This document shows positions 1 to 41,582 of a DNA stretch of 41,582 nucleotides, in pieces (position 1 is the stretch's first letter; each line of letters opens with the position of its first letter). A program made the translations under genes and the position numbers. The stretch spans positions 1-41,582 of the forward strand of contig JALQYJ010000160.1 of NCBI GenBank assembly GCA_023254175.1, written 5' to 3'. Under the pieces are notes generated by a model. The model had not been told where the DNA came from and ran no database searches. It saw only the letters and a program-made list of their open reading frames with translations. Source of the stretch: Runella sp. (lineage in GTDB: Bacteria; Bacteroidota; Bacteroidia; Cytophagales; Spirosomataceae).

Positions 1-485
1 ACGCCCGCATCTGGCTCAGTAAGTTTGACGCGAATATGTTCGTTTAGGGTTGTACTAAGCTCATAACCAACATAATCAGCTGCTATCGGAAAGGAATGGT
101 GGTCACGGTTGACTATTACGGCCACTTGTACCCGCTTGACCGATACTCCCAAAAAAGGGGAAAGACTATAGGCTAATGTTCGTCCTGTGTTTAGTACATC
201 GTCAACGACAATGATAACTTTTCCGTTGAGCTTCTCTTTTGCCAAATCAAAATTAACTGGACTCAAATGAGGCTGTTCTTTGTTAAGTTCAATTTTCATT
301 AGAAATACATTTAATGGAGAAATTTCCTTTAAATGATTGGCTAGTATTTCAGCCATTTTATAACCTTCACCTACAATTCCTGCAAGTACAATGTCGGTTT
401 CATCCAAATTGCGTTCATAAATTTCAAACGCAATTCGTTTAATTTTTTGATGGGTTTGTTCGAGAGAAAGAATAGAATGTTGCAC
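1..485 (-). CDS. PyrR-like phosphoribosyltransferase, partial (C-terminus beyond window)
   Basis: The frame is open from a GTG at 485 to the left window edge (about 161 codons), so the C-terminus is missing. The PRPP-binding motif VVDDVLNTGRTL is clear, and the later stretch ADYVGYELSTTLNEHI resembles the ADYVGK..PTS..EH segment of PyrR. PyrR-type proteins bind PRPP, and some have uracil phosphoribosyltransferase activity or regulate pyrimidine genes. Whether this one regulates cannot be judged from sequence. The GTG start is chosen because translation VQHSILSLEQ matches the usual family N-terminus and no in-frame ATG lies upstream. It is divergent from the DUF4783 gene at 587, about 100 nt away. 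It could also be a more general type I phosphoribosyltransferase. Confidence 0.85.
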   Translation of the reverse strand, partial: MQHSILSLEQTHQKIKRIAFEIYERNLDETDIVLAGIVGEGYKMAEILANHLKEISPLNVFLMKIELNKEQPHLSPVNFDLAKEKLNGKVIIVVDDVLNTGRTLAYSLSPFLGVSVKRVQVAVIVNRDHHSFPIAADYVGYELSTTLNEHIRVKLTEPDAG

Positions 486-586
486 GGTAAAAAGGGAGTA
501 ATCTATTTTTTTTAAAAGACAAAGGAGTTTGGCACAATTTTAGCCAAGAACTACTTGAAATCAAAAAACAAATTTACGCTTTCATA

Positions 587-1006
587 ATGAAAACCCTTCA
601 AAATATTTTATGGACATTGGTAATTGGGTGTTTATTGAGTGGATTTATTTCCATCTCAACAGCCCGAGACATTGAAATTACAGAAAAGATAAAAGGGTCC
701 ATAAAAAATGGGAATGCCCATAACTTAGCAGTTCATTTTCAGAAAAATTTAGACTTGGTCATTGATGCTGAACACGTTGAGTTTCGTAATGTTCGTGACG
801 AGCAGGCAGAGTTAATACTAAAAAACTTCTTTAAAAAATATCCCCCAAAAGACTTTAAATATGGCTTTCAGGGGACGGCATCAAAGGTTAGATATTGTAC
901 TGCAACCTATCAGGCATTGAATGGGAACACTTTTCAAGTTTATATCCTGATGAAAGTGACTGAAAAAGAATATCTCATCAATACGCTTCATTTTAAGAAA
1001 GAGTAA
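587..1006 (+). CDS. DUF4783 family exported protein
   Basis: A 139-aa protein with an N-terminal hydrophobic signal segment (about residues 8-26, ending near STA). The body, with ITEKIKGSIKNGNAHNLAVHF, the segment around DEQAELILKNFFKKYPP, and a C-terminal YILMKVTEKEYLINTLHF strand, matches the NTF2-like layout of DUF4783, a small periplasmic family common in Bacteroidota and without an established function. It stands alone: the gene to the left is divergent and the gene to the right convergent. The stop is followed at once by a hairpin terminator (1007-1043). The assignment rests on motif resemblance only. Confidence 0.8.
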   Translation: MKTLQNILWTLVIGCLLSGFISISTARDIEITEKIKGSIKNGNAHNLAVHFQKNLDLVIDAEHVEFRNVRDEQAELILKNFFKKYPPKDFKYGFQGTASKVRYCTATYQALNGNTFQVYILMKVTEKEYLINTLHFKKE

Positions 1007-1043
1007 AAACCGCCCTTCCAAACTTGTTGGAGAAGAGCGGTTT
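1007..1043. terminator. Bidirectional hairpin terminator
   Basis: Arms AAACCGCCCTTCC and GGAGAAGAGCGGTTT pair with one mismatch and one bulge around a short loop, between two convergent genes whose stops lie at 1006 and 1052. It can serve both strands. Confidence 0.75.
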
Positions 1044-1051
1044 GGAAAAAT

Positions 1052-1879
1052 TTACTTGATAGTGAAGTTACTGTCTTTGATTCCCTTATTGACCTTCACG
1101 GAAGTTACTTCGGCTTTTGATGAAAACTGCCCATTGCCTTGCTCCCGAATATAAGGTATTTTTACTCCGTTTGAATCCTTGATTTCTTTGTAGCCTGAAA
1201 GGGCAGCATTCATCAATCCGCCTCCCATACCACCCCCAAAACCACCGCGACTACCACCTTGACCTCCTGCTTGCCCACCTTGTTGTCCTTCAGGGCGCTG
1301 CCCACCTTGCCCGTCTTGACGAGGACCTCTCATTCCCTCGCCAGAACCAGCTTTTTTCACTTTTAGACCTGTTTCAACGTCGAAAAATTCATTCCATTTT
1401 CTTCCCTCTGGGATAGCTAATTCTATTTTCCAAGCATCTTTCCCATTTACAGCTTCTTTGCCTACCAATGTTGTTTGCACATTGAACTCGGCATACAACA
1501 ACTCTGGGAATGGAGATGCTTGCAAAATAGCCACCGCAGCATCTTTCCCTTCAAGGGTTCGTGAGTTGGTATTACCCCCAAAACCTGAAGTAATCGACAC
1601 CTTCGTTCCATCACATGTTTGGCGCATTACTTCATTTCCCATCATATACATGACGCTGCTAAATTTGTTGCCTTTTTTAAATTTTACCTCTGATTCCATC
1701 GAACCGCGTTGAGTTTCGGCAATGGTGCTAATAGAAATGTCATCAATTTTTGAAATGGCATCTTTGCCCCCAATAGCCGTCAGGTATTTGTCGATAATTG
1801 CATCTGCTGATGGAGTATCTTGGGCCGAAACGGCACTCATAACTCCAAACATCATGAGACTCAAAAATATTTTTTTCAT
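1052..1879 (-). CDS. LolA-like exported lipoprotein-sorting-type protein with Gly/Gln-rich insert
   Basis: The start is set at the ATG of MKKIFLSLMMFGVMSAVSAQD, which gives a normal signal peptide cleaved after SAQ. A longer reading from 1933 would run through the putative promoter at 1931-1938. The mature protein begins ADAIIDKYLTAIGG, typical of Bacteroidota outer-membrane lipoprotein-sorting (LolA/LolB-like beta-sheet) proteins, and continues with WNEFFDVETGLKVKK. An unusual low-complexity tract of roughly 40 residues rich in Gly, Gln, Arg and Met follows (about residues 180-222). The C-terminal strand KAEVTSVKVNKGIKDSNFTIK is characteristic of the same family. Role in lipid or lipoprotein handling is inferred. 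Final length is 275 aa. Confidence 0.8.
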   Translation of the reverse strand: MKKIFLSLMMFGVMSAVSAQDTPSADAIIDKYLTAIGGKDAISKIDDISISTIAETQRGSMESEVKFKKGNKFSSVMYMMGNEVMRQTCDGTKVSITSGFGGNTNSRTLEGKDAAVAILQASPFPELLYAEFNVQTTLVGKEAVNGKDAWKIELAIPEGRKWNEFFDVETGLKVKKAGSGEGMRGPRQDGQGGQRPEGQQGGQAGGQGGSRGGFGGGMGGGLMNAALSGYKEIKDSNGVKIPYIREQGNGQFSSKAEVTSVKVNKGIKDSNFTIK

Positions 1880-1930
1880 AGTTGTTTTGGTGAATGTTAA
1901 AAGTTGATAAAACTTGGGTTTTAAATCAAA

Positions 1931-1938
1931 CAAATGTA
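1931..1938 (-). promoter_or_regulatory. Putative -7 promoter element TACATTTG
   Basis: TACATTTG on the minus strand fits the Bacteroidota TAnnTTTG element and lies 52 nt before the ATG at 1879. No clear TTTG -33 box is seen. It supports the downstream start for the LolA-like gene. Confidence 0.4.
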
Positions 1939-1959
1939 CGTAAAAAGGAAATTGTTATT

Positions 1960-2874
1960 GTGAGTCATGTAGCTGCATTTTACGAAAATACCGCCCAAAC
2001 TCCACTTCAAATCGTTGAAGACCCCATTTTTATAGAGCGAGGAGTAAAGGTATATATCAAAAGAGACGACTTGATTCATCCCAATATTTCAGGAAACAAG
2101 TGGCGAAAACTTAAATATAATCTTTTAGAGGCAGAAAGAACTGGCTCACAAAAACTACTTACTTTCGGCGGGGCCTTCTCCAATCACATTGCTGCTGTTG
2201 CGGCTGCGGGTCAAGCATTGAACTTTGAAACCATCGGAATTATTCGAGGGGAGGAACTTACTCCCGATTCGAACACGACATTGCAATTTGCAAAAACAGT
2301 TGGAATGCAATTGATTTTTGTGAGTCGTACTGATTATCGAAACAAGGAAGAACTTGAAAATAGGCATGGCAAAGGGGCCTTTATCATCCCAGAAGGTGGC
2401 TCAAACGCGTTAGCCATTGAAGGGGTAAAGGAGGTAATGCAGGAAATCGCAGCTCAATTACCTCAAGAAATAGACTATGTTTGTACAGCACTCGGAACAG
2501 GAGGAACAGCTGCTGGAATTACTTCGGTTTTTGATGGGAGAGTAGTGGTCTTTCCTAGTCTCAAAATAAAAAATGAAGAGGCGGAGCAGATGATTTTACA
2601 GCTTACAAATGTTTGTAAGGGAACGCTTGACATAAAAACGGACTATCATTTTGGAGGGTATGGCAAATCGAATGAAAGGTTACTGGAGTTTATCAAAAAT
2701 TTTGAGCAAATAAATTTAATCCCTTTAGAGCAGGTTTACACAGGAAAAATGATGTTTGGGATTTACGATTTGCTTCTGAAAGGCTATTTTAAGAAGGGAG
2801 ACGTCGTAGTAGTAATACACACAGGAGGCTTACAAGGACGAAACTCATTTTTAGACGAAATAAAAAGAAAATAG
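1960..2874 (+). CDS. 1-aminocyclopropane-1-carboxylate deaminase / D-cysteine desulfhydrase family (PLP enzyme)
   Basis: A tryptophan-synthase-beta-like PLP enzyme. The conserved KRDDLIHPNISGNKWRKLKYN block contains the Schiff-base lysine (the K of GNKWRK), and FGGAFSNHIAAVAAAG and ALGTGGTAAGI are the phosphate and substrate loops. Family members deaminate ACC or desulfhydrate D-cysteine. The GTG at 1960 is preferred because it leaves 14 residues before TPLQ, as in relatives, has AAAGGAA upstream, and gives 304 aa. An in-frame ATG at 1894 would give 326 aa but overlaps the divergent gene's promoter region. Substrate cannot be decided from sequence. The stop overlaps a strong hairpin terminator. 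Confidence 0.85.
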   Translation: MSHVAAFYENTAQTPLQIVEDPIFIERGVKVYIKRDDLIHPNISGNKWRKLKYNLLEAERTGSQKLLTFGGAFSNHIAAVAAAGQALNFETIGIIRGEELTPDSNTTLQFAKTVGMQLIFVSRTDYRNKEELENRHGKGAFIIPEGGSNALAIEGVKEVMQEIAAQLPQEIDYVCTALGTGGTAAGITSVFDGRVVVFPSLKIKNEEAEQMILQLTNVCKGTLDIKTDYHFGGYGKSNERLLEFIKNFEQINLIPLEQVYTGKMMFGIYDLLLKGYFKKGDVVVVIHTGGLQGRNSFLDEIKRK

Positions 2875-2895
2875 CCCCGAAACTCGGGGCTATTT
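2869..2895. terminator. Bidirectional terminator, 12-bp perfect stem
   Basis: AAATAGCCCCGA and TCGGGGCTATTT form a perfect 12-bp stem with an AAC loop. The stem begins just before the stop codon of the PLP enzyme and its T-rich arms allow termination from both sides, fitting the convergent gene ending at 2929. Confidence 0.85.
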
Positions 2896-2928
2896 ATCTA
2901 CCTATTAACAGCCATGAAAACAAATATT

Positions 2929-3468
2929 TTACGCCATAGAAGGCTTGAATGTCAATCGTTGAATACCGTAGTAACTTCCAAATAATACTGAACAGTAAAA
3001 GAAGTCACCCATTACGGTATTGAGAAATAAATTTCCCCAAAAAGTTTGTTGATAAAAAGCCAAACCTGCCGTGTAACAAGCTATAAGGCCCGCCCACGAT
3101 TGTGGATACATTGAGCTTTGAAACCAAACAAAAAAGTTGGTAATGAGAAAGAACGAAATTGAAGCTATAAGACTCGCTACAATAATTCGCCCGAATGTAA
3201 ATTTTTTCAAAAAGAAAATACCAAAGGTGGCAATGAGTACAAATGAAACGTAAGTGGGGAGAGAAGGAGCACCGATGAATAAGTCGCTCAATAACATTGA
3301 TACCATCGGAATCATGAATGCAAAAACCTTACGATTAAACTGGGCTGCGCCGAAGAGTGCAATGGCTCCAATTGGAGTAAAGTTAAATGGATGAGGTAAA
3401 ATCCGAGAAATTGTAGCTAAAAGTATTAGCACAGCTACCGTACTAAATCTCGTAAAAACTGAATTCAT
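2929..3468 (-). CDS. DUF6580 family multi-pass membrane protein
   Basis: A 179-aa protein with about five hydrophobic segments. The N-terminal ISRILPHPFNFTPIGAIALFGAAQF motif region and MLLSDLFIGAP are hallmarks of DUF6580 membrane proteins of Bacteroidota and Acidobacteriota. The fold resembles ECF-transporter substrate-binding (S) components, but no vitamin riboswitch is visible upstream and no ECF ATPase is adjacent. Function is unknown, and transport of a small molecule is only a guess from the architecture. The start at the ATG of MNSVFTRF is natural, with charged residues before the first helix. The 204-nt gap upstream is AT-rich with no recognised feature. Confidence 0.75.
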   Translation of the reverse strand: MNSVFTRFSTVAVLILLATISRILPHPFNFTPIGAIALFGAAQFNRKVFAFMIPMVSMLLSDLFIGAPSLPTYVSFVLIATFGIFFLKKFTFGRIIVASLIASISFFLITNFFVWFQSSMYPQSWAGLIACYTAGLAFYQQTFWGNLFLNTVMGDFFYCSVLFGSYYGIQRLTFKPSMA

Positions 3469-3672
3469 GACTGAGGTAAAAAGTCTCTCGATATGTTTTT
3501 TTTATTTGCTCTTAGATTTCTCTGAACTTGGGTGTAAAGATAAAATGATATTTGTGAAAATAGCAAGAAGTGTGTCAAAAAAACACTAAAAAAATGACAA
3601 ATAGTGGACTAATATTTAAAAAAAATATAAATCTTCAAAATCTATAGGATTTTTACAGAAAAATTTCTAAGA

Positions 3673-4584
3673 TTATAGTTTGAAGTACTGACTCGTATAG
3701 GCTACATGAAAGCCTTCCTTTAGTACCTCTTGATACTCCCCTGAGCTTGTTTGAAGTAGTGGGTTGGTATGATTCAAATGAATAAAGTACACCTTCTTTC
3801 TTTGAGAGATAGGAAGTGGCTTTAAAAGTGAGATGGTTTCTGTCACAAATGGATGTGGCACTTCGCTCATGGGCCGATTGATTTCACCCTCTTTGTAAAA
3901 AGTACCGTCTAATAAAGCATAATCTACGTTTTGGACGAGGTTTTCCAGAGATTGAGTCCATTTTTGCCACTTGTCAATATCGGGTATGAAAACAAGACGC
4001 TTCTGAGAACTGATGATTTCAAATCCGACAGTTTCAGAAAACTCATCACGGTGAGGAACTCTAAATGCTCTCACTTTAAGTCGACTATTCAATTCTAAAG
4101 GTATATTCTCTTGCAATTCCTTTAGTTTAATGTTTTCTAGTTGTACGAGTTGGCTCCAAGGGCCGTTTGATTCTAAATAAGTTTTCATCCGGGGCATGGC
4201 ATAGACTGGAACGGCTTTAGCACCCATTACCTCTCGTCCAAGGTCCATTAGGCCCGTATAATGTCCAATATGGGCATGGGTCAAGAAAATTCCAGACAAA
4301 ACGTTATCCGAATTTTGGGTAATATTTTTCAGGGCTTCGAGTTGGGTCTTAAAATCAGGAGTGGCGTCAAAAATCCAACGTTGCCCCGTACTTGGATCTA
4401 CCAACGCAATGCACGAAACTGCCTGAAACTCCAATTTCTTTGCCCAAACTGCTCTACAGCAGGCTTTGTTGCAACCCGCCTGAGGATAACCGCCGTCTTG
4501 TGCAGTCCCCAATACCACCACGTAAGGCTCTTGGGCGCGTGCGGCTACTATAAATAAGAGTTGAAGAAGTAGATGTTTAATCAT
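3673..4584 (-). CDS. Exported PqqB-like metallo-beta-lactamase-fold hydrolase
   Basis: 303 aa with a signal peptide (MIKHLLLQLLFIVAARAQ). After it, VVVLGTAQDGGYPQAGCNKACC matches the PqqB N-terminus, including the Cys cluster. The metal motif reads THAHIGHYTGL (His103, His105, His108), and the C-terminal FIHLNHTNPLL is also PqqB-like. Canonical MBL proteins have HxHxDH; here the Asp is replaced by Gly. PqqB itself is cytoplasmic and part of PQQ biosynthesis. This exported version stands alone with no other pqq genes, so a role in PQQ synthesis is doubtful and a separate periplasmic hydrolase is more likely. It is transcribed divergently from the SGNH gene. Confidence 0.8.
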   Translation of the reverse strand: MIKHLLLQLLFIVAARAQEPYVVVLGTAQDGGYPQAGCNKACCRAVWAKKLEFQAVSCIALVDPSTGQRWIFDATPDFKTQLEALKNITQNSDNVLSGIFLTHAHIGHYTGLMDLGREVMGAKAVPVYAMPRMKTYLESNGPWSQLVQLENIKLKELQENIPLELNSRLKVRAFRVPHRDEFSETVGFEIISSQKRLVFIPDIDKWQKWTQSLENLVQNVDYALLDGTFYKEGEINRPMSEVPHPFVTETISLLKPLPISQRKKVYFIHLNHTNPLLQTSSGEYQEVLKEGFHVAYTSQYFKL

Positions 4585-4674
4585 AGGTAGTATTTGTCAG
4601 TCGTTGTTTGTAAAATACCAATGGCCAGTAGCTAAATGTACTTCATTTTGGGGAAGTAGGGCGATTTTTTCTTT

Positions 4675-4691
4675 CATTTTTTGAAAAAATG
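4675..4691. repeat. 17-nt palindrome in divergent intergenic region
   Basis: CATTTTTTGAAAAAATG is a near-perfect inverted repeat (7-bp arms around TGA) in the 241-nt region between the divergent PqqB-like and SGNH genes. It may be an operator. It is AT-rich and could be chance. Confidence 0.3.
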
Positions 4692-4825
4692 AGTGATTAA
4701 GTAGGTATTTTCACTACTAGGCTACTCTTTAATAATAGGTTAGATAAATCTACTGTTAACCGACACACCAAACTATTTAATCCACATTTTGAGTTTGATT
4801 CACTTTTCTTACCAATCCTTTGGCT

Positions 4826-6055
4826 ATGCGTAAGCTGTCTTATTCTCTTACTTTCTATTACCTGCTCTTTTTGATAGGTGTTTGTTTAGATGTTTTTGCC
4901 CAAACAAAAACCGACGTTGTGGCTCCTTTCTCTCTTGAAAACGGAGATAGAGTACTTTTTGTGGGAAATTCGTTGATAGAAAACGATGTCCAATTTGGGT
5001 ATTTGGAATTAGCCCTTACGACCCGTTGGCCCAACCGAAATTTGACCTTCAGAAACATCGGTTGGTCGGGTGACAATGTGTTTGGTGACGCGAGAAGTTA
5101 CGTAACAACCCCGCCCACTTCCTACGAACTTCTGATGCAACAAATTACAGAGGCTAAGCCGACGGTAGTTTTTGTAGCCTATGGGGGCATTGAAGCACAG
5201 GAAGGGGAGGAAGGATTGCCACGTTTTAAACAAGGTCTTAATCAACTCATTGATAAAATTGAAAAGTTAGGGGCTAAAACAATTCTGGTTTCTCCCATAC
5301 CGCTATTTTTACCAACTTCTGAAAGTGTTTCACAGAAAAATACTGCGATAGAGACGTACAGTTCGGTGATTGAGCAAATTGCAAAAACCCGAAATAAACG
5401 TTTTATCAATGTATTTAAACCCATTTGGGAAGTGAGTAAACAGTTCGTTATTACTGAAAATGGTGTTCACCTTAATGCGATGGGTTATTATTACTTGGCT
5501 ACAATTCTAGAAAAAGGGCTTGGCTATTCTGACCGAAACGAAGGTGTTATGTTGGATGTATCTAAAAATACGGTAGAAACAAGTGTCCCCACTCAACTCT
5601 TGAGTTCAACAAAAGAGGCAATAAGTTTTGTGGTAAACGAACCCTATTTACCTCTACCCGCCCCGCAAGAAGATGGAAGAACTATCATGGTTGATAATGG
5701 CCGTAAAATGAGTATCAAAGGGCTGAAGAAAGGTTTTTATACCCTAACTTCCGAAAAGCAAGTGATTGCGGTGGCTTCGGCAAAACAATGGGAAGAGGGG
5801 GTGGTTATTCGACAGGGAACATCCTTTGCCCAAGCCGAAGAGTTGAGAAAGAACATTGTTAAAAAAGAGGAGCTATTTTTTTATCAATACCGTCCCTTGA
5901 ACCAAACATACATTTTGGGCTTTCGGTCGTACGAACAAGGGCGGCACAAAAAAGGACTGGAGGAGCAAAATTACCTTATTACGTGGCTAGAAGCGCAAAT
6001 TGCCACCGCTAACCAACCCAAACCAGTTACGTATCAATTAACTCTTTTAAAGTAG
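4826..6055 (+). CDS. SGNH/GDSL-fold exported hydrolase-like protein
   Basis: Start set at the ATG of MRKLSYSL; a TTG two codons upstream is less likely. A signal peptide ends at VFAQ (residue 26). Block I reads LFVGNSLIEN (Ser49) and block II NIGWSGDN. Block III reads YGGIEA, lacking the usual Asn, and block V is ENGVHLN, with Asn where the catalytic Asp is usual (His215 kept). SGNH proteins are esterases or acetylhydrolases, and this type often sits beside PVC-type heme proteins. The second half (residues 230-409) is a beta-rich region without a recognised domain. The PVC-type gene follows 88 nt downstream on the same strand, so co-expression is likely. Catalytic competence is uncertain. Confidence 0.8.
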   Translation: MRKLSYSLTFYYLLFLIGVCLDVFAQTKTDVVAPFSLENGDRVLFVGNSLIENDVQFGYLELALTTRWPNRNLTFRNIGWSGDNVFGDARSYVTTPPTSYELLMQQITEAKPTVVFVAYGGIEAQEGEEGLPRFKQGLNQLIDKIEKLGAKTILVSPIPLFLPTSESVSQKNTAIETYSSVIEQIAKTRNKRFINVFKPIWEVSKQFVITENGVHLNAMGYYYLATILEKGLGYSDRNEGVMLDVSKNTVETSVPTQLLSSTKEAISFVVNEPYLPLPAPQEDGRTIMVDNGRKMSIKGLKKGFYTLTSEKQVIAVASAKQWEEGVVIRQGTSFAQAEELRKNIVKKEELFFYQYRPLNQTYILGFRSYEQGRHKKGLEEQNYLITWLEAQIATANQPKPVTYQLTLLK

Positions 6056-6100
6056 GGTTCTGCTCGTTACTGATTATTTGTTACTGGTAATCTGTTATCA

Positions 6101-6140
6101 AGAGAAACAGTAAACTCAAAACCCCAAACAGTAAACCTCG
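6101..6140 (+). repeat. A/C-rich degenerate tandem repeat before a start codon
   Basis: GAAACAGTAAACTCAAAACC then CCAAACAGTAAACC: the unit AAACAGTAAAC occurs twice, ending a few bases before the ATG at 6144. It resembles the tract at 36299-36350. Confidence 0.5.
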
Positions 6141-6143
6141 ATT

Positions 6144-9100
6144 ATGCAACGTACTACAATCAATAAAACTATTTCGTTGTTGCGAAAAACCTTTCTTTTG
6201 CCTGTTGTTGTTTTAACGACGGCTTTGGTGAATCAGGATAAAAACTGGGACGTGCCAACCCCTGACATTCAAAAAGAACTCGAATCGTTCAAAATAGCCG
6301 ATGGTTTTGAAGTAACCCTTTTTGCGGCAGAGCCATTGGTTGCAAAGCCCATTCAGATGAACTGGGATGCTGAGGGGCGACTATGGGTGGTAAGTAGCAC
6401 AGCCTATCCTCACCTAAAAACGGGGGAACAAGCCAATGATAAAGTGTTTGTGTTGGAAGATACCGATGGTGATGGGAAAGCGGATAAGTCAACCATTTTT
6501 GCCGAAGGACTTCTTACTCCCACAGGCATTTTACCTGGGGACGGTGGCGTCTATGTGGCTAATTCAACCGAAATTCTGCACTTTTCCGATACCGATGGAG
6601 ATGGCAAAGCCGATAAAAGACGTCGTATTTTGAGCGGATTCGGAACCGCCGATACGCACCATTTGATTCATACTTTTCGGTGGGGACCCGAAGGGAGCAT
6701 GTATTTTAATCAATCCATTTATATCTATAGCCACGTCGAAACGCCTTCGGGGATTAAACGGCTTGAAGGGGGAGGAGTCTGGCAATTACGTCCTCAACAA
6801 CTCGACCTCGATATATATGCTAAAGGGCTTATCAACCCGTGGGGCTTGCAGTTTTCGCGCTGGGGTTCGTCGTTTTTAACAGACGGAGCTGGAAATGAAG
6901 GGATTAATTACGCTTTCCCAGGAGCTACGTTTGTGACAGCACCTGGAGCTGAACGTATTTTAAGAGGACTTAACCCAGGTCAACCCAAGCACAGTGGCTT
7001 GGATATTATTTCAGGACGGCATTTGCCCGAATCGTGGGCGGGATCGTTGATTACCAATGATTTTCGTGCCAACCGTATCAATCGATTTAAGTTGGAAGAG
7101 CAAGGCAGCGGGTTTGTGTCTAAACAAGTGGAAGACCTGCTTTGGACGGAGCACGTGGCGTTTCGTCCCGTGGATATTTCGGTAGGACCCGATGGCGCTA
7201 TTTACGTTGCCGACTGGTACAACCCCATTATTCAGCACGGAGAAGTTGATTTCCATGATCCGCGCCGCGACCAAGAACACGGTCGAATTTGGCGTATTGT
7301 GGCAAAGAATCGTCCGTTGGTCAAGAAACCACAACTTACCAAAGCTTCAGTGAACGAACTTTTGGAGATGCTTCGTCAACCCGAAGATTGGACGCGACTC
7401 CAAGCCAAACAAGTTCTCAAAAGTCGAGGTGCGAAAGAGGCGATTCCTGCCCTTGACCAATGGGTAAATAACTTGGATAAAAAAGACCCCAATTACGAGC
7501 ATTTATTATTGGAAGCGTTGTGGACGTATCAAACATTAGATACTGTTAATGAGTCGGTGTTGTTGACGCTTCTCAAAGCCGAAAATCATAACGCCCGTGC
7601 AGCGGCGATTCGGGCATTTCAACTGTGGCATGGTAAAATAAAAGACGAGGCAGGACTTTTAGCCAACGCCGTAAAAGACACCCATCCACGCGTACGATTG
7701 GAGGCCGTAATTGCCCTACGGAAGCTGAAAACCGCAGAAACTGCTCAAAAGGTCTTGGCTGTATTGGATAACTCGATGGATGAATTTTTGGACTTTGCGC
7801 TTTGGGAAACTGTTCGTGCTTTACAACCTCAGTGGCTGTCTCGCCTCAAAACGGAGCCGAATTTTTTGGGCGACGCCAAGAAAACCTCTTTTGCATTAAA
7901 ATCGGTTAACAACGCGGATGCGGTGGCACTTTTGACTCAACTGTATCAAAAGGGGCAAGTGCCAGAAGAATACCAAAAGGATGCGCTTAACTCGATAGCA
8001 AAATGGGGGCAAGTGCCTGAATTGAATACACTTTTTGAGGTTTCGGTAGAGGGTAATGTCTCGCGTGATAAACAAACAGCAGCGCGTATAGGGGCATTGG
8101 CCGAGGCAGCTCAGCAACGAAAAATACAGCCTACCAATGGATTAGGCCGCATTATGGAGTTTGTGAAGAGCGATGATGAAGTAACGGCAACAACTGCCAT
8201 TCGGTTGATTGGGCTGTGGAAAATGGAAGAATTAAGCGAGCAGTTGTTGGGTTTGGTTCAACAAGGTGAAAAACCCGTCAAGAAGGCGGCATTGGTGGCT
8301 TTATCGGCAATGGGTAGTGAAAAATCGAAAAAAATGCTGCTCGACTTAACAGGGTCAAAAAACTCTCCCGAGCTTCGGGTTATGTCAGCGACGCAACTGG
8401 TGGGGCTAGATGCCAGTGAAGCGGCCAAAATTGGCACAGACTTGATGCGGACTGTTCCTGTTGAAACAGACGTAGCCGATTTGTTTAAAGCATTTTTTGC
8501 TACCAAAACGGCGACAGAGGCTTTGTCTGAAGCCATTAATACGCGCAAAATTCCTGAAAATTTTGCCAAAGCCGGGCGTCAATTGATGGGACGAAACATT
8601 CCTTGGACTCGTCGCCGTGCTGATGATGTGGTGCAGTTGGAAAAAGTGCTAGAGGCGTCTGGCGGAATGTTACCCGTTGAAAAAATGCCCCAACAACTCA
8701 ATGATCGTGAAATAACGGCTTTGGCCAAAACAGTGGCCGAAACGGCTGACCCTGCACTGGGTGAAAAAGTATTTAGAAAGTCTGAACTTTTGTGCCAAAC
8801 TTGCCATGCGATTGGTGGTGCTGGTGGACGAATTGGGCCTGATTTGAGCAGTTTGGGGACAAGTTCGCCCGTAGAAACCATCATTCGTTCGGTGTTGTAT
8901 CCTACACTTTCTATCAAAGAAGGCTATGAGCTACAACGAATTGTGAAAAAAGATGGGAGTGAGATGATGGCTTACTTAGTGAGCAACGGAACATCCGAAG
9001 TAGTAGTGCGAGATGTGGCAGGGCAAGAAATTTCACTTGCCAAAAATCAAATCTCAACTATTGAAAAAACCGCAGGTTCGTTGATGCCCGCAGGATTAAC

Positions 9101-9632
9101 AGCGGGGCTTGACAAGAAAGAATTTGTGGATTTGATTGGGTTTTTATCAAAAATGGGAGGACAATATCGGGTTCCTACCTCACGCTTTGTACGTCGTTGG
9201 AATACGGTAATGGGAAGCAAAGAATTGACCCGAAAAGTAGCAGATGAAGGAGGTTCGTTCGTGGCAAAAGACAAAGGAAAGGTCATAAATATGCCGATTT
9301 ATAGCCGGGTATCTGGTAGCCTGCCACTCGATGAACTACCAGTGGTGGAAGGTGGTGCCGGAAAGCGTTTTAGTTTTGTCCGTTTCAATATGGAAGTCAT
9401 TAACAAAGGTAACATCGAACTAGCCCTGAATTCTATCGCAGGTATCACTGCTTGGGTGGACGCTAAGCCCATTAAAATCACCTCCTCAGGTATTTCAGGC
9501 GAGTTAGCCAAAGGTATTCATTCGTTCACGATTGCCATTGACCGAAACGCCTTCAAAGAAAATAGTGTATCAGTCCAAGTGCTGGATGACCAAAATGGCG
9601 CCGCGCAGCTTCGATTGATGATGGATATGTAA
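6144..9632 (+). CDS. PVC-type dehydrogenase / HEAT-repeat / cytochrome c protein
   Basis: A 1162-aa exported protein with an N-terminal hydrophobic segment (residues 16-30). Residues about 45-400 form a beta-propeller of the PVC membrane-bound dehydrogenase type (DGFEVTLFAAEPLVAKPIQM, two EDTDGDGKADK-like calcium-binding-style loops, PDGAIYVADWYNP). HEAT-like repeats follow to about residue 850. A cytochrome c domain has one heme motif, CQTCH at 884-888, with GPDLSSLG and SLMPAGL downstream. A beta-rich tail ends the protein. Such proteins are thought to oxidise sugars or alcohols outside the cytoplasm and pass electrons to the heme; the substrate here is unknown. It probably shares a transcript with the SGNH gene. 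The spacer just before the start contains an A/C-rich degenerate repeat. Confidence 0.9.
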   Translation: MQRTTINKTISLLRKTFLLPVVVLTTALVNQDKNWDVPTPDIQKELESFKIADGFEVTLFAAEPLVAKPIQMNWDAEGRLWVVSSTAYPHLKTGEQANDKVFVLEDTDGDGKADKSTIFAEGLLTPTGILPGDGGVYVANSTEILHFSDTDGDGKADKRRRILSGFGTADTHHLIHTFRWGPEGSMYFNQSIYIYSHVETPSGIKRLEGGGVWQLRPQQLDLDIYAKGLINPWGLQFSRWGSSFLTDGAGNEGINYAFPGATFVTAPGAERILRGLNPGQPKHSGLDIISGRHLPESWAGSLITNDFRANRINRFKLEEQGSGFVSKQVEDLLWTEHVAFRPVDISVGPDGAIYVADWYNPIIQHGEVDFHDPRRDQEHGRIWRIVAKNRPLVKKPQLTKASVNELLEMLRQPEDWTRLQAKQVLKSRGAKEAIPALDQWVNNLDKKDPNYEHLLLEALWTYQTLDTVNESVLLTLLKAENHNARAAAIRAFQLWHGKIKDEAGLLANAVKDTHPRVRLEAVIALRKLKTAETAQKVLAVLDNSMDEFLDFALWETVRALQPQWLSRLKTEPNFLGDAKKTSFALKSVNNADAVALLTQLYQKGQVPEEYQKDALNSIAKWGQVPELNTLFEVSVEGNVSRDKQTAARIGALAEAAQQRKIQPTNGLGRIMEFVKSDDEVTATTAIRLIGLWKMEELSEQLLGLVQQGEKPVKKAALVALSAMGSEKSKKMLLDLTGSKNSPELRVMSATQLVGLDASEAAKIGTDLMRTVPVETDVADLFKAFFATKTATEALSEAINTRKIPENFAKAGRQLMGRNIPWTRRRADDVVQLEKVLEASGGMLPVEKMPQQLNDREITALAKTVAETADPALGEKVFRKSELLCQTCHAIGGAGGRIGPDLSSLGTSSPVETIIRSVLYPTLSIKEGYELQRIVKKDGSEMMAYLVSNGTSEVVVRDVAGQEISLAKNQISTIEKTAGSLMPAGLTAGLDKKEFVDLIGFLSKMGGQYRVPTSRFVRRWNTVMGSKELTRKVADEGGSFVAKDKGKVINMPIYSRVSGSLPLDELPVVEGGAGKRFSFVRFNMEVINKGNIELALNSIAGITAWVDAKPIKITSSGISGELAKGIHSFTIAIDRNAFKENSVSVQVLDDQNGAAQLRLMMDM

Positions 9633-9710
9633 ATAAGGTTAGTTGAACCAAAAATACGATATTGTTGCAATGTTTTATATAAACTATAGTTTCGTACTTT
9701 TTTGAAAAAC

Positions 9711-10415
9711 ATGAATCTAAAAAGACCCATTGCCGAACTCAAAGGCGCGGGAAAAGAATACAAGACCGGTGACCAGACAATCATTGCGCTTCAAGCCACT
9801 GATTTCCATTTGTATGAAGGAGAGCTTACGTTGATTATTGGCCCTTCTGGTTCGGGAAAAACAACCCTGCTTTCGCTGCTAGGGTGTGTTATTTACCCTA
9901 GCTATGGCGATTTGTGGGTGGATGGACAGCACATTAATTCCCTTAACGCCACCAAACTAGCTCGCCTTCGACTGGAAACCATTGGATTTGTGTTCCAAAG
10001 CTTTAATCTTTTGGCTCCTCTTACGGCCGAAGAAAACGTTGAACTGCCCTTAAAATTACTTGGTTTGGACGTTAGTGAACGGAAAAAACGAGTGCAAAAA
10101 GCTCTTGAAAAGGTGGGAATGATAGAACGCCGTAAAAACTTACCAAAAGCGTTATCAGGCGGCCAACAACAGCGCATTGCCATTGCTCGGGCTCTGGTGA
10201 CGAATCCCAAAATGATTTTGTGTGATGAACCTACGGCATCGCTCGACAAAGAGTCGTTGGTGGTGGTGATGAAAGAATTGCAGACGCTGGCTCGTCAAGG
10301 AAAGTCGGTTGCCGTTGTAACCCACGACCCACGCTTGCAACAGTATGCCGACCGTTCCGTAGAGGTAAAAAATGGATTAGTGATTCCCATTGAATTAACA
10401 AACGTTGCAACTTGA
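9711..10415 (+). CDS. ABC transporter ATP-binding protein (MacB/LolD/DevA type)
   Basis: Start taken at the ATG of MNLKRPIAEL; a TTG at 9702 is also in frame. Motifs are complete: Walker A GPSGSGKT (44-51), Q-loop FVFQSFNLL, signature LSGGQQQR (148-155), Walker B MILCDEP, D-loop SLDK and H-loop VTHD. The NLL-L-tAEENVELPL pattern is that of the MacB/LolD/FtsE group, which drive extrusion of lipoproteins, peptides or lipids with a FtsX-type permease. No permease or adaptor gene is adjacent: the next gene is convergent. It is thus an orphan ATPase whose partner must lie elsewhere. Length (234 aa) is normal. Confidence 0.9.
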   Translation: MNLKRPIAELKGAGKEYKTGDQTIIALQATDFHLYEGELTLIIGPSGSGKTTLLSLLGCVIYPSYGDLWVDGQHINSLNATKLARLRLETIGFVFQSFNLLAPLTAEENVELPLKLLGLDVSERKKRVQKALEKVGMIERRKNLPKALSGGQQQRIAIARALVTNPKMILCDEPTASLDKESLVVVMKELQTLARQGKSVAVVTHDPRLQQYADRSVEVKNGLVIPIELTNVAT

Positions 10416-10426
10416 GTGCTTAATTA

Positions 10427-10837
10427 TCATGGGTAAAACTCTTTCAGTCGCTCAATCATTTCTTTGGGAGCTCGTGTGGGTCGGTTGGTTGTACGACTTA
10501 GGAATAAAAGGGTTGTTTTTCCTGTATTCAGTAATATTCCTTCCTGATTACGGATTTCGTACTCAAAGATAATCCGCGCTGTTGGCAATTCTGGAATGGT
10601 TACTTTGATACTAAGTTCGTCATCGTAGCGTGCAGGTTGGTGATAACGACAATAATTGTCATAAACGGGCATCATAATTCCGCTATCTTCCATGTCGCGG
10701 TACGACATGCCAAGGCTTCGTAGAGCCTCTACTCGACCAATTTCATAAAAACGGCCATAGTTACCGTAGTAAACGTACCCCATTTGGTCGGTATCAGCAT
10801 ATCGAACACGCACCCCTTGGTACTCATACACAAACAT
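10427..10837 (-). CDS. Acyl-CoA thioesterase, YbgC/FadM-like hotdog fold
   Basis: 136 aa of the 4-hydroxybenzoyl-CoA thioesterase group. The catalytic signature RYADTDQMGYVYYGNY is intact (Asp17 equivalent to the general base of YbgC), followed by FYEIGRVEALRSLG. These enzymes hydrolyse short or medium acyl-CoA thioesters in the cytoplasm, and some work with the Tol-Pal system. The gene lies 8 nt after the mltG stop on the same strand, so the two are almost certainly cotranscribed. It converges on the ABC ATPase with an 11-nt gap and no visible terminator. Confidence 0.88.
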   Translation of the reverse strand: MFVYEYQGVRVRYADTDQMGYVYYGNYGRFYEIGRVEALRSLGMSYRDMEDSGIMMPVYDNYCRYHQPARYDDELSIKVTIPELPTARIIFEYEIRNQEGILLNTGKTTLLFLSRTTNRPTRAPKEMIERLKEFYP

Positions 10838-10845
10838 AGCGAAGG

Positions 10846-11889
10846 TTATTTAATGTTAAGTTTGTTGAGCGCTTCTTGATAAATTTTGGCGTTCTTAAGA
10901 TGGTCTTCGTAGGTGACTGCAAAGTCATGATAGCCGAGGAGTTTTCCACCTGGGTCGATTTTTACACAGAAGTACAAATAATCATGCTTTTCTGCGTTTA
11001 AAACTGCATCAATAGCCACTGTACTTGGAATATTAATTGGACCAGGAGGTAACCCTAACACACGATATGTATTGTAAGGAGAATTTAAGGAAGAATAACG
11101 ACTTGTTACGCGTTTGATACTAAAATCCCGCCATGCAAAAATCACGGTGGGGTCTGCTTGAAGTGGCATACTTTCCTTGATACGATTGAGGTAAACTCCT
11201 GCAATTCGTGGCATTTCTTCGGCTCGATTGGTCTCAGCATCCACAATCGAAGCAATCACCGACACTTCTGCCTTAGAGTATCCTAGTTCCTTGGCCTTGG
11301 ATACTCGCTCTGGTGTCCAAAACTTATTGTATTCATGATGCATTCGACCTAAAAACTTATCGACTTTGGTTGTCCAAAAAATCTCATAGGTATTAGGTAA
11401 AAACATGCTTACAATGTTAGTGGTATCAAATCCATATTTTTGGCAAACGTTGGGACTGTTCAAAAGTTTACCAAGTGTATCTGCCCCAAATGCGAATTTT
11501 GACCCAATACGTCTTATCAAATCTTCTTTTAAACGAATGTTGTTAAAAGTTAATCGAACTGCATCTTGGCTTCCATTGCGCAGCTTTTGGATAGCTTCGA
11601 GATTTCCCATTTTACTAGTTAAAACATAGCGGCCTGGCTTTACTTTTTCTGGGAGTTTTAGAAGTTTTGCCAAAAATAAAAATGACATCTGATCATTTAA
11701 AACGTCATTTTTTTTTAGCGAATCAAGTACCGTTTTATAGGTGGCTCCCTCAGGAATCAACAAGGGGAAGTCTTTGTCTTTTCCTTGTTGAAAATTAGGT
11801 GTTTTGGCCAGTTGCCAAAAATAAAAAGAAAATGATGTGATGAGTACCGTTACAGTAACAAACAGGCCAATTTGGAAATTACGAGACAT
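10846..11889 (-). CDS. mltG: Endolytic murein transglycosylase MltG
   Basis: The start is the ATG of MSRNFQIGLF, giving 347 aa with one N-terminal transmembrane helix (residues 6-24), the usual MltG length. Extending to 12000 would cross the promoter. The LysM-like region begins at FPLLIPEGATYKTVLDSL. The YceG domain contains ASIVDAETNR with the conserved catalytic Glu219, then GVYLNRIKESMPLQADPTVIF and GLPPGPINIPS. MltG cleaves nascent glycan strands at the inner membrane and is thought to set strand length. It heads a two-gene unit with the hotdog thioesterase and is divergent from the DinB gene, 166 nt away. Confidence 0.93.
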   Translation of the reverse strand: MSRNFQIGLFVTVTVLITSFSFYFWQLAKTPNFQQGKDKDFPLLIPEGATYKTVLDSLKKNDVLNDQMSFLFLAKLLKLPEKVKPGRYVLTSKMGNLEAIQKLRNGSQDAVRLTFNNIRLKEDLIRRIGSKFAFGADTLGKLLNSPNVCQKYGFDTTNIVSMFLPNTYEIFWTTKVDKFLGRMHHEYNKFWTPERVSKAKELGYSKAEVSVIASIVDAETNRAEEMPRIAGVYLNRIKESMPLQADPTVIFAWRDFSIKRVTSRYSSLNSPYNTYRVLGLPPGPINIPSTVAIDAVLNAEKHDYLYFCVKIDPGGKLLGYHDFAVTYEDHLKNAKIYQEALNKLNIK

Positions 11890-11942
11890 GATAATAGATC
11901 GATTTGAACATAGGAATGAGGCTGTCAATAGAAATTCCACTG

Positions 11943-11950
11943 CAAAAGTA
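11943..11950 (-). promoter_or_regulatory. Putative -7 promoter element TACTTTTG for mltG
   Basis: TACTTTTG on the minus strand is an exact TAnnTTTG match, 54 nt before the mltG ATG. The -33 region is less clear (TTTTCG about 20 nt further upstream). Confidence 0.45.
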
Positions 11951-11988
11951 CAAGTTCGCTTTGGTTTTTCTACGAAAACAGGCGCAAG

Positions 11989-12021
11989 TTTAGTGAACAA
12001 AACAAGAATTGAGTACCTTTG
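11989..12021 (+). promoter_or_regulatory. Putative Bacteroidota promoter for DinB-family gene
   Basis: TTTA at 11989-11992, 21 nt, then TACCTTTG at 12014-12021, an exact TAnnTTTG. It lies 35 nt before the ATG at 12056, which supports that start. Confidence 0.5.
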
Positions 12022-12055
12022 GAGTTTAAATGTAAGATTGCCTTATAACATCATA

Positions 12056-12616
12056 ATGGACGCAAAAGAAGAATTATTACGCATTATTGACCAATTTAAT
12101 TTAATCTACGAAAGCGAAGGAGCATGGCATGGGCCATCGGTAGTTGAAGTATTAAGTGATGTGTCGTGGGAAATGGCTTCCGAAAAAATCATGCCTAATA
12201 CGCATTCCATTGGCGAACTTCTCTATCACATGACGACGTGGCGCATTTTTGTGATTAAACGTTTACAGGGCGATGCTGAGTATGAAGTAACAAAATCACG
12301 CGATTGGAAGACGTTCCCATTGTTTGATGAGTTTGAATGGGAAGCTCTTCAAATGGAACTTAGCTTGAGCCAAGAAGAACTTATAGCTGAACTTGAAAAA
12401 CGCGAAGACGACGAGTTTTTAGAAGAAATAGTGCCAGGACGTGAGTATGACTACTACACGATGCTCCACGGAATTTTACAACATGATTTATATCATGCGG
12501 GTCAAATCTCTATTCTTAAAAAAGCGCTTGCTTATAGAGGTTTGGGCAAACAAAGCCGTACTGACGAAGACGATTATTACCGTTCAAGTGGCATTACCGA
12601 CTTCAATGATTACTAA
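12056..12616 (+). CDS. DinB-family four-helix protein
   Basis: The start is the ATG of MDAKEELLRIID. An upstream open frame extends into mltG on the opposite strand and is not coding. The 186-aa protein shows the DinB/YfiT-like metal site: His58 in GELLYHMTTW, then His143 and His147 in LQHDLYHAGQI. DinB-family proteins are dinuclear or mononuclear metal four-helix bundles, and many act as thiol-dependent transferases with bacillithiol. The substrate here is unknown. The C-terminus is acidic and Tyr-rich (TDEDDYYRSSG). The alpha/beta hydrolase gene starts 21 nt downstream, so the two probably form an operon. Confidence 0.85.
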   Translation: MDAKEELLRIIDQFNLIYESEGAWHGPSVVEVLSDVSWEMASEKIMPNTHSIGELLYHMTTWRIFVIKRLQGDAEYEVTKSRDWKTFPLFDEFEWEALQMELSLSQEELIAELEKREDDEFLEEIVPGREYDYYTMLHGILQHDLYHAGQISILKKALAYRGLGKQSRTDEDDYYRSSGITDFNDY

Positions 12617-12637
12617 GTCGATATGTCTTAGCCGATT

Positions 12638-13543
12638 ATGTATCCAACCCATCTTCTACAATATAACTTATTGTGTGTGCTGAGTTGGCTGTTCTTTGGC
12701 AGCATAGATACTTTTGCCCAATCGAAAGTTTCGATAGGTCTGATTGCTGTCAATGACACCCAACTATACTATGAATCTGTGGGTAAAGGCGAGGCCATTG
12801 TGTTTATTCATGGCTTCGCACTCGATAATCGACAGTGGGATGCCCAATGGCGAAAGGCGTCTAAACGGTACCGACTTATCCGATACGACGTGCGCGGGTT
12901 TGGTCAATCGGCTCGCGCCCGCGACCCCCATGACCCTACCGACGACCTCAAGGCATTATTGGATTCTTTGGGGGTCGAGCAGGCTCACCTCGTAGGGACT
13001 GGAATGGGAGCTAACATTGCCCTTCATTTCGCTGCTCGTTTTCCTCAACGTACCTTCAAAGTTATTGTAGCCAACCCCGAACTTGATGGTTTTGAATCAT
13101 TCACGGCTGCGTTATCGTCAGCGCTCCATAAAGCCATCGGGATTATTTCGCAACAGGGGTGGCATGACGATCAACAAGAGCTTTGGCTACGCTCGCCTTT
13201 TACCCGCCTTTATTTGGCAGAAGACCAGGCAATTATCCGCCTCAGTGAAATGACCGCCGATTACCACGGAGACCATCTCATTAACCCACGTATTAATCCT
13301 TATTTCGGCCCACCTCACACCTCTGACTTACTCCCAACAATAAAGGCACAAGTACTAATCATCAGGGGCAGTAAAGAAGAGGAGACATTCCACCGAATGG
13401 CTACGGTAATTCAGGAGCGTATTCCGAATTGTACTACTTTTATTATAAAAAATTCAGGGCATTTATCCAACCTCGAAAAACCCACCCTTTTTACCAACAT
13501 ACTTCTTCACTTTTTACGATATGGAATTAGACAAGCGCCGTAG
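12638..13543 (+). CDS. Alpha/beta hydrolase-fold protein lacking the serine nucleophile
   Basis: 301 aa with an N-terminal signal segment (about residues 8-28, ending DTFAQ). The fold is clear: VFIHGFALDNRQWD (oxyanion strand and loop), RLIRYDVRGFGQS, and KNSGHLSNLEKP with the catalytic-position His274. At the nucleophile elbow the sequence is HLVGTGMGAN, so the Ser of GxSxG is Gly122 (codon GGA). It may be a pseudo-enzyme, or use another mechanism. It follows the DinB gene by 21 nt, and its last 23 nt overlap the small membrane-protein gene, indicating one transcript. Confidence 0.85.
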   Translation: MYPTHLLQYNLLCVLSWLFFGSIDTFAQSKVSIGLIAVNDTQLYYESVGKGEAIVFIHGFALDNRQWDAQWRKASKRYRLIRYDVRGFGQSARARDPHDPTDDLKALLDSLGVEQAHLVGTGMGANIALHFAARFPQRTFKVIVANPELDGFESFTAALSSALHKAIGIISQQGWHDDQQELWLRSPFTRLYLAEDQAIIRLSEMTADYHGDHLINPRINPYFGPPHTSDLLPTIKAQVLIIRGSKEEETFHRMATVIQERIPNCTTFIIKNSGHLSNLEKPTLFTNILLHFLRYGIRQAP

Positions 13544-13712
13544 ATGGACAAAAATAGCCGCAATTGGAATGGGCTTCGCTGCGCTAGTCAGCTTATTTGC
13601 AGGTCTTTTTCTGGAATGGAATCTACCTCGTATTTTGATGGTGGTTTGTTTTGGAGCGAGCTCAGCTTTGTATATGCTACAATATAGGCAACTTTTGAAA
13701 GAAGAAGAATAG
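13521..13712 (+). CDS. Small two-helix membrane protein, hypothetical
   Basis: 63 aa starting at an ATG inside the end of the alpha/beta hydrolase gene (23-nt overlap, different frame). The N-terminus MELDKRRRWTK is strongly basic. Two hydrophobic segments follow (about 12-30 and 35-52), and the tail is charged (RQLLKEEE). I do not recognise a family. The overlap and the positive-inside pattern support it as a real gene. Function is unknown. Confidence 0.6.
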   Translation: MELDKRRRWTKIAAIGMGFAALVSLFAGLFLEWNLPRILMVVCFGASSALYMLQYRQLLKEEE

Positions 13713-14004
13713 TAAATTTTATCACGAGTGTAGTTAAAGTAATAAGTAAATAGACAATTTGTTCACGAAAAGGGCATAAAATCAAGACATTATACTCTTT
13801 TCGGCACTTCGACTTTGCGAGAATAATTTGCCTTATTATTTAACAACATCTAAGTTTACTTAAAAGCAAGTAATATTGATTCTTCAAAAGAAAATTTTTA
13901 GATTAATCAATGACTTTTTTGTAAAATTTCAATATTTTGTACTATGTTTTCTACGAAATGTTTAACTTTCGGCCATAAATAGTTAGGTATAAACCAACCC
14001 TTGT

Positions 14005-14949
14005 ATGTTTCTTCACCAAGTGGCTCACTACTTACCAGAACAAGTAGTTGATAACGAACATTTTACAAAACTTAATGGGCTGTCTGATGAGTGGATAGTG
14101 CAGCGTACGGGCATACAGCTTCGACGTAAGGCAGCCTCCGCCGAAAATTCCCACAGCATGGGGGTTGAAGCTGTGAAATCACTTTTGGACAAAATTAAAG
14201 TTGATATATCGGAAATTGATTTGATCGTAGGGGCTACTTACACTGCATATGATACCATAGTTACTCTTGGCCATGCCGTGCAACATTTTATCGAAGTAGC
14301 TGATATTCCCGTAGTGACTATTTCTTCGGCTTGTTCTTCATTATTGAATGCAGTAGAAGTGGTAGAGGGATATTTTGCGATGAATAAAGCTACAAAAGCG
14401 TTGGTGATTACCTCAGAGCATAACACAGGTTATTACAACGAAACGGATACAGTATCGGGCCACTTATGGGGCGATGGAGCGGCAGCGATGCTTCTAACAA
14501 AAGAACGCATAAGTAAAGAAGATATGGAGGTAAGAGCTTTGGTCACGGCAGGGGCAGCCACGAGTGGCAAAGCGACCGAAGCTGTGGTATTACGACCCAA
14601 TGAACGTGGGGTGATTATGCCGTTTGGACGGGATGTGTTTATCAATGCTTGTACCTACATGCCAAAAGCCAGTCAAACTGTCCTAGAAAAATGTGGTTTG
14701 TCCATCGAAGACGTATCTTATGTGTTACCTCACCAGGCTAATTTGCGAATTAGCCTCAATGTGATGAACACATTGGGTTTATCCGAGGATAAATTAATTT
14801 CTAATATTCAACACCTCGGAAATACGGGCTGTGCAGGTTGTGCTATTGGTTTGTCTGAGCATTGGGGCCGTTTTAAATCAGGGGAGCACATTGTTGTTAC
14901 TGTTTTTGGCGGAGGTTACTCGTACGGAGCTATGTTGCTTCGGAAATAA
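14005..14949 (+). CDS. 3-oxoacyl-ACP synthase III (FabH-like ketosynthase)
   Basis: 314 aa with the full KAS III triad: Cys110 in TISSACSSLLNA, His243 in VLPHQANLRIS and Asn273 in QHLGNTGCAG. The N-terminal DEWIVQRTGI motif and C-terminal FGGGYSYGAMLL are family hallmarks. KAS III condenses an acyl-CoA with malonyl-ACP to start fatty-acid or related chains. Here it stands alone, without plsX, acpP or other fab genes, so it may prime a special lipid or pigment rather than be the main FabH. The 292-nt upstream gap is AT-rich and contains only a weak promoter-like TAACTTTC at 13963-13970. Confidence 0.88.
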   Translation: MFLHQVAHYLPEQVVDNEHFTKLNGLSDEWIVQRTGIQLRRKAASAENSHSMGVEAVKSLLDKIKVDISEIDLIVGATYTAYDTIVTLGHAVQHFIEVADIPVVTISSACSSLLNAVEVVEGYFAMNKATKALVITSEHNTGYYNETDTVSGHLWGDGAAAMLLTKERISKEDMEVRALVTAGAATSGKATEAVVLRPNERGVIMPFGRDVFINACTYMPKASQTVLEKCGLSIEDVSYVLPHQANLRISLNVMNTLGLSEDKLISNIQHLGNTGCAGCAIGLSEHWGRFKSGEHIVVTVFGGGYSYGAMLLRK

Positions 14950-14958
14950 ATCCATCCG

Positions 14959-15134
14959 TGCAGAGGGTTTCTCCAAACCTGATTGAGTGGGAAAGCCGAG
15001 CATCGAGTTCAGAATGTCGAATTTTTGTACTGAGCGTTTTACAAACCGAAGCCTATTGATATATAAAAAATAAGGGGGCAAAAGCCCCCTTATTTTTTGT
15101 TCGCTTGAGTCGGGTTGTGAGCAACCCTCTGCAC
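14959..15134. repeat. Long-range inverted repeat flanking a terminator
   Basis: GTGCAGAGGGTT at 14959-14970 and AACCCTCTGCAC at 15123-15134 are exact 12-nt inverted copies about 150 nt apart, on either side of the terminator at 15065. No ORF lies between them. It may be a mobile-element remnant or a large secondary structure. Confidence 0.55.
15065..15098. terminator. Strong bidirectional terminator, 15-bp perfect stem
   Basis: AAAAAATAAGGGGGC pairs perfectly with GCCCCCTTATTTTTT around an AAAA loop, between the convergent FabH-like and DUF1080 genes. Confidence 0.92.
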
Positions 15135-15153
15135 AGTACTTTGGTGCTCAATA

Positions 15154-16014
15154 TTATTTCTTCTGTTTCCTATATTGGCAAGTCGAATTGTCTTCCTTGA
15201 CATAATAAGATTTGAAATTGAGGGCTTTAGGGTCCATGCAGCCCTTTAAGTTTAGCAATTCTACTTTTCTAAATTCCACAGGGTGGCTTTCGCTTTGAAG
15301 CGAAATAGAGCCGTGGTCGAGTAGTTTTCCGCTAACAAACAGATTGGGGTCATGTCCGCTTACGTTACCACCTCCCCACTGAGGTTTATTGTACTCCAAT
15401 ACCTTTTCTCCGTTAGCAAAATGCTGGATAAGAGAGTCACCCAGAACTAACACCTCCGCCCGTACCCATTGGTCGCCGTTATAAGTTTGTGAGGTAGAAT
15501 TGATGCAGTGTTGGGTAATCAATTTACCATCTATCACGACGTTTGTTCCAGGGGTACACAAGTTGCAGGTTGTGCGTTTTTTGCCGTCGCCGCCAAGTAA
15601 TTGAACTTCGATGGACGCAGGGAAATCTTGGTCTTTACCCATCGAAGCAGCCGTTTGACCGTGAACCATGATGCCGCTGTTGCGCCACGCCCATCCTTCA
15701 CCTTTGGGAGCTTGCTCGCCTACAAAACGATATTCTACGGTTATACGATAGTGAGAAAAATCGCCTTTGTAGAAAATATGACCGTATTTGCGTTTAAAAT
15801 CATCATATTGATCATAGCGAACAACCATCTTTCCATCTTCTATCCGAAACGTTTGTCCAAAGTTATCATTAAGTTCGTTCCCACGGATTTTAATGTCCCA
15901 CCCGTCAAGGTTCTTACCGTTGAAAAGTTGCTGCCATTCTTGTTTATCTGCTTTTTTTTGTCCAAAAACAGAAGTCACACACAGGCTCAAAAAGATAATT
16001 ACTGCGTATTTCAT
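15154..16014 (-). CDS. DUF1080 (3-keto-disaccharide hydrolase type) exported protein
   Basis: 286 aa with a signal peptide (MKYAVIIFLSLCVTSVFGQ). DUF1080 signatures are WQQLFNGKNLDGWDIK, WAWRNSGIMVHGQ, ASIEVQLLGGDG, NSTSQTYNGDQWVRAEV and GSISLQSESHPVEFRKVELLNL. This jelly-roll family includes 3-keto-glycoside hydrolases and related enzymes acting on oxidised sugars. After the domain, residues 258-281 (GCMDPKALNF...NSTCQY) match the GCxDPxAxNY...GSCxY motif seen in exported Bacteroidota proteins. The gene follows the PVC-type sugar dehydrogenase by 24 nt on the same strand, so a dehydrogenase that makes keto-sugars paired with their hydrolase is a reasonable inference. Confidence 0.88.
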   Translation of the reverse strand: MKYAVIIFLSLCVTSVFGQKKADKQEWQQLFNGKNLDGWDIKIRGNELNDNFGQTFRIEDGKMVVRYDQYDDFKRKYGHIFYKGDFSHYRITVEYRFVGEQAPKGEGWAWRNSGIMVHGQTAASMGKDQDFPASIEVQLLGGDGKKRTTCNLCTPGTNVVIDGKLITQHCINSTSQTYNGDQWVRAEVLVLGDSLIQHFANGEKVLEYNKPQWGGGNVSGHDPNLFVSGKLLDHGSISLQSESHPVEFRKVELLNLKGCMDPKALNFKSYYVKEDNSTCQYRKQKK

Positions 16015-16038
16015 AGAAAAAGTAGTTTGAAAGTTTGA

Positions 16039-18684
16039 TTACTTTTGTTGTGATAAAAACGCTAACAAAGAGGCAAACTCCTCGTAAGAGAGGGCATTCA
16101 CCAAGCCCGAAGGCATCATCGAGGTTTCCATTTCCTTGCGACTAACGATGTCGGTGGTTTTGATGGTATAAACTTGGCCTGTAATGTCTCTCAAAACGAC
16201 GCGGGCCGAAGATTCTTCGGTGATGAATCCTAAGTAAACTTTGTTACGTTTAGCAGTGATGGTTACTGAAGCAAAACCTTGAGAAATCGACGCATTTGGC
16301 TTTAAGATGGACTCAGCAATCTGCTCACGGTTCATAATTGATCCAATTTGCCCCATAAACGGCCCCTTCATGGGTTCAGTTTTTGACAAGCTGTGGCAGG
16401 CGATGCAGCCTTGCTGCGTAAATAGTGTTTTACCCAGCCCTGCATCTCCTTGGATTTTGGCCATGGCAAGCATCACGTCTTCAATCGAAGCCTCACCCAC
16501 TTGGCCTTTCTTGTTACGAATTTTTTCTAAATCAATCTTTACTTCTTCCTTCACTGCGGCGACTTCTTCTACCCCAAACTCAGGTATTTCCATACGATGA
16601 CGGCTGTTGAGTTCTACAAAGAAAGGCTTGTCGTTGAGTTTTTTTGATTCTTCCACCAGAAAATCCTTAATGCTCGATGATGCTTCCCACATAATACCTT
16701 TGTAGTAAGGGCCGTGCGTGTCGGGGCGAGTGCTCCACCACCATGAACCGTCGTAATCAGCTTCTTTTTTGTACAAACGTGAAAGGGTAACAATGATTTG
16801 CTTTTTGAGTACGGCGTCGTTTGATTGTTGGTAGGCAGTAATTAATCCTGAAACTGCTTTGGGGTTGTGCATGTAGCGAAGAGCCCAAAGCGCAAGGGTG
16901 GAGTTTTCAGTGCGAATGGCCTTCACACAAGCATCAACGGCGTTGAGAGTAATCAACGAACGCACCGCCACGTGAGGTAAAATAATCGCCGAGTTAGGAG
17001 TAGCATGTGGCCCTTCTGTTCCCATTGCTGGAGCAGCAAAACTTGAAGGTACTGGGGTTTTAAGAAGCGCTTGAGCAGCTTCCATTTTTCCAAGACGTCC
17101 AAGACCTATGGTTGCTGCTAGTCGAACGCGTGGTGAAGCATCGTTAAGTGCTTGAAGAAATGCTTCACTTGGAACGTTTGAACTGTATATTTTACGGTCG
17201 GCCAAAGCGCGGAGGGCATATTCGCGCATGGCTATATCTGACGTCAATTTGATTAAATTTTCATTGGCATTGACACCTGCTGCCTGTGAGTAAGTGTACA
17301 TGGCAGCAATGCGTACTACCAATGGAAGTTTAGCATTTATTACCAACGCCCAAACAGGTTTTACAATCTTGTCGGCGGGGCGAGTGAGAAGTTCTTGCTG
17401 AGCGGCTAGACGAGCGACTCCGCTTCCAGATTTAAGAAGGTCGACTAATTTAGAGTTCGATAACTCGTGAGGGTTTTTGAATGATTTATATGTCCATTGT
17501 TTTGGAGTAGCTCTTACAACAAACCCCTTTTTAGGGTTTCCTGAATAACCCGCTCCGTCCCAAGCAGAAAGGTAAGCACGACCTGAAGCGTCTACGTCTA
17601 CGTCAGTGATTTGGGCTAATTTTACAAAACTTTCTTCTTTTTGGGTAAAGCTTGGGCCATCAGGAGTCACACGGTGAATATACAATTGACTACGACCCCA
17701 ATCGGCCATCATAGGTACTTGGTTGTATTGGGCAGGCCATGTGTCATCGTCCATGAACAAAGCTCCCGTTCCAGAGCCTCCACCTACGTCGATAAGCGCA
17801 GGGATGATTTCGTCGGTAAAGTGCTTGAATAACACAGGGTAACCGTATTCTCCAGATTGGATTTGGTTACTGAACCGAACGTTCCAGCCGCCGCCATCAT
17901 TGGTATTTCCACGGGCAAAAATATTCATGTAGGGGTCAATAGCCACGTCATAAATGTTTCGAAGGCCGTGGGTATACACTTCCATTTCGGTGCCATCGGG
18001 GCGAACGCGTACTACTCCACCTCCAAGCATAGTCATTTTTTTGCCACTGCGGTCAGTGGCATTGTGGAAGCCGAAGTCGCCAACGGCAATGTATATCCAG
18101 CCGTCGATACCCATCCGAATACCGTTGGTGGCGTGGTCGGTTCCGCGACTTTGTAAAAATTTAGGCGAACTAATGTGTTGAATCAACGGGCTCGAAGGGC
18201 CGTCAGCCACTCCGTCGTGGTTTTTATCTTCAAAAACTACCAGGTCCATACCCGAAGCGATACCCGTTTCCTTTGAAAAAACGGTATGTAAAACATAAAC
18301 TTTATCGCCCATTGAAATAATGCCCCGAGGGTTGTCAACTACGGCATAAATGGTGTGGGAGTCCACTTTGCCATCGTTGTTGGAATCTACCAAACGAATG
18401 ATGCGGCCATTGCCTGGTTTTTTTCCTAACGAACCAATCATATCGACCCCTACATAGACTTCGCCAGTAGGCGCCACTGCCAGACAAGCTGGGCTAGGGG
18501 TAAGATCGGCTCCTGCAAAGTGGCTGATGGCCAGTTCGGCAGGCCAACTACTTGCATTAGGAAGTGAATCAGCAGGTGTGACGGTAAAGTTTGTGAACGT
18601 GTTGGAGTTTTGGTTCCAAAAAGAGGTAAAATTGAAAAGAACAAAGAGAATGACGGATAACGTCGCGAAGTAAATCTTAGACAT
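16039..18684 (-). CDS. PVC-type sugar dehydrogenase-like beta-propeller / HEAT / cytochrome c protein
   Basis: 881 aa with an N-terminal export helix (residues 5-20). The propeller (about 40-400) shows GVDMIGSLGKKPGNGRI, GTDHATNGIRMGIDGWIYIAVGD and HGLRNIYDVAIDP, as in glucose/sorbosone-dehydrogenase-like proteins of the PVC type. HEAT-like repeats follow (about 430-640). The cytochrome c domain has CIACH at 760-764, with GPFMGQIGSIMNREQIAESI and a late SMMPSGLVNALSYEEFASLLAFL. The reaction is probably periplasmic oxidation of a sugar with transfer to the heme; the cofactor cannot be shown. It is first in an operon with DUF1080. It is a distant relative of the 1162-aa protein at 6144. Confidence 0.9.
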   Translation of the reverse strand: MSKIYFATLSVILFVLFNFTSFWNQNSNTFTNFTVTPADSLPNASSWPAELAISHFAGADLTPSPACLAVAPTGEVYVGVDMIGSLGKKPGNGRIIRLVDSNNDGKVDSHTIYAVVDNPRGIISMGDKVYVLHTVFSKETGIASGMDLVVFEDKNHDGVADGPSSPLIQHISSPKFLQSRGTDHATNGIRMGIDGWIYIAVGDFGFHNATDRSGKKMTMLGGGVVRVRPDGTEMEVYTHGLRNIYDVAIDPYMNIFARGNTNDGGGWNVRFSNQIQSGEYGYPVLFKHFTDEIIPALIDVGGGSGTGALFMDDDTWPAQYNQVPMMADWGRSQLYIHRVTPDGPSFTQKEESFVKLAQITDVDVDASGRAYLSAWDGAGYSGNPKKGFVVRATPKQWTYKSFKNPHELSNSKLVDLLKSGSGVARLAAQQELLTRPADKIVKPVWALVINAKLPLVVRIAAMYTYSQAAGVNANENLIKLTSDIAMREYALRALADRKIYSSNVPSEAFLQALNDASPRVRLAATIGLGRLGKMEAAQALLKTPVPSSFAAPAMGTEGPHATPNSAIILPHVAVRSLITLNAVDACVKAIRTENSTLALWALRYMHNPKAVSGLITAYQQSNDAVLKKQIIVTLSRLYKKEADYDGSWWWSTRPDTHGPYYKGIMWEASSSIKDFLVEESKKLNDKPFFVELNSRHRMEIPEFGVEEVAAVKEEVKIDLEKIRNKKGQVGEASIEDVMLAMAKIQGDAGLGKTLFTQQGCIACHSLSKTEPMKGPFMGQIGSIMNREQIAESILKPNASISQGFASVTITAKRNKVYLGFITEESSARVVLRDITGQVYTIKTTDIVSRKEMETSMMPSGLVNALSYEEFASLLAFLSQQK

Positions 18685-18936
18685 TGTGGGTGTAAATTAG
18701 AAATGGATAAAATACAAAAAGGCGCAAACTATGTCTTTTTTACTTTAAGCATGACCGTGAAGGCTCCTGGAATGGTTCTATTGAGACCAATAGTTGAAAA
18801 GCGGAGCTTCTTTTGGGTCATCTCAGCAAACAGAGGCTCAAGTCAATGCAGCTTGTCTACATCAATTTACTAAATTACGAATGCCTAAGGCGTTTAAATA
18901 CCAACCAACAGAGCCATATAATAAAGCTCTTTTTAA
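18685..18936. other. Intergenic region, no recognised gene
   Basis: Between the PVC-type gene start and the terminator of the next minus-strand gene. A short open stretch of about 40 codons on the plus strand has no family resemblance. Nothing else is supported. Confidence 0.5.
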
Positions 18937-18970
18937 GTAAAAAATCCACTCAACTTGGAGTAGATTTTTT
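18937..18970 (-). terminator. Terminator of the mrdA-rodA operon
   Basis: AAAATCCACTC and GAGTAGATTTT form a 9-bp stem with one mismatch, flanked by A and T runs, 22 nt past the stop at 18992. Confidence 0.7.
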
Positions 18971-18991
18971 GAAAAAGTAATTTCCATTTGC

Positions 18992-20014
18992 CTAGTGTGC
19001 CAAAACCAACTCCAAGCTTTTCATTACAACCTCGCCCATGCTTCGACACTGCAAAAAGCTGTTGTTTCGATAGTGTTGGGCGAGTTCTGTTTTAAGCTGG
19101 TTTAGGTTATTGGGAAGGCAGATTTGGTCTTCCACCATCACGTGCATTAAGTCCTGAATCCGTGAACGTTCCACACGAATCCTACCCGCAATCAACGAAC
19201 GCTCTTCTCGCTGGTATTGAAGCACACTTTCGTTGGTCAGGCATTTCATTCCTAACTCAATAATGGCGTTGTTTTGCTTAAAATACTGTGGCAAATATAC
19301 CGCTTTCTTACCTTCATACGACTGTTGGTCGAAGTCGATGGAGCGAATACGGTAGTAAATTTCTTCAAAGTCGGGTGTAATGTCCACCACAAAATTGCTG
19401 GAGTGCATATCGCCCAACAACCGCACAAAGCAGCGTTCGTTGAACTTGACAAATTCTTTGCAAAAACGAATGGCGTTGAGATTGGGTTCGTTGAGGTAGT
19501 TTTTGATAAACATATCCCCAGGAATCCCCGCAATGTGCTCCTCCACCAATGTGTCGCCACTAGTCATGTAACTGATTCGGTTGGGCGAGAGGATGTGCTC
19601 TAATTCAAGCCCATAAATCCGCGACGCGTCGGCGTTTTTGAGGTAAAAATAATCGAAGTTATCGTTTACTTTATTGACAATCCGTACCCGAAAGGGGCGA
19701 GAATTGCCGTATGAACACACATCCACACGGTCGACGTACAGGTGCTTCATCACCGACAAATCGCCGTCGGCACGTAGATCGGCATAAATGGTTTTGAGGG
19801 CGTCGTAAATTTCGTCAATTTCGATGTAGGAGTAAAAAACCGTTTCCCAAAGTGTGTCAGTCCCTTTTTTGTCGTAAAGCGGGATAGCGTTTTCGTAACG
19901 TAGTAAGTAACTATAATCAATCGGCAACGCCACTTCTCGGTTGTAACTTTCGAGGTAGTTGCGAAGTTGTTTATTGATTTTAAACGGTTTTTTTTTGTTG
20001 GCAATGAAGGCCAT
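18992..20014 (-). CDS. Putative divergent protein-kinase-like fold protein, third gene of the mrdA-rodA operon
   Basis: 340 aa, no signal peptide or membrane segment. I do not recognise a named family, but the order of motifs suits a protein-kinase-like (APH/HipA-type) fold. DYFYLKNADA holds a beta3-type Lys126, YGLELEHIL an alphaC-type Glu (137 or 139), and LVEEHIAGIPGDMF resembles a hinge. LLGDMHSSNFVVD is a catalytic-loop-like GDxHxxN (Asp202, Asn207), and RSIDFDQQ gives a DFG-like Asp227. The N-terminal 100 and C-terminal 100 residues are unassigned. It lies 17 nt after rodA and is clearly cotranscribed, so a link to wall elongation is plausible. The kinase reading is inference; activity and substrate are unknown. 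Confidence 0.8.
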   Translation of the reverse strand: MAFIANKKKPFKINKQLRNYLESYNREVALPIDYSYLLRYENAIPLYDKKGTDTLWETVFYSYIEIDEIYDALKTIYADLRADGDLSVMKHLYVDRVDVCSYGNSRPFRVRIVNKVNDNFDYFYLKNADASRIYGLELEHILSPNRISYMTSGDTLVEEHIAGIPGDMFIKNYLNEPNLNAIRFCKEFVKFNERCFVRLLGDMHSSNFVVDITPDFEEIYYRIRSIDFDQQSYEGKKAVYLPQYFKQNNAIIELGMKCLTNESVLQYQREERSLIAGRIRVERSRIQDLMHVMVEDQICLPNNLNQLKTELAQHYRNNSFLQCRSMGEVVMKSLELVLAH

Positions 20015-20031
20015 ATCGATTGAGGAAGGGA

Positions 20032-21321
20032 TTAGGTTCGCGACAGCGTGTAAGGTCGCTGTGCGTCTAATTTAAGAAAAATAAACAAAAGTATAGTAAA
20101 CGACCATGTCGAAGAACCCCCATAACTAAAAAACGGTAGCGGGATGCCAATTACCACCATGAGGCCGATGGTCATGCCGATATTGACCAAAAAGTGGAAG
20201 AATAAAATACCTGCCACACAATACCCGTATGCCCTTGCAAAGCGAGTTCGCTGTCGTTCGGCCAAGAAAACAACCCTCGACATGAGTCCCAGTAAGAGAA
20301 GAACTACGGCGGCGCTTCCCACAAAACCGTGTTCTTCGCCTATGGTACAAAAAATAAAGTCGGAGTGTTGTTCAGGGACAAAATTGAATTTAGTTTGGGT
20401 GCCGTCCAGAAACCCTTTTCCCCAAAGCCGCCCCGAACCAATTGCAATTTTGGATTGAGTGACGTTCCAGCCAATGCCTGTGGGGTCAAGTTTTGGGTCA
20501 ACGAGCACTTTGATACGGTTTCGGTGGTGAGTTTGAAGCACGTTATTGACCAAAAATTCAACGCTGGTCGTAAAAAACATCATTAGACCAAAAATTACGA
20601 CGAGGTTGATTGCCGTTTTTTTGTTGCGGTCGTACCGAGGAATGATGAAGTAATACACTAAAAGCCCAAACAACGCCAGCCCAATCGAAATGTACAAGGG
20701 CGAAAAAAACAACGATAAAATGAACAACACAACGGATACCAAGACAATGGAAGGGTAGATGCCTGGTAGTCCTTCTCGGTAAAGTACGATAAGGAACGAT
20801 ACAAACACCAGCGCACAACCCACCTCTTTGGAAGCTACAATAAGCACCATCGGGAGTAAAATGATGGCAGTCGTCGAGGCAATGTCTTTCCAGCGGCTTA
20901 GGTTAATGTGAGGCTGGGTGATAAATTGAGAAAGCATTAGAGCCGTTCCTGTTTTGGCAAATTCGGCGGGTTGGAGTGAGAAGGAGCCAAATTTAATCCA
21001 CGACTTTGACCCTTTGATGTCGGTCGCAACGACCAAAACCACTAATAACAGCACAATACATGCTCCATAAATGAAAGGCGCAAAGACCTCCCAAAACTTA
21101 TGGTCGATGACCAAAATGGCAATGATGATAAGCACTGACGTGCCGATAAACATAAACTGCCGCCCCGCACTGTTAGAAAGGTCAAAAAGTTTGGTTTGTT
21201 CTTCGGGGTCATATACTGAGGCATAGACATTGAACAGACCCATGGAAACACAAGTGGCGTAAATTAACACCGATAGCCAATCGATATTTTGGGTTATACT
21301 ACGTTCGTTACGAGAATACAT
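20032..21321 (-). CDS. rodA: Rod shape-determining SEDS glycosyltransferase RodA
   Basis: 429 aa with about ten transmembrane helices. SEDS hallmarks are GSKSWIKFGSFSLQPAEFAK (Glu120 region), WNVTQSKIAIGSGRLWGKG, and FVPEQHSDFIFCTIGEE with the catalytic Asp321, ending with IGIPLPFFSYGGSS. RodA polymerises lipid II into glycan strands during elongation, with PBP2. One deviation: the usual QPDxGTA segment reads SKEVGCA (164-170). The gene follows mrdA by 45 nt, the normal partner order in Bacteroidota, but no mreC or mreD is directly upstream of the pair. Confidence 0.95.
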   Translation of the reverse strand: MYSRNERSITQNIDWLSVLIYATCVSMGLFNVYASVYDPEEQTKLFDLSNSAGRQFMFIGTSVLIIIAILVIDHKFWEVFAPFIYGACIVLLLVVLVVATDIKGSKSWIKFGSFSLQPAEFAKTGTALMLSQFITQPHINLSRWKDIASTTAIILLPMVLIVASKEVGCALVFVSFLIVLYREGLPGIYPSIVLVSVVLFILSLFFSPLYISIGLALFGLLVYYFIIPRYDRNKKTAINLVVIFGLMMFFTTSVEFLVNNVLQTHHRNRIKVLVDPKLDPTGIGWNVTQSKIAIGSGRLWGKGFLDGTQTKFNFVPEQHSDFIFCTIGEEHGFVGSAAVVLLLLGLMSRVVFLAERQRTRFARAYGYCVAGILFFHFLVNIGMTIGLMVVIGIPLPFFSYGGSSTWSFTILLFIFLKLDAQRPYTLSRT

Positions 21322-21366
21322 ATATGCTGATCAAAAGTAATGGTAAAATGGAGGATTCGGCGACAA

Positions 21367-23286
21367 TTAGGGCGCAGGTACTGGACTAGGTTTGCGGTTG
21401 GCCTGATTCACAAGAATTTCATCTGGTTTCTTGGAAGCAGGTGCGCCATTTTTAGGCTTTGGTTGTTGCGACCTCGGCAAAATCACGTTTTGTAAGAAAT
21501 TTTTATTCATCCACTCCGCTTCGTAGGCTTTGCGGTCTACATGTCCTTTGAGGTATCGTTCGATGACCAAAGAGGCGACAGGAGCCGCTGCAAATCCACC
21601 AAATCCTGCGTTTTCTACAAATACCGCAATGGCGATTTTAGGGTTGTCTTTGGGTGCAAAAGCGATAAAAATGGAGTGGTCTTTCCCTTTTTTGTTCTGC
21701 GATGTACCCGTTTTGCCGCACATTTGGATGCCTGGAATGGCGGCCCCCCGTGCTACAGTTCCTCGTACAACGGCCATTTCCATGCCATTGATGACGGGTT
21801 CAAAATAGTACCGAGCTACGCCTGTCTCGTGTTTTTCGTTATATTCAGGAAGGGGATTGTTGTTTTTGCCTACTCCTTTGACCAAATGCGGGATTTTGAA
21901 CCAGCCTCTGTTGGCAATCGTAGCGGCCAAATTAGCCAGTTTGAGCGGCGTAATGAGTAATTCACCTTCTCCGATACTCAACGAGTAAATTTGCCCAAAA
22001 CGCCATTGGTTTTTGCCTATGCGTTTGTCGTAGTACTCTACGCTCGGAAGTACTCCTTTGGCTTCGCTCGGAAGGTCAACGCCTAGTTTTTGCCCAAATC
22101 CAAATTTCTCGGTGTATTCGTGCCATTTTTTGAGACCAATGGACGAAGCTTTGAAAGCGTTTTTTTCGGTATTGGCGTAAATCATCCGACGGAAAACGTG
22201 GTAAAAATATGGGTTACACGACCATTGAATGGCGCTGTGTACCCCCGAAAGTCCTCCATGACCGTGGCATTTCATAGGGGCTCCCGCGTGGCTAAACACG
22301 CTTCCAGGACTAATGACGCCCTCTTGCATGGCCACCAACGCCTGCACGGTTTTGAATGTAGACCCTGGACGGTAGCTTCCCATCACGGCACGGTTGTAAA
22401 GTGGGCGGTAGGGGTTTTTTTGAAGGACGGAGTAATTTTTTGAAAACTCGCGGGTAGCAAACAACGCAGGGTCGTAGCTAGGGGCTGACGTGATGGCAAT
22501 GACCTCGCCCGAAGAAGGCTCAATAGCAACGACCGCGCCTGCTTTGTGCTGCATCAAACTATCGATGTACTGCTGCAAGTCCAAGTCAATACTAGTATAT
22601 AAGTTTTGACCTGCCATGGCCACGGTATCCATTTCGCCGTTTTTCCACGAGCCCTTGTCAACTCCATTGACGTCTTGCATGACATAACGTACCCCACGAC
22701 GTCCGCGCAGGTGTTCTTCGTAAAATTTCTCCAAACCACTTTGCCCCACCAAATCGCCCTGACGATAGTAAGGGTATTCTTGGTTTTCAAGTTGTTTTTT
22801 GGAGATTTCGCTCACATATCCAAGGGCGTGTGCTAGGGTTGGAGCGGAGTAGGTCCGTATCGAACTTTTCTGGTAGTCAAAGCCGGAGTAATCGACCAGT
22901 GCATCTTGAATTCGGGCAAATTCCTGCTTGGAAAGCTGGCGTAAAAACAAGGACGGTTTGCGGTACGAAAACGCACGGGCGGCTTGCATCAAGCTGTCGA
23001 ATTTGGGGCGAGTAATGTGCAATAGGTTACAAAGCGCAAGCGTGTCGGATACTCTTAATTTGTTAGGAGTAACATACAAGTCGTACACTAATGTGTTGTA
23101 AACGATGAGTTTTCCGTTACGGTCATAGATTTGACCCCGCATGGGCACATCAGGAATGGTGCGAATGGAGTTACTTGCCGTTTCATATGTGTTGTCAAGA
23201 ACTTGAAGGTAAAGTAGTCGAATCAGAAAAATCACCCCAACCATCACAAACAACCCGTAAACATAAAATTTTCTATTCTCAGACAT
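21367..23286 (-). CDS. mrdA: Penicillin-binding protein 2 (transpeptidase)
   Basis: 639 aa with one N-terminal membrane anchor (residues 8-28) and the PBP dimerisation domain (MRGQIYDRNGKLIVYN). The transpeptidase domain has SxxK as STFK (309-312), SxN as SCN (356-358) and KTGT at 525-528. It crosslinks the glycan made by RodA in the periplasm. The Cys/His-rich stretch MKCHGHGGLSG...H before the SxN motif recalls the zinc-site region of Gram-negative PBP2, but metal binding is only suggested. The C-terminal tail (about 605-639) is Pro/Lys-rich and disordered-looking. It is first in the mrdA-rodA-kinase-like operon. Confidence 0.95.
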   Translation of the reverse strand: MSENRKFYVYGLFVMVGVIFLIRLLYLQVLDNTYETASNSIRTIPDVPMRGQIYDRNGKLIVYNTLVYDLYVTPNKLRVSDTLALCNLLHITRPKFDSLMQAARAFSYRKPSLFLRQLSKQEFARIQDALVDYSGFDYQKSSIRTYSAPTLAHALGYVSEISKKQLENQEYPYYRQGDLVGQSGLEKFYEEHLRGRRGVRYVMQDVNGVDKGSWKNGEMDTVAMAGQNLYTSIDLDLQQYIDSLMQHKAGAVVAIEPSSGEVIAITSAPSYDPALFATREFSKNYSVLQKNPYRPLYNRAVMGSYRPGSTFKTVQALVAMQEGVISPGSVFSHAGAPMKCHGHGGLSGVHSAIQWSCNPYFYHVFRRMIYANTEKNAFKASSIGLKKWHEYTEKFGFGQKLGVDLPSEAKGVLPSVEYYDKRIGKNQWRFGQIYSLSIGEGELLITPLKLANLAATIANRGWFKIPHLVKGVGKNNNPLPEYNEKHETGVARYYFEPVINGMEMAVVRGTVARGAAIPGIQMCGKTGTSQNKKGKDHSIFIAFAPKDNPKIAIAVFVENAGFGGFAAAPVASLVIERYLKGHVDRKAYEAEWMNKNFLQNVILPRSQQPKPKNGAPASKKPDEILVNQANRKPSPVPAP

Positions 23287-23404
23287 CTATTCTTGTGGTT
23301 TTTAACGAATCGTACTCGTACTAGTTTGTGGAAAGCGCAGCGACGACTACTTTACAAAGTTCGTAGGTTTTAAACGATTTACAAGAAATTTTGAGAAGAT
23401 ATTA

Positions 23405-23440
23405 CCTAAAAAAAGAAGGTGTGAAGCTTTCTTTTTTAGG
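23405..23440 (-). terminator. A/T-rich hairpin terminator after SMP-30 gene
   Basis: CCTAAAAAAAGAA and TTCTTTTTTAGG pair over about 12 bp with one bulge, directly after the stop at 23442. Confidence 0.6.
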
Positions 23441-23441
23441 T

Positions 23442-24455
23442 TTACCAACCGGCTCCTTTTACCTTGGTTTTGATGCGGCAGAGGTACATATCAGCGGTAA
23501 TGTATAATGTGGAGCCGTCGTCACCCCAGCCGCAGTTGGCGGTGGCTTCGCCCGTGTCGATTCGACCCAATAATTGTCCCGTGGGGGTCAAAAGAAGCAC
23601 ACCACCTGGTCCCGTACACCAGAGGTTGCCGAGTTGGTCGGTTTTGAGCCCGTCTGGGAGGCCTGCTAAGCCTTGCTTGACCATCGGTGTGGCGTCATAA
23701 AGCACCTTCCCTGCTCCTATCGAACCATCAGCAAGTACGGGAAAGGCCATGACGATGGCTTTATCGGGGTCCGATTGGGCGACGTACAGCGTTTTTTCGT
23801 CAGGTGAGAATGCCAAGCCGTTGGGGCGGGTCATTTCTTTGGTGAGTAATGTCACTTTGCCATCGTTGCCCACGCGGTACACCCCGAACCAGTCGATTTC
23901 GCGGGTGGGGTCGTTGTGTTTGAGGGGCATTCCGTAAGGTGGATCGGTGAAATAATAGGCCCCGCTCGAATGCTGCACTACGTCGTTGGGACTGTTGAAG
24001 CGTTTTCCCTGAAAATTATCGGTTACTGTTCGTTTACCTGCGTTGGACAACGGCATGGCCGAAATCCGACGGTCGCCGTGTTCGGCGGAGATAAGGCGTC
24101 CTTGCTGGTCGATGGTGAGCCCGTTGCTGCCAGGCTCGTCGCCGTAAGTGCCTGCCCCCGTAAAACCCGAAGGCTTCAAAAAAGTAGTAAGTCCTTCTTT
24201 GGCGCTCCATTTAAAAATGGTGTTGGCGGGTACGTCCGAAAACAGTAAACAGTTTTGGGACTTGACCCACACGGGTCCCTCGGCCCACGTGAAACCCGAT
24301 GCCAGCACTTCGATTTTGGCATCGGGGGCGACTAGGGCATCGAGCTGTGGGTTGTTGCGGACGATTTTACCAAGGGAAGGATAGCTTGACTGCGCTAGAA
24401 GTTGGGGGCTGGCAAAAACCAGGGCCGCCACCGCCCATTTTTGAAAGAAAGTCAT
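23442..24455 (-). CDS. SMP-30/gluconolactonase/LRE family exported protein
   Basis: The start is taken at the ATG of MTFFQKWAVAALVF, which gives a standard signal peptide cleaved after LLAQ. An ATG eight codons upstream (24479) is also in frame. The six-bladed propeller motifs are present: FTWAEGPVW (metal Glu), GSNGLTIDQQGR, RFNSPNDVVQ, TRPNGLAFSPDE and GLPDGLKTDQLGNLW. Family members hydrolyse sugar lactones such as gluconolactone with a divalent metal. An exported lactonase fits a periplasmic sugar-oxidation pathway together with the PVC-type dehydrogenases. It is monocistronic; the TonB receptor upstream has the same orientation but is 245 nt away. Length is 337 aa, normal. Confidence 0.88.
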   Translation of the reverse strand: MTFFQKWAVAALVFASPQLLAQSSYPSLGKIVRNNPQLDALVAPDAKIEVLASGFTWAEGPVWVKSQNCLLFSDVPANTIFKWSAKEGLTTFLKPSGFTGAGTYGDEPGSNGLTIDQQGRLISAEHGDRRISAMPLSNAGKRTVTDNFQGKRFNSPNDVVQHSSGAYYFTDPPYGMPLKHNDPTREIDWFGVYRVGNDGKVTLLTKEMTRPNGLAFSPDEKTLYVAQSDPDKAIVMAFPVLADGSIGAGKVLYDATPMVKQGLAGLPDGLKTDQLGNLWCTGPGGVLLLTPTGQLLGRIDTGEATANCGWGDDGSTLYITADMYLCRIKTKVKGAGW

Positions 24456-24700
24456 GGTTGATAGGTTTAGTGTATCCATACTTAGAAAAGCAAAAGAACG
24501 ACTGAATTTAATGGTGAAGAGGGGTAGTTAGGAGACGAGATGTCGCATAACAATCCGTAACAAGCTTTATAACCAGCTAGCTCCGATTGGACATCTTATT
24601 CACGTCAAGGTTAGTATAAAGGCAAATCCAAAATAAGCAATAAAGCTAACAAACAATGTAGCCGGCTGGGGTACTTATAACCTGACCCCACCCGATACAT

Positions 24701-27421
24701 TTACTCAAACACCCAACCTATATATACAATGCGACCGATAGCCGCTGCTCCATATACTTGTACCGCGTTGGTATTTAGTACATTAGTGCCCCCAAGGCGA
24801 AGTGTGCTTTTGATTTTTGGTAAACGGTAATTAACTTGTCCGTCCAACGTTCCAAAAGCTTGGATGTAACCTTCATCAACGGGCATAAAATAGGTGTACC
24901 CGCTAGTGTGGCGGTAGTTAAACGCGTACGAAAGGTTTTTTAAAGGCTCTCCTTGTACTCCTACGTTGAGTTTATGGGTAGGGGTATTGAACCCTAAAAT
25001 CAAGCCTGGGACATCGCTTTCGTTGATATTCGACCAAGTATAGTTGGTATTGAAATTCAATTTTTTGGAGAAAAAATACTCAAGACTTACCATGGTTCCC
25101 TGCGTATGTACTTCTCGGTCGGCATTGGTCCAAGTTTGCATCAAACGCCCACGCGTACGGTCGGTGGTTGGTTTGGCAAAATCACCTGTGGCTGATGGCA
25201 ATGGCGCGCCCGTTGGGGAAAGTCCATCCTCGCGACCATAAAAACGGAGGGTTCCAATAAAATTGTTATAAACCGAACGATAATAACTTGCATCCACGTA
25301 TAAACCTTTGGTAATCTGGCTTTTGTAGCCAATTTCCCAAGTGTTCATTTGTTCAGGGGCAATTTTGTTAATCGTGATAGGTTTCAAGAAATCAGGATTG
25401 ACTTGGCCATTGGGTAAGGCCGAAACGGCATTTAATCCCTGGTAGCCGTTTGTGACATTGCCCGCTACTAATAACGTACCAAAATCAAGGTAAATAAACT
25501 GGTCTAACTGAGCAGGTTGGCGAAATGCTTGAGCGTAGTTGACGCGGAAGTTATGTTGACGGTTGTCACCCAGCGAAAGTACAGCAGAAAGACGCGGAGA
25601 AAAACGACTACCAAAATTGCGGAATTGGTCAAAACGTCCTGCTGCTGCAAGTTTAAAACGGTCTTTCCAAAGGCTGTATCGAAGCTGTCCGTAGGCACCT
25701 CCGTCCCAGTTTACGATGCGGTCGCGGTACTGTACCTCGTTAGTGTTGGCTGCAATAGGCGAACTTGGGCCGTCCGAGAACAACGTACCTGACGATTGCA
25801 ACAAATGGGTGCGGTACGATGCCCCCACCATGGCGTTGAGTTTGCCGATATTCCATTCGCGTTGGCCGTTAATATCCCAAAAACGAGCGGTGTTGGCAAA
25901 AGCTGCCCCGCGTACTGTCTTGGTTCCGTTGATATCAATTAAACCAATTCCTGCGACAATCTGCTCACGAAGTTGCTGAAAAAGTGGACTATTCACAGGA
26001 AGCTGAACGCCAGAAGCAAGCTGAGTTGCCAAGGCTTGCGCGGCTTCGATGCTTTGATTTCCCGTAATTGATTGAGGAAGAACGTAAGGAGTTGGCGTTC
26101 CTCCTGTGGTATTTGGCGTAAAAGCATTTAAGGATGTGCCTGCTGCTAGGCCACCGCTACGTGCAGCGGTAAAGACCTGGTTCCAAACCGAAAAATAGTT
26201 TTGAGCAAAAGTGGGATAACGTGAGCCGTTGGGTTGGTTGCCTGCGGCCATGGGAGCGTTCATCAAACCGCTGGCCAACGAACTCAAATCGTAGGCTTTG
26301 CCGCCGTAATCGAATACGGTATAAGCCCGCAAAAACCATTTGCTGGTTTTAAGTTCTACGCGATGCACGTCGTACTTCATACCGCGTTGGGCGTAGCGGC
26401 TGGTGCTTTGGAAAATACCGTTGCTCACCGACAGGCGGTATTCATAGACCGCGCGGAGTTTGGGAGTAATTTGCCAATGGAACGAAGGATTGAGGCGGTA
26501 ATTTCCAGCTTTGTAATTGCCCTTATTGAACAATTTAAACGGATTTGCCGACGACTCAGGCCAATTGGCCATTTCGGCTTCAGTATAGCCTAGTGTGTAA
26601 ATGCGGTAATTTTGGTTGTTATTGAAGGTCGTGAGCGCGGGCGAAGTTACGGTGCTACCGACGTCGCCGTAGCGATTGATGGCGTTCCAGCCTGTATTGC
26701 TTCCTTCCGCGTTGTTCAGAGGGTCTGAGCCTGCCAAGCCACCTGAGGTGACGCGTTTGATGGCGGCGTTGTTAGAAGCCAAAAATTCGTCACCTTCGAA
26801 GTAGTTGGCGCTGATTTTAAACGCAAAACGGTCGCCAAATACTTTGGCGTAGCGAAGTTGGCCGTCAATCATGCTGCGATTTCCTCCACGCAACGAGGCC
26901 GAAAGCCCTTGGTATTTGAAAGGGTCTTTGGAGTGCATAAGTAAAACGCCATTGAAGGCATTGGAGCCGTACAAAGCAGAATTGGCACCAAATACCACGT
27001 CTACACTTTCCATGTCTAATTCTGAAACGCCTACCCAGTTTCCGTAATAAAGCGAAGCCGTTGGCGAAACCACATCGACGTAGTCGGCGAGTTGTACGAC
27101 GCGTTCGGCTTTGGAACTGTTGAAACCACGGGTACTAAAACTGGTGATTAGCCAACTCGATTGGCTTACATCTATGCCTTTGAGGCGGGCGAGTGAAGAA
27201 ATAAATTCGGTAGATGGTAGTCGCTTGAGTTGATTTTCGGTGAGGCGTTCGACCGAAACGGGTGTTTCCATAAGTGGCTCGGCAGTGCGGGAGGCCGAGA
27301 CTATTACCTCTTTCAAATAAAGGGTGTCTAATTCGAGGTTTTTTTTCTTAGTGGGGACTTGCGCAAACGAAAATTTAATGGCACTTAAACTTAGTAAAAT
27401 GAGCCTAAAAATTTGTTTCAT
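24701..27421 (-). CDS. TonB-dependent outer-membrane receptor
   Basis: 906 aa with a signal peptide (to about residue 20, KFSFAQ). The plug domain follows directly (LKEVIVSASRTAEPLMETPVSVERLT, FSTRGFNSS, VDVVFGANSALYGSNAFNGVL), then a 22-strand-type barrel with repeated aromatic strand ends and a C-terminal RIVYIGWVFE. There is no N-terminal carboxypeptidase-like domain and no SusD partner, so it is a classical siderophore/vitamin/small-substrate-type receptor rather than a SusC. The substrate is unknown. A perfect 13-nt palindrome overlapping its putative promoter suggests individual regulation. Confidence 0.92.
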   Translation of the reverse strand: MKQIFRLILLSLSAIKFSFAQVPTKKKNLELDTLYLKEVIVSASRTAEPLMETPVSVERLTENQLKRLPSTEFISSLARLKGIDVSQSSWLITSFSTRGFNSSKAERVVQLADYVDVVSPTASLYYGNWVGVSELDMESVDVVFGANSALYGSNAFNGVLLMHSKDPFKYQGLSASLRGGNRSMIDGQLRYAKVFGDRFAFKISANYFEGDEFLASNNAAIKRVTSGGLAGSDPLNNAEGSNTGWNAINRYGDVGSTVTSPALTTFNNNQNYRIYTLGYTEAEMANWPESSANPFKLFNKGNYKAGNYRLNPSFHWQITPKLRAVYEYRLSVSNGIFQSTSRYAQRGMKYDVHRVELKTSKWFLRAYTVFDYGGKAYDLSSLASGLMNAPMAAGNQPNGSRYPTFAQNYFSVWNQVFTAARSGGLAAGTSLNAFTPNTTGGTPTPYVLPQSITGNQSIEAAQALATQLASGVQLPVNSPLFQQLREQIVAGIGLIDINGTKTVRGAAFANTARFWDINGQREWNIGKLNAMVGASYRTHLLQSSGTLFSDGPSSPIAANTNEVQYRDRIVNWDGGAYGQLRYSLWKDRFKLAAAGRFDQFRNFGSRFSPRLSAVLSLGDNRQHNFRVNYAQAFRQPAQLDQFIYLDFGTLLVAGNVTNGYQGLNAVSALPNGQVNPDFLKPITINKIAPEQMNTWEIGYKSQITKGLYVDASYYRSVYNNFIGTLRFYGREDGLSPTGAPLPSATGDFAKPTTDRTRGRLMQTWTNADREVHTQGTMVSLEYFFSKKLNFNTNYTWSNINESDVPGLILGFNTPTHKLNVGVQGEPLKNLSYAFNYRHTSGYTYFMPVDEGYIQAFGTLDGQVNYRLPKIKSTLRLGGTNVLNTNAVQVYGAAAIGRIVYIGWVFE

Positions 27422-27441
27422 TGTTCGTTTTTAGTGGTACA

Positions 27442-27457
27442 GTTTGCCGCAAACTTA
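27442..27457 (-). promoter_or_regulatory. Palindromic operator-like site overlapping putative promoter of TonB receptor
   Basis: GTTTGCCGCAAAC (27442-27454) is a perfect palindrome with 6-bp arms around a single C. It overlaps TAAGTTTG on the minus strand (27450-27457), an exact TAnnTTTG, 29 nt before the ATG. Confidence 0.5.
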
Positions 27458-27642
27458 GAGACAAACCATTAGGAATGGGCACAAATTCTTAAAAAATCTC
27501 CTTGTTTTTTTCATTTCACCCTCTATGGGGGAGAAGATTGGGGTGGTTTTAATGGACCTGATTTGATTCAATAAAATTTTTGATTAATACAAGATGAATT
27601 TATAAAAAAACAAATAAATGAATCTAAAAAATGATATATATG

Positions 27643-27673
27643 TTGTATTTTACAAAGTTCAGCTTTAGCTTTG
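27643..27673 (+). promoter_or_regulatory. Bacteroidota-type promoter for fbp
   Basis: TTG at 27643-27645, 20 nt, then TAGCTTTG at 27666-27673. Spacing and sequence fit the -33/-7 consensus. The start codon is 41 nt downstream of the -7 element. Confidence 0.65.
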
Positions 27674-27713
27674 TTAAGCTCTATTTTACCAAAAATTTAC
27701 ACATCAGTTTAGA

Positions 27714-28715
27714 ATGGAAACCAAGATAGACCACCACCTCGCCGTGCCTGTGGGTGTGACGCTCGACCGTTACATCATGCACAACCAAAACTCTTTCGCT
27801 TTTGCTACGGGGGAGCTTTCCCAACTTCTTCGGGACATTGCTTTGGCAGGAAAAATTATTAACCGTGAAATCAACCGTGCGGGACTTATTGACATTACGG
27901 GTGGCTTCGGGACGAACAACGTCCAAGGGGAAGCCCAACAGAAGCTCGATGTTGTAGCTAACATTCGTTTTATCCGCGCTCTCATCAATGGCGGGGAAGT
28001 ATGTGCTATTATTTCGGAAGAAGACGATGACATTATTTACACGGGAAACAATAACGCCAAATATGTAGTGGCTATGGACCCGCTTGATGGTTCATCAAAT
28101 ATCGATGTCAACGTCTCTATCGGTACTATTTTCTCGATTTATCGCCGCATAACGCCTTTGGGAACGCAACCTTCTATGGAAGATTTTATGCAAGGGGGCG
28201 AAGAACAAGTGGCGGCAGGGTATATTTTGTACGGTTCGTCCACAATTTTGGTGTACACAACGGGTAACGGTGTTGCAGGTTTTACGTACGACGCGTCGTT
28301 GGGGGAATTCATTTTGTCGCACCAAAACATCAAAAGTCCTAAAGACGGTAAAATTTTTTCGTACAACGAAGGGAATTTCAATCAGTACGCTGAACCAATT
28401 AAAACCTACATCGACCACTGCCGTGACCGCGGTTATTCGTCTCGCTATATAGGTTCGTTAGTGGCTGATTTTCACCGAAATTTACTCAAAGGGGGCGTGT
28501 ATTTGTACCCACCGACCTACAAAGACGCTAACGGAAAGCTCCGTCTTTTATATGAATGTTATCCATTAGCCATGATTGCCGAACAAGCAGGTGCTAAAGC
28601 CTCGGATGGAACACAGCGAATTTTAGATATAAAACCAGAATCACTTCACCAACGTGTTCCGCTGTACATCGGTGCTGAAACAATGGTAAAGGAGTTGTTA
28701 GGGCTATTGAAATAG
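27714..28715 (+). CDS. fbp: Class I fructose-1,6-bisphosphatase
   Basis: 333 aa, the normal length. Metal and substrate motifs are intact: SEEDDD (residues 101-106), [20 protein letters not shown] (Asp122, Asp125), YVGSL-type segment [14 protein letters not shown] and [20 protein letters not shown]. The enzyme removes the C1 phosphate of fructose-1,6-bisphosphate in gluconeogenesis in the cytoplasm. It is a single-gene unit with its own promoter. Its stop is only 1 nt from the stop of the convergent gene at 28717, leaving no room for a dedicated terminator. Confidence 0.96.
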
Positions 28716-28716
28716 G

Positions 28717-30885
28717 TCAATTTAGAAACAATTCATCTACTAGCAACAAGCCGGTTCGGCCTTTGCTACCGTGCCAATCAGGGATTTTTTGCAGGGGCTT
28801 TGCAATGATTTTTAAGTAAGATACCTGCTGAGGTTTGATGTTGCATGTGACTGTTTCTAGCGAGTGGGCTCTCATCTTGGTTGGCATTGTAGGCTTCAAT
28901 TTACCAATGATTTTCAGTTGAGAGGGGCTATTTCCGCCCCACACTTCAACTGATTCAGGTGGAAAAATGCCCGTTTCGGTTTCTTCCATTATTCGTAAAG
29001 CCACCGACGAAAGCAAAACAGGCTTTTTAAACTCCGAATAAATAGCCAAATCGTTGTTCCGAACCCCCGTCCAATTGTTGGCCCAAGCGGGGCTGTTGGC
29101 GTTAAATGTCCCCAAAATTCTGTCAAAATAAGACTTCGCACCCGCTGCTTGGTGGACTCGGTTGAGGGGAAGTAATAAGCTGATGCTGTCGGGTTGGTAG
29201 GTATTTTTGTAAAAATCAAAAACGACTTCATCGCTGCCAAACCAGCCTTTTTTAAACGCTTTAGCGCGGATTTTTGTACTATTTTTTAACACCATTTGAT
29301 TGGTAAAAAGCGGCGAATGAAGGCTATCGGGAGCCGTTCCGTCGGTGGTGTAACGGATTTCTACACCTCGGATGGGGTGGTGGAGCTTCACCGAAAGTTC
29401 CTGATTAAATACCATTGAGCTGTTTTTGACTTGCGGAGTGTTCAACTTGATGGGGTTGCTACCATCGTCTTTAAAACCAGCGATAAACGCTACGTTTTTG
29501 TACGTTTTCTGTAATTTTTGTATGTCTATGGGAGTTAAGCCTGTATTCCATACCGACATACTTTTGAGGTTTGTTAGCTTTCCAATCGACGCCTGAAGTT
29601 CTGCCAACGTAATTTTAGTGCCTGAGATATTTAAGGTTTTAAGCTGCTTTAAACCAGTGAGTTCTAAAAGCCCTTTTCCTGTGATGTCAGTAAAATTTAA
29701 GTCTAACTTTTGCAAATTTTCAAACTGAGTTACTGCTTTTAGGTCACCATCTTTGACAGGCAATTTGTTCAGATTGAGAGAAACCACTTGGGTTTTAAGC
29801 TCGCTCAATTCCTGAATTTTTTCGGGCGAATAGGCGGCTTTGTTGTATAAATTGACCGATAGTGCGGGCGACAAAAGCGACAGCGGCGCAATGGTACGGT
29901 CGTTGTTACTCAATTTTTTGATGGTTTCTTCGTCAGCAGCGTCGAAATCGAAGTTATCTTGTGGGGACTCGGTGGTTTGAAAGAAGTTTGCCGCTACCAA
30001 GCGCAACGAATCCCGCGCGGGAAGGTCGATTACTTTTTTGTTAAACATGGCATTCGATTTTATCCAAAGTGCCAACAAAAGTTGTTCCGAATCGGTCAAC
30101 TGGGCTTTGCCCACGGGCGGCATGTGCTTTTTGTCATCGTTGGGTAAATGAATGCGCTGGAGCAACAAACTTATCTCAGGTTTACCCGCGACAAATAACT
30201 TTCCCGATTTACCGCCTTTCAACAAAGCAGCTTCGTTGACCAGCGATAACTCACCTTTCAATTTTTCAGGATTATGGCAACTCACGCATTTTTGTTCCAA
30301 AATTGGTCGAATAACGTGGTTAAATACCAAGGCTTTGTCCAACGGTACACTTTCGTTGCGCGTGAGTGGTTCTGAAACAAAGTTTTCGCCGTGGGTGAGG
30401 GTCGCGCCGTAATGTCCACCCAACAACAGCGCAATAGCCACCATTGCCGCACCGATGCGGGCGAGGGTAGGGGTGTACCAGGGTGCTTTACGGAAAAAAT
30501 AAATAGCCGTTCCTGCCCACAATGTGGCTATTCCCAGCCATTTATGCGTGGCAAGCGTGTTTCCTGCGTATCCATCTTCTTTGGCCAAAAACAGTCCCAT
30601 AACCACGGTGATTGCAGCGGTAAACGTGCCTGCTAACCAAAACGAAGACAGAAATTTTTCGTAAAAACTATTGGCGGAGTTTTCGGGTTTAAACCGAAAC
30701 ACTTCCATTCCAAGCGCCAACAACAGTAAGACAATCGGAAAGTGCAAAAGCAGCGGGTGCATTCGCCCAATGGGCTGAATCCAGAGCGGAACTACCCAAC
30801 GGTTTTCAAAAATCAGCAAGAATAAAATGAAAATATTTGCAACAATCAATAATTGCTCTGCTATGCTTTTGACCTTATTGCCCAT
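28717..30885 (-). CDS. Membrane-anchored PSCyt1 cytochrome with LRR, CHB_HEX_C-like and C-terminal beta domains
   Basis: 722 aa. The N-terminal 165 residues hold several transmembrane helices with conserved His43 and His48 (GRMHPLLLHFPI, DUF2231-like), His114, His158 and His165 (GHYGATLTHGE). A Planctomycetes-type cytochrome domain follows with CVSCH (200-204) and the likely axial Met255 in KHMPP. Residues about 355-470 are leucine-rich repeats (LQKLDLNFTDITGKGLLELTGL). About 495-565 resemble a chitobiase C-terminal-type domain (GVEIRYTTDGTAPDS), and the end looks discoidin-like. It could carry electrons between periplasm and membrane while binding glycan or protein outside. It is the last gene of the five-gene minus-strand locus, 27 nt after the DUF1501 gene. 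Confidence 0.85.
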   Translation of the reverse strand: MGNKVKSIAEQLLIVANIFILFLLIFENRWVVPLWIQPIGRMHPLLLHFPIVLLLLALGMEVFRFKPENSANSFYEKFLSSFWLAGTFTAAITVVMGLFLAKEDGYAGNTLATHKWLGIATLWAGTAIYFFRKAPWYTPTLARIGAAMVAIALLLGGHYGATLTHGENFVSEPLTRNESVPLDKALVFNHVIRPILEQKCVSCHNPEKLKGELSLVNEAALLKGGKSGKLFVAGKPEISLLLQRIHLPNDDKKHMPPVGKAQLTDSEQLLLALWIKSNAMFNKKVIDLPARDSLRLVAANFFQTTESPQDNFDFDAADEETIKKLSNNDRTIAPLSLLSPALSVNLYNKAAYSPEKIQELSELKTQVVSLNLNKLPVKDGDLKAVTQFENLQKLDLNFTDITGKGLLELTGLKQLKTLNISGTKITLAELQASIGKLTNLKSMSVWNTGLTPIDIQKLQKTYKNVAFIAGFKDDGSNPIKLNTPQVKNSSMVFNQELSVKLHHPIRGVEIRYTTDGTAPDSLHSPLFTNQMVLKNSTKIRAKAFKKGWFGSDEVVFDFYKNTYQPDSISLLLPLNRVHQAAGAKSYFDRILGTFNANSPAWANNWTGVRNNDLAIYSEFKKPVLLSSVALRIMEETETGIFPPESVEVWGGNSPSQLKIIGKLKPTMPTKMRAHSLETVTCNIKPQQVSYLKIIAKPLQKIPDWHGSKGRTGLLLVDELFLN

Positions 30886-30912
30886 GCTACTTGTGTAAAA
30901 ATGCTTGAATGA

Positions 30913-32376
30913 TTAGCTGATAATGTCGCGTACTACTTTGCCTGCCACGTCGGTAAGGCGGTAGCGGCGACCCAGATGTTTGAAGGTCAGTTGTTCGTGA
31001 TTGAGGCCAAGAAGGTGCAGCACCGTGGCGTGAAAATCGTGTACGTGAACTGGATTGCGGCTGATGTTGTATCCCAACTCGTCGGTTTCTCCATAAACGG
31101 TGCCAGGCTTGATGCCTCCTCCTGCCATCCAAATACTAAAGCAACGAGGGTGGTGGTCGCGGCCATAATTGTCAGCTGTCAGTTTGCCTTGGCTGTAGCT
31201 TGTGCGGCCAAACTCGCCGCCCCAAATGACCAAGGTTTCGTCGAGTAGCCCCCGCTGTTTAAGGTCGGTTACCAATGCCGCGGAGGCTTGGTCCACGTCT
31301 TTAGCTTGGCTCGTAATTTCAAAAGGAAGATTGCCGTGTTGGTCCCAGCCTTGGTGGTATAATTGCACAAAACGAACACCGTTTTCGGATAATTTTCTGG
31401 CTAATAGGCAATTGGCCGCATACGTACCTGGGACCAAACAATCGGGGCCATAAAGTTTGACCACATCGTCGGGTTCTTTCGACACGTCCATTACTTCGGG
31501 AACGGCCGTTTGCATCCGATACGCCATCTCGTATTGTTTGATTTTAGCGGCGATTTCGGGGTCGCCAAACTCCTTGTAAGACAGGTCGTTGAGCGATGCT
31601 AAGTTATCTAGCATATCCCGACGTTCTTCGCGGTTCATGCCTTCAGGGTCGCGCAAGTACAAAACAGGGTCTTCGCCTTTGCTAAATTGAACTCCTTGGT
31701 GAATAGAATCCAAAAAGCCGTTGGTCCAAAGTTTGGAATAGACCCCTTGTCCGTTGCCAATGCCGCGGGAGAGCAACACCGCAAAATCGGGTAAGTTTTT
31801 GTTTTCGTTCCCCAGCCCATAACTCAGCCACGCCCCCATACTCGGGCGGTTTCCTTGCTGTGAGCCTGTCTGTAAAAAGGTCAGGGCAGGGTCATGGTTG
31901 ATGGCTTCAGTGTACATCGAGCGCACGATACAAAGGTCATCGACGATTTTGGAAGTATAAGGCAATAAGTCACTTATCCAAGCTCCCGATTGGCCGTATT
32001 GCTTAAAATTAGTGAATGAGCCTGCCAACGGGAACGAAGCTTGGTTGGCCGTCATCCCCGTCAGTCGCTGCATCCCTCGTACCGATGGCGGTAATTCTTG
32101 CCCCACCATTTCGCGCAGTTTGGGCTTGTAATCAAACGTTTCCATTTGGGAAGGAGCTCCGTTTTGAAACAAATAAATGACGCGCTTGGCTTTGGGCGCA
32201 AAGTGAGGAATGCCTGGAACAAAATTTGCCCCGTCTTGGTCACCGCCGTTTAATAGATTTGGAATCATCAACGAACCTAGCGCCACGCTCCCTAGTCCCA
32301 AACTCATGGTGGACAAGAAGCGGCGGCGATTGAAGGTCAGGCCGTGTTCAAGGATTTCTTTGTCAATTTTGCTCAT
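30913..32376 (-). CDS. DUF1501 family exported protein (first paralog)
   Basis: Start set at the ATG of MSKIDKEILEHG; a TTG three codons upstream is in frame but weaker. The N-terminus carries a Tat-like signal NRRRFLSTMSLGLGSVALG. DUF1501 marks are APSQMETFDYKP, YHQGWDQHGNLP, IWGGEFGRTSYSQG, GRDHHPRCFSIWMAGGG and HDFHATVLHLLGL. DUF1501 belongs to the alkaline-phosphatase/sulfatase-like superfamily and nearly always accompanies DUF1549/DUF1553 cytochromes, as here. The true reaction has not been established to my knowledge. It is 487 aa, close to the usual size. The 152-nt gap to the upstream gene holds a weak hairpin (32435-32503). Confidence 0.88.
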   Translation of the reverse strand: MSKIDKEILEHGLTFNRRRFLSTMSLGLGSVALGSLMIPNLLNGGDQDGANFVPGIPHFAPKAKRVIYLFQNGAPSQMETFDYKPKLREMVGQELPPSVRGMQRLTGMTANQASFPLAGSFTNFKQYGQSGAWISDLLPYTSKIVDDLCIVRSMYTEAINHDPALTFLQTGSQQGNRPSMGAWLSYGLGNENKNLPDFAVLLSRGIGNGQGVYSKLWTNGFLDSIHQGVQFSKGEDPVLYLRDPEGMNREERRDMLDNLASLNDLSYKEFGDPEIAAKIKQYEMAYRMQTAVPEVMDVSKEPDDVVKLYGPDCLVPGTYAANCLLARKLSENGVRFVQLYHQGWDQHGNLPFEITSQAKDVDQASAALVTDLKQRGLLDETLVIWGGEFGRTSYSQGKLTADNYGRDHHPRCFSIWMAGGGIKPGTVYGETDELGYNISRNPVHVHDFHATVLHLLGLNHEQLTFKHLGRRYRLTDVAGKVVRDIIS

Positions 32377-32434
32377 GTATCTCAAAAGATAAATTCAACC
32401 ACATTACTCAATTACTTTCTTTACCCGCAGAAAT

Positions 32435-32503
32435 CGCGGATTTAAAAAACCACAGACTGGCGCTGAATACTCGCTCTGCGAAAATATGCATTTTAAATCT
32501 GCG
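32435..32503. repeat. Inverted repeat in the 152-nt intra-locus gap
   Basis: CGCGGATTTAAA (32435-32446) and TTTAAATCTGCG (32492-32503) pair with one G-T wobble. They may form an attenuator or processing hairpin between two genes of the five-gene locus. Confidence 0.4.
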
Positions 32504-32528
32504 CTTTCAGCGCGGTCACAAAGGGTAT

Positions 32529-34856
32529 CTACGTCTTCATCAAAGTTTCTTCCAAATTATAAATGGTATTCACAATCCGCATCAACGCCGCCAATTGCAC
32601 TTTATCCATCTGCTCAGGAATAGGATACTCACCAACCGAGAGCACTTTTTCCGCTCGTGTCGGGTTGAGTTTTTTAAGCTCTTTTTGGTAATAACTTTCT
32701 AAGATTTCGACTTCCTGCTCATTAGGTTTTCGACACACTATGAGGCGGAATGCTTTAGTGATTTTCTCTTTAGTTACTGATTTTTCTTCAAGAAGCTTGG
32801 CCGCCAATACCCTTGAAGCTTCCAACACCGTGGGGTCGTTGAGCATAATCAGCGCTTGAAGTGGCGTGTTGGTTCTCAATCGCTTCACTTCGCACATATC
32901 GCGGGTACTGGCATCAAAAATGGTCAACATCGGCGGGGGAACCGTACGTTTTATCAAAGTATACATTCCTCTACGATAAAGCTGATTGCCATGGTCTTGC
33001 ACATACATCGATAGCAGCCCACGGCCCGAAGTCGCTCCTTCCCACAGCCCAGGTGGTTGGTAAGGCTTAACGCTCGGCCCACCGATGGTACGAACCAACA
33101 AGCCGCTGCTCGACAAAACAACATCACGCACAAACTCGGCATGAATTCGATAACGAGGAGCGCGGGCAAGGTAAATATTGTCGGGGTCGGCGGCTAATTT
33201 TTCAGGAGAAACCACGGCCGATTGGCGATAGGTAGCCGACATGACGATTTGCTTGACGAGGCGTTTGATGTTCCAATCATGCTCCATCAAATCCACCGCT
33301 AGCCAATCGAGCAAGGCAGGGTTAGAGGGGAGTTCGCCCTGCATTCCAAAATCCCCCGTTGTTTTTACAATACCTTTCCCAAAAAACTCCTGCCAGATTT
33401 GGTTGACAAATACCCTAGCCGTTAACGGATTTTTTTTGTCAAAAAGCCATTTGGCTAACCCAAGGCGGTTTTTTGGGTAGTTTTTGTTAAAAGGTAAAAT
33501 GACATTGGGGGCATTGGGCTCTACCACGTCGCCTGGGGCATCGTACGACCCTCGCCGCAAAATGTGGGTTTTACGTACCGTGTCTAAGTCCGTCATTACC
33601 GACACAATCAAACCATTGGTATCGGGTTTGTTAATAAACTTCAGGATGCTTTTAACGTCTTGATTGCTGATTTGCATCAACGGCTTTTTGGCGTAAGTTT
33701 CTGGCCCGCCAATCACCGATTCGATACCGACTTCGTTGACGTTATTAAAAAAGGCAAACAATTGGTAATAATCTTTTTGCGAAAAAGGGTCGTACTTGTG
33801 GTCGTGGCAATGGGCACATTCCATGGTGAGTCCCAAAAATGCTTTGCCAAACAAATCGTTTCGGTCGGTGACGTAGCTAATCCGATATTCTTCAGGTATT
33901 ACCCCGCCTTCTTCCGTGATTTTGTGGTTGCGGTTAAAACCTGTTGCTAGTAAATGCTCTTTGTTTTCAGGGTCGTTGGCTGGACTTGGTAGATAATCAC
34001 CCGCAAGCTGCCACGTGACAAACTGGTCGTAAGGCATATTTTTGTTTAGCGCATGAATCACCCAGTCGCGCCAAGGCCATTGAGTGCGGTAGCCGTCGTC
34101 TTGGTAACCGTGCGAATCGGCGTAGCGAGCTAAATCGAGCCAATAAACGGCCATTTTTTCACCATACGAAGGGTTTTTCAACAACTCATCCACCACTTTT
34201 TCGTAGGCGTTGGGACGGCTGTCGGCTAAGAAACCCTCCATCATTTTAAGGCTAGGAGGAAGGCCAATTAAATCAAGGCTAACGCGTTTCAATAGCCGTT
34301 CTTTGTCGGCTTCTTCGTTGGGAGTTAGCCCTTTTTGTTCTTGTTTTTGGAGAATAAAGTAATCAATTTCGTTTTTGACCCATTTTTCATTATCCACCTC
34401 AGGAAGTGTTGCTTTTTTGGGAGCCACAAACGCCCAGTGTTTTTCGTACTTGGCTCCTTGTTCAATCCAGCGTTCGATGAGAGAAACTTCGCGAGGGCTG
34501 AGGGTTAAATTTGATTCTTTCGGTGGCATTACTTTGGAGGTATCTTTGGTAGTAATCCTCAAAAATACCTCTGACATACTGGGCTTCCCTGCCACAATGG
34601 CGTGAGCCGATGGGTTTTCTTTCAACGCGGCAAAAGCACTGACCGGGTCGTCGAGACGAAGTCCCGCTTGCCGTTTGTTGGCGTCGGGGCCGTGGCAGGC
34701 CAAACACTTGTCGGAGAGAATAGGCCGAATGTCAAAGTTGTAGCTTATCTCATCAGGTAGTTCTTCTTCCTCGGGGGACGAACTACCCTTGCAAGCTTGC
34801 AGGTACGTAAGCATACCAGCCACAAGGAAGGTCAAAAAAAACGTTTCTTTTTTCAT
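32529..34856 (-). CDS. PSD1/PSCyt1 lipoprotein cytochrome with DUF1549 and DUF1553
   Basis: 775 aa lipoprotein: signal with lipobox LQAC (Cys22). A PSCyt1 heme domain follows with CLACH (51-55), the likely axial Met110 in KVMPPKES, and ERWIEQGAKYEKHW. DUF1549 covers about 157-360 (IDYFILQKQEQKGLTP, LDLIGLPPS, YWLDLARYADSHGYQDD) and includes a second heme-type motif, CAHCH (347-351, MECAHCHDHKYDP). DUF1553 is about 460-740 (NPLTARVFVNQIWQEFFGKGI, ATYRQSA, RLRTNTPLQALIMLNDP). The family is typical of Planctomycetes and is presumed to oxidise or process glycans outside the cytoplasm. It lies 11 nt after the next DUF1501 gene. Confidence 0.92.
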   Translation of the reverse strand: MKKETFFLTFLVAGMLTYLQACKGSSSPEEEELPDEISYNFDIRPILSDKCLACHGPDANKRQAGLRLDDPVSAFAALKENPSAHAIVAGKPSMSEVFLRITTKDTSKVMPPKESNLTLSPREVSLIERWIEQGAKYEKHWAFVAPKKATLPEVDNEKWVKNEIDYFILQKQEQKGLTPNEEADKERLLKRVSLDLIGLPPSLKMMEGFLADSRPNAYEKVVDELLKNPSYGEKMAVYWLDLARYADSHGYQDDGYRTQWPWRDWVIHALNKNMPYDQFVTWQLAGDYLPSPANDPENKEHLLATGFNRNHKITEEGGVIPEEYRISYVTDRNDLFGKAFLGLTMECAHCHDHKYDPFSQKDYYQLFAFFNNVNEVGIESVIGGPETYAKKPLMQISNQDVKSILKFINKPDTNGLIVSVMTDLDTVRKTHILRRGSYDAPGDVVEPNAPNVILPFNKNYPKNRLGLAKWLFDKKNPLTARVFVNQIWQEFFGKGIVKTTGDFGMQGELPSNPALLDWLAVDLMEHDWNIKRLVKQIVMSATYRQSAVVSPEKLAADPDNIYLARAPRYRIHAEFVRDVVLSSSGLLVRTIGGPSVKPYQPPGLWEGATSGRGLLSMYVQDHGNQLYRRGMYTLIKRTVPPPMLTIFDASTRDMCEVKRLRTNTPLQALIMLNDPTVLEASRVLAAKLLEEKSVTKEKITKAFRLIVCRKPNEQEVEILESYYQKELKKLNPTRAEKVLSVGEYPIPEQMDKVQLAALMRIVNTIYNLEETLMKT

Positions 34857-34867
34857 ACGGAAATACG

Positions 34868-36298
34868 TTACGCAAACAAATCCATTACAGCCTTTCCTTT
34901 GCCATCGGGGGTGGTATAGAACGGACGCTTTTCAATCTCGTACTGAGTATCAGGGGGGATGCCAAGGGCGTGGTAAATCGTTTGGTGGAGGCCGTCAATT
35001 TTGATAGGATTTTCAATCGTTTTACAAGGGCGCTCATCGGCGGTTTTTCCGTAGGCAAATCCGCGTTTGATTCCTCCGCCAAACATCAACACCGAACAGC
35101 CATCCGTAAAGTGGCGGTGCATTCCGTAGAACTTCATGTCCGACAAAATCTCGGGTTGGTTTACCTGCTCTTGTACTTTCGCGTCTGGTCGGCCTTCCAC
35201 CATCATGTCGCGGCTAAATTCGCTGGCCAAAATGATAAGTGTGCGGTCGAGATGCCCCGATTTGTCGAGGTCTTTAATCAACTGTGCGATCGGCCCATCA
35301 ATCATCTTTTTCATGTCCACCAAGCGCGTATGACCATTTTCGTGGGTATCCCAACCAAAAAACGGTTCGTACTCAGTTGTCACGCTGATGAAGCGAGCGC
35401 CTTGTTCGGTCAAGCGGCGTGCCAACAAGCAACCCAATCCAAACCGTCCGGTGTTATAAATATCAAAACTTTCTTTGGGTTCTGTGCTCAGATTGAAGGC
35501 TTTGGACTCGGGCGAATTGAGTAACATATAAGCCTGTTCCATCGACCTCCGAAGCGATTCTTTTTGGTAATCACTGCCAAATTCGCCAAAAGCACTGTTG
35601 CTAATCAGGTCGTTGTATAATTGATTCCGACGCTCAAAACGTTTGACATCCATCCCCACGGGCGGACGAACGCTTTCTAGCCCTTGACTTGGGTCGGGAA
35701 TAAAGAACGGGCCGAACTCGTTGCCCAAAAATCCTGCGGTATGAAATGCCTTTAACTCTTCGGCTTCACCTACGGTAAAACGTTGACCGATGTCAATAAA
35801 AGCAGGAATTACGGGGTTTTTAGGGCCAAGTTCTTTGGCAATCCAAGCCCCAATGTGCGGTGCTGCCACCGTTTGTGGAGGTTCGTAACAGGTGTGCCAG
35901 TTGTATTGGTGACGCGAGTGCAAGATATGTCCCAAGTCGGCCGCTACGTACGATCGAATCAGCGTGCCTTTGTCCATCACTTTACCAATGGATTGCAGCC
36001 CTTCCGAAAAATGAATCCCATCGAGTACCGTTGGGTGCGACTTAAAGGTACTTAATACCCGATTACCTTCCATCCCTTTTTCAAAAGGAGTATATCGTTT
36101 GGGGTCAAATGTTTCGGTATGTGCCATTCCCCCAGCCATCCACAATAGAATGACCGTGTCGGCAGTACCGTTGGTTTGCCCTATTTTTTTGGTACAGCTC
36201 GATAATAAACTTGGGAGGGGAGCGCTTGCGGCCATGGCAGCTAAGGTCGCGGCACTTGTTTTTTGGAGAAACTCCCGTCTATTCCATTTATTTGTCAT
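34868..36298 (-). CDS. DUF1501 family exported protein (second paralog)
   Basis: Start set at the ATG of MTNKWNRREFLQKTS, which carries the Tat-like signal; the open frame upstream to 36385 reads through an A/C-rich low-complexity spacer and is unlikely to be coding. DUF1501 marks include MAGGMAHTETFDPKRYTPF, SVTTEYEPFFGWDTHENG, LASEFSRDMM, GMHRHFTDGCSVLMFGGG and a C-terminal HQTIYHALGIPPD. It is 476 aa. It differs greatly from the other DUF1501 protein of this locus, so the two are old paralogs or separately acquired. It sits between the two DUF1549/DUF1553 genes, 11 nt before the second. Confidence 0.88.
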   Translation of the reverse strand: MTNKWNRREFLQKTSAATLAAMAASAPLPSLLSSCTKKIGQTNGTADTVILLWMAGGMAHTETFDPKRYTPFEKGMEGNRVLSTFKSHPTVLDGIHFSEGLQSIGKVMDKGTLIRSYVAADLGHILHSRHQYNWHTCYEPPQTVAAPHIGAWIAKELGPKNPVIPAFIDIGQRFTVGEAEELKAFHTAGFLGNEFGPFFIPDPSQGLESVRPPVGMDVKRFERRNQLYNDLISNSAFGEFGSDYQKESLRRSMEQAYMLLNSPESKAFNLSTEPKESFDIYNTGRFGLGCLLARRLTEQGARFISVTTEYEPFFGWDTHENGHTRLVDMKKMIDGPIAQLIKDLDKSGHLDRTLIILASEFSRDMMVEGRPDAKVQEQVNQPEILSDMKFYGMHRHFTDGCSVLMFGGGIKRGFAYGKTADERPCKTIENPIKIDGLHQTIYHALGIPPDTQYEIEKRPFYTTPDGKGKAVMDLFA

Positions 36299-36350
36299 TT
36301 TCTGTTCTCTGTTTTGGGTTTTCTGTTTCGGATTTCTTGTTTCCAGTTTT
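36299..36350 (-). repeat. A/C-rich degenerate tandem repeat before a start codon
   Basis: Minus-strand sequence has repeated units such as GAAACA, GAAAACCCAAAACAG and AGAACAGAAA immediately before the ATG at 36298. A similar tract precedes the 6144 start. Confidence 0.5.
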
Positions 36351-36381
36351 GGGGTTCCTGATAACCGGGAACTAATATCCA

Positions 36382-38790
36382 TCAATAAATTAACTGAAAT
36401 TCAGGATGTAAAGCAATGGCCCAGACTAAATCTTGAATCCCTTCAACGCTCGGTTTTGTACCAACGATTTTTTGGGCGACGCTCAACTCCTTTGGTTGTG
36501 GGTCGCGTCCTAACGATTTGCGGTACAACTCTTTCACTAACAAATCAGAAGTTCGGTATTTCGCCTGCCATTTTATCGCTCCGTTTTTGAGGGTGGAGTT
36601 AAATTTAGTGCCGTTGGTAAGCTCCAATGCTTGTAACAAATTGGCTTGCGAATTTCGGCTCGTACTTACGGTTTCGCGGTTGGGGCGGCCTAACGCCGTC
36701 ATAAAAGGGTCATTGATGACCAACGAAGCTCGTGGAAACGGTATCTCCGATTTGATGGTTTCGGGCAAACGTTTTAAAGCCATTACTGAATCGGCATACA
36801 TTGGGTAAAAAGCGCTACTGATGGCATCGGCAAACTGCTCTGCACTCATCCGCCGCCGAACCATACCTTGGAAAACAAAGTCGTTAGAAGTAAGCAAACC
36901 CGCATCTTTTATTCCAATGGAAGGGAGTTGGTAGGTTTTGGAGGTGAGGATGTTGTACAAAAGATTTTTGATATCGTGGCCATTTTGAACAAAATCGTAG
37001 GCGAGATAGTCCAATAAATCTTGACTCCAAGGAGCGTTGTCCATCATATCAACGGGTTCTACAATACCACGACCCATCAATTGCGCCCACACCCGATTGA
37101 CCAACGTACGGTACAAACGGCCATCTTTGGGTTGTACCAAAAAGTCGGCAAGTTCTTTCAAACGCTCCGCCGTCACGGGGGATTCTTTGATTTCACCTAG
37201 CTCTTTGAACAACAACCGACGACCCGCCATTTTGCCCGTAGGCTTGTCGCAACGGTGGATTTCGAGGGTAGAATCGGCAAAAATATTGGCAAAAGCGTAG
37301 GCATCTTCCAGTTTCCAATCGCTAATAAAGCTATCGTGACAAGAAGCGCATTTAAGGTTAAGTCCCAAAAACACCTGAGCTACGTTTTGGGCTGCCTGCA
37401 TTTCGGTACGCTGACTTGCGTTAATCGTTCCGCGCCATTTGATACCCTTGATAAAACCTTCCGATTCTTTGGTGGGGCTTATAAGTTCTTTGACAAACTG
37501 ATTGTAAGGTTTATTACTTTTTAGCGAAGCATACAGCCATTTGGTTATGTCAAAACGTCCACCTGTGATGTAGCCCGTTCCTGAATAATCGTTGCGGAGG
37601 GCATCGTTCCAAAACGTAAGCCAATGTTGGGCATAGTTCTCGTTCTGGTTAAGTAAGGAAGTAACCAAAAGCTTACGCTTATTTGGGCGAGCGTCGGTTT
37701 CAAAGGCTTGGATGGCCTCAGGCGTGGGTAGTAAACCTATCACATCCAAATACACCCGCCGAATGTACGTACGATCATCGACCACGCCTTTCCAAGAAAT
37801 TTTATTTTGTTGAAAATACGCATTCACAAAGCGGTCGATAGGCTGTGTGGCCTCGGCAGTAGCTGGAGGAAGGGCAGGTAAACGAGGCTCCAATGCCGCT
37901 ATGCGATAAATACTTTTTTCGGGGCCATTGGGCCACGGAGCACCTTGTTTTATCCAAAACTCAAGGGTTGCCACTTCTTTCTCAGAGAGGCGTTTGCCTT
38001 TGGTTGGCATGGCTTCTTTATGACCTACAGGAAGCGTAATACGGCGAATGATTTCGCTTTTTTCGGGTTTTCCAGCCACAATGATGGCCCCGTGTTCGCC
38101 TCCTTTAAATATAAATTCTTTTTTATCGAGACGAAGCTCCCCTTTGGTTTTGGCTTCGCCGTGGCAACTGTAGCAATTGTGTGCTAAAATAGACCGTACC
38201 TCTACGTTGAGTTCGTTTAGTTGCTGCTCGTTTAAGGGTTGACCATTGCTGGCGAACGTAAAGTTTGTACTGCCAGAAGGTTCGTTTTTGGAGGATTTAT
38301 TAAAAGGTAAGACTTCAGTAAGGTAGGTTTCGCCGTGGGTCAACAGCGCCCCATAGTGCCCAGCCACGGTAACGCCCAACACAGTAATTCCTAAAAGTCC
38401 ACGGAAAAGCTGTTGCTTTTGGGAGCGCAAAGCCCAGACCGCTGCCAGTGACAAAGCCATTGTGGTCAGTCCTGTCCATTGGTGTAGGCTTACTGTATCG
38501 CCACCGTAGTCTTCAAAATTGATTAAAAATAATCCAAAAATAGCGGCTAAGACGGCACTACCAGCGCCAATCCCTACCAAGGCTTTGATGCCTGCTTGAA
38601 GCTCATTGGATTTGCGCCGCCAGTCGAAAAGCTCTAAAACGAAGGCCACGCAAAGTAAGCCGATTGGGAAGTGAACAACCAAAGGGTGTAGTCGTCCTAA
38701 AAAAAGCCAAAGCCAGAAGGTTTCTGTTGTTTCTTGCACGGTATTTGGAAGAAAAGGTGTAATAAAAGTTAATACAGGCTTAAAGCTCAC
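36382..38790 (-). CDS. Membrane-anchored PSCyt1 / DUF1549 / DUF1553 cytochrome
   Basis: 802 aa from a GTG; no in-frame ATG is near. The first 155 residues form a membrane module with His35 and His40 (GRLHPLVVHFPIGL, DUF2231-like), His103, His145 and His152 (GHYGALLTHGE), the same pattern as in the 722-aa protein at 28717. A PSCyt1 domain has CYSCH (206-210) and the likely axial Met in EAMPTKG. DUF1549 (about 316-490) has a second motif CASCH (481-485), and DUF1553 runs about 550-790. It is a fusion of a membrane electron-transfer module with the same catalytic-looking domains as the 775-aa lipoprotein. It is first in the five-gene locus. Confidence 0.9.
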   Translation of the reverse strand: MSFKPVLTFITPFLPNTVQETTETFWLWLFLGRLHPLVVHFPIGLLCVAFVLELFDWRRKSNELQAGIKALVGIGAGSAVLAAIFGLFLINFEDYGGDTVSLHQWTGLTTMALSLAAVWALRSQKQQLFRGLLGITVLGVTVAGHYGALLTHGETYLTEVLPFNKSSKNEPSGSTNFTFASNGQPLNEQQLNELNVEVRSILAHNCYSCHGEAKTKGELRLDKKEFIFKGGEHGAIIVAGKPEKSEIIRRITLPVGHKEAMPTKGKRLSEKEVATLEFWIKQGAPWPNGPEKSIYRIAALEPRLPALPPATAEATQPIDRFVNAYFQQNKISWKGVVDDRTYIRRVYLDVIGLLPTPEAIQAFETDARPNKRKLLVTSLLNQNENYAQHWLTFWNDALRNDYSGTGYITGGRFDITKWLYASLKSNKPYNQFVKELISPTKESEGFIKGIKWRGTINASQRTEMQAAQNVAQVFLGLNLKCASCHDSFISDWKLEDAYAFANIFADSTLEIHRCDKPTGKMAGRRLLFKELGEIKESPVTAERLKELADFLVQPKDGRLYRTLVNRVWAQLMGRGIVEPVDMMDNAPWSQDLLDYLAYDFVQNGHDIKNLLYNILTSKTYQLPSIGIKDAGLLTSNDFVFQGMVRRRMSAEQFADAISSAFYPMYADSVMALKRLPETIKSEIPFPRASLVINDPFMTALGRPNRETVSTSRNSQANLLQALELTNGTKFNSTLKNGAIKWQAKYRTSDLLVKELYRKSLGRDPQPKELSVAQKIVGTKPSVEGIQDLVWAIALHPEFQLIY

Positions 38791-38822
38791 ATGTACTATT
38801 CTTCTTAAAATAAGTAATTAAC

Positions 38823-38845
38823 CACTTATTTATACCCAATAAGTG
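38823..38845. promoter_or_regulatory. Palindrome upstream of the five-gene cytochrome locus
   Basis: CACTTATT-TATACCC-AATAAGTG: perfect 8-bp arms, 7-nt loop, 33 nt before the GTG at 38790. It could be an operator, or the terminator-like end of the LD-carboxypeptidase transcript that lies upstream on the same strand. Confidence 0.4.
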
Positions 38846-38877
38846 CAAGTAAATAGATGAAAATTTATATGGAAGAA

Positions 38878-39903
38878 TTACATAACGGCCTTTTCTAAAA
38901 ATTGAATCACGCCCGTAGAGGCATCTATTTGAGCTTCAATACCAATGGGAATGGTAAATTTTTGGCGAATATGCCCAATCATTGAACCCGAAAAGGCAGG
39001 TTTTTGGGCAGGTTGGATATGGTCTACCCATAAATCTTCGAGCGTAAGTGAGCCGTAACTTTCGTTACTTGGTTCACATTCTGAGCATTTTCCAAAAATA
39101 AACCCATTCATATCGTTGAATATTCCACTCAATTTGAGTTGGGTAAGCATTCGGTCAACGCGATAGGGTGCTTCATCTATATCTTCACAAAAAAACAGAC
39201 TACCTTTCCAGTCAGGGACATAAGGAGTGCCTAGTAGATGACTTAAAACGGTCAGATTCCCGCCTAATAATCGCCCTTTTGCACTACCCCCAACGATGGT
39301 GTCAATTCGGTCGGCGACTTGCGTGAGGTTATCACCTACCACCTTTGGGTTTTCGTACCGTACAGTTTCCCCTTCCATGAGGACTTTGCGGAGATAGCCC
39401 ACAGTAAACTCGTTCCAGCTAACCGCCCCCACAGGCCCGTGAAAAGTAACCAGGCCTGTTTGGCTATAGATGCCTAAAAGCAGGGCGGTTACGTCCGAAT
39501 AGCCCAACAAAACTTTGGGGTTTTTCTTGATGGTGTCGTAATCCAGTAAAGGCAACAAACGAGCACACCCCCAACCCCCGTGGACGCACACAATTGCCTG
39601 CACTGACGAGTCGGCAAACATTTCGTTGAGGTCAGCAGCTCGGTCAGTGTCTTTTCCTGCCAAATAACCGTATCTTTCCCACATTCTTTTTCCCAATTTT
39701 ACCTTGAAACCCAGTGCTTGCATCGATTCGACAAGGACTTGTACGGCCTGTTTGCTGTAAGCAGGAGCGGCTGGACAAACAAGCCCCACGGTATCACCCG
39801 TTTTGAGTCGTGCAGGTTTGATAGTGGGTTGGTTACGGGTTGATAAAGAAGGAACTAGGGCAGGAGTGGTGGCGAGGGTTTGAAGAAAATTACGGCGTTG
39901 CAT
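38878..39903 (-). CDS. LD-carboxypeptidase (peptidase S66 family), exported
   Basis: 341 aa beginning with a signal-like MQRRNFLQTLATTPALVPSLS (Arg pair, possibly Tat). The S66 triad is present: Ser136 in LLGYSDVTALL, Glu240 in FFCEDIDEAPYRVDRML and His311 in IGHIRQKFTIPIG. The oxyanion-side motif reads CVHGGWGCARLLPLLDY. LD-carboxypeptidases remove the terminal D-Ala from murein tetrapeptides in peptidoglycan recycling; those with export signals may act on wall fragments outside the cytoplasm. It is 87 nt upstream of the five-gene locus on the same strand, so read-through is possible but relatedness of function is not indicated. Confidence 0.9.
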   Translation of the reverse strand: MQRRNFLQTLATTPALVPSLSTRNQPTIKPARLKTGDTVGLVCPAAPAYSKQAVQVLVESMQALGFKVKLGKRMWERYGYLAGKDTDRAADLNEMFADSSVQAIVCVHGGWGCARLLPLLDYDTIKKNPKVLLGYSDVTALLLGIYSQTGLVTFHGPVGAVSWNEFTVGYLRKVLMEGETVRYENPKVVGDNLTQVADRIDTIVGGSAKGRLLGGNLTVLSHLLGTPYVPDWKGSLFFCEDIDEAPYRVDRMLTQLKLSGIFNDMNGFIFGKCSECEPSNESYGSLTLEDLWVDHIQPAQKPAFSGSMIGHIRQKFTIPIGIEAQIDASTGVIQFLEKAVM

Positions 39904-40014
39904 GGAGCGTAAAAGGATTCATTTTAGGCCAATATACGGCACTCTGATTGATTAGGCAACTTTCGAGAACGGAAAGAATTGAATTAAAAAAAAATAATTT
40001 CTTTGAAAAAACTA

Positions 40015-40046
40015 TTTGCAATTATCATTTTGGACTACTACTTTTG
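40015..40046 (+). promoter_or_regulatory. Consensus Bacteroidota promoter for tRNA-Leu
   Basis: TTTG at 40015-40018, exactly 20 nt, then TACTTTTG at 40039-40046. Both boxes match the -33/-7 consensus perfectly. The expected start is just before the tRNA at 40067. Confidence 0.85.
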
Positions 40047-40066
40047 CATCCCCAAACAACGGGCAC

Positions 40067-40153
40067 GGCGAAGTGGTGAAATTGGTAGACACGCTACTTT
40101 GAGGGGGTAGTGGGCGTTAGCCTGTGCGAGTTCGAATCTCGCCTTCGTCACCA
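40067..40153 (+). tRNA. tRNA-Leu (anticodon GAG), CCA encoded
   Basis: The acceptor stem GGCGAAG pairs with CTTCGTC (one G-U), discriminator A, then CCA at 40151-40153. The anticodon arm CTACT-TTGAGGG-GGTAG gives anticodon GAG in a 7-nt loop. A long class II variable arm (about TGGGCGTTAGCCTG) and the T-loop TTCGAAT fit tRNA-Leu. The D-arm contains TGGTGAAATTGGTAGACA. Confidence 0.95.
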
Positions 40154-40186
40154 AAACCCGCAATACGCACAGTATTGCGGGTTTTT
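40153..40186 (+). terminator. Terminator after tRNA-Leu, 14-bp perfect stem
   Basis: AAAACCCGCAATAC and GTATTGCGGGTTTT pair perfectly around GCACA and are followed by T. The stem begins at the last base of the tRNA CCA. Confidence 0.9.
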
Positions 40187-40479
40187 ACGTTTCTGATAGT
40201 GAAATTGATATTTTTGGCCTGTGCATGAGCCAACAAGTACCCACTTTTTACTCGCTTCATTTATCATGCTTTCATTCGGCCAAAGGAGTTGAAAAGCCCT
40301 ACAAATAGTGCATATGGATTTTTATATACGTAGAATAAGCATAACGGGCTAAGTATCCAAAAACCGAAAAAACGATTTTGTCTCCATCAATTACGACTCT
40401 TTACCTTTTATTGAAAAACTGGATTAGCAAACAGGGATTTCTACTTGGCCGACATAGGGCTTTTTTAGACCATATCAAC
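40187..40479. other. Region between tRNA-Leu and first CRISPR repeat, no gene recognised
   Basis: About 290 nt of moderate GC. No ORF with a plausible start and no copy of the tRNA 3' end were found. A stretch of about 58 codons open on the plus strand has no recognised motif. It could be a trailer flank of the CRISPR array. Confidence 0.4.
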
Positions 40480-40516
40480 GTCTTAATCCTTATTCTACTG
40501 AAAATGAGGTTGTTGG
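40480..40516. repeat. Outlying CRISPR repeat, one mismatch to consensus
   Basis: 37 nt from GTCTTAATCC to GGTTGTTGG, identical to the array repeat except CTACTGAAAAT in place of CTACTGGAAAT. It lies 672 bp from the first repeat of the array. Its single change and its position at the end fit a leader-distal (terminal) repeat. Confidence 0.9.
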
Positions 40517-40553
40517 TAATTTGAGAACAGTTGGTAGTGGGGTAGATTATAAA

Positions 40554-40799
40554 TTAAAAAAACCTTCTAATTAATTTAAAAATAATTGTTATTATTGATA
40601 AAACTACAGTATAAGGTACTAAAAATACAAATACTATTGTATATATATCATATAATGACATATCAAGTGCCTTTGAAACCTCTACTAAATAAATAACACA
40701 TTCCCAATAAAGAGTTTCTAAGGTAATAACTGATAAAGACATTATCGTATAAAATATCGATAACGTAATATAAATAAACCAAGCAAGTGATGTTTTCAT
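40554..40799 (-). CDS. Small membrane protein B of the CRISPR-interrupting pair
   Basis: 81 aa, two strongly hydrophobic segments (about residues 5-28 and 52-75) joined by an acidic linker (VSKALDMSLYD), ending with basic KLIRRFF. The start ATG overlaps the stop of the upstream gene as ATGA, a sign of translational coupling. Base composition is very AT-rich, unlike the genes to the left. I recognise no family. Its place inside a CRISPR locus makes a defence or toxin-type role imaginable but unproven. Confidence 0.6.
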   Translation of the reverse strand: MKTSLAWFIYITLSIFYTIMSLSVITLETLYWECVIYLVEVSKALDMSLYDIYTIVFVFLVPYTVVLSIITIIFKLIRRFF

Positions 40800-41167
40800 T
40801 TTAAATATAAAGCTAAGTAAATTAAAAATGGAATTAATAAAAGATAAAACAACAAGTTAATGTCTCTGTAATCAGGAAAATTAGTTAATGGAAAATCATA
40901 TTTTTGAAATATCCAATGATATTTTTGCAATTGATGTTTATGAGTACAACCGTGTTTATCACAATAAATAGAACACCTGTAATCATATCTTTTATTTTCC
41001 TTTCTTATTAAAGTTTCTTTTGTAATACTAGTATCTACTAAAGTTGTATAAAAGTTAGCTGTAGTAATAATAATATTAATAAATGTTATATAACCAGCTA
41101 CGAATTTAAAAAAAGATTTAAGCATGTTATAAAATTGATTAAAGTGTAAATAATAAATACAATTCAT
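40796..41167 (-). CDS. Small membrane protein A with Cys/His cluster
   Basis: Up to 123 aa; an internal ATG at 41125 (MLKSFFKFVAGY, 109 aa) is an equally good start. One hydrophobic segment follows the internal Met (about residues 18-41), and another is at the C-terminus (LLFYLLLIPFLIYLALYLK). Between them a soluble loop holds YRCSIYCDKHGCTHKHQ, three Cys and three His that could bind a metal. Very AT-rich, ATGA-coupled to protein B. The family is not recognised. Together the two genes occupy the space between an outlying CRISPR repeat and the main array. Confidence 0.6.
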   Translation of the reverse strand: MNCIYYLHFNQFYNMLKSFFKFVAGYITFINIIITTANFYTTLVDTSITKETLIRKENKRYDYRCSIYCDKHGCTHKHQLQKYHWIFQKYDFPLTNFPDYRDINLLFYLLLIPFLIYLALYLK

Positions 41168-41188
41168 AAACGGTTATTTTTCATGGGA

Positions 41189-41582
41189 GTCTTAATCCTT
41201 ATTCTACTGGAAATGAGGTTGTTGGACTTTTCAACTCTATCCAAATGAAAAAAAACGCTATGTCTTAATCCTTATTCTACTGGAAATAAGGTTGTTGGAT
41301 TATTTAAACGTAAGAGTGCATAAGTTTATTGTCTTAATCCTTATTCTACTGGAAATAAGGTTGTTGGAATTTATAACGTATAGTGTATAACGTTTGGTAA
41401 ACTTGTGTCTTAATCCTTATTCTACTGGAAATGAGGTTGTTGGAAGATACTTGGGGCCGCTTTAAGCATAGACCGCTTTTGTCTTAATCCTTATTCTACT
41501 GGAAATGAGGTTGTTGGTAACAATAGAGGGGCGCGGTAAAGCCCCTAAATATGTGAGTCTTAATCCTTATTCTACTGGAAAT
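41189..41582. CRISPR. CRISPR array, 37-nt repeats, continuing past the window edge
   Basis: Repeats at 41189-41225, 41262-41298, 41331-41367, 41407-41443, 41481-41517 and 41557-41582 (cut by the edge). Each full copy runs from GTCTTAATCC to GGTTGTTGG. They are identical except one position, AATGAGG or AATAAGG (the second and third repeats have A). Five unique spacers of 36, 32, 39, 37 and 39 nt lie between them. Read on the minus strand the repeat ends in GGATTAAGAC, like the 5'-handle end (ATTGAAAC-type) of many type I and III repeats. No cas gene is in the window, so the subtype cannot be assigned. Confidence 0.97.

What the first reader, a model, noticed from the sequence alone, without database searches (positions are those of the whole stretch)
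40480..41225. Two-gene AT-rich cassette lodged between an outlying CRISPR repeat and the main array
A repeat with a single substitution sits at 40480-40516, and the regular array resumes at 41189. The 672 bp between them, far longer than the 32-39 nt spacers, holds two ATGA-overlapping genes for small membrane proteins with base composition much more AT-rich than the rest of the window. Both genes run on the minus strand, the same direction I favour for array transcription, so they could be expressed by read-through. Either a small mobile unit inserted into the terminal spacer, or a cargo gene pair is kept with the array. No target-site duplication was found.
Basis: partly seen in the sequence, partly recalled or inferred. 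Interest (0 to 1): 0.8.

Follow-up and report, generated by a model that had tools for sequence, protein, structure and literature searches.

The report
Phage fragment lodged between CRISPR repeats
Two small membrane-protein genes sit in a stretch of DNA, at least partly from a phage, that is wedged exactly between two repeats of a bacterial CRISPR array, where a normal entry would be about 36 letters long rather than 672.

Summary
A CRISPR repeat with one mismatch (40480-40516) and the array from 41189 bracket 672 bp at 22.5% GC (rest of window 44.5%). The insert holds two ATGA-overlapping minus-strand membrane-protein genes. The window is a whole contig that ends inside the array.

New evidence: (1) the insert's last 86 bp (41103-41188) are 89.5% identical to the region just before a holin-type gene of a 91.5-kb phage contig. 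The match stops at the base before the repeat, two codons into the phage ORF. (2) A diverged second copy of the pair lies beside a degenerate copy of the same repeat on contig C48, after the cas2-cas1 operon. A third small membrane gene, P0005, lies there too. All three gene units start with a 20-nt element found exactly three times in this genome. (3) Distant homologs, some fused into one protein, are chromosomal genes with no array seen nearby.

Best reading: phage DNA joined to the array at repeat boundaries, by recombination with a phage-borne repeat or by capture of a gene-sized 'spacer'. Which of the two is unresolved. A function for the pair in CRISPR immunity is unproven. The pair itself was not found in any phage searched.

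The parts
40480..40516 (-). leader-distal CRISPR repeat, one substitution (strand given is the presumed crRNA sense)
   Evidence: direction from relative G010
40517..41188 (.). 672-bp AT-rich insert between two CRISPR repeats
40518..40574 (+). possible 3' end of a plus-strand ORF entering from the left edge (18 codons then stop); position collinear with the phage endolysin side; weak
   Evidence: translation; nearby weak phage match 40546-40574, 2 of 500 shuffles as good
40554..40799 (-). gene2, 81-aa membrane protein (P0002)
   Evidence: paralog P0004 at C48:7623-7868
40796..41125 (-). gene1, 109-aa membrane protein with C-x3-C-x2-H-x-C-x-H motif (P0001; ORF extends to 41167 but start at 41125 is preferred)
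   Evidence: paralog P0003 at C48:7279-7626
41131..41150 (-). 20-nt upstream element TTTANACTTTAANCAATTTT, three exact copies in the genome
41103..41188 (.). 86 bp, 89.5% identical to the region before a holin-type gene of a 91.5-kb phage contig; ends at the base before the repeat
41189..41582 (-). CRISPR array, five full repeats and one truncated by the contig end (presumed crRNA sense)

Best explanation
The insert is foreign DNA, at least its right part from a phage lysis region, joined to this CRISPR array (type III-B, judged from a relative) exactly at repeat boundaries. It carries two overlapping small membrane-protein genes with their own conserved upstream element. A related unit and a third small membrane gene lie at the start of such a locus on contig C48. 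SHOWN: flanking repeats; the 86-bp phage match ending at the repeat; a second pair beginning at the edge of a degenerate repeat, downstream of cas2-cas1; an element shared by the three units and found nowhere else in the genome; fusion of the two proteins in two other genomes. INFERRED: the whole 672 bp is phage DNA; entry used the repeat itself, either by homologous recombination between an array repeat and a solitary repeat carried by a phage (slightly preferred, because the same gene pair, in the same orientation to the repeat, with edges about 31 nt apart, was taken twice) or by Cas1-Cas2 taking in an overlong fragment. The pair is probably expressed from its own element and forms a small membrane complex. 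It is most likely a hitch-hiking or superinfection-type phage membrane function rather than a Cas effector.
For: Insert 587-672 (window 41103-41188) matches L121 9921-10006 at 89.5%, E 1.4e-27: 115 bits against a best of 42.8 for 200 Markov-resampled inserts. The match ends at the last insert base, the sixth base of a holin-type ORF whose relatives include a gene annotated teaA: holin in phage ICP1 (PHROGs calls its family unknown function). C48:7247-7300 matches the same phage region at 85%, E 1.7e-11, starting at the first base after the degenerate repeat (7210-7246); C48:6719-6764 at 81%, E 5e-5. Both edges of the insert abut complete repeats. Element: exactly 3 perfect copies in 4.85 Mb, all before these genes; about 0.0007 expected for independent bases. 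The cas operon on C48 is 90% identical over 6.1 kb to relative G010, where the array follows after a 111-nt leader with 89 uninterrupted intervals of 70-78 nt; C48 departs from G010 28 bp after the last shared gene. A phage contig with one solitary copy of this repeat exists (L112). Insert 22.5% GC; phage piece 27.6%.
Against: The gene pair itself was not found in phages: no match for P0001, P0002, P0003 or P0005 in 50,697 phage records (P0004 was not tried there), none in IMG/VR by peptide patterns, which reach close relatives only, and nothing below E 0.03 in L121-L125. Only 86 of 672 bp are tied to phage with certainty; the left-edge match is weak (2 of 500 shuffles). Distant homologs are chromosomal genes in other Bacteroidota, so a cellular origin is possible. 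L121-L125 carry no copy of the repeat (best 23 of 37). In the phage-repeat model the repeat would have to sit at codon 3 of a holin-type gene. Spacers of this array (5) and of G010 (89) show no real match to the phage pieces held. C48 and C160 are not joined in the assembly.
Confidence: 0.6

Rival explanations
1. Accessory membrane effector of the type III-B system: the pair and P0005 are kept at the CRISPR locus because they act as membrane-damaging effectors or regulators in its immunity.
For: Two diverged pairs plus a third small membrane gene, all with one shared element, lie at CRISPR repeats or beside the cas operon. The relative's locus has Cmr4-6, Csx1 and a CARF gene. Known type III systems use small membrane effectors (Csx23, Cam1-3; passages of PMC11014256 and PMC11229360). 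Protein sequence constrained: gene2 pN 0.37, pS 0.65; random codon pairing gives 0.67 and 0.57.
Against: No CARF or other sensor domain; no match above noise in Pfam, PADLOC and NCBIfam, nor in PHROGs for the window's two proteins. 0 of 12 same-genus genomes, including the two with the same repeat, have them. Homologs elsewhere: no array seen in any of 13 loci. gene1 pN/pS is only 0.90.
Confidence: 0.15
2. Ordinary chromosomal gene pair that was duplicated together with a CRISPR repeat inside the host; the phage similarity means that phages took the element from cells.
For: Chromosomal pairs exist in four genomes of genus g47; C48 also carries a partial duplication of the neighbouring gene at 98% identity, so the region is prone to duplication.
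Against: The shared segment includes the start of a phage holin-type ORF; the insert is as AT-rich as the phage; no further copy was found in this genome and none in 12 same-genus genomes.
Confidence: 0.12
3. CreTA-like module: the degenerate repeat makes a guide RNA that represses the neighbouring genes, which poison the cell if the CRISPR system is lost.
For: Degenerate repeat (31 of 37) lies 7 nt before the shared element upstream of pair 2; degenerated ectopic repeats are typical of CreTA (abstract and introduction of PMC9458426).
Against: The first bases after the three repeats show no unusual match to the other units' DNA in any of 7 comparisons. In the text read, CreT is an RNA and type I-B Cascade does the repression; the relative's locus here is III-B.
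Confidence: 0.05
4. Assembly artefact: the insert was joined to the array by a chimeric contig.
For: Draft genome of 199 contigs; C160 and C48 both end in repeated sequence.
Against: The insert lies 394 bp inside the contig with a complete repeat on each side, and an independent contig shows the same gene-beside-repeat arrangement.
Confidence: 0.05

Closest known systems
Phage solitary repeat units / RNA anti-CRISPRs (Racr; PMC10651486, passages read)
   Same: Phage DNA associated with a copy of the host CRISPR repeat; that paper cites earlier suggestions that such repeats could let viruses integrate in CRISPR arrays; one Racr is said to share a transcript with an acr gene.
   Different: Here the phage-like DNA is in the host array between two repeats; no repeat was seen in the matching phage pieces, and no anti-CRISPR activity is known for the pair.
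Ordinary CRISPR spacer
   Same: Foreign DNA bounded on both sides by full repeats, with an exact repeat edge.
   Different: 672 bp instead of 32-39; carries complete genes; all 89 intervals in the relative's array are 70-78 nt.
Type III ancillary membrane effectors (Csx23, Cam1-3; passages read)
   Same: Small membrane proteins at a type III locus.
   Different: No nucleotide-sensing domain found; patchy; homologs live away from CRISPR.
CreTA (CRISPR-regulated toxin-antitoxin; abstract and introduction of PMC9458426 read)
   Same: Degenerate ectopic repeat near cas genes and next to a short gene unit.
   Different: No guide-like match found; type III locus in the relative; protein genes.
Insertion sequence in a CRISPR array (recalled)
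   Same: Foreign DNA interrupts the array.
   Different: No transposase, terminal inverted repeats or target-site duplication found.

Membership tests
CRISPR spacer (overlong) | bounded by complete repeats on both sides, foreign sequence starting at the repeat edge | tested here: met
   phage match ends at 41188, repeat starts at 41189; repeat at 40480-40516 complete. Left edge not tied to phage with certainty
CRISPR spacer (overlong) | length set by Cas1-Cas2, about 32-39 nt here | tested here: not met
   672 bp
Insertion sequence / transposon | transposase gene, terminal inverted repeats, target-site duplication | tested here: not met
   only the two membrane ORFs of 60 aa or more; end pairing 13 (insert) and 16 (gene unit) of 25, against mean 13.0 and maximum 16 in 200 window placements and 28 of 200 at 16 or more in AT-rich phage DNA; only a 6-nt shared word near the edges
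Phage SRU-mediated integration | source phage carries a copy of the repeat next to the integrated genes | tested here: inconclusive
   phage contig L112 has one solitary repeat (36 of 37 to the window's form, identical to G010's form), but L121-L125 have none, and L112 gives only weak hits to the gene2 and P0005 models (E 0.009 and 0.016) that look unrelated
[quoted passage not shown]
   longest seed matches of 3-6 bases, reached by 158 to 290 of 300 shuffles in 7 comparisons (one search was a first run with one start set a base late)
CreTA | CRISPR effector represses a toxic RNA | not testable with these tools
   needs RNA and genetic data
Type III ancillary effector | cOA- or SAM-AMP-sensing domain | tested here: not met
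   no CARF/SAVED or other match above noise in Pfam, PADLOC, NCBIfam
Type III ancillary effector | recurrent association with type III loci across genomes | tested here: not met
   both copies in this genome only; no array in any of 13 accepted homolog loci of 5.8-17 kb; cas genes there were judged by eye only

The most novel reading that the evidence does not exclude
A type III-B adaptation module that includes a primase-polymerase (CAPP) has more than once taken in gene-sized phage fragments as 'giant spacers' bounded by repeats. The array thereby acts as a gene-capture platform, and at least one phage membrane-gene pair has been kept as a working host gene.
Probability: 0.22. Interest if true: 0.85.

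Novelty: new variant of a known kind. Interest (0 to 1): 0.6.

Why it matters
CRISPR arrays are thought to hold only short, measured fragments of invaders. A phage fragment with whole genes sitting exactly between repeats, and a relative of it beside a repeat near the cas operon, makes two questions testable: whether Cas1-Cas2 (here with a CRISPR-associated primase-polymerase) can ever take in gene-sized DNA, and whether phage-borne repeats let phages recombine into arrays, as has been suggested (PMC10651486, passage read). It would also be a simple route by which phage membrane genes become host genes.

Tried and rejected
Family libraries gave no identity for the pair or for P0005 (relatives: 50, 112, 113). 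Weak hits were treated as noise: E 0.01-1 for the window and C48 proteins, and CcmD_alt_fam at E 0.004, below its cut-off, for the gene2 relative of G121. Solved-structure searches gave nothing meaningful (interleukin-21 and Fc receptors at E 0.07-0.9 for gene1; none for gene2). Peptide-pattern scans of GTDB contigs and IMG/VR found no relative. Plasmids gave no match (P0001, P0004). The insert's DNA against 50,697 phage records gave 5 matches of about 40 bases at E 0.02-0.06, taken as chance. An exact 26-nt pattern of the left edge had no place in IMG/VR. Spacers of this array (5) and of G010 (89) gave only short matches (12-20 bases, lowest E 0.003) to the phage pieces and to C48/C160.

My first idea, that the 38 nt and 37 nt at the insert edges are two intact spacers and the pair replaced a repeat, was dropped when the 38 nt proved to be DNA from before a phage holin-type gene. 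My guess that the element derives from the CRISPR leader was dropped: 378 of 1000 shuffles of the G010 leader match as well. P0005 as a relative of gene1/gene2 rests on a short motif only (gene2 model 0 of 1000 local shuffles as good, gene1 model 1 of 1000); by sequence it belongs with two proteins of G145 and G259, which are of one genus (0 of 1000).

Rows dropped before counts: 84 of 297 genomes at E up to 1, of which I first followed G146 and G260 and looked at G123 without result; G125 and G105 were also among the rows and were confirmed later by other searches., 10 of 395, accepted 5 including this genome; the other five have stops inside., 4 of 60 accepted., 4 of 395, accepted 2 including this genome; the other two have stops inside and were not inspected., 11 of 99, accepted 7 including this genome (G044 has a stop inside the match and is the weakest); four at E 0.02-0.03 dropped., 10 of 347, accepted 3 including this genome; G262 and G149 were looked at and not accepted, the other five not inspected. 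One search scanned 15 loci for arrays; two of them (G262, G149) hold no accepted homolog, so the count used is 13. 8 viral places: 5 share one unrelated sequence, 1 is not followed by a start codon, L118 has an unrelated gene after the element, L117 is the informative one.

Full report
OBSERVATION. The repeat GTCTTAATCCTTATTCTACTGGAAATGAGGTTGTTGG occurs with one substitution at 40480 and again from 41189 in regular steps. The window is the whole contig G000:C160 and ends inside a repeat. The 672 bp between are 22.5% GC against 44.5% for 1-40479; the lowest of 3,981 other windows of that length is 32.4%. They hold gene1 (40796-41125, 109 aa; open to 41167) and gene2 (40554-40799, 81 aa), both minus strand, overlapping by ATGA.

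THE SECOND COPY. In this genome a diverged copy of the pair lies on contig C48 (gene1 40-42%, gene2 44% identical), again overlapping by four bases. It follows, after 7 nt plus the shared element, a degenerate copy of the same repeat (C48:7210-7246, 31 of 37 bases). C48 carries, in order, a BT4734-like primase-polymerase, cas2, cas1, a Csx1/Csm6-like gene, a TPR-DUF7017-S1/CSD gene (P0006), a 109-aa membrane protein (P0005), the degenerate repeat and the second pair. The polymerase would fit the CAPP_B class, described as VirE-N proteins predominantly of type III operons and almost confined to Bacteroidetes (passages of PMC8211822).

THE UNINTERRUPTED LOCUS IN A RELATIVE. The repeat, within 3 mismatches, was found in 3 of 247 genomes: this one and 2 of its 12 same-genus relatives (G010 with 90 copies, G004 with 1). 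None of the 12 has the pair or P0005. In G010 the operon, 90% identical over 6.1 kb to C48, runs into the array after a 111-nt leader, with 89 uninterrupted intervals of 70-78 nt. Cmr4, Cmr5, Cmr6, Csx1 and a CARF gene lie upstream, so the system there is of III-B type; cas10 lies outside the stretch I fetched, and the effector genes of this genome were not searched for. Array and operon run the same way in G010, and 3 of its 4 imperfect repeats lie in the far tenth. This supports minus-strand array transcription in the window and places the insert at the leader-distal, oldest end. C48 departs from G010 28 bp after the end of P0006, just where the P0005 unit begins. C48 and C160 are therefore probably two ends of one locus, but the assembly does not join them.

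A SHARED START. gene1 in the window, gene1 on C48 and P0005 are each preceded by TTTANACTTTAANCAATTTT. The whole genome has exactly three perfect copies, these three; two further places match with two mismatches, and the reversed control gave three places within two mismatches. About 0.0007 perfect copies are expected for independent bases. The nine homologs elsewhere whose upstream DNA I checked lack it (best 12-13 of 20 positions, two of which are free).

PHAGE ORIGIN OF THE EDGE. Scanning IMG/VR for the element gave 8 places. One, in a 91,498-bp phage contig, continues as in the window. With 20 kb of that contig (L121), the last 86 bases of the insert (41103-41188) match 9921-10006 at 89.5%, E 1.4e-27; 115 bits against at most 42.8 for 200 resampled inserts. 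The match ends at base 41188, the last before the repeat, which in the phage is the sixth base of a holin-type ORF. Relatives of that ORF include a gene annotated teaA: holin in phage ICP1, though PHROGs lists its family as of unknown function; the gene before it is an endolysin. C48 matches the same phage region from the first base after its degenerate repeat (7247-7300, 85%, E 1.7e-11), and so does the start of P0005 (6719-6764, 81%, E 5e-5). At the other edge of the insert a weak match to the phage endolysin end is collinear, but 2 of 500 shuffles do as well. So the right edge is phage DNA cut inside a phage gene. That the whole insert is phage DNA is an inference.

WHAT THE GENES ARE. No library names them. 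Profiles built step by step found the pair in four genomes of one GC-rich genus, g47 (G146, G260, G377, G436), by eye with an EamA-type transporter gene in the neighbourhood of each; an overlapping pair in G592; single-protein fusions of gene1 and gene2 in G125 and G105; and lone gene2 relatives in G121, G109 and G101, with a weaker one in G044. Fusion in two lineages and conserved overlap indicate that the two proteins work together. gene1 has a C-x3-C-x2-H-x-C-x-H motif complete in the four sequences; over seven sequences C, C and H remain invariant. A simple finder of repeated 20-mers, which does detect the arrays of C160 and G010, saw no array in any of the 13 loci with an accepted homolog (5.8-17 kb each); it would miss a single repeat. 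Between the two copies in this genome gene2 looks constrained (pN 0.37, pS 0.65; random codon pairing 0.67, 0.57), gene1 less clearly (0.41, 0.45; random 0.69, 0.54).

MECHANISM. Shown: complete repeats on both sides; phage sequence ending at the repeat edge; a second unit starting at a repeat edge in the same orientation. Not shown: how it entered. A phage that carried the repeat could recombine into the array, leaving phage DNA flanked by repeats with no target-site duplication. Another phage contig (L112; terminase, portal and major head proteins) does carry one solitary copy, 36 of 37 bases like the window's repeat and identical to G010's form, and integration of such phages into arrays has been suggested (PMC10651486, passage read). 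This also explains why the same pair was taken twice with edges about 31 nt apart. Against it, L121-L125 have no repeat and the right edge falls inside a holin-type gene. Capture of an overlong fragment by Cas1-Cas2 explains an edge inside a gene, but not the recurrence, nor the absence of any long interval among 89 in G010. I put the two at roughly 5 to 4 and leave the choice open.

FUNCTION. Most likely the pair is a phage membrane function (lysis timing or exclusion of other phages) carried along and possibly kept. A role in type III immunity cannot be excluded (Csx23 and Cam proteins are membrane effectors; passages of PMC11014256 and PMC11229360), but no sensor domain was found and the link does not recur. 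A CreTA-like role was tested through guide matches and found no support in 7 comparisons.

LITERATURE. Of ten full-text searches, six were aimed at genes or long foreign DNA inside arrays; their listings showed no paper on gene-sized phage DNA between CRISPR repeats. Wording and the open-access limit make this weak. The other four sought comparison systems. From PMC6858448 (mini-CRISPR arrays of viruses) only the listing was seen.

VERDICT.

Noticed in passing
L112:3329-3365 (IMGVR_UViG_3300021963_001455, 13,089 bp): A tailed-phage contig carries one solitary copy of this genus's CRISPR repeat at the end of a 186-aa ORF and before the next gene: a candidate RNA anti-CRISPR or integration repeat.
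   Followed up: partly
L011:7992-8097 (contig C48 end): The last 106 bases of C48 repeat part of gene P0006 at 98% identity, after a short unassigned stretch: a partial duplication between the second pair and the missing continuation of the locus.
   Followed up: partly
L011:5217-6695: A TPR-DUF7017-S1/CSD protein related to TOTE conflict systems (PADLOC candidate PDC-M16B) follows cas1 and a Csx1-like gene in this genome and in G010.
   Followed up: partly
L011:6745-7074: P0005, a 109-aa membrane protein whose relatives in G145 and G259 share the motif (S/T)Y-x3-N-I with the gene1/gene2 modules; in G145 it follows what looks by eye like a HigB/HigA pair.
   Followed up: partly
L070 (G010:C3; joined coordinates 22586-26967): What looks by eye like a second CRISPR array and cas4, cas2, cas1 and cas3 genes on the opposite strand follows the III-B array in the relative.
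   Followed up: no
L071:166-201 (G004:C48): A lone repeat of the same type, near a contig end and beside genes that look by eye like an IS21-type element, in another same-genus genome; perhaps a remnant of a lost array.
   Followed up: no
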